From positions 1-64,000 of the forward strand of contig JAHLKT010000005.1 in NCBI GenBank assembly GCA_020444545.1: a stretch of 64,000 bases of DNA, written 5' to 3'. Shown here piece by piece: positions 1 through 64,000 of the stretch. The stretch's first letter is position 1; each line of letters begins with the position of its first letter. The notes under the pieces were generated by a model. It saw nothing but the letters and a program-made list of their open reading frames with translations. It was not told where the DNA came from and did no database searches. This DNA is from Desulfarculaceae bacterium. Lineage in GTDB: Bacteria; Desulfobacterota; Desulfarculia; Desulfarculales; Desulfarculaceae. A program made the translations under genes and the position numbers.

Positions 1-70
1 CGATCATCACCACCGGCTGGTCGTGCCCGATGATCACCTCGCGGCTGGCGCTGCGAATAATGGTCTGCAT
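1..70 (-). CDS. Pterin-binding methyltransferase, N-terminal fragment (cut by window edge)
   Basis: Only the first 23 codons are present. The ATG at 70-68 opens a frame reading MQTIIRSASREVIIGHDQPV, which matches the usual N-terminus of methyltetrahydrofolate:corrinoid methyltransferases of the DHPS-like pterin-binding family, where the next residues would be a GERINPTGR-type strand. Such enzymes move a methyl group between a corrinoid protein and tetrahydrofolate. The start lies 16 bases after the stop of the upstream decarboxylase-family gene and follows an AGGAAAGG stretch, so the two form an operon. The assignment rests on a short fragment; the family is inferred, and the rest of the gene lies to the left of the window. 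Confidence 0.55.
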   Translation of the reverse strand, partial: MQTIIRSASREVIIGHDQPVVMI

Positions 71-85
71 GGTCGAAAGCCTTTC

Positions 86-1126
86 CTAGGAAATCTTGCC
101 GTATTCCATGGCCGTCTTGCGGGCGGCGCGCACGTTCTCGTCGGGCACCCCGTCGGTGAGCCCCACCGTGTCGATGGAATAATTGGAAAGCGGCGCGCCC
201 TGGTCGATGGCGTCCTTCACCGTGGCCGCCACCTCCTCGGGGGTGCCGTTTTTCATGAGCACCGGGCTGATGCGGGCGTTGAAGGCCACGTCAGGGCCCA
301 GCAGCTCGCGGGAGCGGCGGAAGTCGGTGCCAAAGCCCGCTTCCACGAAGACCAGGTTGGGCACCTTGGCGTAGTGCTCGGCCACCGGGTCCAGGCTGCC
401 GCAGTGGTGGATGCCAAAGGGATGGCAGGCCTCGGCCAGCATGGTGTCGTAGGGCAGGCCGAACTCCTCGTAGGTGTCCCCGCTGATCTGCTCCACGGTG
501 CAGTTGGGCACGCAGTAGATGGTGGGGTCGCACATGGGAGTAACGTCTACCGCGCCGGTGCCGGTGATGGGATAGACCAGTTTCCACAGGTCGATAATGC
601 ACTCGGTGCAGAACTTCAGGAAGCGGTGCGCGAACTCGGGGTCCTCGAAGTAGTCCATGTAGAGCTCTTCGCCCCGTAGCTTGAGGGCCAGGTTCTGCAC
701 GCCGGTCACGTTGATGTCGCCCACCACCTTGCCGTACTTGCCCTTGAGATAGTCGATCTGCTTGAACACGGTGGCCATGGGCTCGGCCTTGGTCAAGTCG
801 GGCTTTTGGAGCTTGTCGCACTCCTCGGCCGAGAGATTCATGGGCATGGCCCAAGGCAGGGCCGCCTCCTCATAGACGATCTCGCAGCCGAAGATGGCGG
901 GCAGCATGACCATGCCGAAGCTGATCAGGGGCCTAGGGGCCGGATCGGCCTGCCCCAGGCCCACGTCGCCGAAACGCTCGTAGAGCGCCTTTTGCTGCTT
1001 GAGGCCCACCTCCACCCGGTAATCGGGATCATAGTAATAGTCCCGGCCGAAGACGATGCCGTAGTTAGCCTTCCACCAATCAGGGTAAAAACCCACGCCC
1101 AGGGGGATGTGTTTTTGTTCCGCCAA
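86..1126 (-). CDS. Uroporphyrinogen decarboxylase-family methyltransferase (MtaA/CmuA-like)
   Basis: A 346-residue protein of the URO-D superfamily. Members next to corrinoid genes are not heme enzymes but zinc methyltransferases that move methyl groups to or from a corrinoid protein. The HxC zinc motif is visible at H240-x-C242 (IHHCGSLD), followed by a proline- and glycine-rich barrel. The third zinc cysteine expected near the C-terminus of MtaA/CmuA is absent: no Cys occurs after residue 242. Start is TTG at 1126-1124, chosen because a GGAGGAA ribosome site precedes it at normal spacing; the ATG 13 bases upstream is out of frame. It is the first gene of a minus-strand operon with the pterin-binding methyltransferase and is preceded by a sigma-54-like promoter at 1208-1223. 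True heme decarboxylase (HemE) is unlikely from the context. Confidence 0.8.
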   Translation of the reverse strand: MAEQKHIPLGVGFYPDWWKANYGIVFGRDYYYDPDYRVEVGLKQQKALYERFGDVGLGQADPAPRPLISFGMVMLPAIFGCEIVYEEAALPWAMPMNLSAEECDKLQKPDLTKAEPMATVFKQIDYLKGKYGKVVGDINVTGVQNLALKLRGEELYMDYFEDPEFAHRFLKFCTECIIDLWKLVYPITGTGAVDVTPMCDPTIYCVPNCTVEQISGDTYEEFGLPYDTMLAEACHPFGIHHCGSLDPVAEHYAKVPNLVFVEAGFGTDFRRSRELLGPDVAFNARISPVLMKNGTPEEVAATVKDAIDQGAPLSNYSIDTVGLTDGVPDENVRAARKTAMEYGKIS

Positions 1127-1207
1127 CTGATTCCTCCATGCCGGCTGGGATTGTGATCAAAAAATTCGTGCTTAGCCGCCCCAACGCGGCCTTGTGGCCC
1201 GGTTTAA

Positions 1208-1223
1208 TACAACATGCGTGCCA
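1208..1223 (-). promoter_or_regulatory. Sigma-54-type promoter for the methyltransferase operon
   Basis: Read on the minus strand this is TGGCACGCATGTTGTA. The -24 half TGGCACG is a perfect consensus match, and the -12 half TTGTA differs from TTGCA at one base. Spacing between the GG and the G of the -12 element is correct. Transcription would start near 1197, about 70 bases before the TTG start at 1126. Confidence 0.55.
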
Positions 1224-1431
1224 CCCGGAGGCCCCAAACCGCGAAATCGTAGGAAATTTGCGGGCTCATTGGCTGAAATAGAAGTAAAAACAGATGCTTA
1301 TATAAAAATGGCCCCGACTGGGACTCGCGGAAGGCTCTATAAAGAGGTTGCGAGGCCCCTTCGAAGCGCCCGCTGCCCGGGGCCGGACGGCCGCGATCTT
1401 GGTGCAAAAATGTTCCAAGAAAGGGCCCCTT

Positions 1432-1447
1432 GGTGCCCGGGGGCACC
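1432..1447. promoter_or_regulatory. Perfect inverted repeat, candidate activator-binding site
   Basis: GGTGCCCGGGGGCACC: 7-bp arms around a 2-base centre. It lies between the two divergent sigma-54-type promoters, at roughly -165 relative to the plus-strand start site. The position suits an upstream activating sequence for the Fis-type helix-turn-helix of the activator encoded at 8394-11207. Binding is not shown. Confidence 0.35.
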
Positions 1448-1582
1448 GGAAAACGCGCCCGCCGCGGCACAGCCCCGGTAGGGGTCCGAGCCGGTCCAGA
1501 TATTACAACCTACTGAAAACTAATACTATATGGGCGATATTCCCCTCGCGGGGCATAGGAGAAATGCCTGTTTCCGGCGCTT

Positions 1583-1598
1583 TGGCATGGCTGCTGCA
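1583..1598 (+). promoter_or_regulatory. Sigma-54-type promoter for the ABC importer operon
   Basis: TGGCATGGCTGCTGCA matches the consensus TGGCACGRNNNTTGCW at all but two fixed positions, keeping the invariant GG and GC pairs at correct spacing. Transcription would start near 1608, leaving a leader of about 80 bases before the ATG at 1691. A sigma-54 activator gene sits downstream of the same operon. Confidence 0.65.
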
Positions 1599-1690
1599 AA
1601 TTTAGGCACCCGAACTGTCACCGGGCGGAGCAGTGCCCGCCCCAACTACCCAAGGCACGAGGACAGAGCGCGCCAAGGAGGGTTTAGGTA

Positions 1691-2818
1691 ATGATGAATA
1701 GTTTTAGACGCTTAGGTAAAGTAGCCGCCCTGGGGGCCGGTGTGGCCCTGCTCTTGGCGGCCCTGATGGCCGTTGGCGGCGCTCCGGCCCAGGCCGCGGA
1801 GCCGGTGGAGATCACCTACGGGTACCATCCCTACTGGACCGGCGGCTGGTCCGGCGTGGTGATCAAGCAAATGGGCCTGTGGAAGAAGTATCTGCCCAAG
1901 GGCAGCAAGGTCAACTTCGAGGCTCACCTTACCGGCCCGCCCATGGTCAACGCCCTGTTGGCCGACAAGATGCAGGTCGGCACCATGGGCGACATGCCCT
2001 CCCTGGTGGCCACCACCAAGAAGAAGCAGGGCGACATCCGCCTGGTTTCGGTGCCCATGATCTCCAACGGCCAAAACTGCAACCTGATCGTGGTTCGCAA
2101 GGACGCCCCCAACTTCAAGACCCCCGAGGAAGCCATCAAGTGGATGAACGGCAAGCTCGTGGCCGTGCACCGCGGCACCTGCGCCAACCGCTTCTTCGAG
2201 TCCGTGCTCAAGAAGAACAAAGTCAAGCCCAAGCGCCTCCAGTACATGACCATCGAGGTGATCGCCAGCAGCTTTGAGGCCGGCAAAATCGACGCGGCGG
2301 CCATGTGGGAGCCCCACGCCCGCAAGGTGGTGGAGCAGGGCTTCGCTAAGTACGCCGCCACCGGCAGCCCCTACAAGGAGCTGGACGCCAACTTCACCCT
2401 GATGCGCCAGGACTTCATTGAGAATCACCCCGAGGCGGCCAAGGGCTGGATGAAGGCCGAGATCGAGGCCCTGAAGATCATGGAGAAGGACCCCATGGCC
2501 GTGGCCGCCATGGTCATGAAGGAGACCCAGGGCTACACCCCCAAGATCCTGTGGAAGGCTCTGTATGAGCGCCATCCGGACAGCGCCGGCGGCGACGACA
2601 TCGTCTACGTGGGCGAGATGGTCTTCTCCCCCCGGGTGCTGGACCTGATGAAGAAGGGCTACGAGTTCCTGCACAGCATCAAGGTGCTCAAGTCCGGCGA
2701 TATTCCCAAGAACGCCATCAACGAGGGCCCGGTTACCGAGGCCATGAAGGAAATGGGCGTCAAGGCCCCGGTGTGCGTGATCAAGGGCATGCCCGCCAGC
2801 GCCTACAAGGGCCAGTAG
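1691..2818 (+). CDS. ABC transporter periplasmic substrate-binding protein, NMT1/SsuA-like
   Basis: A 375-residue exported protein. Residues 1-36 form a classic signal peptide with a basic start, a long Ala/Leu core and a predicted cut after AQA. The mature part looks like the NMT1/SsuA/NrtA family, which binds small organic or sulfonated solutes: a GYHPYWTGGW stretch near the N-terminus, then a GPPMVNALLADK helix. The start has an AAGGAGG ribosome site eight bases upstream. It is the first gene of an importer operon with two permeases and two ATPases. The substrate cannot be read from the sequence; because of the neighbouring methyltransferases and the TauE-like exporter I favour a methylated or sulfonated organic compound. 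Confidence 0.85.
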   Translation: MMNSFRRLGKVAALGAGVALLLAALMAVGGAPAQAAEPVEITYGYHPYWTGGWSGVVIKQMGLWKKYLPKGSKVNFEAHLTGPPMVNALLADKMQVGTMGDMPSLVATTKKKQGDIRLVSVPMISNGQNCNLIVVRKDAPNFKTPEEAIKWMNGKLVAVHRGTCANRFFESVLKKNKVKPKRLQYMTIEVIASSFEAGKIDAAAMWEPHARKVVEQGFAKYAATGSPYKELDANFTLMRQDFIENHPEAAKGWMKAEIEALKIMEKDPMAVAAMVMKETQGYTPKILWKALYERHPDSAGGDDIVYVGEMVFSPRVLDLMKKGYEFLHSIKVLKSGDIPKNAINEGPVTEAMKEMGVKAPVCVIKGMPASAYKGQ

Positions 2819-2865
2819 AGGCCTCCTAGGCGGCCGGCCGCTGATAAGTGGTCAGCCATCGCGCG

Positions 2866-2900
2866 CTCCCTCCGTCCCGCGCCCCGCGGGACGGAGGGAG
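2866..2900 (+). terminator. Strong intercistronic hairpin after the binding-protein gene
   Basis: A perfect 15-bp stem (2866-2880 with 2886-2900) closes a five-base loop. There is no T-run after it (attaacc follows), so it is more likely a message-stabilising or partial-termination structure than a full terminator. Such hairpins commonly make binding proteins more abundant than the membrane subunits encoded downstream. Confidence 0.7.
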
Positions 2901-2946
2901 ATTAACCGCCGGCGCCACGCAAGCATAAGCATGGGATGACAACGCA

Positions 2947-3861
2947 ATGAACCCCTACATAGTCTTGGGCCTGCTGCTCGCGGCCGTGTTGGCCGTGGGA
3001 GCCTGGCAGCAAAAGAAAAAGGCCTTGCTCTACGAAGTGTCCTGGGGACACCAGGTCCGTAAGACCCTGACCAGCAAGAGCTTCCTGTTGCAGCTGGGCG
3101 GCTTTCTCACCTTCGTGGTCCTTTGGGAGCTCACGGTAAAGACCTTCTCCCTTCCCTGGTTCAACCGGCTCCCCGGTCCCTGGGAATGCCTGATGGAGTG
3201 GCTCAGCCCGGACCCGGACTACGGCATCTCCATCTACACCCAGGACTATTACACCCACATCATCTACAGCACCTACCGGGCCACCACCGCCTTTGTGCTG
3301 GCCACGCTGCTGGGCGTGCCCTTGGGCCTGCTGATGGGGTGGAGCCGCAAATTTTACGATTACTCCTTCCCCCTGGTGGAGCTTATCCGGCCCATCCCGC
3401 CCCTGGCCTGGGTGCCTCTGGCCATCCTGGTCCTGCCGGGCGACGAGCCGGCGGTGATCTTCGTCACCTTCCTGGTGGCCTTCTTCGTTACCGCGCTCAA
3501 CACCCTGTTGGGAGTGGAGTCCATCGACGAGGCCTACTTCCGGGCGGCCCGCTGCCTGGGGGCCAGCAAGAAGCGCCTGTTGTTCGACGTGGTGCTGCCC
3601 GGGGCCATGCCCTTCATCTTCACCGGCCTGCAAATCTCCATGGGCGCCGCCTGGTTCTCCCTGGTGGCCGGCGAGATGATCGCGGCCCAGTATGGCCTGG
3701 GCTTTTTGATCTGGGACAGCTACTCCCTGATCCAGTACCCGGTGATCGTCATCGGCATGGTCACCCTGGGAATCATCGGTTGGGCCAGCAGCGCGGTGGT
3801 GCGCAGCGTCGGCCGCAAGCTCATGGCCTGGCGTGAGCGCGAGCTCTTCGGCAACGCCTAG
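2947..3861 (+). CDS. ABC transporter permease, SsuC/TauC type (first copy)
   Basis: A 304-residue inner-membrane protein with about seven hydrophobic segments; the first (residues 3-20) is an extra N-terminal anchor not present in the second permease of this operon. The cytoplasmic EAA loop that docks on the ATPase is visible as YFRAARCLGASKKRLLFDVV followed by LPGAMPFI. RPIPPLAWVPL is the typical SsuC/TauC motif. The next gene begins six bases after the stop. It probably pairs with the second permease (4775) as a heterodimer, each side with its own ATPase. The ribosome site is weak. Confidence 0.85.
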   Translation: MNPYIVLGLLLAAVLAVGAWQQKKKALLYEVSWGHQVRKTLTSKSFLLQLGGFLTFVVLWELTVKTFSLPWFNRLPGPWECLMEWLSPDPDYGISIYTQDYYTHIIYSTYRATTAFVLATLLGVPLGLLMGWSRKFYDYSFPLVELIRPIPPLAWVPLAILVLPGDEPAVIFVTFLVAFFVTALNTLLGVESIDEAYFRAARCLGASKKRLLFDVVLPGAMPFIFTGLQISMGAAWFSLVAGEMIAAQYGLGFLIWDSYSLIQYPVIVIGMVTLGIIGWASSAVVRSVGRKLMAWRERELFGNA

Positions 3862-3866
3862 GCGGG

Positions 3867-4760
3867 ATGAGGCATATGAATTCCGAACAAAAAGACACTA
3901 TCGCCCCGGTGGACGGGCCCCAGGGCCCGGTGTGCCGGGCCAGCGACGGCGCCCTGTCCATCCGAAACGCAGGCAAGATCTACGACCCCGAGGGGGTCCA
4001 CGTGGAGGCCCTCAAGGACTGCTCCCTGGAGATCGGGGCGGGCGAGTTCGTGGCCATCGTGGGGCCCAGCGGGTGCGGCAAGTCCACCCTGCTCAACGCC
4101 CTGGCCGGCTTCGACGGCATCACCTCGGGCGAGATTATCCTGGACGGCGAGCCCCTGGCCACGCCCGAGCTGGACCCCCGCCCCGGCCCCGACCGGGTGG
4201 TGGTGTTCCAGCACGGGGCCTTGTTCCCCTGGAAGACGGTGTTGGAGAACGTGACCTACGGCCCGGTGGTGCAGGGGGTCATGAGCCAGGAGGCGGCCAA
4301 CAAGAGGGCCCAGGAGATGCTCGCCCGGGTGGGTCTCAACGACATCGAGACCTCCTATCCCGGCCAGCTATCCTCGGGGATGCAGCGCCGAGTGGAGATC
4401 ATCCGGGCGTTGATCAACAACCCCAAGGTCCTTCTGTTGGACGAGCCCTTCCGGGCCATGGACACGGTGACCAAGAGCGCCAGCCACCAGTATCTCCTGG
4501 AGCTCTACAACGCCACCGGCAAGACCATCTTCTTCATCACCCACGACCTGGAGGAGGCCATCTTCCTGGCCGACAAGGTGTTGGTGATGACTACCCGGCC
4601 CGGTTACATCAAAAAAACCCTACAGGTGAACCTGCCCCGCCCCCGCCAGTATTCCATGCTGGCCTCGGAGGAGTTTTTGGGCATGAAGGCCCAATTGGTG
4701 GAGGCGGTGCACGAGGAAGCGGTCAAGGCCTTTGAGGCCGGCGAACGCGAAATGGCCTGA
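3867..4760 (+). CDS. ABC transporter ATP-binding protein (first copy)
   Basis: A 297-residue ATPase energising the importer from the cytoplasmic face. Walker A is GPSGCGKST, the signature is LSSGMQRR (one change from the common LSGGQ form), Walker B is VLLLDEP and the switch histidine is in FFITHDLEEA. An alternative start at 3876 (MNSEQKD) is possible; the ATG at 3867 is kept because spacing from the previous stop is only six bases. An N-terminal tail of about 30 residues precedes the ATPase core. It lies between the two permease genes. Confidence 0.85.
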   Translation: MRHMNSEQKDTIAPVDGPQGPVCRASDGALSIRNAGKIYDPEGVHVEALKDCSLEIGAGEFVAIVGPSGCGKSTLLNALAGFDGITSGEIILDGEPLATPELDPRPGPDRVVVFQHGALFPWKTVLENVTYGPVVQGVMSQEAANKRAQEMLARVGLNDIETSYPGQLSSGMQRRVEIIRALINNPKVLLLDEPFRAMDTVTKSASHQYLLELYNATGKTIFFITHDLEEAIFLADKVLVMTTRPGYIKKTLQVNLPRPRQYSMLASEEFLGMKAQLVEAVHEEAVKAFEAGEREMA

Positions 4761-4774
4761 GGGGAGAGGCATTC

Positions 4775-5587
4775 ATGGCTAGAGCAGCAGCAATCAGCGG
4801 GCCCACTTTGGGGGTGCGCCTGCGCAAATTCGTTACCAGCAAGCAGTTCACCCGGGGCAGCCTGGCGGTGCTGGGCTTTTTCGTGCTGTGGCAGGCGGGC
4901 TCCATGGGCCTCATGCCCTTTATGCACGCCATCCCCACCCCGGTCACCGTGGCCGGGTCCTTCTGGGAGTTCATGTCCACGGGCAAGTATTGGCTGAGCT
5001 GGATGGACAGCTCCCTCCGGGTCATGTACGGCTTCGTGGCCGCCCAGATCCTGGGCATCCCCCTGGGCCTGGGCATGGGCTGGAACCGCAACTTCAAGGA
5101 CTTCTCCTATCCCCTGTTCGAGCTGATGCGGCCCATCCCGCCTCTGGCCTGGGTGCCGGTGTCCATCCTCTTCTGGCCTACCAATGAAAGCTCCATCGCC
5201 TTCATCACCTTCATCGGGGCCTTCTTCACCATCGTGGTCAACGTGCTGGGCGGCGTGAGCGCCATTCCCCGCCAGCTGGTGGACGCGGCGGTGAGCTTCG
5301 GGGCCTCGCCCCGCCAGGTGTTCTGGCGCATCGTCCTGCCCGCCACCATCCCCAGCATCGTCACCGGCATGATGGTGGGCATCGGCATCACCTGGAACGT
5401 GGTGATCGCGGCGGAGATGATCGCGGGCAACACCGGACTGGGCCGCCTCACCTGGGAGGCCTATCTGGCCGGGCACACCCCGGGCATCATCGTGGGCATG
5501 ATCAGCATCGGCGTGGCCGGCTACGTCAGCTCCATGGCGGTGAAGGTTATCGGCGACTGGCTCATGCCCTGGAAGAAGGTCTTCTAG
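4775..5587 (+). CDS. ABC transporter permease, SsuC/TauC type (second copy)
   Basis: A 270-residue inner-membrane protein with about six hydrophobic segments, clearly related to the permease at 2947: it shares RPIPPLAWVP, and its EAA loop is AAVSFGASPRQVFWRIVLPA. The start follows GGGGAGAGG. Two related but distinct permeases in one operon with only one binding protein imply a heterodimeric channel, or two channels sharing a binding protein. It is followed after 26 bases by its own ATPase gene. Confidence 0.85.
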   Translation: MARAAAISGPTLGVRLRKFVTSKQFTRGSLAVLGFFVLWQAGSMGLMPFMHAIPTPVTVAGSFWEFMSTGKYWLSWMDSSLRVMYGFVAAQILGIPLGLGMGWNRNFKDFSYPLFELMRPIPPLAWVPVSILFWPTNESSIAFITFIGAFFTIVVNVLGGVSAIPRQLVDAAVSFGASPRQVFWRIVLPATIPSIVTGMMVGIGITWNVVIAAEMIAGNTGLGRLTWEAYLAGHTPGIIVGMISIGVAGYVSSMAVKVIGDWLMPWKKVF

Positions 5588-5613
5588 ACGGGCCCGGAAA
5601 GGTACAAACGCAA

Positions 5614-6471
5614 ATGGCCAACAACGGCAAGAAGCAAAACGACGGCACCAAGGGCGAACTGGTGATGGAGAACGTCACCCGGGTGTTCCGCATCCCGGGG
5701 GCGCCCGCCTGCACCGCCTTGCAGAATTGCAGCCTCACCGTGCCCCGGGGCAGCCTCACCGTGCTGGTGGGCCCCTCCGGCTGCGGCAAATCCACCCTGG
5801 CCAACATCGCGGCGGGTTACGACCACGCCGACAGCGGCAAGGTACTCCTCAACGGCCGCCCGGTGACCGGCTCGGGCCGCGACCGCATCATGGTTTTCCA
5901 GGAGACCGCCCTGTGGCCCTGGATGACGGTGATGAAAAACGCCATCTTCGGCCCGGCCATGGCCGGGCACATCAGCAAGGCCGAGGCCGAGCAAAAGGCC
6001 CTGTCCCTACTCAAAAAGGTGGGCCTGGAGGAGTTCAAGGACAAGTACCCGGCCCAGCTCTCCGGCGGCATGCAGCGCCGGGCCGAGCTTTGCCGCGCCC
6101 TGGTCATGGACCCCAAGGTGATGATCCTGGACGAGCCCTTCCGCGGCCTGGACGTGATGACCCGCGAGCTGATGCAGGAGTACCTGCTGGCCCTTTACCG
6201 CGACACCGGCCTGACCATGCTCTTCATAACCTCGGAGATCGAGGAGGCGCTGTTCCTGGCCGATCGCATCCTGGTCATGACCAATCTGCCCGGCACGGTG
6301 AAAACCGAGGTGGAGGTGGACCTGCCCCGGCCGCGCGACTTCCACGTGCTGAGCACCGAGCGCTACCGCCAGATCAAGGCCACGGTCATGGACTCGCTCT
6401 ACGAGGAGGGCGCCAAGATCTTCGCCAAGCTGGACCGGGCCGAGGACCTTTTGGGCACCTGCGGCAATTGA
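5614..6471 (+). CDS. ABC transporter ATP-binding protein (second copy)
   Basis: A 285-residue ATPase similar to the one at 3867. Walker A is GPSGCGKST, the signature is LSGGMQRR, Walker B is VMILDEP, and the usual switch histidine is replaced: the region reads LFITSEIEEA, with Ser-Glu where family members have His-Asp. This suggests that this subunit may be the less active member of an asymmetric ATPase pair with the gene at 3867, which keeps its histidine. It is the fifth gene of the importer operon. Confidence 0.85.
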   Translation: MANNGKKQNDGTKGELVMENVTRVFRIPGAPACTALQNCSLTVPRGSLTVLVGPSGCGKSTLANIAAGYDHADSGKVLLNGRPVTGSGRDRIMVFQETALWPWMTVMKNAIFGPAMAGHISKAEAEQKALSLLKKVGLEEFKDKYPAQLSGGMQRRAELCRALVMDPKVMILDEPFRGLDVMTRELMQEYLLALYRDTGLTMLFITSEIEEALFLADRILVMTNLPGTVKTEVEVDLPRPRDFHVLSTERYRQIKATVMDSLYEEGAKIFAKLDRAEDLLGTCGN

Positions 6472-6502
6472 CAAGCGCGGCGCCAGCGGGGAGACTGCCC
6501 GG

Positions 6503-6691
6503 ATGCCGACCTACCTTTTCATACTGACCTGGGCCCTGGCCCTGGCCGGAGGCGCCGCCGCCCTGGGCGCGGCAGTGGGTAAAGGCATGGGCGCGCTCTC
6601 CCCGGCTTGGACCGGCCGCCTCTACGGCCTGTCCTACGTGCTAATGGGCCTCAGCGTGGTGCTGTTCATCCTGCGGGGCTTCGCGGGATGA
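6503..6691 (+). CDS. Small two-helix membrane protein of unknown function
   Basis: A 62-residue protein made almost entirely of two hydrophobic helices (about residues 4-27 and 37-59) joined by a short loop with KGMG and a Trp. GGGGAGA precedes the ATG. Its stop overlaps the start of the DUF1638 gene (ATGA at 6688-6691), so the two are translationally coupled. I do not recognise the family. The position inside the importer operon suggests an accessory membrane subunit. Confidence 0.65.
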   Translation: MPTYLFILTWALALAGGAAALGAAVGKGMGALSPAWTGRLYGLSYVLMGLSVVLFILRGFAG

Positions 6692-7386
6692 CCTCCCTGG
6701 CGCCCGGCCACCGGGTTTTGGCCTGCCGGGTGTTTCAGCCCGAGCTGGCCTTCCTGGGGGTGGGCGAGGATCAGGCGGTTTATCTGGACCAGGGCCTGCA
6801 CCGCTACCCCGACCAGCTCCGCCAAACAGTGGGGGCCTCCCTGCGCGAGATCGAGCAGGACCCCACGGTGAGCCGGGTGCTGTTGGCCTACGGCTATTGC
6901 GGCGGCGGCCTGCAAGGCCTCTGCTCCCAGCGCGTGGAGTTGCTGGCGCCCCTGGCCCACGACTGCGTGCCCGTGCTCTTGGGCGAGAAATTGGCCGATC
7001 CTTGCGTGGGCTGCGGGGGCAGCTTTTTCCTCACCCCCGGCTGGATCGACCACGGCCAGACCCCTTACAGCGAGTACTTCGTGAGCAAGCAGAAGTTCGG
7101 GCACGAGGACGCCCTGTGGATCGGCCAGGAGATGCTGGCCGGCTACGACGAGGTGGTCCTGGCCGACACCGGGGTGGGCCTGGAGCCCAGGCATCATGGC
7201 TACTCCCAAGCCATGGCCAGCCTCTTCGGCCTGGCCCACCGCGAGGCGCGGGGCAGCCTGGCCTGGCTGGAGCGCCTGCTGGCCGGTGAGCCCGGCCCGG
7301 GCCTGGCCCTGCTCCCGCCCGGCCAGCCGGTGGAGTTGAACCTCTATCCCAACACCGAGAGCCTGCCCGCCCGGGAGCGTGCCTGA
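6688..7386 (+). CDS. DUF1638 domain protein
   Basis: A 232-residue cytoplasmic protein starting MTSLAPGHRVLACRVFQPEL. The ATG at 6688 is chosen because it overlaps the previous stop. It carries the family's conserved cysteines in YGYCGGGLQGLCSQ and DPCVGCGGSF, and an aspartate-rich VLADTGVGLEPRHHG segment. DUF1638 proteins have no proven activity but are repeatedly found beside corrinoid-dependent methyltransferase genes in methanogens and anaerobic bacteria, which fits the methyltransferases at the left edge of this window. The cysteines could bind a metal. Its stop overlaps the next start (TGATG). Confidence 0.75.
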   Translation: MTSLAPGHRVLACRVFQPELAFLGVGEDQAVYLDQGLHRYPDQLRQTVGASLREIEQDPTVSRVLLAYGYCGGGLQGLCSQRVELLAPLAHDCVPVLLGEKLADPCVGCGGSFFLTPGWIDHGQTPYSEYFVSKQKFGHEDALWIGQEMLAGYDEVVLADTGVGLEPRHHGYSQAMASLFGLAHREARGSLAWLERLLAGEPGPGLALLPPGQPVELNLYPNTESLPARERA

Positions 7387-8117
7387 TGCCCGTGGAGCTG
7401 GCCCTGGCCCTGATTTTTTTGGTCAGCGGCTTCACCATGAGCTTCGCGGGCTTCGGCTTCGCCCTGGTCTCGGTGCCGCTTTTGGCCCTGTTGTTGCCGG
7501 TCAAGGAGGCGGTGGCCCTGCAATTCCCCTATTGCCTGGCCCTGTTCCTCTATCAGGCCTGGCACTACCGGGCCCATCTGGACTGGAAGCTGATGAAGCC
7601 CCTGGTGCTGGGCACCGTCCTGGGCCTGGCCATCGGCGCCTTCATGCTCTACCACCTGCCCGAGGTGACCCTGAAACGGGCCCTGGCCGTGTTCATCGCG
7701 GCGGTGGTTGCCTTAAACCTGATCCCCGCCGGACAGAGCTTCATGTCCCGCCATGCCCAGAGCCCCTGGTGGGGCCGCTTCTGCGGCTTCATCACCGGGA
7801 GCTTCTTCGGGGCCTACACCATCGGCGGGCCGCCCGCCGCCCTGTACATCACCTCGGTGACCGGCGACCCGCTCAAGGCCAAGAGCTTCCTGGCCTCCTT
7901 CTTCAGCGTGCAGTTCATCCTCATCGCCTTTTTCTACGCCTACGCGGGGATGTTTTCCTGGCAGGGGCTCAGGACCACCCTGTGGTTCACCCCGGCGGTG
8001 ATCGCGGGCTCGGCCCTGGGCTTCTGGGCTTTCGCCCATGCCAGCAACCTGCTCTACCGCCGGGTGGTGGCCATAATGCTCCTGGCCACGGCGGTGGTCC
8101 TGTGGTGGCGCGCCTAG
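7386..8117 (+). CDS. TauE/SafE family membrane transporter
   Basis: A 243-residue inner-membrane protein with about seven to eight hydrophobic segments. Typical family motifs include SFAGFGFALVSVPLLALLLP near the N-terminus and a second repeat starting GSFFGAYTIGGPP. TauE/SafE proteins export sulfite, sulfoacetate or related anions. Its start overlaps the DUF1638 stop, so it is the last gene of the importer operon and may remove an anion released when the imported compound is broken down. The substrate is not known. Confidence 0.8.
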   Translation: MPVELALALIFLVSGFTMSFAGFGFALVSVPLLALLLPVKEAVALQFPYCLALFLYQAWHYRAHLDWKLMKPLVLGTVLGLAIGAFMLYHLPEVTLKRALAVFIAAVVALNLIPAGQSFMSRHAQSPWWGRFCGFITGSFFGAYTIGGPPAALYITSVTGDPLKAKSFLASFFSVQFILIAFFYAYAGMFSWQGLRTTLWFTPAVIAGSALGFWAFAHASNLLYRRVVAIMLLATAVVLWWRA

Positions 8118-8149
8118 GCTAGCCCTCCTATTCCATGCAGGCCGGGCAT

Positions 8150-8274
8150 CCGGCTGCGCCAGCCACGGGTATCCTGCGTCGCTGGCTGCGCTCGGTCCTC
8201 GACGTAGCGCTGAAGGCTACGCCTGCGTCCCTCGCTTGCCAGGCGCCTTGCCTTCCCGCGGCTGGCTGTGCCGG
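8150..8274 (+). repeat. Intergenic hairpin element, copy A
   Basis: A 125-bp element bounded by near-perfect inverted ends of the form CCGGCnnnGCCAGCC and GGCTGGCnnnGCCGG. It aligns end to end with copies at 36432-36553 and, inverted, at 53315-53437. Shared blocks include CTCGCTTGCCAGGCGCCTTG and GCGGCTGGCTGTGCCGG. It has no open frame and can fold into one long imperfect hairpin. It lies between the converging ends of the TauE gene and the sigma-54 activator gene. Confidence 0.85.
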
Positions 8275-8393
8275 GAGCCGCGCGAGGTTGACGTGACCAC
8301 GTACGAGGCCCTTTCGAAGCGGCCCAATGGTGGGCCTCGTCGGCATGCTGCTCTGCCCAGCCTCATGGAAAAGGCGGGCTTAGAACGAATTTT

Positions 8394-11207
8394 TCAGTGA
8401 AGGGTGGGGTTGCCGTCCAGGGCCAGGCCGTACTTCTGGGCCTTGCGGATAACCGTGGAGTGGGTGACCCCCAGGAGCTTGGCCGCATCGCGGGTGTTGC
8501 TGGTGGAGGCCAGGGCCTTTTGGATCAGCTGCTTCTCCAGCTGGTCGCGGGCGTCGCGCAGCTTGACCTCGCCGGTGACCCACACCAAGGGCGCCTGGGG
8601 CTGCTCGGCGCCCGGGACCATGGAGCGGGGCAGATGCCTGGGCTCCAAGACGTCGGCGTCGGCGGTGACCACCAGGCGCTCGATGACGTTTTGCAGCTCG
8701 CGCACGTTGCCCGGCCACTCGGCGGTCTCCAGCACTTGCAACAGCTCGTGGCCCAGGGTACGGCTCACGTCGTACTTCTTGTTGTAGGCCTTCAAAAAGC
8801 GTAGAGCCAGGGGCAGGATGTCCTCGCGCCGCTCCCTGAGGGGCGGAATCTCGATGGGCACCACGTAGAGGCGGTAGAAAAGGTCCTCGCGGAACTGGCC
8901 GTCGGCCACCATCTGCTTGAGGTCGCGGTTGGTGGCGGCCAGGATGCGGATGTCCAGCTCCACCGTCTTCACGCTGCCCAGGCGGCGGCAGCGCTGCTCC
9001 TGCAAGACCTTCAACAGCTTCACTTGCAGGTTCAGGGGCAGCTCGCCCACCTCGTCCAGGAACACGGTGCCCCCGGCCGCTTCCTCGAACAGACCCGGCT
9101 TGCCGTAGCGGTCCGCTCCGGAGAAGGCGCCCTTCTCGTAGCCGAAGAGCTCGCTCTCCAGCAGATGCTCGGGAATGGCCCCGCAGTTTAGCGAGACAAA
9201 GGGGTGGCTGCGCCGCTTGCTCAGGTTGTGGATCAGCTTGGCCAAGACGTCCTTGCCCACGCCGCTCTCGCCGCTGAGCAGCACGGTGGAGTCCACCTGG
9301 GCCACGCGCACCGCCAGGTCCAAGAGGTTCTTGGTGGTCGGGCTCTCGGCCACGATGCCGAAGGCGGCCTCGGGCGAGGCGGCGGCCTTCTCATCCTCCA
9401 GGCAGACCTCGGACAGCCGCTTGATGTGCTCCTCCAGGGAGTGCAGCTCGGTCACGTCGCGCACGTTCATCACCACCCGCACCACCTGGCCGAACTTGTC
9501 CAAGACCGGGTTGCCGGTGACGAAGATCTCGTTGCCGCTGTTGAGCTTGCGCCGCATGGTGATGGAGGAGCGGTGGCTCTTCACGTGGCGGAACACCGCC
9601 TGCACCACGGCCAGGCACACATGGCGCTCCGAGTCCAGGCCGCTCACGTCGCGGCCCGTGAGCTTGGTGGGGGCCAGGCCGGTGATGCGCCCGAAGCTGG
9701 GGTTCACGGTGATCACCTGGTAGGTGTCGGTGATCAGCACGCCGTCGTGGGAGTTCTCTATTAGCGAGGAAAGCTCGTCGTTGAGCCTTTGCAGCTCCTC
9801 CACCTGCTTTTGCACCGACTCCAGCTCCGAGGCGTCCTGGAACACCGAGACCGCGCCGACCACCCGGTCGTGCTGCTTGATGGGGCTGCGGCTGACCAAG
9901 AAGTTGCGGCCGTTGTGGCTGAAGGGTTTGCCCATCTCCAGCTCGCCGGTGGCCAGCACCCGGTCGAGCTGGGTGTCGGGCACGAACTGGTTGGCCGGCT
10001 TGCCCAAGGCGTCGGCCTGGGCAAAGCCCATGAGTTTTTCGGCCTGCTGGTTGACGATGGTGAAGTGGCAGTCCTGGTCCACCGCGAAGATGCCCGAGGG
10101 CACCGACTGCAACACCGTCTCCAACTGGGCCTTGGTGTGCTTCAGGTTCTCCTCGGCCTCGCGCTTGTCGGTCACGTCCCAGAGAAGGCTCTGCACCCCC
10201 ACGATGGTCCCGTCGCCGTCGCGCACCGGGTGGTGGATCATCTCCACGTAGCGCGCCTGGTCCTGGCCGGGCCGGCTGAAGCGATGCACCGCGTCCAGGG
10301 TGTCGCCGCCCCGGATGACGCTCATCTCGTCGGCCACGTAGTCCTGGGCCAGGTCCGGGGGCAGCAGGTTGCGGGCCGGCTTGCTTTGGCAATCGTCCAG
10401 CTCAATACCCATCTCGGCCAACAGCGCCTTGTTGGCAAAGGTCAGCTTGCCTTCGAGGTCGGTGCGGAACAGGCCCTGAGGCATGGTGTCCACCAGGGAC
10501 TGGTAGCGCTGCTCGCTGTCGCGTAGGGCCTTTTCCGTGCCCATCTGCTTTTTCAGGGTGGCCCGGTAGGTTACGAACAGGAAGTAGAGGAACAGTGGCA
10601 TGAGGAGGCCGCAGATGGCCAGAAATCCGACGAGCAGGGGGCGGAAGCCGTCCTCGATCTCGGCGTAGAGGGCCGAGCGGGAGCGGTGCACCCCCAGCAT
10701 CCACTTCTTCTGGGGGATGGCGTAGAAGGCGGCGATCTGGTCCTGTCCCGCGCTGGAGATGTACTCGCCCGCGTAGTTGGTCTGGGCGGTCACCAGATCG
10801 CAGAGGTTCTTGTGGTTCTTCTGGGCTCCGCCCAGGATGGGGTTGTCGCCGGCATAGGCCCCCACGCTCTCCGGGGAGGCGGTGTGCAATAGCAGGTTGC
10901 CTTTGGCGTCCACCACACAGATGTACTCGTCGGCGGGCCTGTGCCCGGCGGACTCCCAATACTTCTCCAAGGACTTGAGATAGGCGGGGCCGGCGGGCGA
11001 GGCGTTCATGTCCGCCGCCCTGACGATCATCTCGGCCTTGTTGAGGTAGAAGTTCTGATAGCCCCTTTCCATCATGGAAAAGGAATAGCGGTAGCTGACA
11101 TAGCCGATGAGCAGGGTGGCCGCGATGAGGGCCGCGTAAAGCAGGAAGGTGGCCCGGGCCATGGGCCGGGTGCGGGCCTTGAGCTCTGGGTTGCGGTTTC
11201 CTAGCAT
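8394..11207 (-). CDS. Membrane-anchored Cache-PAS sigma-54 transcriptional activator
   Basis: A 937-residue regulator. Order: membrane helix (about 18-40), a periplasmic Cache-like sensor (about 41-190), a second helix (about 195-215), three PAS domains (about 230-600), a sigma-54 AAA+ domain (about 610-855) with Walker A GESGVGKD, the sigma-54 contact loop GAFSGA (the Ser form of GAFTGA) and FLDEVGELP, then a C-terminal Fis/TyrR-type helix-turn-helix ending SNTRDAAKLLGVTHSTVIRK. There is no receiver or kinase domain, so the sensed ligand must act directly through the membrane. It converges on the importer operon, and both sigma-54-type promoters in the window lie in the spacer at 1127-1690, so that locus is the likely target. 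The effector is unknown; the imported solute is the obvious candidate. Confidence 0.85.
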   Translation of the reverse strand: MLGNRNPELKARTRPMARATFLLYAALIAATLLIGYVSYRYSFSMMERGYQNFYLNKAEMIVRAADMNASPAGPAYLKSLEKYWESAGHRPADEYICVVDAKGNLLLHTASPESVGAYAGDNPILGGAQKNHKNLCDLVTAQTNYAGEYISSAGQDQIAAFYAIPQKKWMLGVHRSRSALYAEIEDGFRPLLVGFLAICGLLMPLFLYFLFVTYRATLKKQMGTEKALRDSEQRYQSLVDTMPQGLFRTDLEGKLTFANKALLAEMGIELDDCQSKPARNLLPPDLAQDYVADEMSVIRGGDTLDAVHRFSRPGQDQARYVEMIHHPVRDGDGTIVGVQSLLWDVTDKREAEENLKHTKAQLETVLQSVPSGIFAVDQDCHFTIVNQQAEKLMGFAQADALGKPANQFVPDTQLDRVLATGELEMGKPFSHNGRNFLVSRSPIKQHDRVVGAVSVFQDASELESVQKQVEELQRLNDELSSLIENSHDGVLITDTYQVITVNPSFGRITGLAPTKLTGRDVSGLDSERHVCLAVVQAVFRHVKSHRSSITMRRKLNSGNEIFVTGNPVLDKFGQVVRVVMNVRDVTELHSLEEHIKRLSEVCLEDEKAAASPEAAFGIVAESPTTKNLLDLAVRVAQVDSTVLLSGESGVGKDVLAKLIHNLSKRRSHPFVSLNCGAIPEHLLESELFGYEKGAFSGADRYGKPGLFEEAAGGTVFLDEVGELPLNLQVKLLKVLQEQRCRRLGSVKTVELDIRILAATNRDLKQMVADGQFREDLFYRLYVVPIEIPPLRERREDILPLALRFLKAYNKKYDVSRTLGHELLQVLETAEWPGNVRELQNVIERLVVTADADVLEPRHLPRSMVPGAEQPQAPLVWVTGEVKLRDARDQLEKQLIQKALASTSNTRDAAKLLGVTHSTVIRKAQKYGLALDGNPTLH

Positions 11208-11349
11208 GATGCCCTAACTGATGAAAATTACGAAGCCACACCTCCCCCCTCTAGGCAGTGCCCGATCACCCGAAGGCTCGCTTGGCCGCGCCGCCCTCGT
11301 GGGTCTTCTATACATTTTAACAGGCAGGTGGGGCCGCGCCCGGCCTTTT

Positions 11350-12249
11350 TCAGGGGATTGGGGCGATGGCCAGGGAAAGGGCGTTGGCGATGTCATGGTC
11401 GCCCACGGTCAGCTCGAAGATGGCGTTCCGGGCGGCCAGAGCTTCCACCCAGGGCAGGATGGCCAGCTTGCCCGCCCGGCCGGGATAGGTCTGGGACAGC
11501 ACTCCACGCAGGGCGCTTTGGCGGTCCGCCGGGCAGAGCCGGGTGTCCTCCCCCCGGCTGACCAGGTGCAGGGCGCGCACCGGCAGGCCGGTCCCATAGG
11601 GCACGATTCTCGGCAGGCTGCGGTCCAACAGCGCCCAGTAGTCGCTCTTCCAGCCCCGGCCGATCATGTAGTGGCTGTCTGGTCCCAACCGACTGGCAAA
11701 GGGCTCCGGCAGCACCGGCTCGGTCAGGCGCAGGCTGATGTTGTGGGGGTAGGGCCGCGCCAGGCCGGTGGCCGGGTCGATGGCCGTGGAGTCGTCGTTG
11801 AGCAGGGGCAGTCCTTGGGCCCAGGCCTCGGCGGCCAGGGAGCTCTTGCCGCTCTCGGAGCGGCCGCAGAAAAGCACCGCCTCGCCGTCGGCCACGCAGG
11901 CCGAGGCGTGCAGCACCGGGTCGGGGCTAAGCTTGTGAAAGGCCTTGGGCAGGGTGGAGGCCAGGAAGTGGAGCAACCGGCCGGGTTCGGGAACCGGGAT
12001 CTGCCACTGGCCGATGGTGATCAGGTAGCCGCTCCCCGAGGGGCCAAGGGAGTAGTCGGGGAGAGACTGATACGTCCCCGGGGCGGGCTCCAGTTCCAGT
12101 CCCAGGAGCTCGGCCGCCTGGAGCAGGGCTGGGAGGTCGCAGGTCTCCACCAGGGCGCGGGTGTCCTCCCAGCAGAGCAGCCTGTATTGCGCTCCGGCGG
12201 TACGGGAATCGGGGTTGGAGTCAGGGGGAATGGGAGGCTCCGCGCGCAA
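11350..12249 (-). CDS. HprK-related kinase
   Basis: About 299 residues if translation starts at TTG 12249-12247, just after the stop of the PqqD-like gene; the frame stays open further upstream, so the exact start is uncertain. The C-terminal half is an HPr-kinase-like P-loop domain with GRSESGKSSLAA, followed by LLNDDSTAI, the acidic strand seen in HprK folds. Proteins of this type are found in small clusters with a PqqD-like protein and a nucleotidyltransferase (the HPr-rel-A arrangement) and in some lasso-peptide clusters, where a related kinase phosphorylates the peptide. Here it is the last gene of a minus-strand operon that also encodes a small peptide. Its substrate is not known. Confidence 0.7.
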   Translation of the reverse strand: MRAEPPIPPDSNPDSRTAGAQYRLLCWEDTRALVETCDLPALLQAAELLGLELEPAPGTYQSLPDYSLGPSGSGYLITIGQWQIPVPEPGRLLHFLASTLPKAFHKLSPDPVLHASACVADGEAVLFCGRSESGKSSLAAEAWAQGLPLLNDDSTAIDPATGLARPYPHNISLRLTEPVLPEPFASRLGPDSHYMIGRGWKSDYWALLDRSLPRIVPYGTGLPVRALHLVSRGEDTRLCPADRQSALRGVLSQTYPGRAGKLAILPWVEALAARNAIFELTVGDHDIANALSLAIAPIP

Positions 12250-12251
12250 GG

Positions 12252-12542
12252 CTAGGCCATGGGCCGGATGAACCCCCTGGCCAGGAGGGTTTGCAGGGAC
12301 TGCTCCACCTGGGCGGCCAGCTCCTCGCGGGGCTGCCGGGGAAAGGCCTCCAGCAGCAGGCCCACCAAGTCGTCGACGCTCTGGGGCCATTGCAGGGCCT
12401 CCCAGATAGCCGCCGCCGTGGGGTTGAGCATCAGGGTGTCCTCGCTGTCCCGGTGCATGACCAGCAGGTCCTGCTCAAAGGTGCCCTCGGTGAACTCCTC
12501 GATGCGCTGATAAGGCTGTTGCCTGGATATGGCCTGGCTCAA
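12252..12542 (-). CDS. PqqD-family small protein (peptide chaperone-like)
   Basis: A 96-residue protein of the PqqD fold. The hallmark segment DTLMLNPTAAAIWEAL is followed by a helix-rich half ending LLARGFIRPM. PqqD-like domains bind the leader part of ribosomally made peptides and present them to modifying enzymes. The likely start is TTG at 12542-12540 (MSQAIS); the ribosome site is weak and no in-frame ATG precedes it. It is followed immediately by the HprK-like gene and preceded, after 120 bases without an ORF, by a 59-residue peptide gene. A role in handling that peptide is inference. Confidence 0.75.
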   Translation of the reverse strand: MSQAISRQQPYQRIEEFTEGTFEQDLLVMHRDSEDTLMLNPTAAAIWEALQWPQSVDDLVGLLLEAFPRQPREELAAQVEQSLQTLLARGFIRPMA

Positions 12543-12662
12543 TTGGCGGTCCGTTTCATAAAACCCGGTCCCGGTCCCGTGGCGGGCGAAGGCAGATGTG
12601 CGCCGCCGCCAAGCAAGGCGCAGCCCGGAAGGGCGCGGATTTGGCGGGAGGTGATGCTGTGT

Positions 12663-12842
12663 CTAATAGCCGTAGGTGATGCTGTCGCCGCCGTCCAGGA
12701 CCAAAAGCACCAGGGGAGCCACGAATGCGCCCGTCACCAGCTTGCCGAGGATTCTGCGCCGGTCCTCGTCGGGCAGATTGCCGGGACGGTCCTGGTCAAC
12801 CTGGCTGTCGCCGGGGGTGGTCGGTAGTTTTTGCTCGGACAC
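12663..12842 (-). CDS. 59-residue peptide, candidate substrate of the kinase/PqqD/nucleotidyltransferase cluster
   Basis: Start is GTG at 12842-12840, one base after the stop of the nucleotidyltransferase gene and five bases after a GGAGG site that lies inside that gene's last codons, so the two are coupled. The first half is acidic and proline-rich (residues 1-26). It is followed by PDEDRRRILGKLVTGAF, a hydrophobic stretch APLVLLVL and a short tail DGGDSITYGY. The RRR-x-hydrophobic layout resembles small conserved peptides seen beside PqqD/nucleotidyltransferase/HprK genes in other bacteria. It could be a modified peptide precursor or a small membrane-bound partner; longer starts at 12875 and 12914 are less likely. 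Confidence 0.6.
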   Translation of the reverse strand: MSEQKLPTTPGDSQVDQDRPGNLPDEDRRRILGKLVTGAFVAPLVLLVLDGGDSITYGY

Positions 12843-12843
12843 G

Positions 12844-13584
12844 CTAACCTCCAAATGCGCTCTTGCCGGGGTCATCGGACGTTTTTTCCGGATCGGACGG
12901 GAAGCCGAACTCATGCACCGCCAAGCTGATCCGGCGCACCACGGTTTCCGTTCTGCTCTCGCATGTTATCACGGGATCGGTGGGCAATTGTGCTAAAAAA
13001 CGCCGGTCCTCGGCCGATTCCACAAAGGGGCTGATGCTTTTTAGGTAGGCGTTGCCGGGCAGGGTGAGACGCAGGCCGTACAGGGAGGCGGTCTGCCGGA
13101 TGTGGCGGAAGGCCAGGGGCGCGCGCACCAGGATGCCGCCCACGATATTTTCCATGGCTTCGCCGGGCACCTCCCTCCAGCTGAACACGTCCACGTGCCG
13201 CACGTCGTCCAAGTGGGCGATGGCGTGGTAGGGCGATTTCTCCACGATCTTCAGGCCCGCCGCCGCGAAGGCGGCCAGCACCCGGGGGCGCTCCGGGGCC
13301 AGGCACATGAGGTCCAGGTCGTGGTGGACCCTGCTTAGCCTGCCGCGCATGGCGTCGTAGGCCAGGCCGCCGGTGATCAGGCAATCCAACTGTTCGCGCT
13401 CGATGAGCGCGGCCACCAGGCGCAACAGCTCCAGCAGCCCGGCGTTGCGGTAGCGTAAATAGGTCTGGGAGCGGCACAGGGCTTTTTCCAGCACATCGCG
13501 GAACTTGGCCTCGTGGCCCGCAAGCCTGGCCAGAAGGCGGTCATAAGGGGAGAGGTCGAACTTTGCTAGGCGGTCCGGTTTCAC
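12844..13584 (-). CDS. Nucleotidyltransferase-fold protein
   Basis: A 246-residue protein with a nucleotidyltransferase (Pol-beta-like) core: ITGGLAYDAMRGR around residues 70-82, then HHDLDLM with the paired metal-binding aspartates D89 and D91, and a third acidic strand in RHVDVFSWRE. This arrangement resembles the small aminoglycoside-adenylyltransferase-like nucleotidyltransferases. It is the first gene of the minus-strand cluster and is divergent from a second nucleotidyltransferase at 13742. It probably transfers a nucleotide to a protein or small-molecule hydroxyl; the acceptor is unknown, and the downstream peptide is a candidate. Confidence 0.7.
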   Translation of the reverse strand: MKPDRLAKFDLSPYDRLLARLAGHEAKFRDVLEKALCRSQTYLRYRNAGLLELLRLVAALIEREQLDCLITGGLAYDAMRGRLSRVHHDLDLMCLAPERPRVLAAFAAAGLKIVEKSPYHAIAHLDDVRHVDVFSWREVPGEAMENIVGGILVRAPLAFRHIRQTASLYGLRLTLPGNAYLKSISPFVESAEDRRFLAQLPTDPVITCESRTETVVRRISLAVHEFGFPSDPEKTSDDPGKSAFGG

Positions 13585-13741
13585 GCAGCCCCCTGACGGC
13601 TCTATGGTTTTTGCCTAGGATTTTATAACGGTTGCGCGGAGCCAACGTGCTATAAACTCTATCTTAACCGGATGGGGACGGTCAACGGGAAGCGGGAAGG
13701 TCCGCGCCGCCCGGACCACACCATTGCCTTGCGAGCAGCTG

Positions 13742-14917
13742 ATGAAGCCGTGGCGCGTGCATAAAACAGGTTGCCCCCTCTTTACCGGGGACGAGCTGTT
13801 GCTGCGCGCGGCCCTGCTGGGAAAAGACGAGGCTCTCGCGGCCTGGCGTGGGTGGAAGCAGCGCGCGGACCTGGACGCCCTGGATGTCAATGCCTCCCGC
13901 CTGCTGCCTCTGCTCTACGCCAACCTGCGCCGCCACGGGGTGTCGGACCCCTTGATGGCCCGGTTGCAAGGCGTCTACCGCTACAACGCCCTGCGCAACC
14001 AAGGCTTCCTGCGCGACCTGAACGGCGCGTTGCGGGTTCTGGCCGAACAGGGCATCCCGGTGATGGTGCTCAAGGGAATGGCCCTTGCCGTGGGCTGCTA
14101 CGGCGATTTGGCCCTGCGGCCCATGCAGGACCTGGACCTCCTGGTAAAGCCCCAAGACGCTATTCGGGCCATGCGGGCGTTGATCGCCCAGGGATGGGCG
14201 CTCAATACGCCGCCGGGCGAATCGTTAGGCCCGGAGTTTGTAGCCAAGCGGATTGAATACTCCCTGAACAACCAGTTCGGCACCAAGATCGACTTGCACT
14301 GGGCGGCCAAGCAATTGCAAGAGCCGGTTCCGGAGGTTTCATATTGGGAGCAAACCGAGGAGCTGGAGGGCGCGGGAAGCGGAATATTAGCCCTGAATGC
14401 GACGGAATCGCTATTTTATGCCTTTACGCACAGCATCAAACATTTCGGCATCAACGCCCCCCGCATGCTGGCGGACATGCACTGCATAATAGGCAGGCGA
14501 TATGCTGAGATAGATTGGGCCTGCCTGGAACAGAGAATCAGGCAGACCAACCTAATGCTGCCGGCGCGCAAGGTTCTGCGCTACCTTACCGACCTGCTGC
14601 ACAGCGCCATACCCGCGTCGCTGCTGCGCCGCCTCGACTCAACACCCATAGCCGGACGTGAATGGCATACTTATTACGGGCTGAACCGTTCGCCCGAGAA
14701 ATTGGGGAACATCCTTTTGCTGTTGATGAGGATGGCTAACGAATACCTGCAACAGAAGGAAAAAATAGGCCGAAAAGGCAAAAAGATGAGCCTGGCGGAG
14801 TATTTAAAATGGCGCTGGGGGCTCCGCGAGATGGGCCAGGTGCCCTCCGCCCTGCTGAGCAAAACTTGGGCTCACCTTCGCCGCGAGCTGGGGAGCCCGG
14901 CGGCGCGCCGGAAATAG
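13742..14917 (+). CDS. Nucleotidyltransferase family protein (NTP_transf_5-like)
   Basis: About 391 residues from ATG 13742 (a TTG at 13724 would add six). The N-terminal half carries the family signature LKGMALAVGCYGDLALRPMQ followed by DLDLLV, with the catalytic pair D136 and D138 counted from the longer start. The C-terminal half is helical and basic. Families of this type accompany HprK-like kinases, PqqD-like proteins and lasso-peptide or exosortase loci. It is transcribed away from the peptide cluster, and the 139- to 157-bp spacer probably holds promoters for both directions. The latter half has more A/T-rich codons (14390-14800) than the surrounding genes, hinting at separate acquisition. 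Confidence 0.7.
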   Translation: MKPWRVHKTGCPLFTGDELLLRAALLGKDEALAAWRGWKQRADLDALDVNASRLLPLLYANLRRHGVSDPLMARLQGVYRYNALRNQGFLRDLNGALRVLAEQGIPVMVLKGMALAVGCYGDLALRPMQDLDLLVKPQDAIRAMRALIAQGWALNTPPGESLGPEFVAKRIEYSLNNQFGTKIDLHWAAKQLQEPVPEVSYWEQTEELEGAGSGILALNATESLFYAFTHSIKHFGINAPRMLADMHCIIGRRYAEIDWACLEQRIRQTNLMLPARKVLRYLTDLLHSAIPASLLRRLDSTPIAGREWHTYYGLNRSPEKLGNILLLLMRMANEYLQQKEKIGRKGKKMSLAEYLKWRWGLREMGQVPSALLSKTWAHLRRELGSPAARRK

Positions 14918-15022
14918 ACATCGGTCTCGTGGCGGCCGGCCGCAACGCCTCTGCAAAAACGATCGGGAGCCCTAGATAACGCCGCCCGCCAAACTCCAGG
15001 GGCCGCCGCCCATGGAGCCCGC

Positions 15023-15931
15023 CTAGACCGCGTTCCAGTCGGGCCGGCCCTGCTTGCAGGTGTAGGAGGCCAGCTCGTCGCCCAGCACCTTCTTGATCAG
15101 GGCGGTGGATTCCAATAGGGCGTCGAAGTCCACCCCCGTGGCCGCGCCCATCTCTTCCATTAGGTTGACCAGGTCCTCGGTGGGGATGTTGCCCATGGCC
15201 CCCACCGCGGTGGGGCAGCCGCCCAGCCCGCCCACCGAGGAGTCGAAGACCCGGCAGCCGGCCTGGTAGGCCGCATAGGCGTTGGCCAGGCCCAGGCCCC
15301 GGCTGTTGTGGAAGTGGGCGGCCAGGGGCAGGCCGGCGTGCTGTGCGCCCAGGCGGCCGAAGACCTCCCCCACCTGGCGGGGGTTGGCCATGCCGGTGGT
15401 GTCGCCCAGGGACACCTCGCGCACCCCCAGCTCGGCGTAGGCCGCGATGATGCGCTCCACCTGCTCCAGGGAGATGGCCCCCTCGTAGGGGCAGCCGAAG
15501 GCGGTGATCACGTAGCCCCGGAGGCTCTTGCCCGCGGCCAGGGCCTCGCGGGCGATCTCCTTGAAGCCCGCCAGGGAGTCCTCGATGGACATGGCCACGT
15601 TTTTCTGGTTGTGGGTCTGGCTGGCCGAAACGAACAAGGCCAGCTCGTCCACCGGGGTCCCCAGGGCCCGCAGGCAGCCCTTGAGGTTGGGCACCAGGGC
15701 GCTGTAGATCACCCCCGGGGCCTTGGTCATGCCGCCCAGCACCTCCATGGCGTCCTTGAGGTGGGGGATCACCTTGGGGTGCACGAAGGAGGTCACCTCG
15801 ATGCGCTTCAGCCCGGTGGCGGACAGGCTGTCGATCAGGGCTATCTTGTCCTCGGTGGGGAAGAACACCGACTCGTATTGCAGGCCGTCGCGCGGGCCCA
15901 CCTCTACCACAGTCACCGGATCGAGCTGCAT
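15023..15931 (-). CDS. Hydroxymethylglutaryl-CoA lyase-like enzyme
   Basis: A 302-residue HMGL-like TIM-barrel aldolase. It starts with the family signature VTVVEVGPRDGLQYE and has SFVHPKVIPHL, the HFHN segment (AAHFHNSRGLGLAN) that supplies metal-binding histidines, and the active-site loop GGLGGCPTAVGAMGNIPTED. HMG-CoA lyase splits HMG-CoA to acetoacetate and acetyl-CoA in leucine and ketone-body metabolism; close relatives cleave other 3-hydroxy-3-methylacyl-CoAs. No leucine-degradation genes are adjacent and it stands alone on its strand, so the precise substrate is not set by context. Confidence 0.85.
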   Translation of the reverse strand: MQLDPVTVVEVGPRDGLQYESVFFPTEDKIALIDSLSATGLKRIEVTSFVHPKVIPHLKDAMEVLGGMTKAPGVIYSALVPNLKGCLRALGTPVDELALFVSASQTHNQKNVAMSIEDSLAGFKEIAREALAAGKSLRGYVITAFGCPYEGAISLEQVERIIAAYAELGVREVSLGDTTGMANPRQVGEVFGRLGAQHAGLPLAAHFHNSRGLGLANAYAAYQAGCRVFDSSVGGLGGCPTAVGAMGNIPTEDLVNLMEEMGAATGVDFDALLESTALIKKVLGDELASYTCKQGRPDWNAV

Positions 15932-16383
15932 GAATTCATCCTCCCTGGCATGACGAACGGCGCCGGAACAATGACCCTGCCGGCTCCCATGGCTGGGCTC
16001 CCCCCCGAGGCCAGACTCTAGGTGTCAAAACCAAATGGTCAATTCTAGCTTATTTCCGACTTAGACCTTGCGCCACAATCAATGAATTTGAACCCTAACC
16101 GCATACTGGAACTCATGCACCAATTCCTTGTTTGATTCGGCCGAGCGGGGAAGGTCAACAACCCAATCGAGGCGGGATGGAAGATTCTCGGACAGCGCCG
16201 CGCAAGCGGAAGGCCCAGGAGGCTCGCGGTGAGTAGGTGTCCCCATGCGCGGAACACACTGATTGACGCTCCCCTCGATTGCTTGTATAAGGAACCAACC
16301 GCGTGCCAGAAGGCAGCTTTCCCGCAATAATCCCTTAAGTCAGCTCACCACGGCCATGAAGGTCCACTCGTACAGGTGCGACT
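15932..16383. other. 452-bp spacer without a recognised gene
   Basis: Upstream of both the lyase gene (minus) and the peptide/nickel-type binding protein (plus). Base composition is more A/T-rich than the surroundings, especially around 16020-16160. Short open frames exist on both strands but none has a family signature or ribosome site. It presumably holds the two promoters. I see no hairpin with a T-run, tRNA or known riboswitch. Confidence 0.5.
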
Positions 16384-17970
16384 ATGCTCCTTCATGGTTC
16401 GATTTTTCGGCTCTCACCCGGCGACGCTTCGCGGCTGCTTCGCCTGCTCTTGGCCGCCCTGATTTGTCTCCTGCTCGCCGCTTCCCAGGCCTTGGCCGGC
16501 CAGCGGCCCCTGGTGATCGGCTGCGGCGCGGACCGCTACTCCAAGGCCAAGCACTACCTCTCCTTTGCCAAGATGGCCCCCAACGTCTGGATCACCGAGC
16601 CCCTGGTCTATCGCGGCGACGACTACCGCCCCCGCCCCGGCCTGGTGGACCGTTGGGAGCGCCAGGGCCACAAGTATCGCCTGCACACCCGGCCGGGGGT
16701 GCGTTTCCACAACGGGGCCGAGTGGGACGCGGCCGCGCTCAAGCGCGCCCTGGAGATCAACGCCTACAACCGCTCCGAGACCCTGCGCGTCAAGCCGAAC
16801 AGCTACCGCATCATCGACAAGCACACCCTGGAGGTGGAGACGGCCCACGACACGGTGCACTTCGCGGGCTTCCTGAGCCACCCCTTCGTGGCCGCCTACG
16901 CCCCGGGCACCGACTTCATCAACCACCCGGTGGGCACCGGGCCTTTCGTGTTCGAGGAATACAAGCGGGGCCGCTACATCAAGGTGCGGCGCAACGACAA
17001 CTACTGGGGCGACAAGCCGCCCAATGAGCGGGTGATCTACCGCTTTTTGCCCGACCCCCAAACCCGGCTCCTGGCGCTCTTGAACGGCGAGTGCGACATC
17101 ATCTTCCCGGTGGACCCCCAGATGCTGGCCTCCTTGCCGCCGGGCGGGCCGTACAAGAAAGTGGCCACGCCCCTGCGTTCCTACGTGGTCATGTCGGTGA
17201 ACTGGCACGGCCAGGCGCCCTTTGACCTGCTCCAGGACGAGCGCCTGCGCCGCGCGGTGGCTTATGCCATTGACCGCAAAGTGATCGCCGACGCGGTGTA
17301 TCAGGGCCTGGCCCGTCCGGCCAAGAGCATCCTGGCCCCCTGGTTCTGGGATCAGGGCGAGGACTTTCTCCAGGGCTACAACCACGACCCGGCCAAGGCC
17401 AAGCGTTTGCTGGACCAGGCCGGTTGGAAGCCCGGCCCGGACGGCATCCGGGTGAAGGACGGCCGCCGCCTCAAGCTTCGCCTGGTCTCGGGCTTCCCCA
17501 CCGGCGCGGAGCTCAAGCCCTTGCCCGAGCTGATGCAGCAGATGCTTTTGAGCGTGGGCATTGAGGTGGAGGTGATCCAGACCGACGACATGGGCATGTA
17601 CTACGGCACCTACATGGCCCCGGGCCAGGGCGATTTGTTCCTAGAGAAGTCGGGCAACACCTCGCCCACCCCGGCTTGGCTGCTCTATCTGCTCTACCAC
17701 AGCAAATCGCCCTGGGTGGACTCAGGCTACAAGTGGGTGCTGCCCGGGGCCAAGTTCGACCGGGCGGTGGAGCGGGCCCAGCTCAGCGAGGATCCCGCCG
17801 TGGTGCGCGCGGCCATCCAGGAGGCCCAGCGGGTGCTGGTGGACGAAACTTGCTCGGTGATCCCGTTGCTGTTCGTGGCCAACGTGTACCTCACCAGGCC
17901 CGGCGTGGAGCTGGACCCGCGCCCCCGGGGCGGTTATGAGCACTTCGGCTACGCCCGCTTGCCGCGTTAG
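16384..17970 (+). CDS. Peptide/nickel-type ABC transporter substrate-binding protein (family 5)
   Basis: A 528-residue exported protein of the OppA/DppA/NikA family. Residues about 18-39 form the signal peptide core (LLLAALICLLLAASQALAG). Family features are VWITEPLVYRG, YRLHTRPGVRFHNGAEWDA, the PVGTGPFVFEEYKRG strand and NDNYWGDKPP. It binds peptides, nickel or metal-chelate complexes in the periplasm for the DppBCDF/NikBCDE-type transporter encoded directly downstream. The start is uncertain because the ribosome site is weak. A downstream TonB-dependent receptor and the hydrogenase maturation genes elsewhere in the window make nickel or a metal chelate a plausible cargo, but the sequence alone does not decide this. 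Confidence 0.85.
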   Translation: MLLHGSIFRLSPGDASRLLRLLLAALICLLLAASQALAGQRPLVIGCGADRYSKAKHYLSFAKMAPNVWITEPLVYRGDDYRPRPGLVDRWERQGHKYRLHTRPGVRFHNGAEWDAAALKRALEINAYNRSETLRVKPNSYRIIDKHTLEVETAHDTVHFAGFLSHPFVAAYAPGTDFINHPVGTGPFVFEEYKRGRYIKVRRNDNYWGDKPPNERVIYRFLPDPQTRLLALLNGECDIIFPVDPQMLASLPPGGPYKKVATPLRSYVVMSVNWHGQAPFDLLQDERLRRAVAYAIDRKVIADAVYQGLARPAKSILAPWFWDQGEDFLQGYNHDPAKAKRLLDQAGWKPGPDGIRVKDGRRLKLRLVSGFPTGAELKPLPELMQQMLLSVGIEVEVIQTDDMGMYYGTYMAPGQGDLFLEKSGNTSPTPAWLLYLLYHSKSPWVDSGYKWVLPGAKFDRAVERAQLSEDPAVVRAAIQEAQRVLVDETCSVIPLLFVANVYLTRPGVELDPRPRGGYEHFGYARLPR

Positions 17971-17979
17971 GTAGCGGCG

Positions 17980-18930
17980 TTGCTCAAGCTGATCGCCCGG
18001 CGCCTGGTCTGGCTGGTTTTCACTCTGCTGGGGGTGTCCTTCCTTTGCTTCTGTCTGTCGCATCTCTCGCCTGGCGAGACCGGCGACATGCTGCTCCGGC
18101 AGTCGGGCGGGGTCACTTCCTCGGAGTCGGCCCAGCGCTTCCGCCAGAGCCTGGGCCTGGACGATCCCCTTTTGGTGCGCTACGCCCGCTGGCTGAGCCA
18201 TGCGGCCCGCCTGGACTTCGGCGAGTCCTTTGCCACCGGCGAGCCGGTGGGCCGCGAGATGCTGCGCCGCTTGCCCGCCACCCTCAAGCTCACCCTGGCC
18301 GCCTTTGGCCTCATGCTGGTGCTCAGCTTGGCGGTTGGGGTGGCCTCGGGCCTCAGGCCGGGCGGCCTCTTCGACCACATCGCCCGGGTGCTCTCCACCA
18401 TCCTGGTGGCCCTGCCCAACTACTGGCTGGGCATGTTGCTCTTGTTTTTGTTCGCGGTGCATTGGAAGGTTTTTTCCGTGGTGGGCGGTACGGGACTCAA
18501 GGGCCTGGTGCTGCCCGCGTTCACCCTGGCCCTAGGCATGAGCGCTTTTTACGGCCGCATGGTGCGCGAGCGCCTCTTGGAGGTGATGAGCCAGGACTAC
18601 ATCCGCACCGCCCAGGCCAAGGGCCTGCCCCTGGGGGTGGTGCTCTACCGCCATGCCCTGCTCAACGCGATCATCCCCCTGCTCAACCTGTGGGGCATGA
18701 GCTTCGGTTTTCTTTTGGGCGGCTCGCTCCTGGTGGAGACGATCTTCTCCTGGCCCGGGGTGGCCAGCTTCGCGGTGCAGGCGGTGCTCAGCCGGGACTA
18801 CCCGGTGACCCAGTGCTACGTGGTGTTCATGGCCGTGATCTTCACGGGCAGCAATTTGGTGGTGGACCTATTGCAGACCCTGGCCGACCCCAAGCTGCGG
18901 CGCAAGGCCGCCCAAGAAGGCGGGGCCTAG
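17980..18930 (+). CDS. ABC transporter permease, DppB/NikB type
   Basis: A 316-residue inner-membrane protein with six hydrophobic segments. It begins LLKLIARRLVWLVFTLLGVS, typical of DppB/NikB, and its EAA loop is QDYIRTAQAKGLPLGVVLYR. Start is TTG at 17980, nine bases after the previous stop; no ATG is available before the first membrane helix. The product forms the channel with the next gene's product. Confidence 0.85.
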   Translation: MLKLIARRLVWLVFTLLGVSFLCFCLSHLSPGETGDMLLRQSGGVTSSESAQRFRQSLGLDDPLLVRYARWLSHAARLDFGESFATGEPVGREMLRRLPATLKLTLAAFGLMLVLSLAVGVASGLRPGGLFDHIARVLSTILVALPNYWLGMLLLFLFAVHWKVFSVVGGTGLKGLVLPAFTLALGMSAFYGRMVRERLLEVMSQDYIRTAQAKGLPLGVVLYRHALLNAIIPLLNLWGMSFGFLLGGSLLVETIFSWPGVASFAVQAVLSRDYPVTQCYVVFMAVIFTGSNLVVDLLQTLADPKLRRKAAQEGGA

Positions 18931-18931
18931 C

Positions 18932-19753
18932 ATGGCCGCCATGCGGCGTAACTTGAGCCTGTGGCTGGGCGGCGGGCTGGTGGCCCTGCTTTTGATCACC
19001 GCCTTGGCCGGGCCCTGGCTGGCCCCGCACGACCCGCTCAAGATAAACCTGGCCGCCCGCCTGGCCCCGCCCAGCTGGGACTATCCCCTGGGGGCCGACC
19101 CCCTGGGCCGCTGCGTGCTTTCCCGCCTGCTCTACGGCTGCCGCACCTCCCTGGCCGTGGGGATGCTGGTCTCGGCCGGGGTGATGCTGTTGGGCCTGGC
19201 CTTGGGCCTGGCCGCGGGGCTCTCGGGCAAACACGGCGACTTCTGGCTCATGCGTTTGGTGGACATCGTGCTGGCCTTCCCCTCCCTGGTGCTCACCCTG
19301 GCGGTGATCGGCCTGCTGGGGCCCAGCCTGCCCGCCGCCGCGGTGGCCCTGTGCCTGAGCTGGTGGCCGGTCTACGCCCGCCTGGTGCGGGGCCTGGTAC
19401 TCTCGGCCAAGGAGCGGGAGTTCGTCCTGGCCGCCCGCCTGGTGGGCACCCGGGGCCCGGCCCTGGTACGCCGCCACATCCTGCCCTCGGTGATGCCGCC
19501 GGTGATGGTCCTGGCCAGCCTGGAGACCGGCACCATGGTGCTGGTGCTGGCGGGCCTTAGCTTCCTGGGCCTGGGGGCCCAGCCGCCTTTGCCCGAGTGG
19601 GGGGCCATGCTCAACGAGGCGCGCTCCTACATCTACACCGCGCCCCATCTGCTGGTGGCGCCGGGGGTGGCCATCTTCCTCACCGTGCTGGGCTTCAACC
19701 TGCTGGGCGAGGGCCTGCGCGACGCCCTGCGCATCCAAGAGGCGGTGCGCTGA
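18932..19753 (+). CDS. ABC transporter permease, DppC/NikC type
   Basis: A 273-residue inner-membrane partner of the DppB-like permease. Typical DppC/NikC features are the HPLGADPLGR-like motif (here YPLGADPLGRCVLSRLLYG), the EAA loop FVLAARLVGTRGPALVRRHI and the LSFLGLGAQPPLPEWG segment. Start is ATG one base after the previous stop. Its own stop overlaps the next start (TGATG at 19751-19755), showing a tightly coupled operon. Confidence 0.87.
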   Translation: MAAMRRNLSLWLGGGLVALLLITALAGPWLAPHDPLKINLAARLAPPSWDYPLGADPLGRCVLSRLLYGCRTSLAVGMLVSAGVMLLGLALGLAAGLSGKHGDFWLMRLVDIVLAFPSLVLTLAVIGLLGPSLPAAAVALCLSWWPVYARLVRGLVLSAKEREFVLAARLVGTRGPALVRRHILPSVMPPVMVLASLETGTMVLVLAGLSFLGLGAQPPLPEWGAMLNEARSYIYTAPHLLVAPGVAIFLTVLGFNLLGEGLRDALRIQEAVR

Positions 19754-20547
19754 TGAGCCTCCTGTCCATCGAGGACCTGCGCATCAGCTTCCCCGGCCAT
19801 CCCAAGCCCAGCGCGCCGGTGCGGGGCCTGAGCCTCAGCCTGGAGCGGGGCTCGGTGCTGGGTTTGGTGGGCCAGAGCGGCTCGGGCAAGAGCCTCAGCG
19901 CCCTGGCCATGATGGGCATGGTGCCCCGGCCGGGGCGCATCAGCGGGGGCCGCATCTCCCTGGACGGCATGGAGCTGACTCGCCTGAGCCCGTCCCAGTA
20001 CCGCCATGTGCGCGGCCGTCAGATGTTCCTCATCTTCCAGGGCAGCTCGGCGGCGCTCAACCCGGCGCTCACCGTGGGCAAGCAGCTGGCCGAGGTGCTG
20101 GTGCATTTGCGGGGGGCCTCCTGGCGCGCGGCCCGGGCTGGCGCGGGCGGGCTGCTGGAGCAGGTGCGGGTGGACCCGCGCCATCTGGGCTCCTACCCCT
20201 TCGAGCTCAGCGGGGGCATGCGCCAACGGGTACTGGTGGCCATGGCCCTGGCCATGGAGCCCCAGCTCATCATCGCCGACGAGCCCACCACAGGCCTGGA
20301 CGTGATCACCCAGGGCGAGATACTGGCCCTGTTCGCGGATCTCAGGCAACGCATCCCCGGCGGGATGATCCTTATCTCCCACGACCTTCGGGTGGTGGCC
20401 AGCCTGGCCGACCACATCGCGGTGATGCACCAAGGCCGCGTCGTGGACCAGGCCCCCACCGCCTTGCTGCCCGCCCGGGCCCGCCACCCCCACACCCGCG
20501 AGCTCTTGGCCGCGGGCCACGCCTTTTCCCTGGCAGAGCCATGCTGA
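19753..20547 (+). CDS. ABC transporter ATP-binding protein, DppD/NikD type
   Basis: A 264-residue ATPase. The start at 19753 overlaps the stop of the permease gene and gives MSLLSIEDLRISF, the expected N-terminus. Walker A is GQSGSGKS, the Q-loop is FLIFQGSSAALNP, the signature is LSGGMRQRV, Walker B is LIIADEPTT and the switch histidine is in ISHDLRVV. It ends without the cysteine-containing C-terminal extension found in many DppD proteins. It overlaps the next ATPase gene by seven bases. Confidence 0.87.
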   Translation: MSLLSIEDLRISFPGHPKPSAPVRGLSLSLERGSVLGLVGQSGSGKSLSALAMMGMVPRPGRISGGRISLDGMELTRLSPSQYRHVRGRQMFLIFQGSSAALNPALTVGKQLAEVLVHLRGASWRAARAGAGGLLEQVRVDPRHLGSYPFELSGGMRQRVLVAMALAMEPQLIIADEPTTGLDVITQGEILALFADLRQRIPGGMILISHDLRVVASLADHIAVMHQGRVVDQAPTALLPARARHPHTRELLAAGHAFSLAEPC

Positions 20548-21302
20548 GGGTGGAGGCGCTCAGCAAGTCCTTTGCAGCGCCCGGCGGGGAGCTCAAGGCC
20601 CTGGACAGCGTGTCACTGGAGCTGGAGGCTGGCCAGTGCGTGGGCGTGGTGGGCGAGAGCGGCGCGGGCAAAAGCACCCTGGCCCGCTGCATCCTGGGGG
20701 TGGAGCGACCCAGCGGAGGGCGGGTGGTCTTCCAGGGACGCGAGGTGGCCGCCATGAGCCGGCAGGAGCGCCAGGGCCTGTGGCAACGGGCCCAGATCAT
20801 CTGGCAGGAGCCGGGCCTGGTGTTGAACCCGCACCAAAAGGTGGGGCGCATCGTGGCCGAGCCCCTGATCAACCTGGCCTCCCTGTCACGGCGGCAACGG
20901 CAGGCCCGGGTGGGCGAGCTCCTGGAGCAAGTGGAGCTGGAGCCAGCCCTGGCAGGGCGCTTCCCGCATCAGCTCAGCGGCGGCCAGGCCCAGCGTGTGT
21001 GCATCGCCCGGGCCCTGGCTTCCAACCCACGTCTGCTCATCTGCGACGAGCCGGTCTCGGCCCTGGACCTGCCCTTGCAGCTCAAGGTGATGGAGCTTCT
21101 GGACGGCCTGCGCCGCGAGCTGGGCCTGGGCCTGCTACTCATCACCCACGACCTGGGCATCGCCCGCCGCTACTGCGCGCGGGTGAGCATCATGCTCCGG
21201 GGCCAGGTGGTGGAGCAGGGCCCGGTGGCCGAGGTGCTGGGCCGCCCCCGCCACGAGTACGCCCGCCAGCTCCTGGCCGCCACCCCCCGCCTGCCCTGGT
21301 AG
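20541..21302 (+). CDS. ABC transporter ATP-binding protein, DppF/NikE type
   Basis: A 253-residue ATPase, the fifth and last gene of the Dpp/Nik-type importer. Walker A is GESGAGKST, the Q-loop is IIWQEPGLVLNPH, the signature is LSGGQAQRV, Walker B is LLICDEPVSALD and the switch histidine is in ITHDLGIARRY. The start overlaps the end of the partner ATPase gene. It pairs with that protein to drive import. Confidence 0.87.
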   Translation: MLRVEALSKSFAAPGGELKALDSVSLELEAGQCVGVVGESGAGKSTLARCILGVERPSGGRVVFQGREVAAMSRQERQGLWQRAQIIWQEPGLVLNPHQKVGRIVAEPLINLASLSRRQRQARVGELLEQVELEPALAGRFPHQLSGGQAQRVCIARALASNPRLLICDEPVSALDLPLQLKVMELLDGLRRELGLGLLLITHDLGIARRYCARVSIMLRGQVVEQGPVAEVLGRPRHEYARQLLAATPRLPW

Positions 21303-21312
21303 CCCGGCCCAT

Positions 21313-21342
21313 AAAAAAGGCGGCCCCCCGAAGAGGGCCGCC
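21313..21342 (-). terminator. Terminator for the TonB receptor-cupin operon
   Basis: Stem GGCGGCCC (21319-21326) pairs with GGGCCGCC (21335-21342). On the minus strand the hairpin is followed by six T residues, the layout of a Rho-independent terminator. It also separates the converging importer operon, although there is no T-run on the plus side. Confidence 0.8.
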
Positions 21343-21363
21343 GGGACCGATGCGCGCCGCGGG

Positions 21364-21759
21364 TTAGGCGGGATGCTCTTCCAACATGTTGATGAACTCC
21401 GCGCGGGTCCGAACCTTGGGCGCCACCGCCACCAGAATCTGACAGGGCTCGGGGCCGTGGATCTCCTGGCCGATCTCGGCGCCGGCTGGGACCAGGGCAA
21501 CGCTGCCCGGGTTCATCACCCCGCGCACCGAGCCATCGCCCTGAAAGATGTCGCAGCTCCCCTTCACGCACACGATCAACAGTTCCATGGGATGGGAGTG
21601 GGCGGGATAAAAACCGGGCGGGATGATCATGGCGTGGCTGCTCAGGTGCTCGCCGTGCAGCATGGGCGCCAAATCGCCTTCCACCCCGGTGGGGTAGTAC
21701 TTGAGGGCGTCCCAGTCTTCAATGAGTTCCATGGTGCCCACGTTCTTGATCTCTGACAT
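21364..21759 (-). CDS. Small cupin-domain protein
   Basis: A 131-residue single cupin barrel starting MSEIKNVGTMELIEDW at ATG 21759, with GAGGAGAAG upstream. The metal-binding cupin motif 1 appears as PPGFYPAHSHPMELLIVCVKG and motif 2 as NPGSVALVPAGAEIGQEIHG, so the usual His-x-His, Glu and His set is present. Cupins of this size are sensors, isomerases or metal/ligand-binding proteins. It follows the TonB-dependent receptor gene after 25 bases and ends at a terminator, so it is co-transcribed and may help handle the imported ligand in the cytoplasm. Confidence 0.75.
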   Translation of the reverse strand: MSEIKNVGTMELIEDWDALKYYPTGVEGDLAPMLHGEHLSSHAMIIPPGFYPAHSHPMELLIVCVKGSCDIFQGDGSVRGVMNPGSVALVPAGAEIGQEIHGPEPCQILVAVAPKVRTRAEFINMLEEHPA

Positions 21760-21784
21760 TTTCTTCTCCTCGCCTGGAGCCGGT

Positions 21785-23800
21785 CTAGAACCAAGCATTG
21801 ATGCCCACCAATACGTTGAAGCCGGGATAGGGGTAAATGGACTCGGAGCCCGGGCTGCCCCCGGCGCTGCCGTAGGCCTGCTGATCGAAGATGTTGTTGG
21901 CCGCCACGAACAGCTCCACACCGGGCTTCCAATCCTCGAAGCGCTTGATGTAGCGCGCGTTGAGCACCCAGAAGCCGTCCTCCTCCACGGTGTTGGCGTA
22001 GTTGAAGTAGCGCTTGCCGGTGTAGACCGGGTTCAGGGAGATGTCGCCCCAAACCTTGTTGCGGTAGCCGGCGTAGACCGAGAACATCATGTCCGGCACG
22101 CCGTTCAAATGGTTGCCGTCGTAGCTCACGCCCTCGCTGACGAAATCCACGAACTTGGCTTGCTGGTAGGTGAAGCTGCCCGTGGCGTAGAGGCCGTTGG
22201 CCCAGCGGGCGTTGACGCCGAGCTCCACGCCCTTGGAGCGGGTCTTGCCCGCGTTCTCGTACTGGGAGCCCGGGGTGGGGTCGGGCCGGACGAACTTGTC
22301 GTGCACGTCGTTCCAGTAAAAGGCCAGGTTGTAGTCCAACCAGCTCAAGGGTTGGCCGCGCAGGCCCACCTCGTAGGCGTAGATGCGCTCGGGGTTCAGA
22401 TCGCCGCTGGTGGCCGCCGCCGCCACCCGGGCCGGGCTCTTGAAGCCGGTGTTGTAGCCGGCGAACACGTTGATGGCCTGGTTGAAGGTGTAGGTGGCCC
22501 CGATCTTGGGGCTGAAGGCGCTGTTGGACTGGTTCCAGGTGTTGGGGCCGGGGTTCACGTGGCCCACCTGGTCCTGCTCGTAGTTGTCGTAGCGCAGGCC
22601 CGCGGTGACGGTGAACTCCTCGGTGATGCCCAGCTCGTCCTGCACATAGCCCGACCAGGTGGTGTCCTTGCGGTCGCGGTCGCCGGTGAGTTGGCCGATA
22701 TTGTTGCCGTTGGCCTGGTTAAGGGTGGTGTGGATGGTGTGATAGCGGTACTCGCCGCCCACCACCAGCTTGTTGGCCATGCCCCAGAGGTTGTGGTTCA
22801 TGGTGAAGTTGATCTCCGGGTGGGCCTCCCACTCGTCGTAGCGGTGCCAGCCGTACCAGAACATCTCGGTCAGCTCGTCCTTGAACTCCACCTTGGCCTT
22901 GAGCACGTGGGGGCCGAAGTTCTGGTCATAGGTGAAGGCGGCCAGCTTCTCGGTCTCGTGCAGGGTGTTGTCCGGGCCGGGGTTTTGGGTGGGGTCGGAC
23001 TCCCACTGGGCCTTGGTAAGGCTGTTGGCATAGTTGGCTTCGGTGTCGAAGTAGGAGCCGTGGAAGGCCACCGTGGCGTCGAAGGGCAGGTTGTAGGCCA
23101 CCCGGGTGTAGACGTTGTTGTCGCGCATATAGGTGCGCTCCTGGTAGGCGTCCTGGCGCTTCATGGAGGCGTCCACCAAGTACTCCCAGTTGCCTTGGGA
23201 GCCGTTGAGCACCGCGTAGCCGTTGCCCCCGCCGAAGCTGCTGAGAGCCACCCCGGCCTTGCCCTCGGCCGGCTTTTTAGCCACCCGGGTGATGATGTTG
23301 ATCACCCCGCCGATGGCCTGGTCGCCGTACTCGGCCGAGGGGGTCTTGACCACCTCGATGCGCTCCACGTCGTGCAGGGCCAGGCGCGGGGGCACGATGT
23401 ATCCGTTGCCCTTGTTGAACTCCACGCCGTTGACCAATACGCGCATGGCCCAGGCGCTCACCTCGCCGCCGCGCGAGGACATCAGGCCGTCCTCGTCGAT
23501 GCCGTAGGCGCTGGCAGGGATGTAGATGCCCGGGATGTTCACCTCGCGCAGCACATCGAACACGCTGTAGTTGCCGGGGTAGCGTTCGATCTGCTCGCGG
23601 GTGACCACCGCCACGTTGGTGGGCATCTTGTCCACCTCGGTGGATATCTTGGAGGCGGTCACCGTGATGTCGCCGGGGTTGGTAACCGTGTCTTTGGCCC
23701 CGGCGGGCAGGGCCAGGGTAAGCATGAGCCCGGCGGCAAGGCACAGCGCCGCCCAGGACCGCCGGGCCTTGGGGATTCGGGTTGTTTTCTCAGCCAGCAT
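21785..23800 (-). CDS. TonB-dependent outer-membrane receptor
   Basis: A 671-residue outer-membrane protein. Start is ATG 23800 with AAAGGAGAG upstream; the longer open frame lacks signal sequence. Residues about 14-35 form the signal peptide (ALCLAAGLMLTLALPAGA). DITVTASK is the TonB-box region, followed by the plug domain (VLVNGVEFNKG, RIEVVKTPSAEYGDQAIGGV) and a 22-strand-type barrel ending with the aromatic C-terminal strand VLVGINAWF. It imports a large or scarce ligand (metal chelate, cobalamin-like) using TonB energy. It faces the Dpp/Nik-type ABC operon, and such pairs in deltaproteobacteria are often nickel or metallophore systems. A structured leader precedes it. Confidence 0.88.
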   Translation of the reverse strand: MLAEKTTRIPKARRSWAALCLAAGLMLTLALPAGAKDTVTNPGDITVTASKISTEVDKMPTNVAVVTREQIERYPGNYSVFDVLREVNIPGIYIPASAYGIDEDGLMSSRGGEVSAWAMRVLVNGVEFNKGNGYIVPPRLALHDVERIEVVKTPSAEYGDQAIGGVINIITRVAKKPAEGKAGVALSSFGGGNGYAVLNGSQGNWEYLVDASMKRQDAYQERTYMRDNNVYTRVAYNLPFDATVAFHGSYFDTEANYANSLTKAQWESDPTQNPGPDNTLHETEKLAAFTYDQNFGPHVLKAKVEFKDELTEMFWYGWHRYDEWEAHPEINFTMNHNLWGMANKLVVGGEYRYHTIHTTLNQANGNNIGQLTGDRDRKDTTWSGYVQDELGITEEFTVTAGLRYDNYEQDQVGHVNPGPNTWNQSNSAFSPKIGATYTFNQAINVFAGYNTGFKSPARVAAAATSGDLNPERIYAYEVGLRGQPLSWLDYNLAFYWNDVHDKFVRPDPTPGSQYENAGKTRSKGVELGVNARWANGLYATGSFTYQQAKFVDFVSEGVSYDGNHLNGVPDMMFSVYAGYRNKVWGDISLNPVYTGKRYFNYANTVEEDGFWVLNARYIKRFEDWKPGVELFVAANNIFDQQAYGSAGGSPGSESIYPYPGFNVLVGINAWF

Positions 23801-23938
23801 CTTCTCGCTCTCTCCTTTGGGTTGGGTGAGGGGCCTTCGCCCCAGGGCGGAGAGAGCCTTCGGCCACATTGACGCCATGGCCGGCGCGGCGATATACATA
23901 AATAAGGATCTCCTTCGCCATGAGGGACGATTCGCACC

Positions 23939-23978
23939 GAAGGCAGCCCGACGACTTGCCAGGAGACGGGCTGCCTTC
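23939..23978 (-). promoter_or_regulatory. Second leader hairpin of the TonB receptor gene
   Basis: A perfect 12-bp stem (23939-23950 with 23967-23978) closes a 16-base loop which on the minus strand reads TCTCCTGGCAAGTCGT. The loop holds an anti-Shine-Dalgarno-like CTCCT. It lies between the terminator-like hairpin and the receptor start codon, so it would be transcribed in the leader. Function unknown. Confidence 0.55.
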
Positions 23979-23983
23979 ACCAT

Positions 23984-24040
23984 TAAAAAAAGCCAAGGGG
24001 CCGGTAGGGACTGCTGTCCCGGCCAGGCCTCCTTGGCTTT
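23984..24040 (-). terminator. Terminator-like hairpin inside the TonB receptor leader
   Basis: On the minus strand AAAGCCAAGG pairs with CCTTGGCTTT, with an inner GGGAC/GTCCC and GGCC-rich helix, followed by seven T residues. This is a textbook intrinsic terminator, but it sits about 65 bases downstream of a good promoter and upstream of the receptor gene it precedes, with no gene of its own to terminate. That layout suggests transcription attenuation. Confidence 0.7.
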
Positions 24041-24105
24041 AGCTTTTTCGACTTATTTTTTCTTAACTCAACGCGCGCCGCTTCTTGCGCCGCTTTCGCG
24101 CACCC

Positions 24106-24134
24106 TTTCTAGCTCGGCGTCAAAATGTTGTCAA
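24106..24134 (-). promoter_or_regulatory. Sigma-70-type promoter for the TonB receptor leader
   Basis: On the minus strand a perfect -35 TTGACA (24134-24129) is followed after 17 bases by TAGAAA (24111-24106) as -10. Transcription would begin near 24099, giving a leader of about 300 bases to the receptor ATG at 23800. Confidence 0.6.
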
Positions 24135-24383
24135 GCGAAAGCATGTGTTGGCCCACCCCTGGCCCACCGGAAGGCATTGCTTAAGCCCAACAAAAGGAAA
24201 AAACATATAATTTTGCAAGGCTAGATCACAACCGGCGGGAGAGGCCGATGCATGCCTGCCAAGCAGCTCATATGGCAGGCGGCCGACACCTTGTTGGTTT
24301 TAGGACTGGGGCTTATTGGGCTCCGCGTTTTTGAATGCACCGAGTACGCTATCGCGCCCAGTGTTTTTGCCACGCTTACCTTG
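24135..24383. other. Spacer between receptor promoter and tRNA-Leu terminator
   Basis: About 250 bases, less GC-rich than the flanks (AAAGGAAAAAACATATAATT around 24195). A 60-codon plus-strand frame (24252-24434) crosses the tRNA terminator, has no family signature and no good ribosome site, and is not called a gene. Confidence 0.5.
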
Positions 24384-24420
24384 AAAAGATTGACCGGCGC
24401 CCTCATGGAAGGCACCGGCC
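24384..24420 (-). terminator. Terminator of the tRNA-Leu gene
   Basis: A 10-bp stem (24392-24401 with 24411-24420, G-U pairs allowed) closes a nine-base loop. On the minus strand it is followed by AATCTTTT. It lies 22 bases beyond the CCA end of the tRNA. Confidence 0.65.
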
Positions 24421-24441
24421 ATATAACTTATTGAAATAATT

Positions 24442-24529
24442 TGGTGCCGAAGGTGAGACTCGAACTCACAAGGCCTCAAGGACCGGGGGATTTTGAGTCC
24501 CCTGCGTCTACCAATTCCGCCACTCCGGC
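24442..24529 (-). tRNA. tRNA-Leu (anticodon CAA)
   Basis: The minus strand folds as a class II tRNA. Acceptor stem GCCGGAG pairs with CTTCGGC (one G-U), discriminator A and an encoded CCA end (24444-24442). The D arm holds GGAATTGGTAGACGC, the anticodon stem GGGGA/TCCCC encloses CTCAAAA with CAA at the centre, a long variable arm follows, and the T arm is GTGAG-TTCGAGT-CTCAC. It reads UUG codons. Total length 88 with CCA. Confidence 0.95.
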
Positions 24530-24680
24530 ATCCAGCCATTTATAGGCCCCAGATGGTGATTGGTCAAGGGCCAGAATGGGTTTTATGCCTTCCCGGAGCG
24601 CCGGTAGGCCTTGTTCCCCGCAGCCGGGTGAGTTAAAAAGGTAATGGTACCAGTCCACGAACCAGCAGGGAGACCAGCAC

Positions 24681-25226
24681 ATGGACCTCAGCCAAGCCGA
24701 GGTGCTCTTCGACGCATCCCAGATCGCCGGGCAGCTCGACGCCATGGCCCGGGACATCGCCGCCGGCGAGGGCGAGGCCGGGGATCTTTGCCTGGTGGGC
24801 ATCCGCACCGGGGGGGCGGTGCTGGCCAAGCGCTTGCAGGCGCTTTTGGAGAGCATTTTGGGCGCGCCGCCGGACACCGGGATCATGGACATCACCCTGT
24901 ACCGCGACGACTGGACCATGCTGCACAAGCGCCCCAAGGTGGGCACCACCGAGATCGCCTTTGACATCGAGGAGCGCCGGGTGGTGCTGGTGGACGACGT
25001 GCTCTACACCGGCCGCACGGTGCGCGCCGCCTTGGACGAGCTGATGGATTTCGGGCGCGCCCGGCGCATCGAGCTGGCCGTGCTCATCGACCGGGGGGGC
25101 CGGGAACTGCCCATCCAGGCCGACTACCGGGGGGCTCGGGCCGAGGGGGGGCCGGATCAAGTCATGGAAGTGCTGCTGGTCGAGGAGGGGCACCCCCGCG
25201 ACCAGGTGGTGCGCCTGCCCCGCTAG
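24681..25226 (+). CDS. pyrR: Bifunctional PyrR: pyrimidine operon attenuator / uracil phosphoribosyltransferase
   Basis: A 181-residue type I phosphoribosyltransferase. The PRPP-binding loop is VVLVDDVLYTGRTVRAAL, preceded by LVGIRTGGAVLAKRL and DITLYRDDWT, all hallmarks of PyrR. PyrR binds UMP and pyr mRNA to control transcription of pyrimidine genes and can make UMP from uracil. No pyr genes are adjacent, so any RNA target lies elsewhere. Length is normal for the family. Confidence 0.92.
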   Translation: MDLSQAEVLFDASQIAGQLDAMARDIAAGEGEAGDLCLVGIRTGGAVLAKRLQALLESILGAPPDTGIMDITLYRDDWTMLHKRPKVGTTEIAFDIEERRVVLVDDVLYTGRTVRAALDELMDFGRARRIELAVLIDRGGRELPIQADYRGARAEGGPDQVMEVLLVEEGHPRDQVVRLPR

Positions 25227-25321
25227 CCCTCCAAAACCGCTCCAAAACAAGTCTTGTGATGATTACAGGGCCTTGGGCGTGCATGAGGGTTCATTCACTA
25301 TTATTGTTGCCAAGAAAGAAA

Positions 25322-25352
25322 TTGACAGCCTATAGCAAATGTGTATACACAT
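25322..25352 (+). promoter_or_regulatory. Promoter with overlapping palindromic operator for the Flx/Hdr operon
   Basis: TTGACA (25322-25327), a 16-base spacer and TATACA (25344-25349) form a plausible sigma-70 promoter about 95 bases before the hdrA start. A perfect 14-bp palindrome ATGTGTATACACAT (25339-25352) covers the -10 region, so a dimeric repressor bound there would block transcription. It is not a standard Rex site, which has eight bases between TGTG and CACA; here there are four. Confidence 0.55.
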
Positions 25353-25448
25353 AGTACCTTGTGAAGAGGGCTACAACCCCCCTTATACGTGGAAAATCTA
25401 TGGATTTTCTTCCTTTAGGGCAAACCATTAGAAAGCCAGAGGAAGCTC

Positions 25449-28400
25449 ATGGCAGCAGCCAAGCAAGTCACCGGCGCGGTGATGGTCGTGGGTGGCGGCA
25501 TCGCGGGAATGCAAGCCGCCCTAGACCTGGCCAATTCCGGCTACTACGTCTATTTGGTAGAAAAGAGCCCGGCCATTGGTGGGGTCATGTCCCAGTTGGA
25601 CAAGACCTTCCCCACCAATGACTGTGCAATGTGAATTATCTCCCCTAAACTGGTCGAGGTCGGCCGGCACATCAACATAGAGCTCCTGACCAACTCCGAG
25701 GTTCAGGAAATCGAAGGGGACGAGGGCAACTTCACGGTTAAGGTTGCCATGCATCCCCGCTTCATCGACATGGACAAGTGCATCGCCTGCGGCGCGTGCT
25801 ACGACAAATGCCCCAAGCGCATCCCCAACGAGTACAACGAGGGGTTGGACAAGCGCAAGGCGGCCTATGTGCGTTACGCCCAGGCGGTTCCGCTGAAATA
25901 CTCCATCGACAAAGACAACTGCATCTACTTCCAGAAGGGCAAGTGTAAGGCTTGCCAGAAGTTCTGCCCCACCGGGGCGGTGGACTTCGAGATGCAGGAG
26001 GATAACCGGGAGCTGAAGGTCGGTTCGGTGATCATCAGCGCCGGGTTCCGTCCCTTTGATCCCAGCCCCTATGCGCAGTACTCCTACGCCAACTTCCCCA
26101 ACGTGGTGACGGCGCTGGAGTTCGAGCGCATCCTGGCCGCCAGCGGCCCCTGGATGGGCCACCTGGTGCGGCCCTCCGACGAGGCCGAGCCCAAGAAGAT
26201 CGCCTGGATCCAGTGCGTTGGCTCCCGCGACATCAACGCCTGCGACCATCCCTACTGCTCGGCGGTGTGCTGCATGTACGCCATCAAGGAGGCGGTGATC
26301 GCCAAGGAGCACTCCAAGACGGACTTGGACGCGGCCATCTTCTATATGGACATGCGCACCTTCGGCAAGGACTTCGAGCGCTACTACGACAACGCCAAGG
26401 AAGATGGGGTGCGCTTCATCCGCAGCCGCATCCACTCCATCAGCCAGCTCGATAACAAGTCCTTGCAGATCGAATACGCCACCGAGGACGGCCAGGCTCT
26501 GCTGGAAGAGTTCGACATGGTGGTATTGAGCCAGGGCTTGGAGGTCTCGCCCGAGACCGCGGCCATGTGCCGCCAGCTGGGCATCGAGCTCAACAGCACC
26601 AGCTTCATCGACGTGGATTCCTTCGCGCCGGTGTCCACCAGCCGTCCGGGGGTCTATGTCTGCGGCGCCTTGGCCGGGCCCAAGGACATCCCGCTCAGCG
26701 TGATGGAGGCCTCGGCGGCGGCTTGCGCCGCGGCGGGCAACCTCTCCAGCGCCCGGGGCAGCATGACCAAGGAACAGGTCATCCCCGAGCAGCAGCAGGT
26801 GGCCGGCGACCAGCCCAAGGTGGGCGTGTTCGTCTGCTCCTGCGGCATCAACATCGCGGGCGTGGTGGACGTGGCCGGGGTGGTGGAATACGCCAAGACC
26901 CTGCCCTACGTCACCTACGTGGAGAACAACCTGTTCTCCTGCTCGCAGGACACCCAAGACAAGATCGCGGCCACGGTCAAGGAACAGGGCCTCAACCGCG
27001 TGGTGGTGGCCGCCTGCACCCCGCGCACCCACGAGCCCCTGTTCCAGGAGACCCTGGTGGCGGCCGGCCTGAACAAGTACCTGTTCGAGATGGCCAACAT
27101 CCGCAACCAGGACTCCTGGGTGCATTCGGACCAGCCCGAGATGGCCACCGAGAAGGCCAAGGACCTGGTCCGCATGGCCGTGGCCAAGGCCGCGCTGCTC
27201 AGCCCCTTGCAGGAGGTGCAGCTGGAGGTCGACCCGGGCGCCATGGTCATCGGCGGCGGCCTGGCCGGCATGAACGCGGCCCTGGAGCTGGCCAAGCAGG
27301 GCTACTCCTGCCACCTGGTGGAGCGCGACAACGCCCTGGGCGGCAACGCCCGCTCCTTGCGCGCCACGGCCAAGGGCGAGGACGTGGCTTCCTACCTGGC
27401 CGAGCTGACCGAAAAGGTGGAGAACGAGCCTCTGATCACCACCCACCTGGGCTCGGTGATCAAGGACGTGGACGGCTTCGTGGGCAACTTCAAAACCACC
27501 CTGGCCGGCGACTCCGGCGAGGAGGTGGTGGAGCACGGGGTGGCCATCATCGCCACCGGCGCGGCCGAGTACAAGCCCAACGAATACGCCTACGGCAGCC
27601 ATCCCAAGGTGATGACCCACCTGGAGATGGACGACGGGCTCGTCTCCGGAGAGTTGGACCCCAAGAAGGTCAACTCCCTGGTGCTGATCCAGTGCGTGGG
27701 CTCCCGCGAGCCCGAGCGCCCCTACTGCTCCAAGGTCTGCTGCACCCACTCGGTGGAGACGGCGCTGCACTTCAAGGAGGAGAACCCCGAGTGCCAGGTG
27801 GTGATCCTCTACCGCGACATCCGCACCTTCGGCGAGCGCGAGCTCTTGTACAAGGAGGCCCGCTCCAAGGGCGTCTTGTTCGTGCGCTACGACGTGGACC
27901 AGAAGCCCGTGGTGGAAGCCGACGGCGACGGCCTCAAGGTGGCGGTGCGCGACCACGTGCTGGGCCGCGAGCTCCTCATCGAGGCCGACCTGGTGGGGCT
28001 GGCCACGGCCATCACCAGCCACAAGGCCACGGACCTGGCCCAGATGTTCAAGGTGTCCATGGACGCCGACGGCTGGTTCCTGGAGGCCCACCAGAAGCTC
28101 CGCCCGGTGGACTTCGCCACCGACGGCGTGTTCATGGCCGGCCTGTGCCATTATCCCAAGCCCATCGAAGAGGCGGTGGCCCAGGCCCAGGCTTCGGTGG
28201 CCCGCGCGGTGACGGTGCTCTCCAGCAAGGAGATGATGCTGCCGGGCACCGTGGCCGTCATCGAGCAGAACAAGTGCGTGGGCTGCGGGGTGTGCTGGAC
28301 GGTGTGCCCCTACCAGGCCATCAGCCAGGACGAGAACGGCCTGGCCGTGGTCAACGAGGCCCTGTGCAAGGGCTGCGGCACCTGCGTTGCTTCCTGCCGC

Positions 28401-28466
28401 TCGGGCGCACCCAACCTGCGCGGCTTCACCAACCAGGGCGTCATGGCCCAGATCATGGCTCTGTAG
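25449..28466 (+). CDS. hdrA: Selenocysteine-containing HdrA, double-flavin form
   Basis: A 1005-residue flavoprotein read through an in-frame TGA at codon 62 (25632-25634). The context [14 protein letters not shown] matches NDCxMCxxxPK of HdrA, so Sec replaces a cluster-binding Cys; a SECIS-like hairpin follows. The protein is a tandem. The first half has the FAD motif [17 protein letters not shown] and two ferredoxin clusters ([12 protein letters not shown] near 114; CKACQKFCP). After [15 protein letters not shown] (about 459) there is a second FAD motif [16 protein letters not shown] (about 598) lacking the Sec/Cys motif. C-terminal ferredoxin clusters ([23 protein letters not shown]) end the chain. 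HdrA is the bifurcating subunit that splits electron pairs from NADH or hydrogen between ferredoxin and a disulfide-type acceptor. The ATG follows AGAGGAA. First gene of the operon. Confidence 0.92.
25650..25667 (+). other. SECIS-like hairpin of hdrA
   Basis: CTGGTCG pairs with CGGCCGG (7 bp, two G-U) around an AGGT loop. The loop begins 23 bases after the UGA, within the range used by bacterial SelB, and carries the GU expected in the apical loop. Confidence 0.7.
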
Positions 28467-28487
28467 CAGATAGGACGGTACGGTTCC

Positions 28488-28928
28488 ATGAGCGATAATT
28501 CCCAGTTCCAACCACGCATCGCGGCGTTCCTGTGCAACTGGTGCTCCTACGGCGCGGCCGACCTCGCCGGGGTGAGCCGGTTGCAGTACCCGCCCAATAT
28601 TCACGTGATACGCATCCCCTGCACCGGCCGCATGAGCCCCAAGTTCATCTTGCAGGCCTTCCGCCAGGGAGTCGACGGAGTGTGGGTCAGCGGCTGACAC
28701 CCGGGCGATTGCCACTATATTGCTGGCAACCTCTTCGCCCGGCGGCGGTTCGCCGTCCTCAAGAATCTCCTGGAGTACGTTGGCATTGAACCCGGTCGGC
28801 TGCATTTCAGCTGGATCTCATCCGCCGAGGCCACCAAGTTCCAAGACACGGTGATCGAGGTGACCGAGTCGGTCAAGGCTCTGGGCCCGGCCAAGCACAT
28901 GATCAAAGACGTCCGGAAGGTGGCCTGA
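28488..28928 (+). CDS. flxD: Selenocysteine-containing MvhD/FlxD-like electron-transfer subunit
   Basis: A 146-residue 2Fe-2S protein read through TGA at codon 70 (28695-28697). The peptide VWVSG-U-HPGDCHY corresponds to the GCHPGDCHY motif of MvhD, so Sec replaces a cluster ligand; the methanogen homologue VhuD is likewise a selenoprotein. The N-terminus [20 protein letters not shown] and [13 protein letters not shown] are typical. The subunit passes electrons from the NADH- or hydrogen-oxidising module to HdrA. Stopping at 75 residues, as the DNA would without Sec, would remove half the domain. Its stop overlaps the next start (TGATG). Confidence 0.92.
28709..28729 (+). other. SECIS-like hairpin of the MvhD/FlxD gene
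   Basis: TTGCCA pairs perfectly with TGGCAA around a nine-base loop that begins 18 bases after the UGA. An outer GGCGA/TCGCC helix with a bulge can extend it (28704-28739). The loop lacks an obvious GGU, so this is the weakest of the three. Confidence 0.5.
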
Positions 28929-29890
28929 TGGAAGCGGTGGCTGAAAAAATCAGGGAAGCCGCGGCCAAGCTACTCAGCGAAGGCAAGGTGGATTGCGTGA
29001 TCGGCTATGCCCAGGGCACGGTGCCCATGCGCGACTACCCCTACTTCGCCTACACCCCGGAAGAAGCCCAAAACCTGACTTGGTCGCCCTTTTGCTGTAA
29101 CAACCTGGCCAACTTTTTGATCCGCCGCCCCAAGGGCGAGATCGGCAAGGTGGCCATCGTGGCCCAGGGCTGCGTGAGCCGCAGCATCGTGGGGCTGATT
29201 AAGGAAAACCAGATCGCCCGCGAGGATGTCTACATCCTGGGCGTGCCCAGCCCGGGCATGGTGGACCGCCGCAAGGTGGCCGAGCGCTTCCCGCTGAAAA
29301 CCATCACCGAGGTGACGGTGGACGGCGAGGATCTCATCGTCAAGGGCAACGGTTTCGAGGAGCGCATCTCCCAGAAGGAAGTGCGCCGCGACAACTGCTA
29401 CACCTGCGTGCAGCGCAACCCGGTGATCGTCGACGAGATGATGGCCGAGGAGGGCCCCTCCGACTGGGGCGGCAACATCGACGCGGTGGCCGCGCCCTGG
29501 GAGAAGCTCGAGCCGGCCCAGCGCTGGGAAGCCTTCATCGACGAGGTCGACTCCTGCATCCGCTGCTACGCCTGCCGGGACGCCTGCCCCCTGTGCTACT
29601 GCCACGTGTGCTTCGTGGACGAGTCCATGCCCCAGTGGTGCGGCAAAACCCAAGACGAGGCCGACGTGGCCACCTTCCATATCCTGAGGGCCTTCCACTG
29701 CGCCGGCCGCTGCACCGACTGCGGGGCCTGCGAGAGCGCCTGCCCCCAGGGCATCAAGGTGCGCCGCTTCACCAGCAAGATCGAGAAGGACGTCCGCGAG
29801 CTCTACGGATACTCGCCGGGCATGGACCTGGAAGAGACGCCGCCCCTGAGCGTCTATCGGCCCAACGATCCCCAGGAATTCATCAAGTAG
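28928..29890 (+). CDS. FlxC/FrhB-like iron-sulfur subunit of the Flx/Hdr complex
   Basis: A 320-residue protein. The N-terminal two thirds resemble FrhB-type subunits (GYAQGTVPMRDYPYFAYTPE, then FCCNNLANFLIR). The C-terminal third has two cysteine-rich ferredoxin motifs, CIRCYACRDACPLCYCHVCF and CTDCGACESACPQGI, enough for two 4Fe-4S clusters. It lies between the MvhD-like and HydB-like genes and overlaps the former by one base. By position it would be FlxC of the FlxABCD-HdrABC complex, wiring electrons between flavin and Hdr modules. The exact subunit name is uncertain. Confidence 0.75.
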   Translation: MEAVAEKIREAAAKLLSEGKVDCVIGYAQGTVPMRDYPYFAYTPEEAQNLTWSPFCCNNLANFLIRRPKGEIGKVAIVAQGCVSRSIVGLIKENQIAREDVYILGVPSPGMVDRRKVAERFPLKTITEVTVDGEDLIVKGNGFEERISQKEVRRDNCYTCVQRNPVIVDEMMAEEGPSDWGGNIDAVAAPWEKLEPAQRWEAFIDEVDSCIRCYACRDACPLCYCHVCFVDESMPQWCGKTQDEADVATFHILRAFHCAGRCTDCGACESACPQGIKVRRFTSKIEKDVRELYGYSPGMDLEETPPLSVYRPNDPQEFIK

Positions 29891-29902
29891 GAAGGCTTAG
29901 CC

Positions 29903-30931
29903 ATGGCTGACAAGATACTGGCCAAAGACAAGCTGGCCGACTTCCTGGGCAAACTGCAGGCCGATTACGAGGTCTACGCGCCCCAGGAGGTGGAAGGCAA
30001 GGCCCAATGGGCCCCCTTGGAGGACGCCGGCAAGGCCCTCTGGGAGTTTTCCAACACCAGCATGAGCCCCAAGGACTTCTTCTTCCCCCAGACCGAAGTC
30101 CTGATGCGCTTCAAGAACGTCCAGGACCACGAGAGCGGGATGGTCATGGAGGCCGAGCCGCCCCTGGACAAAAAACGCCTGCTTCTTAACATCCGTCCCT
30201 GCGACGCCAAGGCCTTCCAGGTCCTGGACCTGATCTTCGTGCAGGACGAGATGACCAACGACCTGTACTGGAAGGACAAGCGGGACATGACCACCCTGGT
30301 GGGCCTGGCCTGCTCCGATCCTTGCCCCAGCTGCTTCTGCACCTCCATGAACTGCGGCCCCGCCTCCACCACCGGCCTGGACGCCCTGCTGTTCGACCTG
30401 GGCGACAAGCTCCTGGTGCGCTCCCTGACCGAAAAGGGCGAGGCCGTGGCCGAGGGCCTGGACGACGCCGCCGAGGGCGACACCGCCGCGGCCGCCGAGC
30501 AGGCAACCACCGCCGAGGGCAAGATCAGCTCTTCGGTGGGCATGGACAACGTGAACTCGCGCTCGGTGATGGAGCTCTACGAGGCGGGCATGTGGGACCG
30601 GGTGTTCGAGAACTGCCTCAACTGCGGCACCTGCACCTACGTCTGCCCCACCTGCCACTGCTTCGACATTCAGGACGAGACCCAGGGCACCGAGGGCCGC
30701 CGGGTGCGCAACTGGGACAATTGCATGAGCTGGCTGTTCACCATGCACGGCACCGGCCACAACCCCCGGGGCACCAAGAAAGACCGGGTGCGCCAGCGGT
30801 TCATGCACAAGTTCAAGTACATTCCGGTCAAGCGCGGCGGCGAGATCGGCTGCGTCGGTTGCGGGCGGTGTGTGGTGCTCTGCCCGGTGAACATCGACGT
30901 GCGCCGCGTCGTCAACGACATGAACGCTTAG
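29903..30931 (+). CDS. flxB: FlxB / HydB-AsrA-like iron-sulfur subunit
   Basis: A 342-residue protein of the family of sulfhydrogenase beta subunit and anaerobic sulfite reductase subunit A. It shows NIRPCDAKAFQVLD, CSDPCPSCFCTSMNCGP, and two ferredoxin motifs CLNCGTCTYVCPTCHCFDI and CVGCGRCVVLCP near the C-terminus. A low-complexity Ala/Glu/Thr stretch (about residues 185-205) is inserted before the first ferredoxin motif. It would carry electrons from the FAD subunit encoded next. Start has a nearby AGGAAGG. Confidence 0.85.
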   Translation: MADKILAKDKLADFLGKLQADYEVYAPQEVEGKAQWAPLEDAGKALWEFSNTSMSPKDFFFPQTEVLMRFKNVQDHESGMVMEAEPPLDKKRLLLNIRPCDAKAFQVLDLIFVQDEMTNDLYWKDKRDMTTLVGLACSDPCPSCFCTSMNCGPASTTGLDALLFDLGDKLLVRSLTEKGEAVAEGLDDAAEGDTAAAAEQATTAEGKISSSVGMDNVNSRSVMELYEAGMWDRVFENCLNCGTCTYVCPTCHCFDIQDETQGTEGRRVRNWDNCMSWLFTMHGTGHNPRGTKKDRVRQRFMHKFKYIPVKRGGEIGCVGCGRCVVLCPVNIDVRRVVNDMNA

Positions 30932-30949
30932 CGCAAAGGCCAAGAAGTT

Positions 30950-31789
30950 ATGCGTAACACATACGTTCCCTATCCGGTCCGCATAAAGAAGGCCGAGGTG
31001 GCCACCGAGGACAAGCAGCTGAAGACCTTTCTCCTGGAGTTCATCAACGAGCAGGAGGGCGAGGACTTCAACTACATCCCCGGTCAGTTCGCCGAGCTGA
31101 GCGTTTCGGGCTACGGCGAGATCCCCATCGGCATAGCCAGTAGCCCCACCGAGGGCAACGACCTCTTGTTCACGGTGAACAAGGTGGGCAGCGTGTCCAC
31201 CCAACTGCACAACATGAACGAGGGCGACATCATGGGCGTGCGGGGTCCGCTGGGCAACAGCTACCCCCTCAAGGAGATGGAGGGCAAGAACATCGTCATC
31301 GTGGCCGGCGGCTTCGCGGTGACCACCCTGCGCTCCACCATGATCTGGCTGCTGGACCCGGCCAACCGCTCCAAATACGGCGACATCACCTTTATCTACG
31401 GCGCGCGCACCCCGGGCCTGCTGCTCTATGAAGACGAGTGGCGTTCCTGGCGGGAAAGCGGCCAGGCCAACGTGAACATCACCATCGACCGCGAGGCCGA
31501 GGGGTGGGACGGCCTGGTGGGCTTCGTGCCCACGGTTTGCGAAGAGGTGGCCCCCAAGCCCGACGACGCGGTGGCCCTTATCTGCGGCCCGCCGGTGATG
31601 ATCCGCTTTACCCAGCCGGTGTTCGACAAGCTGGGCTGGCAGCCCGAGCAGATCGTGATGAGCCTGGAGAACCGCATGAAGTGCGGTATCGGCATTTGCG
31701 GCCGCTGCAACGTGGGGCCGGAGTATGTCTGCAAGGACGGCCCGGTCTTCACCAAAGCCCATCTGGACCAGCTTCCCAAGGAATACTAG
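30950..31789 (+). CDS. flxA: FlxA / HydG-AsrB-like FAD-NAD(P)H oxidoreductase subunit
   Basis: A 279-residue ferredoxin-NADP reductase-like protein. The FAD-binding strand is YIPGQFAELSVSGYGEIPIG followed by IASSP; NAD(P) binding is suggested by VAGGFAVTTLRSTMIWLL and FIYGARTPG. A C-terminal 2Fe-2S motif CGIGICGRCNVGPEYVCKDG closes the chain, as in sulfhydrogenase gamma subunits. It is the site of pyridine nucleotide oxidation or reduction in the Flx module. Its stop is followed by a strong hairpin. Confidence 0.88.
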   Translation: MRNTYVPYPVRIKKAEVATEDKQLKTFLLEFINEQEGEDFNYIPGQFAELSVSGYGEIPIGIASSPTEGNDLLFTVNKVGSVSTQLHNMNEGDIMGVRGPLGNSYPLKEMEGKNIVIVAGGFAVTTLRSTMIWLLDPANRSKYGDITFIYGARTPGLLLYEDEWRSWRESGQANVNITIDREAEGWDGLVGFVPTVCEEVAPKPDDAVALICGPPVMIRFTQPVFDKLGWQPEQIVMSLENRMKCGIGICGRCNVGPEYVCKDGPVFTKAHLDQLPKEY

Positions 31790-31796
31790 GAGACGC

Positions 31797-31844
31797 AATC
31801 CCGGCCCGGAGACATCGATAAAAGTTTGCTTCCGGGCCGGGATT
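31797..31844 (+). terminator. Strong hairpin between flxA and the HdrC-HdrB fusion gene
   Basis: A perfect 14-bp stem (31797-31810 with 31831-31844) closes a 20-base loop. No T-run follows, so partial termination or RNA protection is more likely than full stop. The next gene starts 138 bases further on, after a second GC-rich inverted stretch (31879-31914). Confidence 0.6.
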
Positions 31845-31981
31845 GATATAGGTTAACAATGAATGAATGCCCGGCTGCGCGGTAAGCTATAGGCTTTTCG
31901 GGCCGGCAACCCAGCACAAGCAGCGGGCGGGGCGATAGTCGACTAAGCGGCTTCCCGTCCGGTCATTCTGGGAGAGGATGA

Positions 31982-33298
31982 ATGAGCCAAGAGCCGATCA
32001 AACTGGGCAAACGCGAGTCCAAACTGCGCGTGGACCCCAAATGGGCCGATGTGTGCCTCACCTGCGGCACCTGCGCCGGCGGCTGTCCCGTCACCGGCGT
32101 CGACGGCATGGACCCCCGCAAGGCGGTGCGCATGGCCGCCCTGGGGCTTGACGACGAACTGATCAACTCCCGCTTCCCCTGGGTCTGCACCCTGTGCGGG
32201 CGCTGCGAGCGCGCCTGCCCCATGGGCGTGGAGATCCTGGCCATGATGCGCACCGCGCGCGGCCTGCGTGAGCGGGACAAGGTGCCCGGACCGATCCACA
32301 AGGGCACCATGATGTCCATGGAGCGGGGCAACAACCTGGGTATCCCCTACGACGACTGGCTGTTCCTGCTGGCCGACATGTCCAAGGAGATGGAAGACGA
32401 GGGCTTCCCCGGCTTCTACGTTCCGGTGGACAAGGTGGGCGCCCGGGTCATCTCCACGGTGAACTCCAAGGAGCCCTTCGGCGAGCCGGACGACATGAAG
32501 TTCTGGTGGAAGATCTACTACGCCGCCCATGAGAGCTGGACCGTTTCCAGCGAGAACTGGGAGGGCGTTACCTGGGGCCTGTTCGGCGGGGACGACGAGT
32601 CCATGAAGGAGCAGGCGCGGCGGGTCTTGGAGAACGCCCGCAAGGTGAAAGCCGAGGTGCTTCTCCTACCCGAGTGAGGCCACGCGTACTTTGGAACTAG
32701 GCTTAGTTTCAAAAAGTGGTTCCCCGAGGTCTTCGAAGAGTTCAAGGTTATGAACATCTTCGAGCTGATGATGGAATACATTAAGGAAGGCCGGGTCAAG
32801 ATCGACCGCGAGAAGTTCGCGGGCAAGCTTGCCACCGTGCACGACCCCTGCAACTACGGCCGCAAGAGCGAGAAGGCCTTTGGCAAGGCCTACTACGACG
32901 AGATCCGCTGGATCACCGACCAGATTTGCGACACCTGGGTGGACACCTATCCCACCAGGGAAAACAACTTCTGCTGCGGCGCGGGCGGCGGCGCCTGGGC
33001 CATGCCCTACACCAACGAGCGCCTCTACTACGGCCGCAAGAAGGCCGAGCAGATCGAGCAGACCGGGGCCGAGATCGTGGTGGCCCCCTGCCACAACTGC
33101 CGCGACCAGATCATGAAGGCCTTGACCAAGGAGTATGATCTGGAGATCGAAACCTTCTACCTCTGGGAACTGCTGGCCGAAGCCATTATAGTAGAGCCCT
33201 GGAGCGAGGAAGAGGTCGAGAAGGCCCACGCCGAGGCCGAGGCCCAGTGGGAGCACTTCGGGGTCGAGCTGGACGACGACTGGGAGCCCCCCGAATAG
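31982..33298 (+). CDS. Selenocysteine-containing HdrC-HdrB fusion (HdrD-like) subunit
   Basis: A 438-residue protein read through TGA at codon 232 (32675-32677). The N-terminal HdrC-like half has two 4Fe-4S motifs, CLTCGTCAGGCPVTG and CTLCGRCERACPMG. The C-terminal half is one CCG domain: LPE-U-GHAYFG, HDPCNYGR, NNFCCGAGGG and APCHNC. In the family the first position is Cys (PECGHA), so Sec replaces a ligand of the noncubane-type cluster. The frame continues with perfect domain structure past the UGA to 33298. HdrB/HdrD-type subunits reduce a disulfide; in sulfate reducers the partner may be a DsrC-like protein. It ends at a strong terminator. Confidence 0.9.
32690..32713 (+). other. SECIS-like hairpin of the HdrC-HdrB fusion gene
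   Basis: TTTGGAACTA pairs with TAGTTTCAAA (10 bp, one G-U) around a GGCT loop that begins 23 bases after the UGA. The length, distance and G-rich small loop fit a bacterial SECIS element well. Confidence 0.75.
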
Positions 33299-33322
33299 GC
33301 ATCTGACCCAACAAGCAACCCT

Positions 33323-33360
33323 CAGGGGCCGCTCCATCCGGGGCGGCCCCTGATCTTTTT
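33323..33360 (+). terminator. Terminator of the Flx/Hdr operon
   Basis: CAGGGGCCGC (33323-33332) pairs with GCGGCCCCTG (33343-33352), followed by ATCTTTTT. A standard Rho-independent terminator. Confidence 0.9.
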
Positions 33361-33371
33361 GGGAGCAAGGC

Positions 33372-33878
33372 ATGGCCGAGATCAAATCAGCTTTGGAGAT
33401 CGCCCTGGAGCGCGCCGCCGCCCTGGGAGCGGGCGAGGACGACAGCCGCCGCGAGGCCGAGGAACAGGGCCGCGCCCTGGCCCGCCGGTTGCTGGAGGGC
33501 GAGGCCCCGGCCGCGGAGCTGACCGCCCTGGAGCCCGGCCCCGCGCGCCAGGGAGCGGCCCGGGCTTTGCTGGAAGCTCTGTCCGATGACCGCGCGGAGG
33601 CCCTGGATGGCTTGCGGGTATTGGCCGGCGAAGCGGGAGAGGGGGCCTGGCAAGCGGTGGCCCGGGCTCTGGACCAGCGGGCCGAGGCCCGCGAGGCCTT
33701 GCACGCCGAGCTGGCCGCCGAGATGAGTGGCGAGCTGGCCGGGCTGCGCATAGGCGGGCCGGCCCTGCGCCCCAACCCCCTGGCCCACCCTGACCATGCC
33801 GCCCGCGCCAGCCAGGCCCTGAGCGGCCCCCAGGCCGCGCTCCGGGCGGCGGGCGACGAACTGCTGGCCGCCCTGTAG
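33372..33878 (+). CDS. Conserved hypothetical helical protein
   Basis: A 168-residue soluble, alanine- and glutamate-rich, almost wholly helical protein. The N-terminus MAEIKSALEIALERAAALG resembles a family of small uncharacterised proteins common in deltaproteobacteria. No cysteines, membrane segments or catalytic motifs are visible. It starts just after the terminator of the Flx/Hdr operon, with GGGAGCAAGGC upstream, and is followed by an AhpD-like gene. Function unknown. Confidence 0.6.
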   Translation: MAEIKSALEIALERAAALGAGEDDSRREAEEQGRALARRLLEGEAPAAELTALEPGPARQGAARALLEALSDDRAEALDGLRVLAGEAGEGAWQAVARALDQRAEAREALHAELAAEMSGELAGLRIGGPALRPNPLAHPDHAARASQALSGPQAALRAAGDELLAAL

Positions 33879-33922
33879 AGTGGGGATGCGGCCGCCGAGC
33901 CGCATGAATGGAGGAGAGGGAA

Positions 33923-34270
33923 ATGAGCAGATCCGAGGAGCTGGCCGAAATACGGGCCGGATACCAGAAGTATTTTGAGCATCAGCCCGAGCACGGCGGC
34001 TTGTTCATGGCCCATTTCGAGGCGGTCTACCAAGGCTCGGCCCTCGAAGCCAAGACCAAGCATCTCATCGCCCTGTGCGGCGGGATTATCGCCGGTTGCA
34101 AAGGCTGCATATTGGGCCAGAGCGACATGGCGCTGCAAAAGGGAGCCACGGCGCAAGAAGTGCTGGAGGTGTGCTCCATCGCCATGTCCTTGGGGGGCAC
34201 TCTGGCCGGTTCGCAGGTGGCCATGGTGATGCAGCTTTTGGAAGAGCGCGGCCTGCTGGAGCAGGGCTAG
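33923..34270 (+). CDS. Carboxymuconolactone decarboxylase / AhpD-like protein
   Basis: A 115-residue helical protein. Start is ATG 33923 with GGAGGAGAGGG upstream; the ATG at 33908 has no such site. The AhpD-fold core KTKHLIALCGGIIAGCKGCI contains the CxxC pair that gives AhpD-like proteins disulfide-reductase activity, with ALQKGATAQEVLEV after it. Such proteins reduce peroxiredoxins or act as small redox enzymes. No peroxiredoxin gene is adjacent. Confidence 0.8.
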   Translation: MSRSEELAEIRAGYQKYFEHQPEHGGLFMAHFEAVYQGSALEAKTKHLIALCGGIIAGCKGCILGQSDMALQKGATAQEVLEVCSIAMSLGGTLAGSQVAMVMQLLEERGLLEQG

Positions 34271-34372
34271 CCCCAATCAGCCCAGTCTAGGGACCCCCTG
34301 AAAAACGCCCGCCTGGTTCATCGCCGGAATTAAGGCTGGACAGCGGCCCTCGGGGCCAGGAGAAAACACATC

Positions 34373-34963
34373 ATGATGAAAGAGCAGGAGCTTTTGGCCA
34401 AGGCCACGGAATTGCAAGCGCGGGGTTGGGAGGTGCTAAGCCGCCTGGGCCTGCGCGAGCGCTGGGCCCGCGTGGGGCGGCCGGTGCTGGTGGGGTCGCT
34501 ACGCTTCGGCCTGATGCGCCATCCCAACCTGGACCTGGAGATATACACCGAGACCCCCCGGATGGCCGATGGCTTCGCGGTAATCAGCGAGCTGGCCCAG
34601 GTGCCCGGGGTGCGTTCGGTGTTCTTTCTGAACGCCATGGACACCCCGGACCAGGGCCTGTATTGGCGGGTGGACTACGAGGACGAGCGTGGCGACCTGT
34701 GGGACATCGACAACTGGCTGGTGGCCCACGACCACCCCAACGCCGGGCTGGCCGACGGCCTGGCCGCCGCCCTGGAGGCCAAGCTGACCGACGAGCATCG
34801 CCTGGCGGTGCTTGCCATTAAAAGCGCCCAGGAGCGCGCCAACAAGGCCCGGGGGGTGGATATCTACAAGGCGGTGATGACCGCCGGGGTGACCACGCCC
34901 GAGGAGTTCGAGCAATGGCGAGCGGCCAACCCGCCCGCCGAGATCGAGACCTGGCAGCCCTAG
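34373..34963 (+). CDS. Hypothetical protein, possibly nucleotidyltransferase-like
   Basis: A 196-residue soluble protein. The segment VLVGSLRFGLMRHPNLDLEI looks like the GS...DxD core of minimal nucleotidyltransferases, with D and E in the place of the usual acidic pair, and a later acidic run VDYEDERGDLWDIDNW. The C-terminal third is helical (KGVDIYKAV-like region near 165). CAGGAG lies 14 bases before the start. I do not recognise a named family; the nucleotidyltransferase suggestion is weak. Confidence 0.55.
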   Translation: MMKEQELLAKATELQARGWEVLSRLGLRERWARVGRPVLVGSLRFGLMRHPNLDLEIYTETPRMADGFAVISELAQVPGVRSVFFLNAMDTPDQGLYWRVDYEDERGDLWDIDNWLVAHDHPNAGLADGLAAALEAKLTDEHRLAVLAIKSAQERANKARGVDIYKAVMTAGVTTPEEFEQWRAANPPAEIETWQP

Positions 34964-35014
34964 CCCGGCCAAGGGCCGCGTCTGGAGCATGGGGACCAGC
35001 CTTATATTCGGAGA

Positions 35015-35048
35015 CAAAAAAATACCGGGCACTGAGTGCAGCGCCCGG
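35015..35048 (-). terminator. Terminator of the A/T-rich membrane protein gene
   Basis: CCGGGC (35025-35030) pairs with GCCCGG (35043-35048) across a 12-base loop; on the minus strand a TATTTTTTT run follows. It lies about 100 bases beyond the stop at 35152. Confidence 0.65.
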
Positions 35049-35151
35049 CGGTTAGTTCCCCCAAGGGAGAAAGGCATCGTTTTCGGAGCCTGTATGTAAC
35101 ATACTGGATCGACAGAAGGAAAAACAGGTAGTGAAAAGGGGAGAAGGATGC

Positions 35152-35562
35152 CTACTCAGCTGGTTGGGGCATCGCCTCGTCAGGTGTGGATTTCTCACTG
35201 TCCTGATAAGCACCCATAGCAGATTTGGAGAACTGAGAAAGCTCCCTGAGCCGACTTTCAACATTCTCGGATGTCGTGCCCTTATCAAACATGATTTCTT
35301 GTGCTTTCCACATGTGGACTAAAAAAGTTTCAAGAGGAGGGAAAATGATTGTTTTCCCATTAGGAACATTACTGCGTACGTATTCATATGTAAGCTTCCA
35401 GTTCTCGATAGCCGCGTTGAAGACAAGGGCCTGAAGGCTTTTGTTCTCCTCTGATTTTTTGGTTAGATAACTTGTGATTATCATTGTCGCACCTGTAACC
35501 ACGCCTCCTGCTATCGAAATAGCAAGCAGCAGCCAACCAGATATGTTCTGGGTTTCAAACAT
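35152..35562 (-). CDS. Hypothetical membrane-anchored protein, A/T-rich
   Basis: A 136-residue protein starting MFETQNISG at ATG 35562, after GGGAGGAAAGCTC. One membrane helix (about residues 10-32, WLLLAISIAGGVVTGATMII) is followed by a charged cytoplasmic or periplasmic part with ENWKLTYEYVRSN and a C-terminal disordered tail. Codon use is strikingly A/T-rich compared with every neighbour (for example 35160-35560), and no homologue family is recognised. This suggests recent transfer. Function unknown. Confidence 0.65.
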   Translation of the reverse strand: MFETQNISGWLLLAISIAGGVVTGATMIITSYLTKKSEENKSLQALVFNAAIENWKLTYEYVRSNVPNGKTIIFPPLETFLVHMWKAQEIMFDKGTTSENVESRLRELSQFSKSAMGAYQDSEKSTPDEAMPQPAE

Positions 35563-35719
35563 GAGCTTTCCTCCCACAAGGCTTCAGGAGGGCCACCTAG
35601 GAAAATGGCTCACAGCGTGATGGCTACAACTGATGAGTGCCCCACTCGGCCTTTATTTCAAAACCTAAAGGGATACCTTTGGTCGCTTGCCGGACAGTCG
35701 ATTATCCAATGATCCGCGC

Positions 35720-36382
35720 CTAAAGCATGGGGAAGTAGTATTTCTCGATCAGTTCGAAGTTCTTGGCCACCTGATCCTTGCCTTTGACGATGGGGCCGTG
35801 GCCGGGGAGCAGCAGCTCGATGTCCCGGGAGGCCACCTTCTTGATGGAGTCCTTGAGCTGGTTGGCGTTGCCGCCGGGGAAGTCCACCCGGCCCACCCCC
35901 TGGGCGAAGACCAGGTCGCCAGCGATGAGCGCCTTGTTGGCGGGCCAGTAGAGGCACAGGTGGCCCGGGCTGTGCCCCGGGGTGGAGATCACCTCCAGGG
36001 TGTGGCCGCCCAGGGTCAGCTCACCCTCGTCCAGGATCAGGTCGATGGTGATCTCCGGGAAGTTCATGCCCAGGGCGCGGGCCAGGGCCCGGCCCTCGCC
36101 GTGCATGTAGTCGATCTCGGCCTGGCTCATGGCCAGCTTGGCTCCGGCCCGTTGGAGCTGGGCCGCGGCCTCCAGATGGTCGGGGTGGCAGTGGGTCATG
36201 ATCACCAGGGGCGGTTCCTCGCGGAAGCCGTCGCCGGCCAGGCCGTTCTCCACGTGGCCGTAGAGCTGGCTGTGCCCCGGGTCCACCAGGGTGGGGGCTT
36301 CCCCCGCGATGAGCACGCTGTTGCAGTTGTTCCCCTGGGTCTGGGTCCAGGGGTAGAAGTACAGGTTGTCGGCCAGCAGCAT
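35720..36382 (-). CDS. Metallo-beta-lactamase-fold hydrolase
   Basis: A 220-residue MBL-fold protein. The metal-binding motif is THCHPDHLEAA, with further ligands in STPGHSPGHLCLYW, IAGDLVFAQG and LLPGHGPIV, the full set for two metals. This subgroup is close to glyoxalase II and other thioester or phosphodiester hydrolases. There is no rhodanese or flavodiiron domain. It is a single-gene unit; the upstream gap carries hairpin element copy B. Substrate unknown. Confidence 0.82.
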   Translation of the reverse strand: MLLADNLYFYPWTQTQGNNCNSVLIAGEAPTLVDPGHSQLYGHVENGLAGDGFREEPPLVIMTHCHPDHLEAAAQLQRAGAKLAMSQAEIDYMHGEGRALARALGMNFPEITIDLILDEGELTLGGHTLEVISTPGHSPGHLCLYWPANKALIAGDLVFAQGVGRVDFPGGNANQLKDSIKKVASRDIELLLPGHGPIVKGKDQVAKNFELIEKYYFPML

Positions 36383-36431
36383 GTCGCCTCCTTGGGGGCC
36401 TTAGCCCGCATATTTCATGAGAGCCGGGTGT

Positions 36432-36553
36432 CCGGCTGCGCCAGCCACCGTCATACGGCGTTGCTGGCTGCGCTCGGGCCTGGACGTAGGTATGGCTACG
36501 CCTTCGGCCCTCGCTTGCCAGACGCCTTGTCTGCCGGCGGCTGGCTGTGCCGG
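36432..36553 (+). repeat. Intergenic hairpin element, copy B
   Basis: A 122-bp copy of the element at 8150-8274, bounded by CCGGCTGCGCCAGCC and GGCTGGCTGTGCCGG. It shares the internal blocks GCTGGCTGCGCTCGG, GGCTACGCCT and CTCGCTTGCCAGACGCCTTG. It lies in the divergent gap between the MBL hydrolase and the gene at 36764, so unlike copies A and C it is upstream of two genes. Confidence 0.85.
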
Positions 36554-36695
36554 GCCAGGGTACAGGCAGTACTCTGACAGCGTGGATACTTTTTTTATAA
36601 CGGCCCCATGAACCTTGGTTCTTTGTTTAATGCCACCCAACTCTCATGAAAAATGCGGGCTGGGTTCTCACGGGGATGGGGCGCGGCATAAAGGT

Positions 36696-36724
36696 TTGAC
36701 CCGGCCGCCCCGGCCAATTATGCT
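36696..36724 (+). promoter_or_regulatory. Sigma-70-type promoter for the 36764-37809 pair
   Basis: TTGACC (36696-36701), a 17-base spacer and TATGCT (36719-36724) stand about 40 bases before the ATG at 36764. The rest of the 381-bp gap is hairpin copy B and sequence with no other recognised feature. Confidence 0.5.
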
Positions 36725-36763
36725 TTCCCCAGTATACCCCAGCCGCCAGGGAGGCCCCAAAAC

Positions 36764-37030
36764 ATGAGCAACCCCGCCCCGACCCGCCCGGATTGTTTCG
36801 GCGACTTGGAGCGCGTGTTCCCCACCAGCGAACAGGGCCTGCGCGAGATCGCGGCCGGCTGCTGGGACTGCGCCGCGCGGGTGGATTGTCTGCGCGCGGC
36901 GGCCACGGCCAAGGACGGCGGCGAAAAGCTGGCCGAGGAAAAGGCCCTGCGCGAGGACCCTGATGGAGTGGCGGGATTCGTGCGGCGCTGGTCGCGGCGC
37001 AAATCCAAGGCCCGCCAGGAGGAAAGCTGA
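36764..37030 (+). CDS. Small cysteine-containing conserved protein
   Basis: An 88-residue soluble protein. Conserved-looking cysteines lie in PDCFGDLERVFP, AAGCWDCAARVDCLRAA, i.e. a C-x2-C-x5-C arrangement that could hold a metal. The C-terminal part is basic. Similar small proteins occur in other deltaproteobacteria, function unknown. Its stop overlaps the next start (TGATGG), so it is coupled to the Yip1-like gene. Confidence 0.65.
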   Translation: MSNPAPTRPDCFGDLERVFPTSEQGLREIAAGCWDCAARVDCLRAAATAKDGGEKLAEEKALREDPDGVAGFVRRWSRRKSKARQEES

Positions 37031-37809
37031 TGGCAGCCTATTGCCCCTATTGCGGCAGCGAGGTGGACGGCGAGAGCGCCGCGCCCGGCGGCCTGGCCGG
37101 CACGGCCACCTGCCCCACCTGCCACCAGGAGGTGGACCTGCCCGGCACGCCTCCCGCGCCGCCCATACCGCCCCTGCCCCTGGGCGGCCCGGCCCCGGAG
37201 CCCCAAGACTACGTGCCTTGGGAAGGGGAGGGCGGCTTTTTCTCGCGCCTGTTTCGGAGCATCGGCCAGGTGCTGATCCATCCCATGCGCTTTTTCGCGG
37301 CCCCGGCCCGGCCCGGCTGGGCCTGGGCCCTGAGCTTTGGCCTGATCCTGGGCACCCTGGGCCAGGCCTTGCAAGTCTTCTGGGGCCACGGCCTGGGCTA
37401 CCAGTACGCGAGCTTTCGCTCGGCCCTGCTCAGCCTGATCTTCTCGCCGCTCACCGTGCTGGCCTCCATGTTCCTGGCCGCCTGGGTCACTCACTTCTGC
37501 TTGTGGATACTTAGGGGCACCAAGCATGGGGTGCGGGCCACCTTCCGGGTGATGGCCTATGGCCAGGCCACCAACGTCTTCGTGCTGGTGCCCTTCCTGG
37601 GCATGGCGCTCATGCCCGTCTGGGGCCTGGTGGTGGCCGTGGGCGGTTTGGCCGCGGCCCACGAGACCGGCCGCTGGCGCACCTTCTTCGCCATCTTCCT
37701 GCCCTTGGTGCTCATCGTCGGGGTCAGCCTGGTGGTGGTGTTGGGCATGTTGGCCGTGGGGGTGGGCGCGGAGCTGCTCAACAAGCTGAAGGCCTTCCCC
37801 AGCATCTAG
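37030..37809 (+). CDS. Zinc-ribbon Yip1-domain membrane protein
   Basis: A 259-residue protein. Residues 5-42 form a zinc ribbon (CPYCGS and CPTCHQ), followed by a proline-rich linker and a Yip1-like membrane domain of about five helices, beginning at the amphipathic FRSIGQVLIHPMRFF. YIP1-family proteins in bacteria are of unknown role, probably membrane organisation. It ends four bases from the stop of the converging dinG gene. Confidence 0.75.
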   Translation: MAAYCPYCGSEVDGESAAPGGLAGTATCPTCHQEVDLPGTPPAPPIPPLPLGGPAPEPQDYVPWEGEGGFFSRLFRSIGQVLIHPMRFFAAPARPGWAWALSFGLILGTLGQALQVFWGHGLGYQYASFRSALLSLIFSPLTVLASMFLAAWVTHFCLWILRGTKHGVRATFRVMAYGQATNVFVLVPFLGMALMPVWGLVVAVGGLAAAHETGRWRTFFAIFLPLVLIVGVSLVVVLGMLAVGVGAELLNKLKAFPSI

Positions 37810-37813
37810 CCGA

Positions 37814-39742
37814 TCAAACCTCCGCCTCGAAGAAACGGGCCACCTCGCCCAGGTCGTGGGTGAGGGGCACCGGAGCCAGGGCCTTGAGGAAGCGCTTGCC
37901 GTAGCCCTTTTGAACCAGGCGAACGTCCAGCACCGCCAAGAGCCCCCGGTCGGTGGGGGTTCTGAGCAGGCGGCCCAGGCCCTGCTTGAGGCTCAGGATG
38001 GCCTCGGGCAACAGCAGATGGGCAAAGCCGCTCTTGCCTTCCTCTTCCTCGATGCGCTGACAACGCGCGGCCACCAGGGGATCGTCCGGCGGCGCGAAGG
38101 GCAGCTTGTCCACGATCACCGCGCTGAGCGCTGGGCCGGGCACGTCCACCCCTTGCCAAAAGCTGGCCGTGGCGAAAAGCACGCTGGGGCTCTCATCCAC
38201 GAAGCGCTTGAGTAGCTCCAGACGGGGCGCCTCGCCCTGCACCAGCACCGGGAAGGGCAGCTCCGAGGCCAGCATCCCGCTCACCGCCTCCAGGTTGCGG
38301 TGGCTGGTGAACAAGACAAAGGCCCGGCCCCGGCTGTGGGCCAAAAGCTCCTTGACCTGCTTGGCCACCGCCGAGGCAAAGGCCTGGCTGTTCGGCGGTG
38401 GCATGGTCTTGGGCACGTAGAGCAGCGCCTGGGAGGCGGGGTCAAAGGGCGAGGCCACGATCTTTTGCCGGGTCTCCGTGGGTAGGCCCAGGCGGGCGCA
38501 AAAGGGCGTGAGGTCGTCCAGGGGGGCCAGGGTGGCGCTGGTGAAGACCAGGCGTCCCAGGTGCTCGTACAGGGCCAGCTCCAGGTGGGGCCCCACCTCC
38601 ACCGGCGAGAGATGCAGGCTGCCCCCGCCCCGGGCCTCGGCCCAGGCCACGCTGTGGCCGGGCACCGGCTGGGCGGCGGCCTCCAGGTCTCGCGCCAGGG
38701 CGTGGGCCCGCTCGGCCAGTGCCTCGGCTGCCTCGTTGCTGGCGGGCAGGGCTTTGGCCAGGGCTTCCAGGGCCTCTTGCAGGTCGCTGCCGGCCGGGGC
38801 CAGGCCCTCCAGCTGCTCCGGGCTCAGGGTGGCCCGGCCTCCCGGCCCCAGGAGCTTGCGCAGCCGGTTGAACAGGCGCTTGCCCGTGGCCTCCACCGCG
38901 CCCGCTGCCTGGGCGGCCCCGGACTTGGTGGGCAGCTCCTTGAGCACGTCGCGGAGCAGCAGGGACAAACGCTGGCTGCTCACCCCCACCCCGAAAGCGG
39001 CGGTGGCCACCTCGGGCAACAGATGGGCCTCGTCGAAGATAACCGCCTGGTAGCGGGGCAGGGCCTCGCCGTGGCCGCCGGAGCGCAGCACCAGATCGGC
39101 CAGGAACAGGTGGTGATTCACCACCACCACCTCGGCCTCGGCGGCCTTGCGCCGGGCCTCCATGAGAAAGCAGGTGTCGCGGCTGGGGCAGCGGCCGCCC
39201 AGGCACTGCTCGCTGTTGCTGGTCACCTCGGCCAACAGCGCCTCGCTCAGCCCCGAGCCGCGCACCTCGTCCAGGTCGCCGGATTCGGTGCTCTCCAGCC
39301 ACTCGGCCAGGCGGGCCAGGGAGGGTTTGACGCCGGGCAACGACAGGTCCGGCTGGGCGGCCAGGCCCAGGTAGCGCCGCTGGCAGAGATAGTTGGTGCG
39401 CCCCTTGAGCACCGCCCAGCGCAGCTCGGGCGCCAGGGCCTTCTTGATCAGGGGCAGCTCCTTTTGGTCGATCTGGTCTTGCAGGGTTCGGGTGCCGGTG
39501 GAAACCACCACCTTGAGCCCGCTGGCCACCGCGGGCAGTAGATAGGCCAGGGTCTTGCCCGTGCCGGTGCCCGCCTCCACCACCAGGGGCACCTCCTGCC
39601 TGAGCGCCTGGTTAACCGCCGCGGCCATGTCGATCTGCCCTTGGCGGGGGGCGTAGCCCGGAATGAGCCCGGCCAGGGGGCTGTCATCGCCCAGCCATAT
39701 TTGGGCCCAGGCCAGGTCGTCGCTGCTGTTTTGCGCCCTCAT
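37814..39742 (-). CDS. dinG: DinG-family ATP-dependent DNA helicase
   Basis: A 642-residue superfamily 2 helicase of the DinG/XPD group. Walker A is VVEAGTGTGKTLAYLLPA, Walker B/DEAH is AVIFDEAHLLPEV, and motif VI-like KQGLGRLLRTPTDRG lies near the end. Four cysteines for a 4Fe-4S cluster are visible (NYLC, QCLGGRC, RDTC) between motifs Ia and II. These enzymes unwind DNA 5'-3' at replication-transcription conflicts. Length is normal for the family. It is a single-gene unit. Confidence 0.88.
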   Translation of the reverse strand: MRAQNSSDDLAWAQIWLGDDSPLAGLIPGYAPRQGQIDMAAAVNQALRQEVPLVVEAGTGTGKTLAYLLPAVASGLKVVVSTGTRTLQDQIDQKELPLIKKALAPELRWAVLKGRTNYLCQRRYLGLAAQPDLSLPGVKPSLARLAEWLESTESGDLDEVRGSGLSEALLAEVTSNSEQCLGGRCPSRDTCFLMEARRKAAEAEVVVVNHHLFLADLVLRSGGHGEALPRYQAVIFDEAHLLPEVATAAFGVGVSSQRLSLLLRDVLKELPTKSGAAQAAGAVEATGKRLFNRLRKLLGPGGRATLSPEQLEGLAPAGSDLQEALEALAKALPASNEAAEALAERAHALARDLEAAAQPVPGHSVAWAEARGGGSLHLSPVEVGPHLELALYEHLGRLVFTSATLAPLDDLTPFCARLGLPTETRQKIVASPFDPASQALLYVPKTMPPPNSQAFASAVAKQVKELLAHSRGRAFVLFTSHRNLEAVSGMLASELPFPVLVQGEAPRLELLKRFVDESPSVLFATASFWQGVDVPGPALSAVIVDKLPFAPPDDPLVAARCQRIEEEEGKSGFAHLLLPEAILSLKQGLGRLLRTPTDRGLLAVLDVRLVQKGYGKRFLKALAPVPLTHDLGEVARFFEAEV

Positions 39743-39909
39743 GATGGCTTATGGCCGCCTTAATCCTAAAAAACTTGACAAGGAACCCGGGCGGGATTGT
39801 ATCTTGGTACGTGCGGTTACACAAGCATTGGGCTACAATGAAGAGGCCGGGCCCCTCGCCCGGACCTACGCAATATTTAACGCGGAATTACGTAGCCGGG
39901 AGGATGTAG

Positions 39910-40578
39910 ATGCTGGTCAAGTATTGGATGACGGCCGACCCCGTGACCGTCACGCCGGACACCTCGGTGATGAAGGCGTCGCAGTTGATGAAGGAGAACA
40001 ACGTTCGCCGGCTGCCCGTGGTCGACGAAAAAGGCGCCCTGGTAGGCATCGTCAGCGACCGGGATCTCAAGGAGGCCAGCCCCAGCAAGGCCACTACCCT
40101 TGACGTGCATGAGCTGTACTATCTGCTCAGCGAGCTCAAAGTCAAGGACATCATGAGCCGCAAGGTCATGACCATCAGACCCGACGACACGGTGGAAAAG
40201 GCCGCGGTGATCATGCTGGAGCACAAGATCACCGGCTTGCCCGTGTTGGAAGACGGCAAGGTGGTGGGCATCCTCAGCCAAGGCGACGTGTTCCGGGTGT
40301 TGACCAGCATCACCGGCGTGTACCGGGGCGGGGTACAGTTCGCCCTGAACCTGGAGGACCGGCCGGGCTCCATCAAGGACGTGGCCGACGTGATCCGCAA
40401 GCACGGCGGCCGCATGGTCTCGATCCTCACCTCCTACGACATGTGCGAGGAGGGCTGCCGCAACGTGTATATCCGCATCGCGGACATGACCGAGGACCGG
40501 CTCAAGTCCCTCACCGAGGAGCTGGAGCACGAGTTCACCGTGGTGCAGGTATCCCAGGAGCAGCTCCGGGACATCTAA
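39910..40578 (+). CDS. CBS-CBS-ACT domain protein (AcuB-like)
   Basis: A 222-residue soluble protein: CBS1 (about 1-60, starting MLVKYWMTADPVTVTPD), CBS2 (about 75-135, VKDIMSRKVMTIRPDDTV) and an ACT-like domain (about 143-215, GVQFALNLEDRPGSIKDVAD). CBS pairs bind adenine nucleotides and ACT domains bind amino acids or other small ligands, so this is a ligand-sensing regulator, similar in layout to AcuB. TTGACA at 39774-39779 may be its -35 box. A terminator follows directly. Confidence 0.82.
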   Translation: MLVKYWMTADPVTVTPDTSVMKASQLMKENNVRRLPVVDEKGALVGIVSDRDLKEASPSKATTLDVHELYYLLSELKVKDIMSRKVMTIRPDDTVEKAAVIMLEHKITGLPVLEDGKVVGILSQGDVFRVLTSITGVYRGGVQFALNLEDRPGSIKDVADVIRKHGGRMVSILTSYDMCEEGCRNVYIRIADMTEDRLKSLTEELEHEFTVVQVSQEQLRDI

Positions 40579-40598
40579 GCGGTCCACAAATAAACGCC

Positions 40599-40631
40599 AA
40601 AGCGGCCTCCCACGCGGGGGGCCGCTTTTTT
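40599..40631 (+). terminator. Terminator after the CBS-ACT gene
   Basis: AAAGCGGCC (40599-40607) pairs with GGCCGCTTT (40620-40628), followed by further T residues. It separates the gene from the converging penicillin-binding protein gene. Confidence 0.9.
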
Positions 40632-40648
40632 ATGCCACGGCGGCTCGT

Positions 40649-43132
40649 CTAGTGCCCTTCGGTGGGATCGGGCTGGGGGTAGATCGCGGTGGGCGGCGAC
40701 GGCGTGGTGGGCGGGGGCGCCGCGCCTTGGGGGCCGAAGGTCTCGGACTGCAAAAAGTCCTGGGGGCGGCCCTCGGCCTGACCGGGATTGGCCTGGCCGG
40801 GCTGGGGCTGGCGGCCTTCCCGGAACGACTCGAAGAAGCCGCCCTTGCCTCCGGCGGGCACCGGCTGGCCGCTCAGGCGGTTCACCCGCGCGAACACCAC
40901 GCCCTCGGGCACCGGGAAGTCCGAGGCGGGCTGGCCCTTGAGGGCCTCGGCCATGAAGTATCGCCAGATGGGCCCCGCCGCCCGGGCCCCGGTCTCTTTG
41001 CGGCCCAGGGGCTGGTTGTCGTCCTGGCCCACCCACACCCCGCAGATGAGCTGGGGGCTGAACCCCATGAACCAGGCGTCGCGAAGGTCGTTGGTGGTGC
41101 CGGTCTTGCCGGCCAGGGGCCGCTTGAGCGAGAGCATCTGCCGCCCGGTGCCCTCTTCGATGACCCCCTGGAGCAGGTGGGTGGTCAGATAGGCGGTCTG
41201 GGGCGAGATGACCTGGCGCTCCACCGGCTGGGCCTTGTAGAGCTCCTTGCCGGTGGCGTCGCTCACCCGCTCCACGAACACCGGCTCCATGAGCATCCCG
41301 TGGTCCGCGAACACCCCGTAGGCCCGGGTGAGCTCCAGCAGGGTGAGGCCGCTGGTGCCCAGGGCCAGGGAGAGGTTGGGCACCAGCTCGCTGGCGATGC
41401 CCAAACGGCGGGCGTAGCCCACCACGTAGCCCAGGCCCAGGTCCGAGAGCAGCTTCACCGTGACCACGTTGCGCGAGTGGGCCAGGCCTTGCCTAAGGGT
41501 GGTGGGGCCGTAGAAGCGGCCTTCGTAGTTCTTGGGCCGCCACTTCTCGCCGGGCTGGGTGGGGTCGTCATAGGTGATGGGCGCGTCCAGGACCACGGTG
41601 GAGGAGGTGTAGACCTGCTTGGGGTGGTCCAGGGCGGCGGCATAGATGATGGGCTTGAAGGCGCTGCCCGGCTGGCGGCGGGCTTGCAGGGCCCGGTTGA
41701 ACTGGCTCTTACCGAAGTCCGAGCCGCCGATGAGCGCGCGCACCCGGCCGGTCTGGTTTTCCATGGCCAACAGGGCGGCCTGGGCCACCGGCTCCTGCAC
41801 CAGCACCAGCTCCCAGCGGCGGGTCTTGGAGTTGTAGTCCCCCACCTTGACCAGCACCACGTCGCCGGGACGGAAGACCTCGCTGATGCTCTTGAGCGGC
41901 GAGCGGTGGTCCTCGGGGCGCTTGCGCGGGGGCAGGGCCCAGCGCACCTGCTCAAAGGGTATGTAGCCCCGGGCCGGCCCCAGGCGCAGCTCGGCCACTT
42001 GGCGGCCGGGGTCCACGGCGGTGACCACCGCTTTGGCTTTGCTTCCGGGCTCCAGCTCACCCCGGCCCACCGGCACGGCCCGAGCCTGGTCCAGCTCGGC
42101 AGCGCCCAGGCGCTTGATGGGGCCGAAATAGCCCTGGCGGCGGGTAAGTTGGGCCAGGCCCTTCTTGATGGCCGCGCGGCCCGCGGCGGTCATGGCCGGG
42201 TCGCAGGCGGTGTGCACGGTGAGGCCGTGCTCGTAGAGCACCTTCTTGCCGAAGCGCTCCTCCAGCCACTGGCGTACCGTCTCTTCGTAGTAGGGCGCGG
42301 CCACGGTCTTGGCCCGGTGCAGCTTGATGTCCAGGGGTTGGGTCAGGGCGGCCTGGGCCTGCTCGGGGCTGATGAAGCCGTCGGCCTGCATCCGCTCGAT
42401 GACGTAAACCTGGCGGGTGCGGGCCCGGCGGGGGTGCCTGAGCGGGCTGTAGCGGCTGGGGGCCTGGATGAGCCCGGCGATGAGCGCCGCCTCGGCCACA
42501 TTGAGGTCCTTGGCCGGCTTGCCGAAATAGGTGCGCGCCGCGGCCTCCACTCCGTAGGTCCCGTGGCCCAGGTATATCTCGTTCATATAAATGTAGAGAA
42601 TGTCCTGCTTGGAGAGCGTCTGCTCCATGCGCCAGGCGAAGACCATCTCCTTGATCTTGGGCACCCAGGCCTTGGCCGGGGTGTTGAGTAGCGCCTGGGC
42701 CACCTGCTGGCTGATGGTGCTGGCCCCCTGCACCACCCGGCCCGCCTTGATGTTGGCCACGGTGGCCCGCGCGATGCCCGCCAGGTCGATGCCCTGGTGA
42801 TGGAAGAAGTTGCCGTCCTCGGCGGCCACGAAGGCCTTGACCGCCAGGGGGCTGATCTGGCTCAGCGGCACCACGAAGCGCCGCTGGTGGTAATACTGGA
42901 CCATCAGCGAGCCGTCGGCGGCCAGCACCCGGGTCACCGAGGCGGGGCGGTAGTCGGCGATGCTCTCGATTTGGGGGAGGTCTTCGGTGATGTAGAACCA
43001 GCCCACCACCGCCGCCCCGGCGGCCAGGATGGCCGACACCAGGACCAGGGAAAAACCCCAGAGCACCAGGCGCCTGAGCCAGCGCCGTTTGCGGGGAGCT
43101 GCGGGAGGAGCGGGTGGCAATGCATTCTCCAT
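40649..43132 (-). CDS. mrcA: Class A penicillin-binding protein (PBP1A)
   Basis: An 827-residue bifunctional peptidoglycan synthase. Start is ATG 43132 (MENALPPAPP), since further upstream the frame runs into hypA. A membrane helix (about 24-46) is followed by a GT51 glycosyltransferase domain with AFVAAEDGNFFHHQGID and GASTISQQ, then an OB-like insert and the transpeptidase with SAFK (GSAFKPIIYAA), SRN and KTGTTNDLRDAWF. A Pro/Gln-rich tail (last 60 residues) has low complexity. It polymerises and cross-links glycan strands in the periplasm. Confidence 0.92.
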   Translation of the reverse strand: MENALPPAPPAAPRKRRWLRRLVLWGFSLVLVSAILAAGAAVVGWFYITEDLPQIESIADYRPASVTRVLAADGSLMVQYYHQRRFVVPLSQISPLAVKAFVAAEDGNFFHHQGIDLAGIARATVANIKAGRVVQGASTISQQVAQALLNTPAKAWVPKIKEMVFAWRMEQTLSKQDILYIYMNEIYLGHGTYGVEAAARTYFGKPAKDLNVAEAALIAGLIQAPSRYSPLRHPRRARTRQVYVIERMQADGFISPEQAQAALTQPLDIKLHRAKTVAAPYYEETVRQWLEERFGKKVLYEHGLTVHTACDPAMTAAGRAAIKKGLAQLTRRQGYFGPIKRLGAAELDQARAVPVGRGELEPGSKAKAVVTAVDPGRQVAELRLGPARGYIPFEQVRWALPPRKRPEDHRSPLKSISEVFRPGDVVLVKVGDYNSKTRRWELVLVQEPVAQAALLAMENQTGRVRALIGGSDFGKSQFNRALQARRQPGSAFKPIIYAAALDHPKQVYTSSTVVLDAPITYDDPTQPGEKWRPKNYEGRFYGPTTLRQGLAHSRNVVTVKLLSDLGLGYVVGYARRLGIASELVPNLSLALGTSGLTLLELTRAYGVFADHGMLMEPVFVERVSDATGKELYKAQPVERQVISPQTAYLTTHLLQGVIEEGTGRQMLSLKRPLAGKTGTTNDLRDAWFMGFSPQLICGVWVGQDDNQPLGRKETGARAAGPIWRYFMAEALKGQPASDFPVPEGVVFARVNRLSGQPVPAGGKGGFFESFREGRQPQPGQANPGQAEGRPQDFLQSETFGPQGAAPPPTTPSPPTAIYPQPDPTEGH

Positions 43133-43262
43133 ATACTGCCTGAGCAGTCTACCAGAGCCCCGAGGCCCAGCCAAGCCAAGCGGCCTTGGCCCGGTTGACC
43201 CCTTCCGCGCGGCCGTGCTACTCTCAAAAGCCTTCGTAACATCCCTAGCTTGCGGGAAAAAC

Positions 43263-43604
43263 TTGCACGAACTTTCCATCGCCCAATCCCTGCTGGCCAT
43301 CGTTTTGGACGAGGCCCGCCGCCACCAGGTGAACAAAGTGACCAAGGTGGCGGTGAAGATAGGCGCCCTGGCCGGGGTGGTGCCCTCGGCGCTCACTTTC
43401 AGCTTTGATCTGATCAAGGAGGGCACCAAGGCCGCCGAGGCCGAGCTGGTCGTCGAGCAGGCCCCGGCCCAGGGGGTATGCCACGCCTGTGAAGGGGAGA
43501 TCGACATGAGCCGCCTGGTGGACCAGTGCCCGCACTGCGGGTCCAAGGATATCGAGTTCACCGGGGGGCAGGAGCTATACGTGGATCACATCGAGGCGGA
43601 ATGA
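43263..43604 (+). CDS. hypA: HypA, nickel-insertion metallochaperone for hydrogenase
   Basis: A 113-residue protein. Start is TTG 43263, which places His at position 2 (LHELSIAQSLL), as needed for the nickel site of HypA (Met1-His2-Glu3); no ATG gives this N-terminus. The zinc domain has CHAC and CPHC pairs. HypA delivers nickel with HypB to NiFe-hydrogenase precursors. It is followed after 22 bases by hypB and starts divergent from the penicillin-binding protein gene. Confidence 0.9.
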   Translation: MHELSIAQSLLAIVLDEARRHQVNKVTKVAVKIGALAGVVPSALTFSFDLIKEGTKAAEAELVVEQAPAQGVCHACEGEIDMSRLVDQCPHCGSKDIEFTGGQELYVDHIEAE

Positions 43605-43626
43605 AGCCGCCGGGAGCGATACGCAA

Positions 43627-44277
43627 ATGGCCGAGATAGAGGTGGGGCGCAGCATTCTGGAAGCCAACGAAAAGTTGGCCGAGGGGCACCGCAAACGCTT
43701 CGCGGACAGCGGAGTGAAGGTGCTCAACCTGATCTCCAGCCCCGGCGCGGGCAAGACCAGCGTGCTGGAGCAGACCCTGAAACGCCTGCAAGGACGCCTG
43801 GCCTGCGCGGTGATCGAGGGCGACATCCAGACCGACGAGGACGCCCGGAGGGTGGCCGCGGTGGGGGTGCCGGCGGTGCAGATCCAGACCCAGGGCGCCT
43901 GCCACCTGGACGGGCAGATGATCGGCGAGGCCCTGGCCGCCCTTGATCTGGACGCGCTGGACCTTCTGATCATCGAAAACGTGGGCAACCTGGTCTGCCC
44001 GGTGGACTTCGACCTGGGCGAGGACATGAAGGTGGCGGTGCTCTCCACCACCGAGGGCGACGACAAGCCCAGCAAGTATCCCGCCTTGTTCCAGCAGGCT
44101 GGGGTGCTCCTGGTGAACAAGATAGACTTGCTGCCCTATATCGACTGCGACCTGGAGCGCATCCACCGCACTTGCCATCAGCTCAACCCCGAGCAGAAGG
44201 TCTTCGACCTCTCCTGCCGCACCGGCGAGGGCATCGACCAATGGATCGACTGGCTGGTTAGCTGGGTCAAGGGCTAG
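43627..44277 (+). CDS. hypB: HypB, hydrogenase nickel-incorporation GTPase
   Basis: A 216-residue SIMIBI GTPase. P-loop SSPGAGKTSVLE, GDIQTDEDA, IIENVGNLVCPVDFD and NKIDLLPY motifs are all present, with the metal-site cysteine in NLVCP. It lacks the N-terminal CxxCGC motif and the His-rich nickel store of some HypB proteins, so it is the short form. It works with HypA. Confidence 0.92.
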   Translation: MAEIEVGRSILEANEKLAEGHRKRFADSGVKVLNLISSPGAGKTSVLEQTLKRLQGRLACAVIEGDIQTDEDARRVAAVGVPAVQIQTQGACHLDGQMIGEALAALDLDALDLLIIENVGNLVCPVDFDLGEDMKVAVLSTTEGDDKPSKYPALFQQAGVLLVNKIDLLPYIDCDLERIHRTCHQLNPEQKVFDLSCRTGEGIDQWIDWLVSWVKG

Positions 44278-44290
44278 GCATTGATGCCGG

Positions 44291-44412
44291 GAGGCGTCCA
44301 ACTCCTGCCTGCGGAACTCGTTTCGCGCTTTTCAGCCTCGACGTGCTGGCGTGTACGCCTGCGGCTAAAAAGCGCTGCAACTTCGTCCCTCGGCGACGGA
44401 TTTGAACGCCTC
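44291..44412. repeat. 122-bp palindromic intergenic element, copy D
   Basis: Terminal inverted repeats GAGGCGTCCAA (44291-44301) and TTGAACGCCTC (44402-44412), with an inner hairpin whose arms are 44325-44337 and 44363-44375 (13 bp, one G-U). Its centre shares CTCGACGT...TACGCCTGCG with the hairpin elements A-C. It lies between hypB and hypF, interrupting the hyp cluster. It could be a small non-autonomous mobile element or an RNA processing structure. Confidence 0.7.
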
Positions 44413-44456
44413 TTGGCCTACGGGGTTACGGGAGCGCCTTTCACAGGCCGAACCAA

Positions 44457-46829
44457 GTGAGCGCCAAAACCACAAGAGAGCTCGCCCGGGTGGAGGGGGT
44501 GGTGCAGGGGGTCGGCTTCCGGCCCTTTGTCTACAACCTGGCGCGGGGTCTGGGGCTCACCGGCTGGGTGAGCAACACCGCCGCCGGGGTGGAGCTGGCC
44601 GTGCAGGGCGGCGGCGAGGCGGTGGAGGAGTTCTTCGCCCGCCTGGAGACCCAGGCCCCGCCCCTGGCCGTGATCCACCGGGTGGAGCGCCAAACCGCCG
44701 AGCCCGAGCCCGGCGAGAGCGAGTTTGAGATCCGGGCCTCGGAGGGCGGCAAACGCTCCACCCTGATCTCTCCCGACGTGGCGGTGTGCGAGGCCTGTCT
44801 GGCCGAGATGCTCGACCCCGTTGACCGCCGCCACGGCTACGCCTTCATAAACTGCACCCACTGCGGCCCCCGCTACACCATCATCGAAGACCTGCCCTAC
44901 GACCGGCCCCTGACCACCATGAAGGCCTTTGAGATGTGCCCGGCCTGCGGGGCCGAGTACCACGACCCAACGGATCGGCGCTTCCACGCCCAGCCGACCG
45001 CCTGCCCGGTGTGCGGGCCGCGCCTCTGGCTGGCCGACGGCGAGGGCAACGAGCTAGCGGCTGACGACGCGGTGGCCGAGGCCGCCGAGGCCTTGGCTAA
45101 GGGCGAGGTGCTGGCCGTCAAGGGCTTGGGCGGCTTCCATTTGGCGGCCGACGCTGCCAGCGAGGAGGCGGTGGCCCGCCTGCGGGGGCGCAAGCACCGC
45201 GAGGAAAAGCCTTTGGCGGTGATGGTGGCCGGGCTGGAACAAGCCCGCGCCCTGGCCGAGCTGGACCAGGCCAGCGCGGAGGCCCTGGCCAGCCGGGAGC
45301 GGCCCATCGTGCTGGTCCCCCGCCGGGAGGGTGCGCCCCTGGCCCCCTCCGTAGCCCCGCGCAACCGGCTCATCGGCCTGCTCCTGCCCTACACCCCGCT
45401 GCACCACCTGCTGCTGGCTGCGGCGGCCGAGCGCGGCCTCAAGGCCCTGGTCATGACCAGCGGCAACGTGAGCGACGAGCCCATCTGCCTGGACAACCAC
45501 GAGGCGGTGTGCCGCATCGGGGCCAAGGCCGCGCGCGGGGCCATTGCCGACAAGCTCCTGCTGCACAACCGGGACATCCACCTGCGCTCCGACGACTCGG
45601 TGGTGCGGGTGGTGGGCGGGGCCTTGCGCCAGATGCGCCGCTCGCGGGGCTTCGTGCCCTCGCCCCTGATTCTGGCTCCGGGCGTGGCCCCCGAGGGTTG
45701 CCCGCCAATCCTGGCCGCCGGGGCCCACCAGAAGAACACCCTGTGCCTGCTGCGAGGCCGCGAGGCTTTTCTCTCCCAGCACGTGGGCGACCTGGACGAT
45801 CTGCGCACCCTGGAGTTTTTCGAGCTCACCGCCGGGCATCTGGCCCGCATCCTGGAAGCCGAGCCCCAGGTGATCGCCTGCGACCTGCACCCGGACTACC
45901 TCTCCAGCAAGTGGGCCGTGGAGCGCGGCCTGCCGGTGGTAAGGGTGCAGCACCACCACGCCCACGCGGTGGCGGTGATGGCCGAGCACGGGCTGAGCGG
46001 CGAGGTGCTGGGACTGTGCCTGGACGGCACCGGATTTGGCGACGACGCCACGGTGTGGGGCGGGGAGCTTTTGGCCGCGCGGGCCGGGGGATACCGCCGC
46101 CTGGGGCGGCTCCGGCGCTTCGGCCTGCCCGGGGGAGAGGCGGCGGTCAAGGAACCCTGGCGGGTGGGCTGGTCGCTCTTGCACGAGGTCTTCGGCCCGG
46201 AGGAGGCCGCCAGCCTGGCCCTGGGCCTGGTGGAGCGGCGCGGCCAGCACCTGCCGCTCATAAGCCGCATGATCGCCCAGGGGATCAACACCCCGCTGAC
46301 CTCCAGTCTGGGGCGGCTCTTCGACGGCGTGGCCGCCTTGTGCGGCCTGCGCGAAGAGGTGGCCTACGAGGGACAGGCGGCTGTCGAACTGGAGCAGGCT
46401 ATGCAGGCCCTGGCCGATGGCTACCCCTTTGCCCTGCGCGAGACGGAAGGCCTGCTGGAGCTGGACTGGGGCCCGGCGGTGATGGCTGTGGTTGAAGACG
46501 TTTTGAACGGGGCGGACGCGGCCACGGTGTCGGCCCGTTTTCATGCCGGGTTGCTGGCCGGGCTGAGCGCCTGGGCCCAGGCTGGGGCCGAGCTGAGCGG
46601 CCTCACACGCGCCTGTTTGGGCGGCGGCTGCTTAATGAACGCCTGCCTGCTGGCCGGGCTGCCTGCGGCCTTGGAGGGCGCGGGGCTCACGGTGTACACT
46701 GCGGCACTGGCGCCGTCCAACGACGGCGGTCTGAGCCTGGGCCAGGCCGTGGCCGCGGCCAACGCCTGGGCCAACGGCCTGGACCCCGGCGGCGTCACCA
46801 CCTTCACTCCGGACGGGGGGAAATCGTGA
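44457..46829 (+). CDS. hypF: HypF, carbamoyltransferase for hydrogenase cyanide ligand synthesis
   Basis: A 790-residue enzyme from GTG 44457. Domains in order: acylphosphatase-like (about 8-95, VEGVVQGVGFRPFVYNLA), two zinc fingers (CxxC pairs in CEACLAEM, CTHCGP, CPACGAEY and CPVCGP), a YrdC-like domain (GEVLAVKGLGGFHLAADA) and a Kae1-like C-terminal domain with QHHHAHAVAVMAEHG and LDGTGFGDD. It makes the thiocarbamate on HypE from carbamoyl phosphate. Its stop overlaps the hypD start, leaving no room for hypC between them. Confidence 0.93.
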   Translation: MSAKTTRELARVEGVVQGVGFRPFVYNLARGLGLTGWVSNTAAGVELAVQGGGEAVEEFFARLETQAPPLAVIHRVERQTAEPEPGESEFEIRASEGGKRSTLISPDVAVCEACLAEMLDPVDRRHGYAFINCTHCGPRYTIIEDLPYDRPLTTMKAFEMCPACGAEYHDPTDRRFHAQPTACPVCGPRLWLADGEGNELAADDAVAEAAEALAKGEVLAVKGLGGFHLAADAASEEAVARLRGRKHREEKPLAVMVAGLEQARALAELDQASAEALASRERPIVLVPRREGAPLAPSVAPRNRLIGLLLPYTPLHHLLLAAAAERGLKALVMTSGNVSDEPICLDNHEAVCRIGAKAARGAIADKLLLHNRDIHLRSDDSVVRVVGGALRQMRRSRGFVPSPLILAPGVAPEGCPPILAAGAHQKNTLCLLRGREAFLSQHVGDLDDLRTLEFFELTAGHLARILEAEPQVIACDLHPDYLSSKWAVERGLPVVRVQHHHAHAVAVMAEHGLSGEVLGLCLDGTGFGDDATVWGGELLAARAGGYRRLGRLRRFGLPGGEAAVKEPWRVGWSLLHEVFGPEEAASLALGLVERRGQHLPLISRMIAQGINTPLTSSLGRLFDGVAALCGLREEVAYEGQAAVELEQAMQALADGYPFALRETEGLLELDWGPAVMAVVEDVLNGADAATVSARFHAGLLAGLSAWAQAGAELSGLTRACLGGGCLMNACLLAGLPAALEGAGLTVYTAALAPSNDGGLSLGQAVAAANAWANGLDPGGVTTFTPDGGKS

Positions 46830-47914
46830 AACACGTGGACGAATACCGCGACCCCCAGATCACCCGCGAGCTGGGCGCCCGCATCCGCGCGGCCAGCAGC
46901 AAGCCCGCCCGCTTCATGGAGCTCTGCGGCACCCACACCATGGCCCTGGCCCGCCACGGCCTGCACGCCATGCTGCCCGAGACGGTGTCCATGGTTTCGG
47001 GGCCGGGCTGCCCGGTGTGCGTCACCGCCACCGAGGAGATCGATCGGGCCATCAAGCTGGCCCGCACCCCGGGCGTGGTGGTGGCCACCTTCGGCGATTT
47101 GGTGCGGGTGCCGGGCAGCGAGGGCTCCCTGGCCGGAGAGCGCGCCGCCGGGGCGGCGGTGGAGGTGGTCTACTCGCCTTTGGACGCGGTGGGCTTGGCC
47201 GCCAAGCGGCCCGAGGACGAGGTGGTGTTCCTGGGCATCGGCTTCGAGACCACCGCGCCCACGGTGGCCGCCGCGCTCATGACCGCCGACCAGCAAGGCC
47301 TGAAAAATTTCAGCGTGCTCAGCGCGCACAAGCTCTTGCCTCCGGCCCTGGCCGCCCTGTTGGGCGGGCCGGACCTGGGGCTCAACGGCTTCCTCTGCCC
47401 GGGCCACGTGACCACGGTGATCGGCACCGCCTGCTACCAGCCCGTGGCCCGCGAGCACGGCCTGCCCTGCGTGGTGGCCGGCTTCGAGCCAGCCGACGTG
47501 CTGGCCGCCATCCTCATGCTGGTGAGGCAGGTGGAGGCGGGCGAGAGCAAGGTGGAGATAGCCTACAAGCGGGCCGTGCGCCCCGAGGGCAATCCGGCCG
47601 CCGTGGCCCTCATGAACCGCTACTTCGAGCCGGTGGACGCGCCCTGGCGCGGCCTGGGGCTCATTCCCTTGAGCGGTCTGGCTCTGCGCGAAGAGTTCGC
47701 CCATCTGGACGCGGCCAAGAAGTTCGACGTGAGCGTGCCCCCGGCCCAGGATCACCCCGGCTGCCGTTGCGGCGACGTGCTGCGCGGGCTCATCACCCCG
47801 CCGGAGTGCAAGCTTTTCGCCACGGTCTGCGCGCCCTCCAGCCCGGTGGGGCCCTGCATGGTCTCGGCCGAGGGCACCTGCGCCGCCTGGCACCGCTACC
47901 GCCGCGAAGATTGA
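46826..47914 (+). CDS. hypD: HypD, hydrogenase iron-centre assembly protein
   Basis: A 362-residue 4Fe-4S protein from GTG 46826, overlapping the hypF stop. Motifs are MELCGTHTMAL, VSGPGCPVCVTA, GFETTAPT, CGDVLRG and a C-terminal cysteine-bearing segment VSAEGTCAAWHRY. HypD with HypC forms the scaffold where the Fe(CN)2CO unit is assembled. Since hypC is not in this window, its partner must be encoded elsewhere. Confidence 0.93.
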   Translation: MKHVDEYRDPQITRELGARIRAASSKPARFMELCGTHTMALARHGLHAMLPETVSMVSGPGCPVCVTATEEIDRAIKLARTPGVVVATFGDLVRVPGSEGSLAGERAAGAAVEVVYSPLDAVGLAAKRPEDEVVFLGIGFETTAPTVAAALMTADQQGLKNFSVLSAHKLLPPALAALLGGPDLGLNGFLCPGHVTTVIGTACYQPVAREHGLPCVVAGFEPADVLAAILMLVRQVEAGESKVEIAYKRAVRPEGNPAAVALMNRYFEPVDAPWRGLGLIPLSGLALREEFAHLDAAKKFDVSVPPAQDHPGCRCGDVLRGLITPPECKLFATVCAPSSPVGPCMVSAEGTCAAWHRYRRED

Positions 47915-47933
47915 TCAACCCGTAGGAGACACC

Positions 47934-49460
47934 ATGAGCCCCTCAAAATCCCCGGTCCTGTTGCTGCATCCCGACGACGACGTGCTGGTGGCCCTGACCG
48001 GGCTGCCCGCCGGGACCGAGCTGGCCGGGCACGGCCTGAGTTGCGCCGGGGACATCCCGGCCGGGCACAAGCTGGCCCGGCGCGACCTGCCCGAGGGGCA
48101 CCAGGTGCGCAAGTACGGCCAGATCATCGGCGCGGCCTCCACGCCCATAGCGGCCGGGGAATGGGTGCACACCCACAACCTGGCTTTCGGAGATTTCGCC
48201 CGCGACCTGGCCATCGGCGAGGACGTGAAGCCCACGCTCATGGTGCCCCCCGAACAGCGGGCCATCTTCCAGGGCTATCTGCGTCCCGACGGCCGGGCGG
48301 CCACGCGCAACTATCTGGGCGTGTTGGCCACGGTGAACTGCTCGGCCTCGGTGTGCCACTTCATTGCCTCGGCGGCCCGCGAGCTGGTGGCCCAGTATCC
48401 CGGCGTGGACGGGGTGGTGCCCCTGGGGCACGGCTCGGGCTGCGGCCAGAGCTCGGGATCGGTGGGCTATGCCCACTTGCAGCGCACCCTGGCCGGCTAT
48501 GCCCGCCACCCCAACTTCGCCGGGGTGCTGGTGGTGGGCCTGGGCTGCGAGGTGAACCAGCTGGACGCCTTCATGGAGAACATGAACCTGGAGCAAGGGC
48601 AGCTCCTCAGGGCCATGAACATCCAGGATGCCGGGGGCACCGCCAAGACGGTGGAGTGGGGCCTGGCGGCGATCAAGGAGATGCTGCCCGAGGCGGCCAA
48701 GGCACAGCGCCAGCCCCTTCCCGCCAGTATGCTCAAGGTGGGTCTGGAGTGCGGCGGCTCGGACGCCTACTCGGGACTCACCGCCAACCCGGCCCTGGGC
48801 GCGGCCATGGACCGCCTGGTGGCCCAGGGGGGCACCGCGATCCTGGCCGAGACGCCCGAGATCTACGGGGCCGAGCATCTGCTCACCCGGCGGGCGGTGA
48901 GCCCGGAGGTGGGCCAGAAGCTGGCCACGCGGGTGCGGTGGTGGGAGGTGTACTCCTCGCAACACGGGGCCAGCCTGAACGTGAACCCCACCCCGGGCAA
49001 CAAGGCCGGCGGCCTGACCACCATTCTGGAAAAATCCCTGGGCGCGGTGGCCAAGGCGGGCACCACCAATCTATGCCAGGTGTACCAGTACGGTGATGCG
49101 GTGGAGACGCCGGGCCTGGTGTTCATGGACACCCCGGGCTATGACATGGTTTCCATCACCGGCATGGTGGCCGGCGGGGCCAACCTGATCTGCTTCACCA
49201 CAGGGCGGGGCACGGTGTGCGGCTCGCGGCCCGCGCCCACCCTGAAGCTGGCCACCAACCGCGCCATGTACGCGCGCATGGCCGAGGACATGGACATCGA
49301 CTGCGGGGCCATCGCCGAGGGCGAGGCCACGGTGGACCAGATGGGTCAGGCGGTGTTCGAGCGCATTCTGGAGACCGCCTCGGGCCAGGCCACCAAGAGC
49401 GAGGCCCTGGGTTTCGGGGACCAGGAGTTCGTGCCCTGGCAGGTGGGGGCGGTGCTTTAG
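47934..49460 (+). CDS. UxaA-family dehydratase (altronate/galactarate dehydratase-like)
   Basis: A 508-residue protein with an N-terminal SAF-like domain (about 1-95; AGDIPAGHKLARRDLPEG) and the UxaA/GarD-type dehydratase body: GYLRPDGRAATRNYLGVLAT, GLGCEVNQLD, GLECGGSDAYSGLTANPA and FMDTPGYDMVSITGMVAGG. Relatives are iron-dependent sugar-acid dehydratases. It sits between hypD and hypE with short gaps (19 bases each side), which is unusual because sugar-acid metabolism has no known link to hydrogenase maturation. Confidence 0.82.
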   Translation: MSPSKSPVLLLHPDDDVLVALTGLPAGTELAGHGLSCAGDIPAGHKLARRDLPEGHQVRKYGQIIGAASTPIAAGEWVHTHNLAFGDFARDLAIGEDVKPTLMVPPEQRAIFQGYLRPDGRAATRNYLGVLATVNCSASVCHFIASAARELVAQYPGVDGVVPLGHGSGCGQSSGSVGYAHLQRTLAGYARHPNFAGVLVVGLGCEVNQLDAFMENMNLEQGQLLRAMNIQDAGGTAKTVEWGLAAIKEMLPEAAKAQRQPLPASMLKVGLECGGSDAYSGLTANPALGAAMDRLVAQGGTAILAETPEIYGAEHLLTRRAVSPEVGQKLATRVRWWEVYSSQHGASLNVNPTPGNKAGGLTTILEKSLGAVAKAGTTNLCQVYQYGDAVETPGLVFMDTPGYDMVSITGMVAGGANLICFTTGRGTVCGSRPAPTLKLATNRAMYARMAEDMDIDCGAIAEGEATVDQMGQAVFERILETASGQATKSEALGFGDQEFVPWQVGAVL

Positions 49461-49479
49461 GCCAAAGCGGGGGAGAGGC

Positions 49480-50493
49480 ATGAGCAAGCAAGACAGCATA
49501 CTCTTGGACCACGGCGCGGGAGGCCGGGCCAGCGCCGAGCTGGTGGCCCGGGTCTTCGCCAAGCACCTGGGCAACGAGGTGTTGAGCCAGATGGACGACG
49601 CGGCGGTGGTGCCGCCGCCCGAGGGACGCCTGGCCATAAGCACCGACAGCTTCGTGGTGGACCCCATCTTTTTCCCGGGCGGGGACATCGGCTCCCTGGC
49701 GGTGCACGGCACGGTGAACGACGTGACCATGCGGGGCGGGCGGCCGCTCTACCTCACCGTGGGGTTCGTCTTGGAAGAGGGCCTGGCCATCGCAGACCTG
49801 GAGCGGGTGGTAGCCTCCATGGCCCTGGCCGCGGCCGAGGCCGGGGTGCGGGTGGTGGCCGGGGACACCAAGGTGGTGGGTCGGGGCCAGGCGGACAAGC
49901 TGTTTATCAACACCACCGGCATCGGGGTGATCCCCCCCGGCCTGGAGCTGGGGGCCCATCTGGCCCGGCCCGGGGACGCGGTGCTGGTCTCGGGCAGCAT
50001 GGGCGACCACGGGGTGACCATCATGGCCGCGCGCGAGGGCCTGGGCCTGGACGCCCCGCTGCGCTCGGACTCGGCGGCCCTGAACAACCTGGCCGCCGGG
50101 GTCATCGCCGCCTGCCCGGGCCTCAAGGCTTTGCGCGACCCCACCCGGGGGGGGCTGGCCACCGCGCTCAACGAGATCGCCCAGGCCAGCAAGGTGGACA
50201 TGGAGCTGGACGAGGCGGCCATACCCATAGACCCGGCGGTGGCCGGGGTGTGCGAGCTTTTGGGCCTGGACCCGCTCTATTTGGCCAACGAGGGCAAGCT
50301 GATCTGCATCGTGGAGGGGGCCGAGGCCGAGGCGGCCCTGGAGGCGCTACGCTCCCACCCCCTGGGCAAGCGGGCGGCGATCATCGGCTGCTGCGGCGAG
50401 GCCAAGCCGGGCAAGGTGTGGATGAACACCGCTGCCGGGGGACGGCGCATCCTGGACATGCTCTCCGGCGAGCCCCTGCCGCGCATCTGCTGA
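49480..50493 (+). CDS. hypE: HypE, hydrogenase maturation protein (thiocyanate-forming)
   Basis: A 337-residue PurM-like protein ending PRIC, the C-terminal cysteine that carries the carbamoyl and then cyano group. It has the expected LDHGAGGRASAELV N-terminus, DDAAVVPPPEGRLAISTDSF, and GDHGVTIMAARE. HypE works with HypF to make the cyanide ligand of the NiFe site. Start follows GGGGGAGAGG. Last gene of the hyp cluster. Confidence 0.93.
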   Translation: MSKQDSILLDHGAGGRASAELVARVFAKHLGNEVLSQMDDAAVVPPPEGRLAISTDSFVVDPIFFPGGDIGSLAVHGTVNDVTMRGGRPLYLTVGFVLEEGLAIADLERVVASMALAAAEAGVRVVAGDTKVVGRGQADKLFINTTGIGVIPPGLELGAHLARPGDAVLVSGSMGDHGVTIMAAREGLGLDAPLRSDSAALNNLAAGVIAACPGLKALRDPTRGGLATALNEIAQASKVDMELDEAAIPIDPAVAGVCELLGLDPLYLANEGKLICIVEGAEAEAALEALRSHPLGKRAAIIGCCGEAKPGKVWMNTAAGGRRILDMLSGEPLPRIC

Positions 50494-50498
50494 GGCCG

Positions 50499-50529
50499 AA
50501 AAAAGACCGGCCCCGCGAAGGGACCGGTC
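50499..50529 (-). terminator. Bidirectional-type terminator between hypE and queD
   Basis: GACCGG (50505-50510) pairs with CCGGTC (50524-50529), extended by CCC/GGG across one mismatch. On the minus strand six T residues follow, so it mainly ends queD transcription. The plus side lacks a T-run. Confidence 0.7.
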
Positions 50530-50564
50530 CCCTGTATTCAATTTGTAAGCCTTGGTTCCGGGCT

Positions 50565-50930
50565 TCAGCCCAGGTAGGTGGCCCGGCTGTCGTCCGATTC
50601 CCAGGCCGAGACCGAGTACATGGATACGTGCTCGGGCAGGCCCTGGGCGATGGCTTCGAACAAGTGCTTGGCGATCTGCTCGCTGGAGGGGTTCACCTGG
50701 TCAAAGGGCGAGATCTCGTTGAGGTGGCAATGATCCAGCCGGTCCATGGCCTGGTTCATCATCTTCTTGAGTTCGCCGAAGTCCATGAGCAGGTCGGCCT
50801 GGTCCAGTTTTTCGCCCTGGACCACCACCTCGACCTTCCAGTTGTGGCCGTGCAGGGCCTCGCAGCGTCCCTTGAAGTTACGCAGGTTGTGCGCTGCGGC
50901 AAAGCGGCCGGTAACCATCAAGCGATACAT
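50565..50930 (-). CDS. queD: 6-pyruvoyl-tetrahydropterin synthase / QueD-family enzyme
   Basis: A 121-residue T-fold enzyme. The zinc histidines lie in RFAAAHNL and LHGHNWKVEV, and the catalytic Cys in KGRCEALHGHN; LDHCHLNE and the C-terminal ESDDSRATYLG complete the family pattern. QueD converts 7,8-dihydroneopterin triphosphate to 6-carboxytetrahydropterin in queuosine synthesis; PTPS is the alternative. No other queuosine genes are adjacent. It follows a zinc-ribbon gene after four bases. Confidence 0.88.
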   Translation of the reverse strand: MYRLMVTGRFAAAHNLRNFKGRCEALHGHNWKVEVVVQGEKLDQADLLMDFGELKKMMNQAMDRLDHCHLNEISPFDQVNPSSEQIAKHLFEAIAQGLPEHVSMYSVSAWESDDSRATYLG

Positions 50931-50934
50931 GACG

Positions 50935-51282
50935 CTACTCGGCCGGTCCGCTGTAGGCCTGGCCGCACTCGGTGCACTTGCCGTCCGGGCCGATGATGCC
51001 GATGCAGCTGCCGTCGCTGCAAGCCACCCGCTCGTTGGGGTCGAAGGCCTCGCCGGGCTCGGCCTCGGCTGCGTGCGACTCGCCGCAGTTGGGGCAGTAG
51101 TTGGCCGTGGGCAGGGCCTTCTGGCCGCAGCTGGCGCAGGTGAGCAGCTTGGGCTCCTCGCCCTCCGGGGCGGGCAGCTCGTGGCCGCAGTGGTGGCAAA
51201 AGGCCGCGCCGCTCAGGGCTTCCTGGCCGCAGTGGGCGCAGGTGAGCGTGGGCAGCTCCTGGTTACAATGGGGGCAGTCCAT
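50935..51282 (-). CDS. Multi-zinc-ribbon protein
   Basis: A 115-residue protein starting MDCPHCNQELP at ATG 51282 with GGGAG upstream. Five or six CxxC pairs (CPHC, CAHC, CHHC, CASC, CPNC and a last CTEC) form two or more zinc ribbons. The region between them (EPGEAFDPNERVACSDGSC) is acidic. It may bind nucleic acid or act as a scaffold. It lies just upstream of queD on the same strand; its function is not known. Confidence 0.7.
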   Translation of the reverse strand: MDCPHCNQELPTLTCAHCGQEALSGAAFCHHCGHELPAPEGEEPKLLTCASCGQKALPTANYCPNCGESHAAEAEPGEAFDPNERVACSDGSCIGIIGPDGKCTECGQAYSGPAE

Positions 51283-51503
51283 GGCGGGCTCCCTGGTCAG
51301 TGGTAGAATAAGGGCCAATGCACGCGCCGGTAGGCGCGGCCTATCAATAGGAGAATAATGGTGCCCCGGCCGCCTTGTGTCAAGGGAGCCGGTGCGGGTG
51401 CTGTTTCTTGACGGGGCCGCGGGCGTCGTGATAGAGCTTGGCAGGCGAAAATTTTGCGCCTAGCCCCGTGGGGTTGAGGGGGCAACAGGTGGAGGAGTAA
51501 CCG

Positions 51504-53189
51504 ATGCAGACCCGTCGATTTTCCAGCATTTTGGCCGCCGCGTTGGCGGCTCTGTTCCTGCTGGGCGCCGCCTTGCCGGCGGCAGCCGCCGGACCCGAGC
51601 GGGTGGTGGTGTTGCCCTTCACCGCCAACAGCCAGGAAGACATCTCCTTCGTGGTGAAAGGCCTCAGGGACATGCTGGCCTCCCGCCTGCCCTGGCAGGA
51701 CAAGGTGACCGTGGTCGAGCCCGATCTGGTGACCCCGGTCCTCAATAAGGTGAAGCCCCCCTACAACGACACCAAGGCCCGCCAGATCGGCAAGGACTTG
51801 AGCGCCAACGTGGTGGTCTACGGCTCCATCACCAAGCTGGGCAAGAGCGTCAGCGTGGACGCCCGGGTGGTCAAGGTGGACCAGGCCGGCCCGGCCCTGA
51901 CCGCCTATGTGCACGCCAAGGATCTGGATGCGGTGATCCCCCAGATCAACAGCTTCGCCCAGCGCATCAACGCCGAAATATTCAAGCGGCCCGACGCCAT
52001 CGCGGCCCAGAAGGCGGCGGCCGCCCCGGCCAAGACCGCCGCGGCGGGCCGCACCGGCGGCTCCAGCGATATGGACAAGCTGCCGGCCAACATCAGCCCC
52101 CTGAACCCGCTGTTCCTCAAGCAGCTTTCCGGCGTGGAGAGCGACCGCTACTGGCGCAGCCCGCGCCTCAACGGCATCGTGCAGTCCATCGCGGTGGCCG
52201 ACATCGACAACGACGGCAAGAACGAGCTGCTGGTTCTGTTCCATAACCGCCTGCGCTTCTACCGCCTCAGCGGCGATGCCTTCCGCCTGCTCTACGAGTT
52301 CAAGAACGGCCCCAAGGGCGAGTATCTGTTCGTGGACTGCGCGGACATCGACGGCAACGGGCGGCCGGAGATCTACGTCACCAACCGCAACTTCGAGAGC
52401 GTGGAAAGCTTCGTGTTGGAGTGGAGCGATGGCGGGCCGCGCCTCAAGGAAAAGGACGTGGCCTACTACCTCCGGGTGCAGCTCAACCCCCTGGGCAAGG
52501 GGCACTGGCTGCTGGGCCAGCAGGCCGCGGTGGACAGCCCCTTCTGGGGCCCGGTGTACAAGATGCAGGTCAAGGGCGGCAAGGTGGCCGAGGAGCGCGA
52601 GCTCAACGTGCCCGACACCGTGTGGCTCTACAACTTCGTCCTGGCCGACCTGAACCAGTCGGGCCGCCTGTTCTCGGTGGTCGTCGGTCCCACCATGCAC
52701 CTGAGGGTGTACAACGACAAAAACCAGCAGATGTGGATCAGCGGCGAGACCTACAACGCCTCCAGCAAGTTCATCCAGTACATGGCCTTGCAGGGCACTG
52801 ACTACGAGTCCTCCTGGTGGTATCTGCTCAGCCGCTTGTACCTGACCGACCTGAACAAGGACGGCCGGCACGAGATCCTCTGCTTGCAGGTGCAGGGCCG
52901 CATGGGCATGGTCATGTCCAAGACCCGCATGATCTACCAGGGCACCATCTTCGGCATGAGCTGGAACGGCCTGTCCATGGTGGAGGACTGGCGCACCCCG
53001 CGCATCAGCGGCGACGTGACCGACTACGCCATCGGCGACGTGGGCAACGTGGGCCGTCCGGCCCTGGTGCTCAGCTTCACCCAGAAGATCTTCGGCGGCA
53101 TGTTGGAAAAGGGCGTGAGCAACGTGGTGGCCTTCACCCTCAAGCCCAGCACCAAGAACAAGAAGGCCCCGGTCAACAAGGGCCTCTAG
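51504..53189 (+). CDS. Exported FG-GAP/VCBS-repeat protein with LpoB/TolB-N-like domain
   Basis: A 561-residue secreted protein. Signal peptide about 1-29 (FLLGAALPAAAA cut). The N-terminal domain (about 30-155, RVVVLPFTANSQEDISFVVKG) resembles the LpoB/TolB-N fold. An Ala/Gly/Ser linker (about 175-195) leads to FG-GAP/VCBS repeats with calcium-type loops DIDNDGKNE, DIDGNGRPE and DLNKDGRHE. Such repeats form beta-propellers in the periplasm or on the surface. A terminator follows. Function unknown; cell-envelope role is likely. Confidence 0.72.
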   Translation: MQTRRFSSILAAALAALFLLGAALPAAAAGPERVVVLPFTANSQEDISFVVKGLRDMLASRLPWQDKVTVVEPDLVTPVLNKVKPPYNDTKARQIGKDLSANVVVYGSITKLGKSVSVDARVVKVDQAGPALTAYVHAKDLDAVIPQINSFAQRINAEIFKRPDAIAAQKAAAAPAKTAAAGRTGGSSDMDKLPANISPLNPLFLKQLSGVESDRYWRSPRLNGIVQSIAVADIDNDGKNELLVLFHNRLRFYRLSGDAFRLLYEFKNGPKGEYLFVDCADIDGNGRPEIYVTNRNFESVESFVLEWSDGGPRLKEKDVAYYLRVQLNPLGKGHWLLGQQAAVDSPFWGPVYKMQVKGGKVAEERELNVPDTVWLYNFVLADLNQSGRLFSVVVGPTMHLRVYNDKNQQMWISGETYNASSKFIQYMALQGTDYESSWWYLLSRLYLTDLNKDGRHEILCLQVQGRMGMVMSKTRMIYQGTIFGMSWNGLSMVEDWRTPRISGDVTDYAIGDVGNVGRPALVLSFTQKIFGGMLEKGVSNVVAFTLKPSTKNKKAPVNKGL

Positions 53190-53210
53190 GCCTCCTAAGC
53201 AAAACAAGCG

Positions 53211-53247
53211 CCCGGCGCTCTCCTCAGGGGGGGCGCCGGGTTTTTTT
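53211..53247 (+). terminator. Terminator of the FG-GAP protein gene
   Basis: CCCGGCGC (53211-53218) pairs with GCGCCGGG (53233-53240), followed by seven T residues. Confidence 0.92.
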
Positions 53248-53314
53248 GTGGCCCGGCCGCCGCAAAGTTCGGCCAAAGGACGGCCGGAACCAGCCAGCAC
53301 GAATCGATGCAGCT

Positions 53315-53437
53315 CCGGCACAGCCAGCCGCCGGCAGACAAGGCGCCTGGCAAGCGAGGGCCGCAGGCGTAGCGGCGATCTACGCCGAGGCTCGAACGCG
53401 GCCAGCAACGCCGTATGCCGGCAGCTGGCGAAGCCGG
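53315..53437 (-). repeat. Intergenic hairpin element, copy C (inverted)
   Basis: A 123-bp copy of the element at 8150 and 36432, in reverse orientation. On the minus strand it ends GGCTGGCTGTGCCGG like copies A and B, and shares CTCGCTTGCCAGGCGCCTTG with A and ATACGGCGTTGCTGGC with B. It lies between the converging ends of the FG-GAP gene and the penicillin-binding protein gene. Confidence 0.85.
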
Positions 53438-53441
53438 GGGG

Positions 53442-54695
53442 CTAGTTCAGGTTGGGCAGGCGGCGGTTGGCGTAGAGGGTGGAGCGGAAGGCCTCCCTGA
53501 GCATGCGGCGGGCCAGCTTCTTGGGGTTGGCGTAGCGCACCTTGCCGTGCACCACCAAGGCGCTCACCGTGAGGGTGCGCCCGGTGCCCGGGTCGCGGCC
53601 GTAGCCCGCGAACCACTCGAAGAGCTCGCTGCGGTCCGGCCCCCGGATGGTGCCGGTCTTGCCGCCCAGGTCCAGGTAACGCAGCACCTTGTCGCGGCTT
53701 AGCCTGCGGAAGGCGCGGCGGGCGGTGCCCGACTCCACGGTGGCCTCGAACAGGAGCTGCATCTGGTCGCAGGTTTCGGGGCTGATCACCACCGGGCCCA
53801 GCTTGGGGCTGCTCTGGTAGTAAACCTTGCCGTCCTCGCGCACCAGGCGCTTGACCACGCAGGGCTGGGGCAGGCGGCCGCCGTTGACGAACGCCGCCAC
53901 CATCACCGCCGCGTGCAGGGGGCTCATGCTGGTGATGCGGTTGTAGCCGCTGGCCATCTCGCCCACCGCGAAGTTGTTGTGGGGGTGGACCAGGGGACTG
54001 GGCCCCAGGGGCAGCTCGAAATGCAGGCGCCGCTCGAAGCCCAGGGCCCGGGCGTAGCTGGTCAGGGTGGGGCCACCCAGGTTGTAGATGCCCAGGCGGG
54101 CGAAGATGGGGTTGTTGGAAGAGGCGAAGCTCTTGGCCAGGGTGACCAGCCGGGGCCGGTAGCGCGGCTTTTCGCGAAGCTGGAAGCGGTACAGGGTGTG
54201 GGGGCGTCCCACGTAGCCCAGCCGGCTTTCCGCCTCCAGGCCGGCCTCTTCCAGGGCGGCGGCGGCGGTGATGATCTTGAACAGGCTGGCCGCCGGGGCG
54301 CTGGCGTCCAGGGCCACGCCCGGGTCCAGGCGGCGGTTGCGCACCCCGGCCATGACCAGCACCCGCCCGGTGTCGGGCTCCATCAATACGATGGCCGCCC
54401 GGTGGCTCTTGAGCGGCTTGAGCCAGCCCTCGGCCACGGTCTGCAAACGGGGGCTGATGGTGGGCTCCAGGCGGAGCCGCCCCAGCTTGGGGTGGTCTGC
54501 CCGGAGGGGATAGCCCGCGGCCAGGCGGGGGGCCCAGCCCTCCAGCATCTGGGCCAGGGTGGCCTTGTCCAGGATATTGCTGCTCCGGGCCAGGGCCGGA
54601 GCGGCGGCAAGGAACAGAACCAACGCCAAAAGAGCCCCGGCCGCCCCGGCAAGGAGCGGATGCGAGGTCAGCAAACGCGCGCGAACCTTTTTCAC
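53442..54695 (-). CDS. Penicillin-binding transpeptidase-domain protein
   Basis: A 417-residue exported or membrane-anchored protein from GTG 54695. A signal/anchor (about 12-36) is followed by a short linker and a serine transpeptidase domain with SxxK as SLFK (PAASLFKIITAAAAL), SxN as SSN (SFASSNNP) and KTGT (GGKTGTIRG). There is no glycosyltransferase domain. It may be a D,D-transpeptidase or carboxypeptidase of unusual size between PBP2 and class D beta-lactamases. It starts five bases after serS, so both are co-transcribed. Confidence 0.82.
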   Translation of the reverse strand: MKKVRARLLTSHPLLAGAAGALLALVLFLAAAPALARSSNILDKATLAQMLEGWAPRLAAGYPLRADHPKLGRLRLEPTISPRLQTVAEGWLKPLKSHRAAIVLMEPDTGRVLVMAGVRNRRLDPGVALDASAPAASLFKIITAAAALEEAGLEAESRLGYVGRPHTLYRFQLREKPRYRPRLVTLAKSFASSNNPIFARLGIYNLGGPTLTSYARALGFERRLHFELPLGPSPLVHPHNNFAVGEMASGYNRITSMSPLHAAVMVAAFVNGGRLPQPCVVKRLVREDGKVYYQSSPKLGPVVISPETCDQMQLLFEATVESGTARRAFRRLSRDKVLRYLDLGGKTGTIRGPDRSELFEWFAGYGRDPGTGRTLTVSALVVHGKVRYANPKKLARRMLREAFRSTLYANRRLPNLN

Positions 54696-54699
54696 GCGG

Positions 54700-55983
54700 T
54701 CAACTCTCCAGTGGGGTTATCACCTCGAGCCCGCCCATGTAGGGAACCAGGGCGGGTGGCACCTTCACCGTGCCGTCGGCCTGTTGATAGTTCTCCAGGA
54801 TAGCCACCATGGTGCGTCCCACGGCCAAGCCGGAGCCGTTGAGGGTGTGCAGCAGGGTGGTGCCCTTGGCGCCCTTTTCCTTGAAGCGCAAGCCCGCGCG
54901 GCGGGCCTGGAAGTCCTCGAAGTTGGAGCAGGAGCTAATCTCCCGGTAGCGGTTCTGGCCGGGCAGCCACACCTCCAGGTCATAGGTCTTGGCCGCCGAG
55001 AAACCCAGGTCCGCAGTGCACAGCACCACCTTCTGGTAGGGAAGGTCCAGGAGCTGGAGCACCTTCTCCGCGTCGGCGGTGAGCTCCTCCAGATGCTGGT
55101 AGCTCTCCTCGGGCCTGACCAGGCGCACCAACTCCACCTTGTCGAACTGGTGCAGGCGGACGAGGCCGCGCACGTCTTTGCCGTGGCTGCCCGCCTCGGC
55201 CCGGAAGCAGGGGGTGTAGGCGGTGTACTTGCGCGGCAGGTCCTCGGCCTCCAACACCTGGCCCATGTGCAGGTTGGTCACCGGCACCTCGGCGGTGGGG
55301 ATGAGCCAGTAGTCGGTGCCCTCCAGCTTGAACAGGTCCTCGGCGAACTTGGGCAGCTGACCGGTGCCGGTCATGGCCGTGCTATTGACCATGAACGGCG
55401 GCAGGATCTCCTGGTAGCCGTGCTCGGTGGTGTGCAAATCCAGCATGAAACTGGTCAGGGCGCGCTCCAGACGGGCGCCCGCGCCCTTGAGCACCGCGAA
55501 GCGGGCCCCGGTCATGCGCGCGGCGGCCTCGAAATCGATGATGCCCAGGGCCTCGCCGATGTCCCAGTGGTTCAGAGGCTCGAAGTCAAAGCTCGGGGGC
55601 TCGCCCCAGGTGGCCACCACCGGGTTGTCGTCCTCGCCCTCGCCCACGGGCACGGACTCGTGGGGCGGGTTGGGGATGGTGTAGAGCAGGGACTTGACCT
55701 GCTCCTCCACCGAGGCCAGCTGGCCTTCCAGCTCCTTGATGCGGCCGCCCACCTCTTTCATTTCGGCAAACACGCCCGAGGGATCGCCGCCCTCGCGCTT
55801 GATGCGGCCCACCTCTTGGCTGACCTCGTTGCGCCGGGCCCTGAGGCCCTCCAGCTCGGGCAGAATGGCCCGGCGCTGGGTGTCCAGGGCCTCGAAACCG
55901 GCCAAGTCCACCACCGCATGGCGCTCGGCCACGGCCTTTTTTACCAACTCGAGGTTTTCACGGAGGAATTTAAGATCCAGCAA
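54700..55983 (-). CDS. serS: Seryl-tRNA synthetase
   Basis: A 427-residue class II aminoacyl-tRNA synthetase. The N-terminal coiled-coil arm (about 30-100) recognises the long variable arm of tRNA-Ser. Motif 2 is [20 protein letters not shown] and motif 3 is [24 protein letters not shown] precedes the start. It charges tRNA-Ser, and also tRNA-Sec, the first step in making the selenocysteine used by the Flx/Hdr genes in this window. Confidence 0.95.
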
Positions 55984-56082
55984 GGAGGAACCTCCCGGAG
56001 GGGAGCCGCCCCGCCCTTGGCCCGCCCCGGGCCGGCAAGGGGCTTCAACCCATTTATAACACCCAACATAGTGGGCTAAGTC

Positions 56083-56112
56083 AATCTAGCATAACAACAT
56101 ACGGTATGTCAA
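56083..56112 (-). promoter_or_regulatory. Sigma-70-type promoter for serS
   Basis: On the minus strand TTGACA (56112-56107), an 18-base spacer and TAGATT (56088-56083), about 100 bases before the serS start. The rest of the 230-base gap to 56213 shows no gene. Confidence 0.5.
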
Positions 56113-56213
56113 AACTTGTCAGGGGCCGGCGCAAGGTTTTTTCACACCGGCACATGCTCCAAATCTAACGAATAATCGCCCGATTACCATTAGTTTTTGG
56201 TGGGATGCGGGGC

Positions 56214-57605
56214 TCAGTCCTTGAAGACGTCCGGGTAGAGGGTGTGGGCGCAGTCCGGGCACAGGCCGTGGCTGAACTCGGCGTCTGAATGCTGTTCAAT
56301 GTAGGTTTCCAGCTTGCGCCAATAGCCGGTGTCGTCGCGCACCTTTTTGCAGTGGGCGCAGATGGGCAGCAGGCCCGACAGGGTCTTGATCTCGTCCAGG
56401 GCTTGGGTCAGCTCTTCGATGAGGCGCTCGCGCTCCTGCTCGGCCAGCTTGCGCTCGCTTATGTCCTGGCCGCTGATGATCACCCCCAGCGCCTGGCCCG
56501 AGGTGTCGTTCAGGGGGGCGCAGTTCCAGTGGAAGGTGAGGGAGCGGCCGTCTTGGGCCAGGAACCGGTTCTCCATGTCCCTCTGGGTGGGGCCCCCCAT
56601 GGCGGCCAGCAGGGCGGCGCGCACCGCCTCCTGCTCCTCCTGAGGCACCAGGTCGGGCAGGAAGTCCCGGAAAATCACCTGCTCGCGCCGCCAGCCGAAG
56701 ACCTGCTCGGCCCCCTGGTTGAACTGGTGCACCCTGAGCTCGGGCGAGAGCAGGATGATGGGCGAGGCGGTGCTGGCCAACAGGGCCCGCACCCGGGCCT
56801 CGCTCTCGGCCAGGTTCTCCTCGCGGGCCTTGAGGTCCCTGAAGAGCACCTGGTAGGGGCGAGTGAGGCTGGCCACGATGGCCGCGCGGTAGATCAGATA
56901 GAAGGAGATGACCTTGAGCACGTGCCCCGCCTGATTGGATAGGCCGTACACGTCGTCGTAGAGGGTGAAGCAAAGCTCGGCGGCGATGGTGCAGGCGATG
57001 GACCACAGCACCAGCCGGAGCACCTGTGGGTCCAGGATGGCTCGCCGCGCCCAAAAGGCGGCCCCGGCGGCAAAAAGCACCAGGCAGATAAAGTATTCGG
57101 TGGCCACCTTGAAGAAGGTCAGGCCGGTGGTTTCGGAGTAGCACATCGGGAAGTAGCCGGTGAAGATGGCCACCAGCACCCCGGCGGTGAGCAGGCCGTA
57201 GATCCCGAGCAGCGGCCAGGCGCGCACCTGGCGGGCGCCGAGCAGCGCCGCGGCCAGCAGGGAGCCCGCCTCCCAGAAGCGGGCGGCCAGCCAGAGCTGG
57301 GCCGCCTGGTCCGCGCCCACCCCGGGCATGACCCCCATGCCCTTGTAGGCCAGGGCGTGCACCAGGTCCAACACCCCCACGAACAGATAGGCGATGCCCA
57401 AAAAGAGCAAATAGGGCGTCTGGCTGAAGCGGCGGGAGTTCCAGGCCACCATGAAGATGCCCGCGGCCACCAACACCGCGAACAGCTCGGCCAGGCAGTG
57501 GAACAGGTTATAGGAGTAGGACGCCGCCAGGCGCAGGCCGATGACGATCAAAATCCAGATCAGCAGGTTGCGTGCCAGGGCGGGAGCGGCAGAGGTCCGG
57601 GTCAT
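56214..57605 (-). CDS. MASE3-PAS sensor protein with C-terminal cysteine-rich module, no kinase
   Basis: A 463-residue membrane protein from ATG 57605, with GAGGAGAGA upstream. Residues about 12-265 form a MASE3-like membrane sensor of eight helices. One PAS domain follows (about 290-405; ASPIILLSPELRVHQFNQGA). The C-terminus is LSGLLPICAHCKKVRDDTGY with a later GLCPDCAHTLYPD, a cysteine-pair module often attached to signalling proteins in deltaproteobacteria. There is no histidine kinase, GGDEF or EAL domain, so the output is unclear; the cysteine module may itself be the output. Confidence 0.78.
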   Translation of the reverse strand: MTRTSAAPALARNLLIWILIVIGLRLAASYSYNLFHCLAELFAVLVAAGIFMVAWNSRRFSQTPYLLFLGIAYLFVGVLDLVHALAYKGMGVMPGVGADQAAQLWLAARFWEAGSLLAAALLGARQVRAWPLLGIYGLLTAGVLVAIFTGYFPMCYSETTGLTFFKVATEYFICLVLFAAGAAFWARRAILDPQVLRLVLWSIACTIAAELCFTLYDDVYGLSNQAGHVLKVISFYLIYRAAIVASLTRPYQVLFRDLKAREENLAESEARVRALLASTASPIILLSPELRVHQFNQGAEQVFGWRREQVIFRDFLPDLVPQEEQEAVRAALLAAMGGPTQRDMENRFLAQDGRSLTFHWNCAPLNDTSGQALGVIISGQDISERKLAEQERERLIEELTQALDEIKTLSGLLPICAHCKKVRDDTGYWRKLETYIEQHSDAEFSHGLCPDCAHTLYPDVFKD

Positions 57606-57860
57606 TCTCTCCTCGAGGCGAGTCAGTGCGGCGCAACGGCACGGCGCTGGGGGAAGATTCGCTGGTGTCAGGCCAGATGCGGAATGAAATACCTTAACAC
57701 ATGTATGGCTATGACAAAGCAGCAATTCTGCTTGGCGGAGCGGACCGGAATTGGTTTTCCTTGTGTCTCCGGCGGAATTGCTTTATGCTCACCGCTATAA
57801 TGCAGCTATAATGAGGCGGTGGGCCCAAGAGCCCGCCCTTGCATGAAAAAAAAGGAGACC

Positions 57861-59018
57861 ATGATGCCCAAAGTCGCCGTTATCGGGGTGGGGCAGTCGG
57901 CGTTCGTGCGCGGCTATCCCGGCTCCATCCGCGAATTGGCCTTCGAGGCCTATTCAGAGGTCATGAAGGACGCGGGCTGCGGCCCCGCGGATGTGGACGC
58001 CACGGTGGTCTGCTCCGCCCCGGAGTATGACAAGCAGCGCTCCCCGGCCGGGGTCATCGCCGAATATTGCGGCCTGAACCCCCAGCCCACCTTCTACGTG
58101 GAGACCCTGTGCTCCTCGTCGAGCACCGGGCTCAAGCTGGCCTATTCCCTGGTGGCCAGCGGCCTGCACGACTCGGTGCTGGTCATCGGCTTCCAGAAGA
58201 TGAGCGAGATCAGTAGCGCCGAGAGCCAGGAGCGCATGGGGCGCGGGGCGGACATCCAGTGGGAGAGCCCCTTCGGCACCATGATGCCGGCCTACTACGC
58301 CATGCACGCCCAGAACTATCTGCACTCCTTCGGCGCCAAGCACGAGGACCTGGCCCTGATCCGGGTGAAGGCGGCGACCTACGGCCAGATCAACCCCAAG
58401 GCGGTGTACCGCAAGGGTGTGGAGCTGGAGCAGTGCTTGCAGGCCGATCCGGTCTCCAGCCCCCTGAAGGTTTTCGATTGCTGCGCCAACGCGGACGGCA
58501 GCTCGGCGGTGTTGGTGGCTTCCGAAGAGAAGGCCAAGGCCATGGGCATCAAGAAGCCGGTGTGGATCCTGGGCGTGGGCGCGGCTTCCATGCCGGTGAA
58601 CATGTCGCTTCGGCCCAAGTTCAACGGCCTGATCGTGGCCGAGCAGGCGGCTCAGGAGGCCTACAAGATGGCGGGCATCGGCCCCAAGGACATCGACGTG
58701 GCCGAGGTGCACGACTGCTTCACCATCGCCGAGATGATGGCCTATGAGAACCTGGGCTTCGCCAAGCCCGGCGGCGGCCCCGAGCTGATCCGGGCCAAGG
58801 AGACCTACAAGGAGGGCTCCATCCCGGTGAACGTGGACGGCGGCCTGCTCTCAAAGGGCCATCCCATCGGCGCCACCGGCGGCAGCCAGGTGCGCACCAT
58901 CGTATTGCAGCTACGCGACGAGGCTGGGGACATGCAGGTCAAGGACCCCCAAATCGGCCTGGTCCACAACATCGGCGGCGTGGGCCTCTACGGCAACGTC
59001 ACCATTTTCGGGAGGTGA
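57861..59018 (+). CDS. Thiolase-fold acetyl-CoA acetyltransferase (lipid-transfer type)
   Basis: About 385 residues from ATG 57861 or 57864; AAAGGAGACC lies just upstream. Active-site cysteine in YVETLCSSSSTGLKLAY, catalytic His in AEVHDCFTIAEM and the second acid/base pair in KGHPIGATGGSQV are visible. This type (SCP-x/DUF35-partner thiolases) is found paired with a zinc-ribbon OB protein, here the next gene, and acts in acyl-CoA cleavage or condensation in anaerobic aromatic, ketone or fatty-acid degradation. The chain length of the substrate is unknown. Confidence 0.87.
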   Translation: MMPKVAVIGVGQSAFVRGYPGSIRELAFEAYSEVMKDAGCGPADVDATVVCSAPEYDKQRSPAGVIAEYCGLNPQPTFYVETLCSSSSTGLKLAYSLVASGLHDSVLVIGFQKMSEISSAESQERMGRGADIQWESPFGTMMPAYYAMHAQNYLHSFGAKHEDLALIRVKAATYGQINPKAVYRKGVELEQCLQADPVSSPLKVFDCCANADGSSAVLVASEEKAKAMGIKKPVWILGVGAASMPVNMSLRPKFNGLIVAEQAAQEAYKMAGIGPKDIDVAEVHDCFTIAEMMAYENLGFAKPGGGPELIRAKETYKEGSIPVNVDGGLLSKGHPIGATGGSQVRTIVLQLRDEAGDMQVKDPQIGLVHNIGGVGLYGNVTIFGR

Positions 59019-59021
59019 TAA

Positions 59022-59450
59022 ATGCCTAAGCCTGAGATGGACACCCGCTTCACCAAATTCGGCACGGTGAGCTTCACCGCCGTCACCAAGGTCAACGACT
59101 TCATCGGCTATCTGGAAGACGGCAAGGTAACCGGCACCAAGTGCAAAAAGTGCGGCGAGGTGTTTTTTCCGCCCCGGGCCGACTGCTACAAGTGCCTGGA
59201 CAGCGAGGTGGAATGGTTCACCGTGGAGGGCACCGGCAAGCTGGAGACCTACAGCCAGCTCATGTACGCGCCCATCGGCTTCGGCGAGGACCTTCCCTAC
59301 GCCATCGCGGTATTGGACTACGGCGACTACAAGGTCTTCGGCCGCATCGGCGACGTACCCTTTGACGAGCTCCAGATCGGCATGGAGATGGTCACCCGGG
59401 TCAACGAGCTGCCCAACGGCAACCTGAACTACGTCTTCGACAAGGCCTAG
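59022..59450 (+). CDS. DUF35 zinc-ribbon OB-fold protein, thiolase partner
   Basis: A 142-residue protein with a zinc ribbon (CKKCGEVFFPPRADCYKC) followed by an OB-fold half with GTGKLETYSQLMYAP and AIAVLDYGDYKVFGRIG. DUF35/ChsH2-type proteins bind thiolases or hydratases and are needed for their activity. It starts four bases after the thiolase stop (GGAGGTGATAA upstream) and is followed by a terminator. Confidence 0.87.
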   Translation: MPKPEMDTRFTKFGTVSFTAVTKVNDFIGYLEDGKVTGTKCKKCGEVFFPPRADCYKCLDSEVEWFTVEGTGKLETYSQLMYAPIGFGEDLPYAIAVLDYGDYKVFGRIGDVPFDELQIGMEMVTRVNELPNGNLNYVFDKA

Positions 59451-59472
59451 AGCCAACCTAGCCAAACAACAA

Positions 59473-59508
59473 GGCCCGCTCCCCTGCCGGGGGGCGGGCC
59501 CTTTTTTT
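59473..59508 (+). terminator. Terminator of the thiolase-DUF35 operon
   Basis: GGCCCGC (59473-59479) pairs with GCGGGCC (59494-59500), followed by C and seven T residues. Confidence 0.92.
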
Positions 59509-59522
59509 ATGCGAAAGGCGCG

Positions 59523-60221
59523 TTACTTGTAGATGGTCAACTTCTGGCCCACCATGATGGTGTTGCTGCGGAGGTTGTTCCACTGCTTGAGGTCGCGCAT
59601 GGTGACCTTGTAGCGCTGAGCCACGGTGAACAAGGTGTCGCCCCGGCGCACGGTGTAGACCTGCTTGCTGCGCTCGGGGGCCTTTTTCCGCACGGCGGGC
59701 TTTTCGTCCTTCACCGGCTTGAGCGGCTCCACCTTGGCCGGGGATTTCTTCTCCAGGCTGGAGATCTTCTTGTCCACGGTCAGGGCGTCCAGACGGTCCT
59801 GCAAGGCGGCCACGCGGTTGCTCAGCTGGGTGAGCTTGGTCACCGAGCCGGCCTTGGAGGCCACGGCCTTGAGCTCCTTGTCCAGGGTGACCATGCGCAG
59901 CATCAGGTCCTGCACGTCCTTTTCCATCTTGGCCACGCGCTCTGCCGTGGCCCCGGGCACCACCGAGGCCGAAACCGGCGGCGGGGGAATCATCTCCGGC
60001 TGGCTCAAGAGGCCCCAGATGGCCACGGCCAGGGCCAGCAGGGAGAGCATGAGGCTCACCAGGCCCAGGGCGCCGGGGCCGCTTTTGGGCTGCTTGGGGG
60101 GCATCACCGGCGCCGAGGGGGCCGCCGGGCGGCGGGTATGGCCGGGCAGGGGGCTGGGGGAGGAGGGCGCTTCGCCGCCCAAATCCACCCGGGGGCCCAT
60201 GTCGTCGTAAGAGGAGAGCAT
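59523..60221 (-). CDS. Membrane-anchored coiled-coil LysM protein
   Basis: A 232-residue protein starting MLSSYDDMGPRVDLGG at ATG 60221 with AAGGGA upstream. A disordered, Pro/Ser-rich N-terminal tail (about 1-50) precedes one membrane helix (about 55-78, LGLVSLMLSLLALAVAIWGL), a coiled coil (about 95-150, with repeated VAKMEKDVQDLMLRM-like heptads) and a C-terminal LysM domain (about 187-232, YTVRRGDTLFTVAQRY). LysM binds peptidoglycan; the protein probably links inner membrane and cell wall. Confidence 0.8.
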   Translation of the reverse strand: MLSSYDDMGPRVDLGGEAPSSPSPLPGHTRRPAAPSAPVMPPKQPKSGPGALGLVSLMLSLLALAVAIWGLLSQPEMIPPPPVSASVVPGATAERVAKMEKDVQDLMLRMVTLDKELKAVASKAGSVTKLTQLSNRVAALQDRLDALTVDKKISSLEKKSPAKVEPLKPVKDEKPAVRKKAPERSKQVYTVRRGDTLFTVAQRYKVTMRDLKQWNNLRSNTIMVGQKLTIYK

Positions 60222-60309
60222 AGAGTTCCCTTCGCTTGCTTGGCCTAGGGGCAACGGACCGTCTGCCTCGAATTTATAGCACCACCGGCCCACCCACTCA
60301 AGGGCCGCC

Positions 60310-61194
60310 CTATTGCTCGCCCACGTAATCCGGCCGAAAAGCGCTCCGGGGCAGGGCTCGGGCGCGGGCGATGCCGGTTCGCAGGGTCTCGCGGTCTCCG
60401 GGCAGGCGGCCGCTGAGGTTCACGTAATTGGTGTAATGGTCGCTTTTCAGGCTCAGGGGGCCGCTCAGCCCGGCGATGAGGCGGTCGGCCTCGGCCAGGA
60501 TGTCGTGCGGGGTGCACAGGGTGAAGCGGCCCTTGCTGATCTGGTGCAGGAGCAGGGTGTTTTTTTTGGGCAGCAGGGTGCGCAGGCGCAGGGTGAGCGG
60601 CCCGGCTTCATTGATGCGGTTGATCACCGAGGCGGTGGCCTCGGCGTTGGCCAAAAAATCCTCGGCCCCGGCCAGGCCCAGCACCACGTAGAGGCTCAGA
60701 TCCAGCCCGGCCACCAGGGCCATGCGCCCGGCCGCGACCTGCTCCTCGCTGGTCACGCCTTTCTTGACGCGCAGCAGGGTGGGGTCGTGGCCGCTCTCCA
60801 GGCCCAGGTGCAGGCGGCTCAGGCCCGCCGCCTTGAGCTGGGCCAAGCCCTCGGGGCCATGGGAGAGGATGCTGCGCACGCTGGCGTAGACCGTGATGCG
60901 CTCCAGATCGGGCCATAGCTGGCGGGCTGCGCGGCAAACCTCGGCCAGGGCTTGGGTGGGCATGGCCAGGGAGTCCCCGGCCGGCAGAAACAGGGTGCGC
61001 ACCACCCCGCCCAGCTCGGCGCGGGCTTCCTTCAGATCGGCGATGATGTCACCGGTGGGGCGCACCCGGAAGCGGGGGCCGCGCTTGTAGGTGCAGCAAA
61101 AGGAGCACTTGTTGTGCGGGCAGCCCACCGTGGCCTGCACCAGCAGGCTGTCGGCCTCGGAGGGCGGGCGGTAGATGGGCCCTTCGTAATACAT
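60310..61194 (-). CDS. Radical SAM protein
   Basis: A 294-residue protein starting MYYEGPIYRPPSEAD at ATG 61194. The cluster motif is CPHNKCSFC (spacing C-x4-C-x2-C), a variant of the usual C-x3-C-x2-C found in a subgroup of Elp3/HemN-like radical SAM proteins. SAM-barrel strands such as VRTLFLPAGDSLAM, RITVYASVRS and LHLGLESGHDPTLL follow. There is no B12 domain. It is divergent from the RACo-like gene with about 100 bases between. The reaction is unknown. Confidence 0.8.
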   Translation of the reverse strand: MYYEGPIYRPPSEADSLLVQATVGCPHNKCSFCCTYKRGPRFRVRPTGDIIADLKEARAELGGVVRTLFLPAGDSLAMPTQALAEVCRAARQLWPDLERITVYASVRSILSHGPEGLAQLKAAGLSRLHLGLESGHDPTLLRVKKGVTSEEQVAAGRMALVAGLDLSLYVVLGLAGAEDFLANAEATASVINRINEAGPLTLRLRTLLPKKNTLLLHQISKGRFTLCTPHDILAEADRLIAGLSGPLSLKSDHYTNYVNLSGRLPGDRETLRTGIARARALPRSAFRPDYVGEQ

Positions 61195-61297
61195 AAAGAA
61201 TAGGCTACACCCTGGCTGGGGGGGGCGCATCCTGAATGGTTTGACATTCACCCCCGGGGCTGCCAACATTTCGAGCGGACCCCCGCCAAGGCAAGCC

Positions 61298-62908
61298 ATG
61301 AGCGATTGCAGCAAATATTTCGTGGAAATGACTCCGCCCAGCCTGGGCGACAACACCGGCACCATCGACCGCCTGGCCAAGGCCCTGAGCCGCAAGCTGG
61401 GCGCCTGGCCCGTGGCCCCGGTGCGGCATCTGAACGATTTCGCCACCCTGATCCGGGACGGCGGCTACGCGGTGACCGCCACGGTGTGCCCCGGCGAAGC
61501 CGGGCCGGTGCTGGTGGGCGTGGAGCCCGGCGACACCACCGATGCGCTGCCCCGCGAGGGCCTGGCCCAGCGCGCGGCCCAGGTGCCGCCCGCCCTGTGG
61601 GGGCGCGAGGGCCTGGGCGTGGCCCTGGACGTGGGCTCCACCCACCTCCAGGCCAGCCTGCACGAGCTCAGCGACGGCCAGGAACTGGCCAAGGGCACCC
61701 GCCTGAACCCCCAGTCCGAGGTGGGGGCGGACGTGCTGACCCGCATCCACGCCGCGGCCCAGTCCGGCGGCCTGGAGCGCCTGCACCGGATGCTCATCGA
61801 CGCGGCCCAAGGAGTCATCGAGGAGATGTGCGCCCGGGCCGGGCGCGACCCCCTAGAGGTCAAGGGCCTGGTGGCCGCGGGCAACACCACCATGACCCAT
61901 TTTTTCCTGGGCCTGGACGTGCAGACCATCCCCCGCGAGCCCTACATCCCCTTGATCAACCGGCCCAGCCCCTTCTACGCCTCTGACGCAGGCCTGAAGC
62001 TGGCCCCGGATGCGGTGGCCTGGGCCCTGCCCAACGTGGGCTCCTATTTCGGCGGCGACCTGGTGGCGGGCATCGTGGCCGCGGACCTGCACCAGCGGCC
62101 CGACGTGGCCCTGTTGGTGGACGTGGGCACCAACGCCGAGGTGGTGCTGGGCGACCGCGACTGGCTGGTGGCCTGCGCCGGGGCGGCCGGCCCGGCCCTG
62201 GAGAGCGGGGTGGCCAAGATGGGCATCCTGGCCCAGCCCGGAGCCATCGAAGGCGTGAAGATCGACCCCGAGAGCCTGGAGCCGACGCTCAAGATCATCC
62301 CGGACCTGGAGGGCCACACGCCTCAGCCCAAGGGCCTGTGCGGCTCGGGGCTCTTGCAGCTTTTGGCCCAGCTCTACCTCACCCGCACCATGGACATGCG
62401 GGGCAAGTTCCGCATCCACGAGCACCCGCGCATCTTCGAGAGCGACGAGGGATGGGCCTATATCGTGGCCACCGCCGAGGAGAGCGCCACGGGCTCGGCC
62501 ATCTACGTGGACGAGGTGGAGATCGACATCCTCCTGCGCTCCAAGGCGGCCATGTACACCATCCTGCGCACCGTGCTCTTGGAGGTGGGCCTGGACTTCG
62601 GCGACCTGAGCGCCTTTTTCGTGGCCGGGGCCTTTGGCAACGTCATCGACCCGGAGACCGCCATCACCCTGGGCATGTTGCCCGATCTGCCCCGCGAGCG
62701 CTTCGTGCCCCTGGGCAACTCCTCCCTGGCCGGCTGCCAAAAGTTGCTCCTGGAGCCCGAGGCGCGGCCCTCGGTGGAGGCGGTGGTGGGGCGGCTCACC
62801 TACCTTGAGCTCAACGTGAACCAGGCGCTCATGAACCGCTTCTCGGCCGCCCGCTTCATACCCCACACCGACCCCGGCCGCTTCCCCAGCGTGCCGGTCT
62901 GGCACTAG
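61298..62908 (+). CDS. RACo-like corrinoid-protein activator (DUF4445/ASKHA) lacking the 2Fe-2S domain
   Basis: A 536-residue protein from ATG 61298. It begins at what is the linker region of RACo-type proteins (MSDCSKYFVEMTPPSLGDNT) and contains the central and C-terminal ASKHA ATPase parts: LGVALDVGSTHLQASL, GLVAAGNTTMTHFFLGLDV, ALLVDVGTNAEVVLGD, KGLCGSGLLQLLAQL and FFVAGAFGNVIDPE. RACo proteins use ATP to re-reduce inactive Co(II) corrinoid proteins. The N-terminal 2Fe-2S ferredoxin domain that normally supplies the electron is missing, and only about 100 bases separate the gene from its divergent neighbour. It fits with the corrinoid methyltransferases at the left end of the window, but lies 60 kb away. 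Confidence 0.85.
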   Translation: MSDCSKYFVEMTPPSLGDNTGTIDRLAKALSRKLGAWPVAPVRHLNDFATLIRDGGYAVTATVCPGEAGPVLVGVEPGDTTDALPREGLAQRAAQVPPALWGREGLGVALDVGSTHLQASLHELSDGQELAKGTRLNPQSEVGADVLTRIHAAAQSGGLERLHRMLIDAAQGVIEEMCARAGRDPLEVKGLVAAGNTTMTHFFLGLDVQTIPREPYIPLINRPSPFYASDAGLKLAPDAVAWALPNVGSYFGGDLVAGIVAADLHQRPDVALLVDVGTNAEVVLGDRDWLVACAGAAGPALESGVAKMGILAQPGAIEGVKIDPESLEPTLKIIPDLEGHTPQPKGLCGSGLLQLLAQLYLTRTMDMRGKFRIHEHPRIFESDEGWAYIVATAEESATGSAIYVDEVEIDILLRSKAAMYTILRTVLLEVGLDFGDLSAFFVAGAFGNVIDPETAITLGMLPDLPRERFVPLGNSSLAGCQKLLLEPEARPSVEAVVGRLTYLELNVNQALMNRFSAARFIPHTDPGRFPSVPVWH

Positions 62909-62917
62909 AGGCCGCCC

Positions 62918-63895
62918 ATGCAAGACGCGCCCGAGCTTCTGCCCCGCGCCAGGGAGCTTAGCGGGCGCAAGCTCACGCGCACCCGTCTGGTGCGCGACAG
63001 CACCAGCTTCATGGACCTGGAGCCCGGCGACGTGCTGGAGCTGGAGGGGCGGCGCTATCTCATCACCGGCACCGAGTACGAGGGCCGCTTCGGGCTCTCG
63101 GACCAGCCCAAGCCCTGGGTCAAGCGGGCCGTGGACTGGGACGACGGCTCGGCCAAGATCATCAAGCTGGTGTTCCATGAGGAGTTCTATCGCCACGTGG
63201 GCGGCTACAAGATCCGCTGCTACCGCTCCCCGGCCAAGGAGGCGCGCATCCTGGACCTGGTGCGGGGCGACATGCGCTTTATGCAGGGCGAGACCCTGAA
63301 GGACACCGCGGGCAACCCGGTGCGCGTCTTGGACCGCATCAACGGGGGGCCGGTGGACACGGTCATGGAGGACATGGGCCGCCGGGGGCACGAGGACTAC
63401 TTCCACAACCATCTGCGCGGGGTGCTCAACCGGCTGCTGGTCCCTTTCCAGGCCATGGCCTGGCTGCACCGCCGGGGCGAGCGCCACGGCGACGTGCGGC
63501 GCGATCACGTATTGGCCGACGCGGCCAGCGGGCAGTGGTCCTGGATCGACTTTGACTACAACTACGACTTCATGGCCAACCCCTTTGGCCTGGACATCTA
63601 CGGCCTGGGCAACATCCTGTGGTTCGCGGTGGGCTGCCAGGAGGTGACCAGCCACTGGCTCAAGCAGGAGCGCAATCCGGCCCTGGAGCGGCTCCGCGAC
63701 GAGGACTATTCCCCGGTGCTCAAAAACCGGGTGATGAACCTGAAGAAGGTCTATCCCTATCTGCCCGACGGCCTGAACAACGTGCTCTTGCACTTTTCGG
63801 CCGGGTCGCCGGTATTCTATGAAAGGGTGGAGGAACTCATGGCCGAGCTGGTCCCGGCCATAGAGCAGCTTCCCCAAGGGGAGGAGGCGCCATGA
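62918..63895 (+). CDS. Protein-kinase-like domain protein
   Basis: A 325-residue soluble protein with a protein-kinase-like fold. The catalytic loop reads RHGDVRRDHVLADAASG, with HGD at the HRD position, and the metal-binding DFG position is WIDFDYNYDF. The ATP-binding lysine may lie in AKIIKLVFHEEFY; a Gly-rich loop is not obvious (GTEYEGRFGLS). Partial kinase motifs suggest either an atypical kinase or a pseudokinase. It lies between the RACo-like gene and a universal stress protein gene; its stop overlaps the next start (ATGA). Confidence 0.65.
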   Translation: MQDAPELLPRARELSGRKLTRTRLVRDSTSFMDLEPGDVLELEGRRYLITGTEYEGRFGLSDQPKPWVKRAVDWDDGSAKIIKLVFHEEFYRHVGGYKIRCYRSPAKEARILDLVRGDMRFMQGETLKDTAGNPVRVLDRINGGPVDTVMEDMGRRGHEDYFHNHLRGVLNRLLVPFQAMAWLHRRGERHGDVRRDHVLADAASGQWSWIDFDYNYDFMANPFGLDIYGLGNILWFAVGCQEVTSHWLKQERNPALERLRDEDYSPVLKNRVMNLKKVYPYLPDGLNNVLLHFSAGSPVFYERVEELMAELVPAIEQLPQGEEAP

Positions 63896-64000
63896 TCATC
63901 TGGAACCGCATTTTGGCCACGGTGGACGAGCACGAGCGCTCCCTGGAGGCGGTGCACTATCTGGCCAGCGTTTTGGGCGGGTCGGACACCTGCCAGGTGG
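63892..64000 (+). CDS. Universal stress protein (UspA family), N-terminal part
   Basis: The gene runs off the window. The start ATG 63892, with GGGGAGGAGG upstream, overlaps the previous stop. The visible residues MIIWNRILATVDEHERSLEA and HYLASVLGG match the first strand and helix of a UspA domain. Such proteins bind ATP or respond to stress. Confidence 0.7.
   Translation, partial: MIIWNRILATVDEHERSLEAVHYLASVLGGSDTCQV

Follow-up and report, generated by a model that had tools for sequence, protein, structure and literature searches.

The operon and its HdrC-HdrB fusion gene

The window analysed here, a stretch of 64,000 nucleotides from a Desulfarculaceae bacterium, carries on its forward strand an operon in the order HdrA-MvhD-X-HydB-HydG-CCG. 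The last gene (31982..33298, 68 related loci) encodes a fusion of HdrC and HdrB domains (HdrD type), an identity proposed in the initial annotation and borne out by Pfam matches to Fer4_8 and CCG. Its frame opens with ATG at 31982, closes with TAG at 33296-33298 and is continuous over 438 amino acids when one internal TGA is read through as selenocysteine (Sec, U). The first gene (25449..28466) encodes an HdrA of the HdrA2 type (NCBIfam HdrA2, 967 bits, below the cut-off of 1100), with a UGA at codon 62 (25632-25634) in the motif TNDCAMU. It is followed by an MvhD/FrhD-type subunit (28488..28898, Pfam FlpD 1.5e-53) with a UGA at codon 70 (28695-28697) in the motif SGUHPGDC. Sec-containing HdrA and MvhD/FrhD are described selenoprotein families (PMC13188914, PMC1794560). 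With the UGA of the fusion gene, three predicted selenoprotein genes thus lie in one operon.

The three genes between mvhD and the fusion, also on the forward strand, encode an iron-sulfur protein with weak FrhB/FdhB-N similarity (28901..29890, start approximate), found at the same place in Desulfarculaceae relatives, a sulfhydrogenase beta or AsrA-like Fe-S subunit (29903..30931, NCBIfam HydB 165.7 bits, below the cut-off of 750) and a sulfhydrogenase gamma or AsrB-like FAD/NAD(P)-binding subunit (30950..31789, PRK08345 223.8 bits, below the cut-off of 395, with Pfam NAD_binding_1). The gene order of the window is kept in Desulfarculaceae relatives with enough flanking sequence (for example loci L020, L021, L027, L069, and L084). 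Another group has the order glpC-hdrA-mvhD (for example L045, L047 from Desulfogranum marinum, and L063 from Desulfoprunum benzoelyticum DSM 28570). In L063, genes for an Oxidored_q6 protein and a NiFe hydrogenase come next, which makes up the published five-gene operon. Some copies have no hdrA in the flanking stretch examined (for example L028 and L035). The L035 copy (7998-9299), which has the UGH motif, stands beside CheA-, CheB-, and CheR-like genes and response-regulator genes. Given that several copies lie apart from hdrA, the partner of the protein appears to be variable.

Predicted readthrough of the UGA codon

The UGA (32675..32677, forward strand) is codon 232 of the fusion and lies in the context LLLPEUGHAYF, with the motif PE-U-GHA. 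Among 67 related loci with a readable codon at this place, whose identity to the window protein goes down to 52%, 65 have TGA and two have TGC, which together with the open frame confirms the in-frame UGA reported in the initial annotation. In an alignment of 41 sequences, with U entered as C, no row has anything but Sec or Cys at residue 232, and the surrounding E231, G233, and H234 are invariant. DsrK-type relatives keep ECGH there, in agreement with the earlier view that the residue stands in for a cysteine. The family is widespread, with a strong match in 89 of the 297 genomes sampled from the phylum; the codon is TGA in all 30 of the best survey loci, a biased sample.

Just 3' of the UGA is a hairpin with G in its apical loop, as is characteristic of a bacterial SECIS element (32690..32713, forward strand, TTTGGAACTA-GGCT-TAGTTTCAAA). 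Its arms (32690-32699 and 32704-32713) form 10 base pairs, including one G-U, around the loop GGCU (32700-32703). The stem length, the loop, and the coordinates were correctly given in the initial annotation; the spacing from UGA to loop is 22 nt, one less than the 23 bases stated there. The loop GG is present in 60 of 61 aligned Sec loci. In the 37 loci with AGG-type hairpins, stem pair 24/31 is C-G in 22 and U-A in 15, and at stem pair 21/34 there are 31 loci with G-C and six with A-U. In CGG-type hairpins the pairing is shifted one base on, and for each of five pairs at least 23 of the 24 loci have a standard pair. The hairpin is written in codons that are rare in the neighbouring genes (GGA 4%, ACT 2%, AGG 2%, CTT 4%, and AGT 2%). 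In 5000 synonymous recodings the longest stem had 7 bp, and one of 10 bp or more never arose. The free energy of the 61-nt segment is unremarkable when set against dinucleotide shuffles (z -0.68), so the case for a SECIS element is built on conservation, covariation, and codon choice, and not on stability.

The genome carries selA, selB, tRNA-Sec, and selD, and its selD itself contains a TGA. The conservation of the TGA, the hairpin evidence, and the Sec machinery make it nearly certain, as far as sequence can tell, that UGA 232 is decoded as selenocysteine by means of the downstream hairpin, as the initial annotation had proposed. The alternative, that the UGA is a genuine stop or arose by sequencing error and the gene is split or broken, has nothing in its favour but the stop codon itself and is ruled out by the 65 of 67 loci with TGA, drawn from many genomes; the SECIS conserved in relatives and the complete Sec machinery speak against it as well, and we give it almost no weight.

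The two loci with TGC at the codon aligned to window position 32675 (L060 and L064, Syntrophobacteraceae) also lack the loop GG of the SECIS. In the tree, both are nested within the Sec clade. Their fork with the nearest Sec row has moderate support (94/67), and the wider Sec-containing sets have good support (96/87 and 97/97). This nesting suggests a likely Sec-to-Cys reversion. No Sec-to-Cys event was entered for GlpC in the table published in 2006 (PMC1794560).

The genome JAGPLX, one of the two with a TGC copy, also has a Sec copy (L071). In Desulforhabdus sp. TSK (L083, 7977-8783), a glpC-like frame with PE-U-GHAYY runs into hdrA (YLVEK...); the CCG domain and the SECIS are lost and hdrA is broken further on, through either a deletion or a misassembly. 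The genome of the window itself encodes a paralog that is 48% identical to the fusion (L086, 1507-2841, reverse strand) and has Cys at the site (PDCGG). Just upstream of this paralog is an MvhD-like frame with Cys, and the pair may be a selenium-free counterpart.

Sec232 and the CCG domains

The fusion begins with an HdrC-like ferredoxin domain for two [4Fe-4S] clusters (32045..32230, residues 22-83, Pfam Fer4_8 5.9e-11), which matches HdrC chains such as 5odc_C. Pfam recognizes one CCG domain, at the C-terminal side (32834..33112, residues 285-377, CCG 1e-12). We modelled the protein with AlphaFold2 (mean pLDDT 87, pTM 0.87), with Sec modelled as Cys and without a cluster. Residues 154-405 of the model match HdrB chains (Z 17-18, rmsd 2.8-3.2), indicating that a second, N-terminal CCG-type domain exists although it is missed by Pfam. 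This degenerate domain spans approximately residues 154-268 (32441..32785) and is also delimited by alignment to HdrB-type proteins. The best overall fold match is EtfD of Mycobacterium smegmatis (Z 23.1 over 381 residues). Searching the PDB by sequence turned up HdrC chains, HdrB chains, and EtfD as the nearest structures, none of them a close relative. The model also has weak fold matches to Asp/Glu racemases (Z of about 6-7, model residues 151-423), which likewise pair two alike domains about a two-cysteine cleft; scores in this range may reflect a common arrangement only.

The noncubane clusters of HdrB-type CCG domains are bound by five cysteines in the pattern C, CC, CxxC. The C-terminal CCG domain of the fusion has all five (C290, C331, C332, C370, and C373), each invariant in the 41 aligned sequences, and we infer that it carries one noncubane [4Fe-4S] cluster. 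Sec232 lies outside this set. When the fusion is aligned with the HdrB-, HdrD-, and EtfD-type proteins of its own genome, the residue opposite Sec232 is the first cysteine of the CxxC motif of the N-terminal CCG domain (HdrB-type LVTP-CKCCF against LLLPEUGHAYF in the window). HMMER gives the same register, placing ECGHAF of a DsrK-type paralog on TCPHCF of EtfD. A235 stands in for the second cysteine of this CxxC, and none of the remaining three ligands is present. The fusion therefore does not have two complete five-cysteine motifs: nothing but position 232 is left of the first, while the second is intact. With one of five ligands, the N-terminal domain would be unable to hold a cluster of its own in the usual way, and it appears to have lost that cluster while keeping Sec232 at a former HdrB ligand position. 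The initial annotation had described PECGHA as an element that binds the noncubane cluster. As a former ligand position this is upheld, whereas binding of a noncubane cluster is not, since the cluster in question is the lost one.

A proposed catalytic role for Sec232

The order of the operon suggests that the fusion is probably its disulfide-reducing subunit and would be fed by HdrA, in a complex with HdrA, MvhD, and the HydB- and HydG-like subunits that would be NAD(P)H-linked and possibly flavin-bifurcating. Both the substrate and the electron donor of this complex are read from the neighbouring genes only. Sec232 would most likely act as a redox-active selenol in a cleft facing the remaining cluster. 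It would bind one half of a disulfide or trisulfide substrate as a selenosulfide, leaving the other half to the cluster. A substrate of the DsrC type is plausible, as a guess. We consider this proposal as a whole, in which a selenoprotein of the UGH family places a catalytic selenol opposite its single noncubane cluster, to be moderately probable. A vestigial ligand site opposite one intact cluster would offer a concrete idea of why bacteria spend selenium here.

Sec232 might instead be a peripheral redox group that serves protection, complex assembly, or disulfide exchange with a partner protein and is not catalytic at the cluster. The orphan copies apart from hdrA and the natural Cys versions are consistent with such a role. 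However, the invariant E231, G233, and H234 and the equivalent cysteine kept in DsrK-type paralogs are what is expected of an active-site residue, and we regard a peripheral role as rather unlikely.

The initial annotation had placed selenium in the noncubane cluster itself. Sec232 would then be a direct selenolate ligand, either an extra or alternative one or one that occupies, in one redox state, an iron with a free site, permanently or in turnover. The location of the residue speaks for this: at the corresponding place, HdrB-type proteins have a ligand of their first cluster, the one lost here, and the CCG domains oppose each other in the HdrB fold, as judged from the fold match and general knowledge of HdrB. 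Nevertheless, the remaining cluster already has its full canonical set of five cysteines, which do not vary across the family, and the N-terminal domain retains too few ligands for a cluster of its own. The claim is thus unsupported, and we hold ligation to be improbable. A search of the literature available returned no relevant paper on a DsrK structure and none on Sec with a noncubane cluster. If true, Se-Fe ligation would make this a natural selenium-ligated disulfide-reducing cluster. Direct ligation is less likely than a catalytic selenol in the cleft.

Comparison with known systems

The fusion shares with methanogen HdrB (5ODC chain B and others) the fold of two CCG domains and an intact second CCG motif. 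The two differ in cluster content: HdrB holds two noncubane clusters, as Wagner et al. (2017, cited in PMC6019823) are reported to have described, whereas in the first motif of the fusion a single ligand position of five is retained. The score of the fusion against the HdrB model (TIGR03288) is 23.3 bits, with a cut-off of 345.15. DsrK, HmcF, and TmcB have the same architecture of ferredoxin and CCG domains and a conserved ECGH at the Sec site (L087 and L115 in the same genome), but Cys where the fusion has Sec. The matches to DsrK (NF045796, 134.8 bits against a cut-off of 400), HmcF (NF045711, 205.7 against 750), and TmcB (NF045724, 183.2 against 735) are far under their cut-offs, so the fusion is related to these families and is assigned to none of them. 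DsrK is the electron entry of sulfate respiration, and since it has the same site with Cys, natural Sec/Cys pairs could reveal the role of the residue there.

The initial annotation knew of no described bacterial case, a view that the literature refutes. Among the selenoprotein families that Zhang et al. (2006) listed for Deltaproteobacteria is an Fe-S oxidoreductase (GlpC), of which they counted five members; they also described the operon glpC-hdrA-frhD-frhG-frhA (PMC1794560). In a 2026 review, the GlpC family is given as PTHR43551 with the motif UGH, and such selenoproteins are said to be still largely uncharacterised (PMC13188914). Strittmatter et al. (2009) reported that HdrD4 of Desulfobacterium autotrophicum HRM2, which has HdrC and HdrB domains, is a selenoprotein (PMC2702500). 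The window protein has an in-frame UGA in the U-G-H of an Fe-S oxidoreductase and, as both the GlpC/UGH family and HdrD4 have been published, is a further member of the known UGH ('GlpC') selenoprotein family.

Compared by domain type, HdrD4 and HdrF2 of D. autotrophicum HRM2 are, like the window protein, HdrC-HdrB fusion selenoproteins of a sulfate reducer (PMC2702500); HdrF2 differs in having transmembrane and other domains. The likeness to the GlpC family (PMC1794560) extends to the Sec-Gly-His motif, the Fe-S oxidoreductase type, the phylum, and the vicinity of Sec-containing hdrA and frhD/mvhD, as hdrA and mvhD of the window both contain a UGA. The operon differs from the published one in that frhG and frhA are absent and NAD(P)H-type subunits replace the NiFe hydrogenase FrhG/FrhA. 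To these known systems our analysis adds the mapping of Sec to a vestigial ligand position, an NAD(P)H-type variant of the operon, one probable Sec-to-Cys reversion, and a survey of the phylum.
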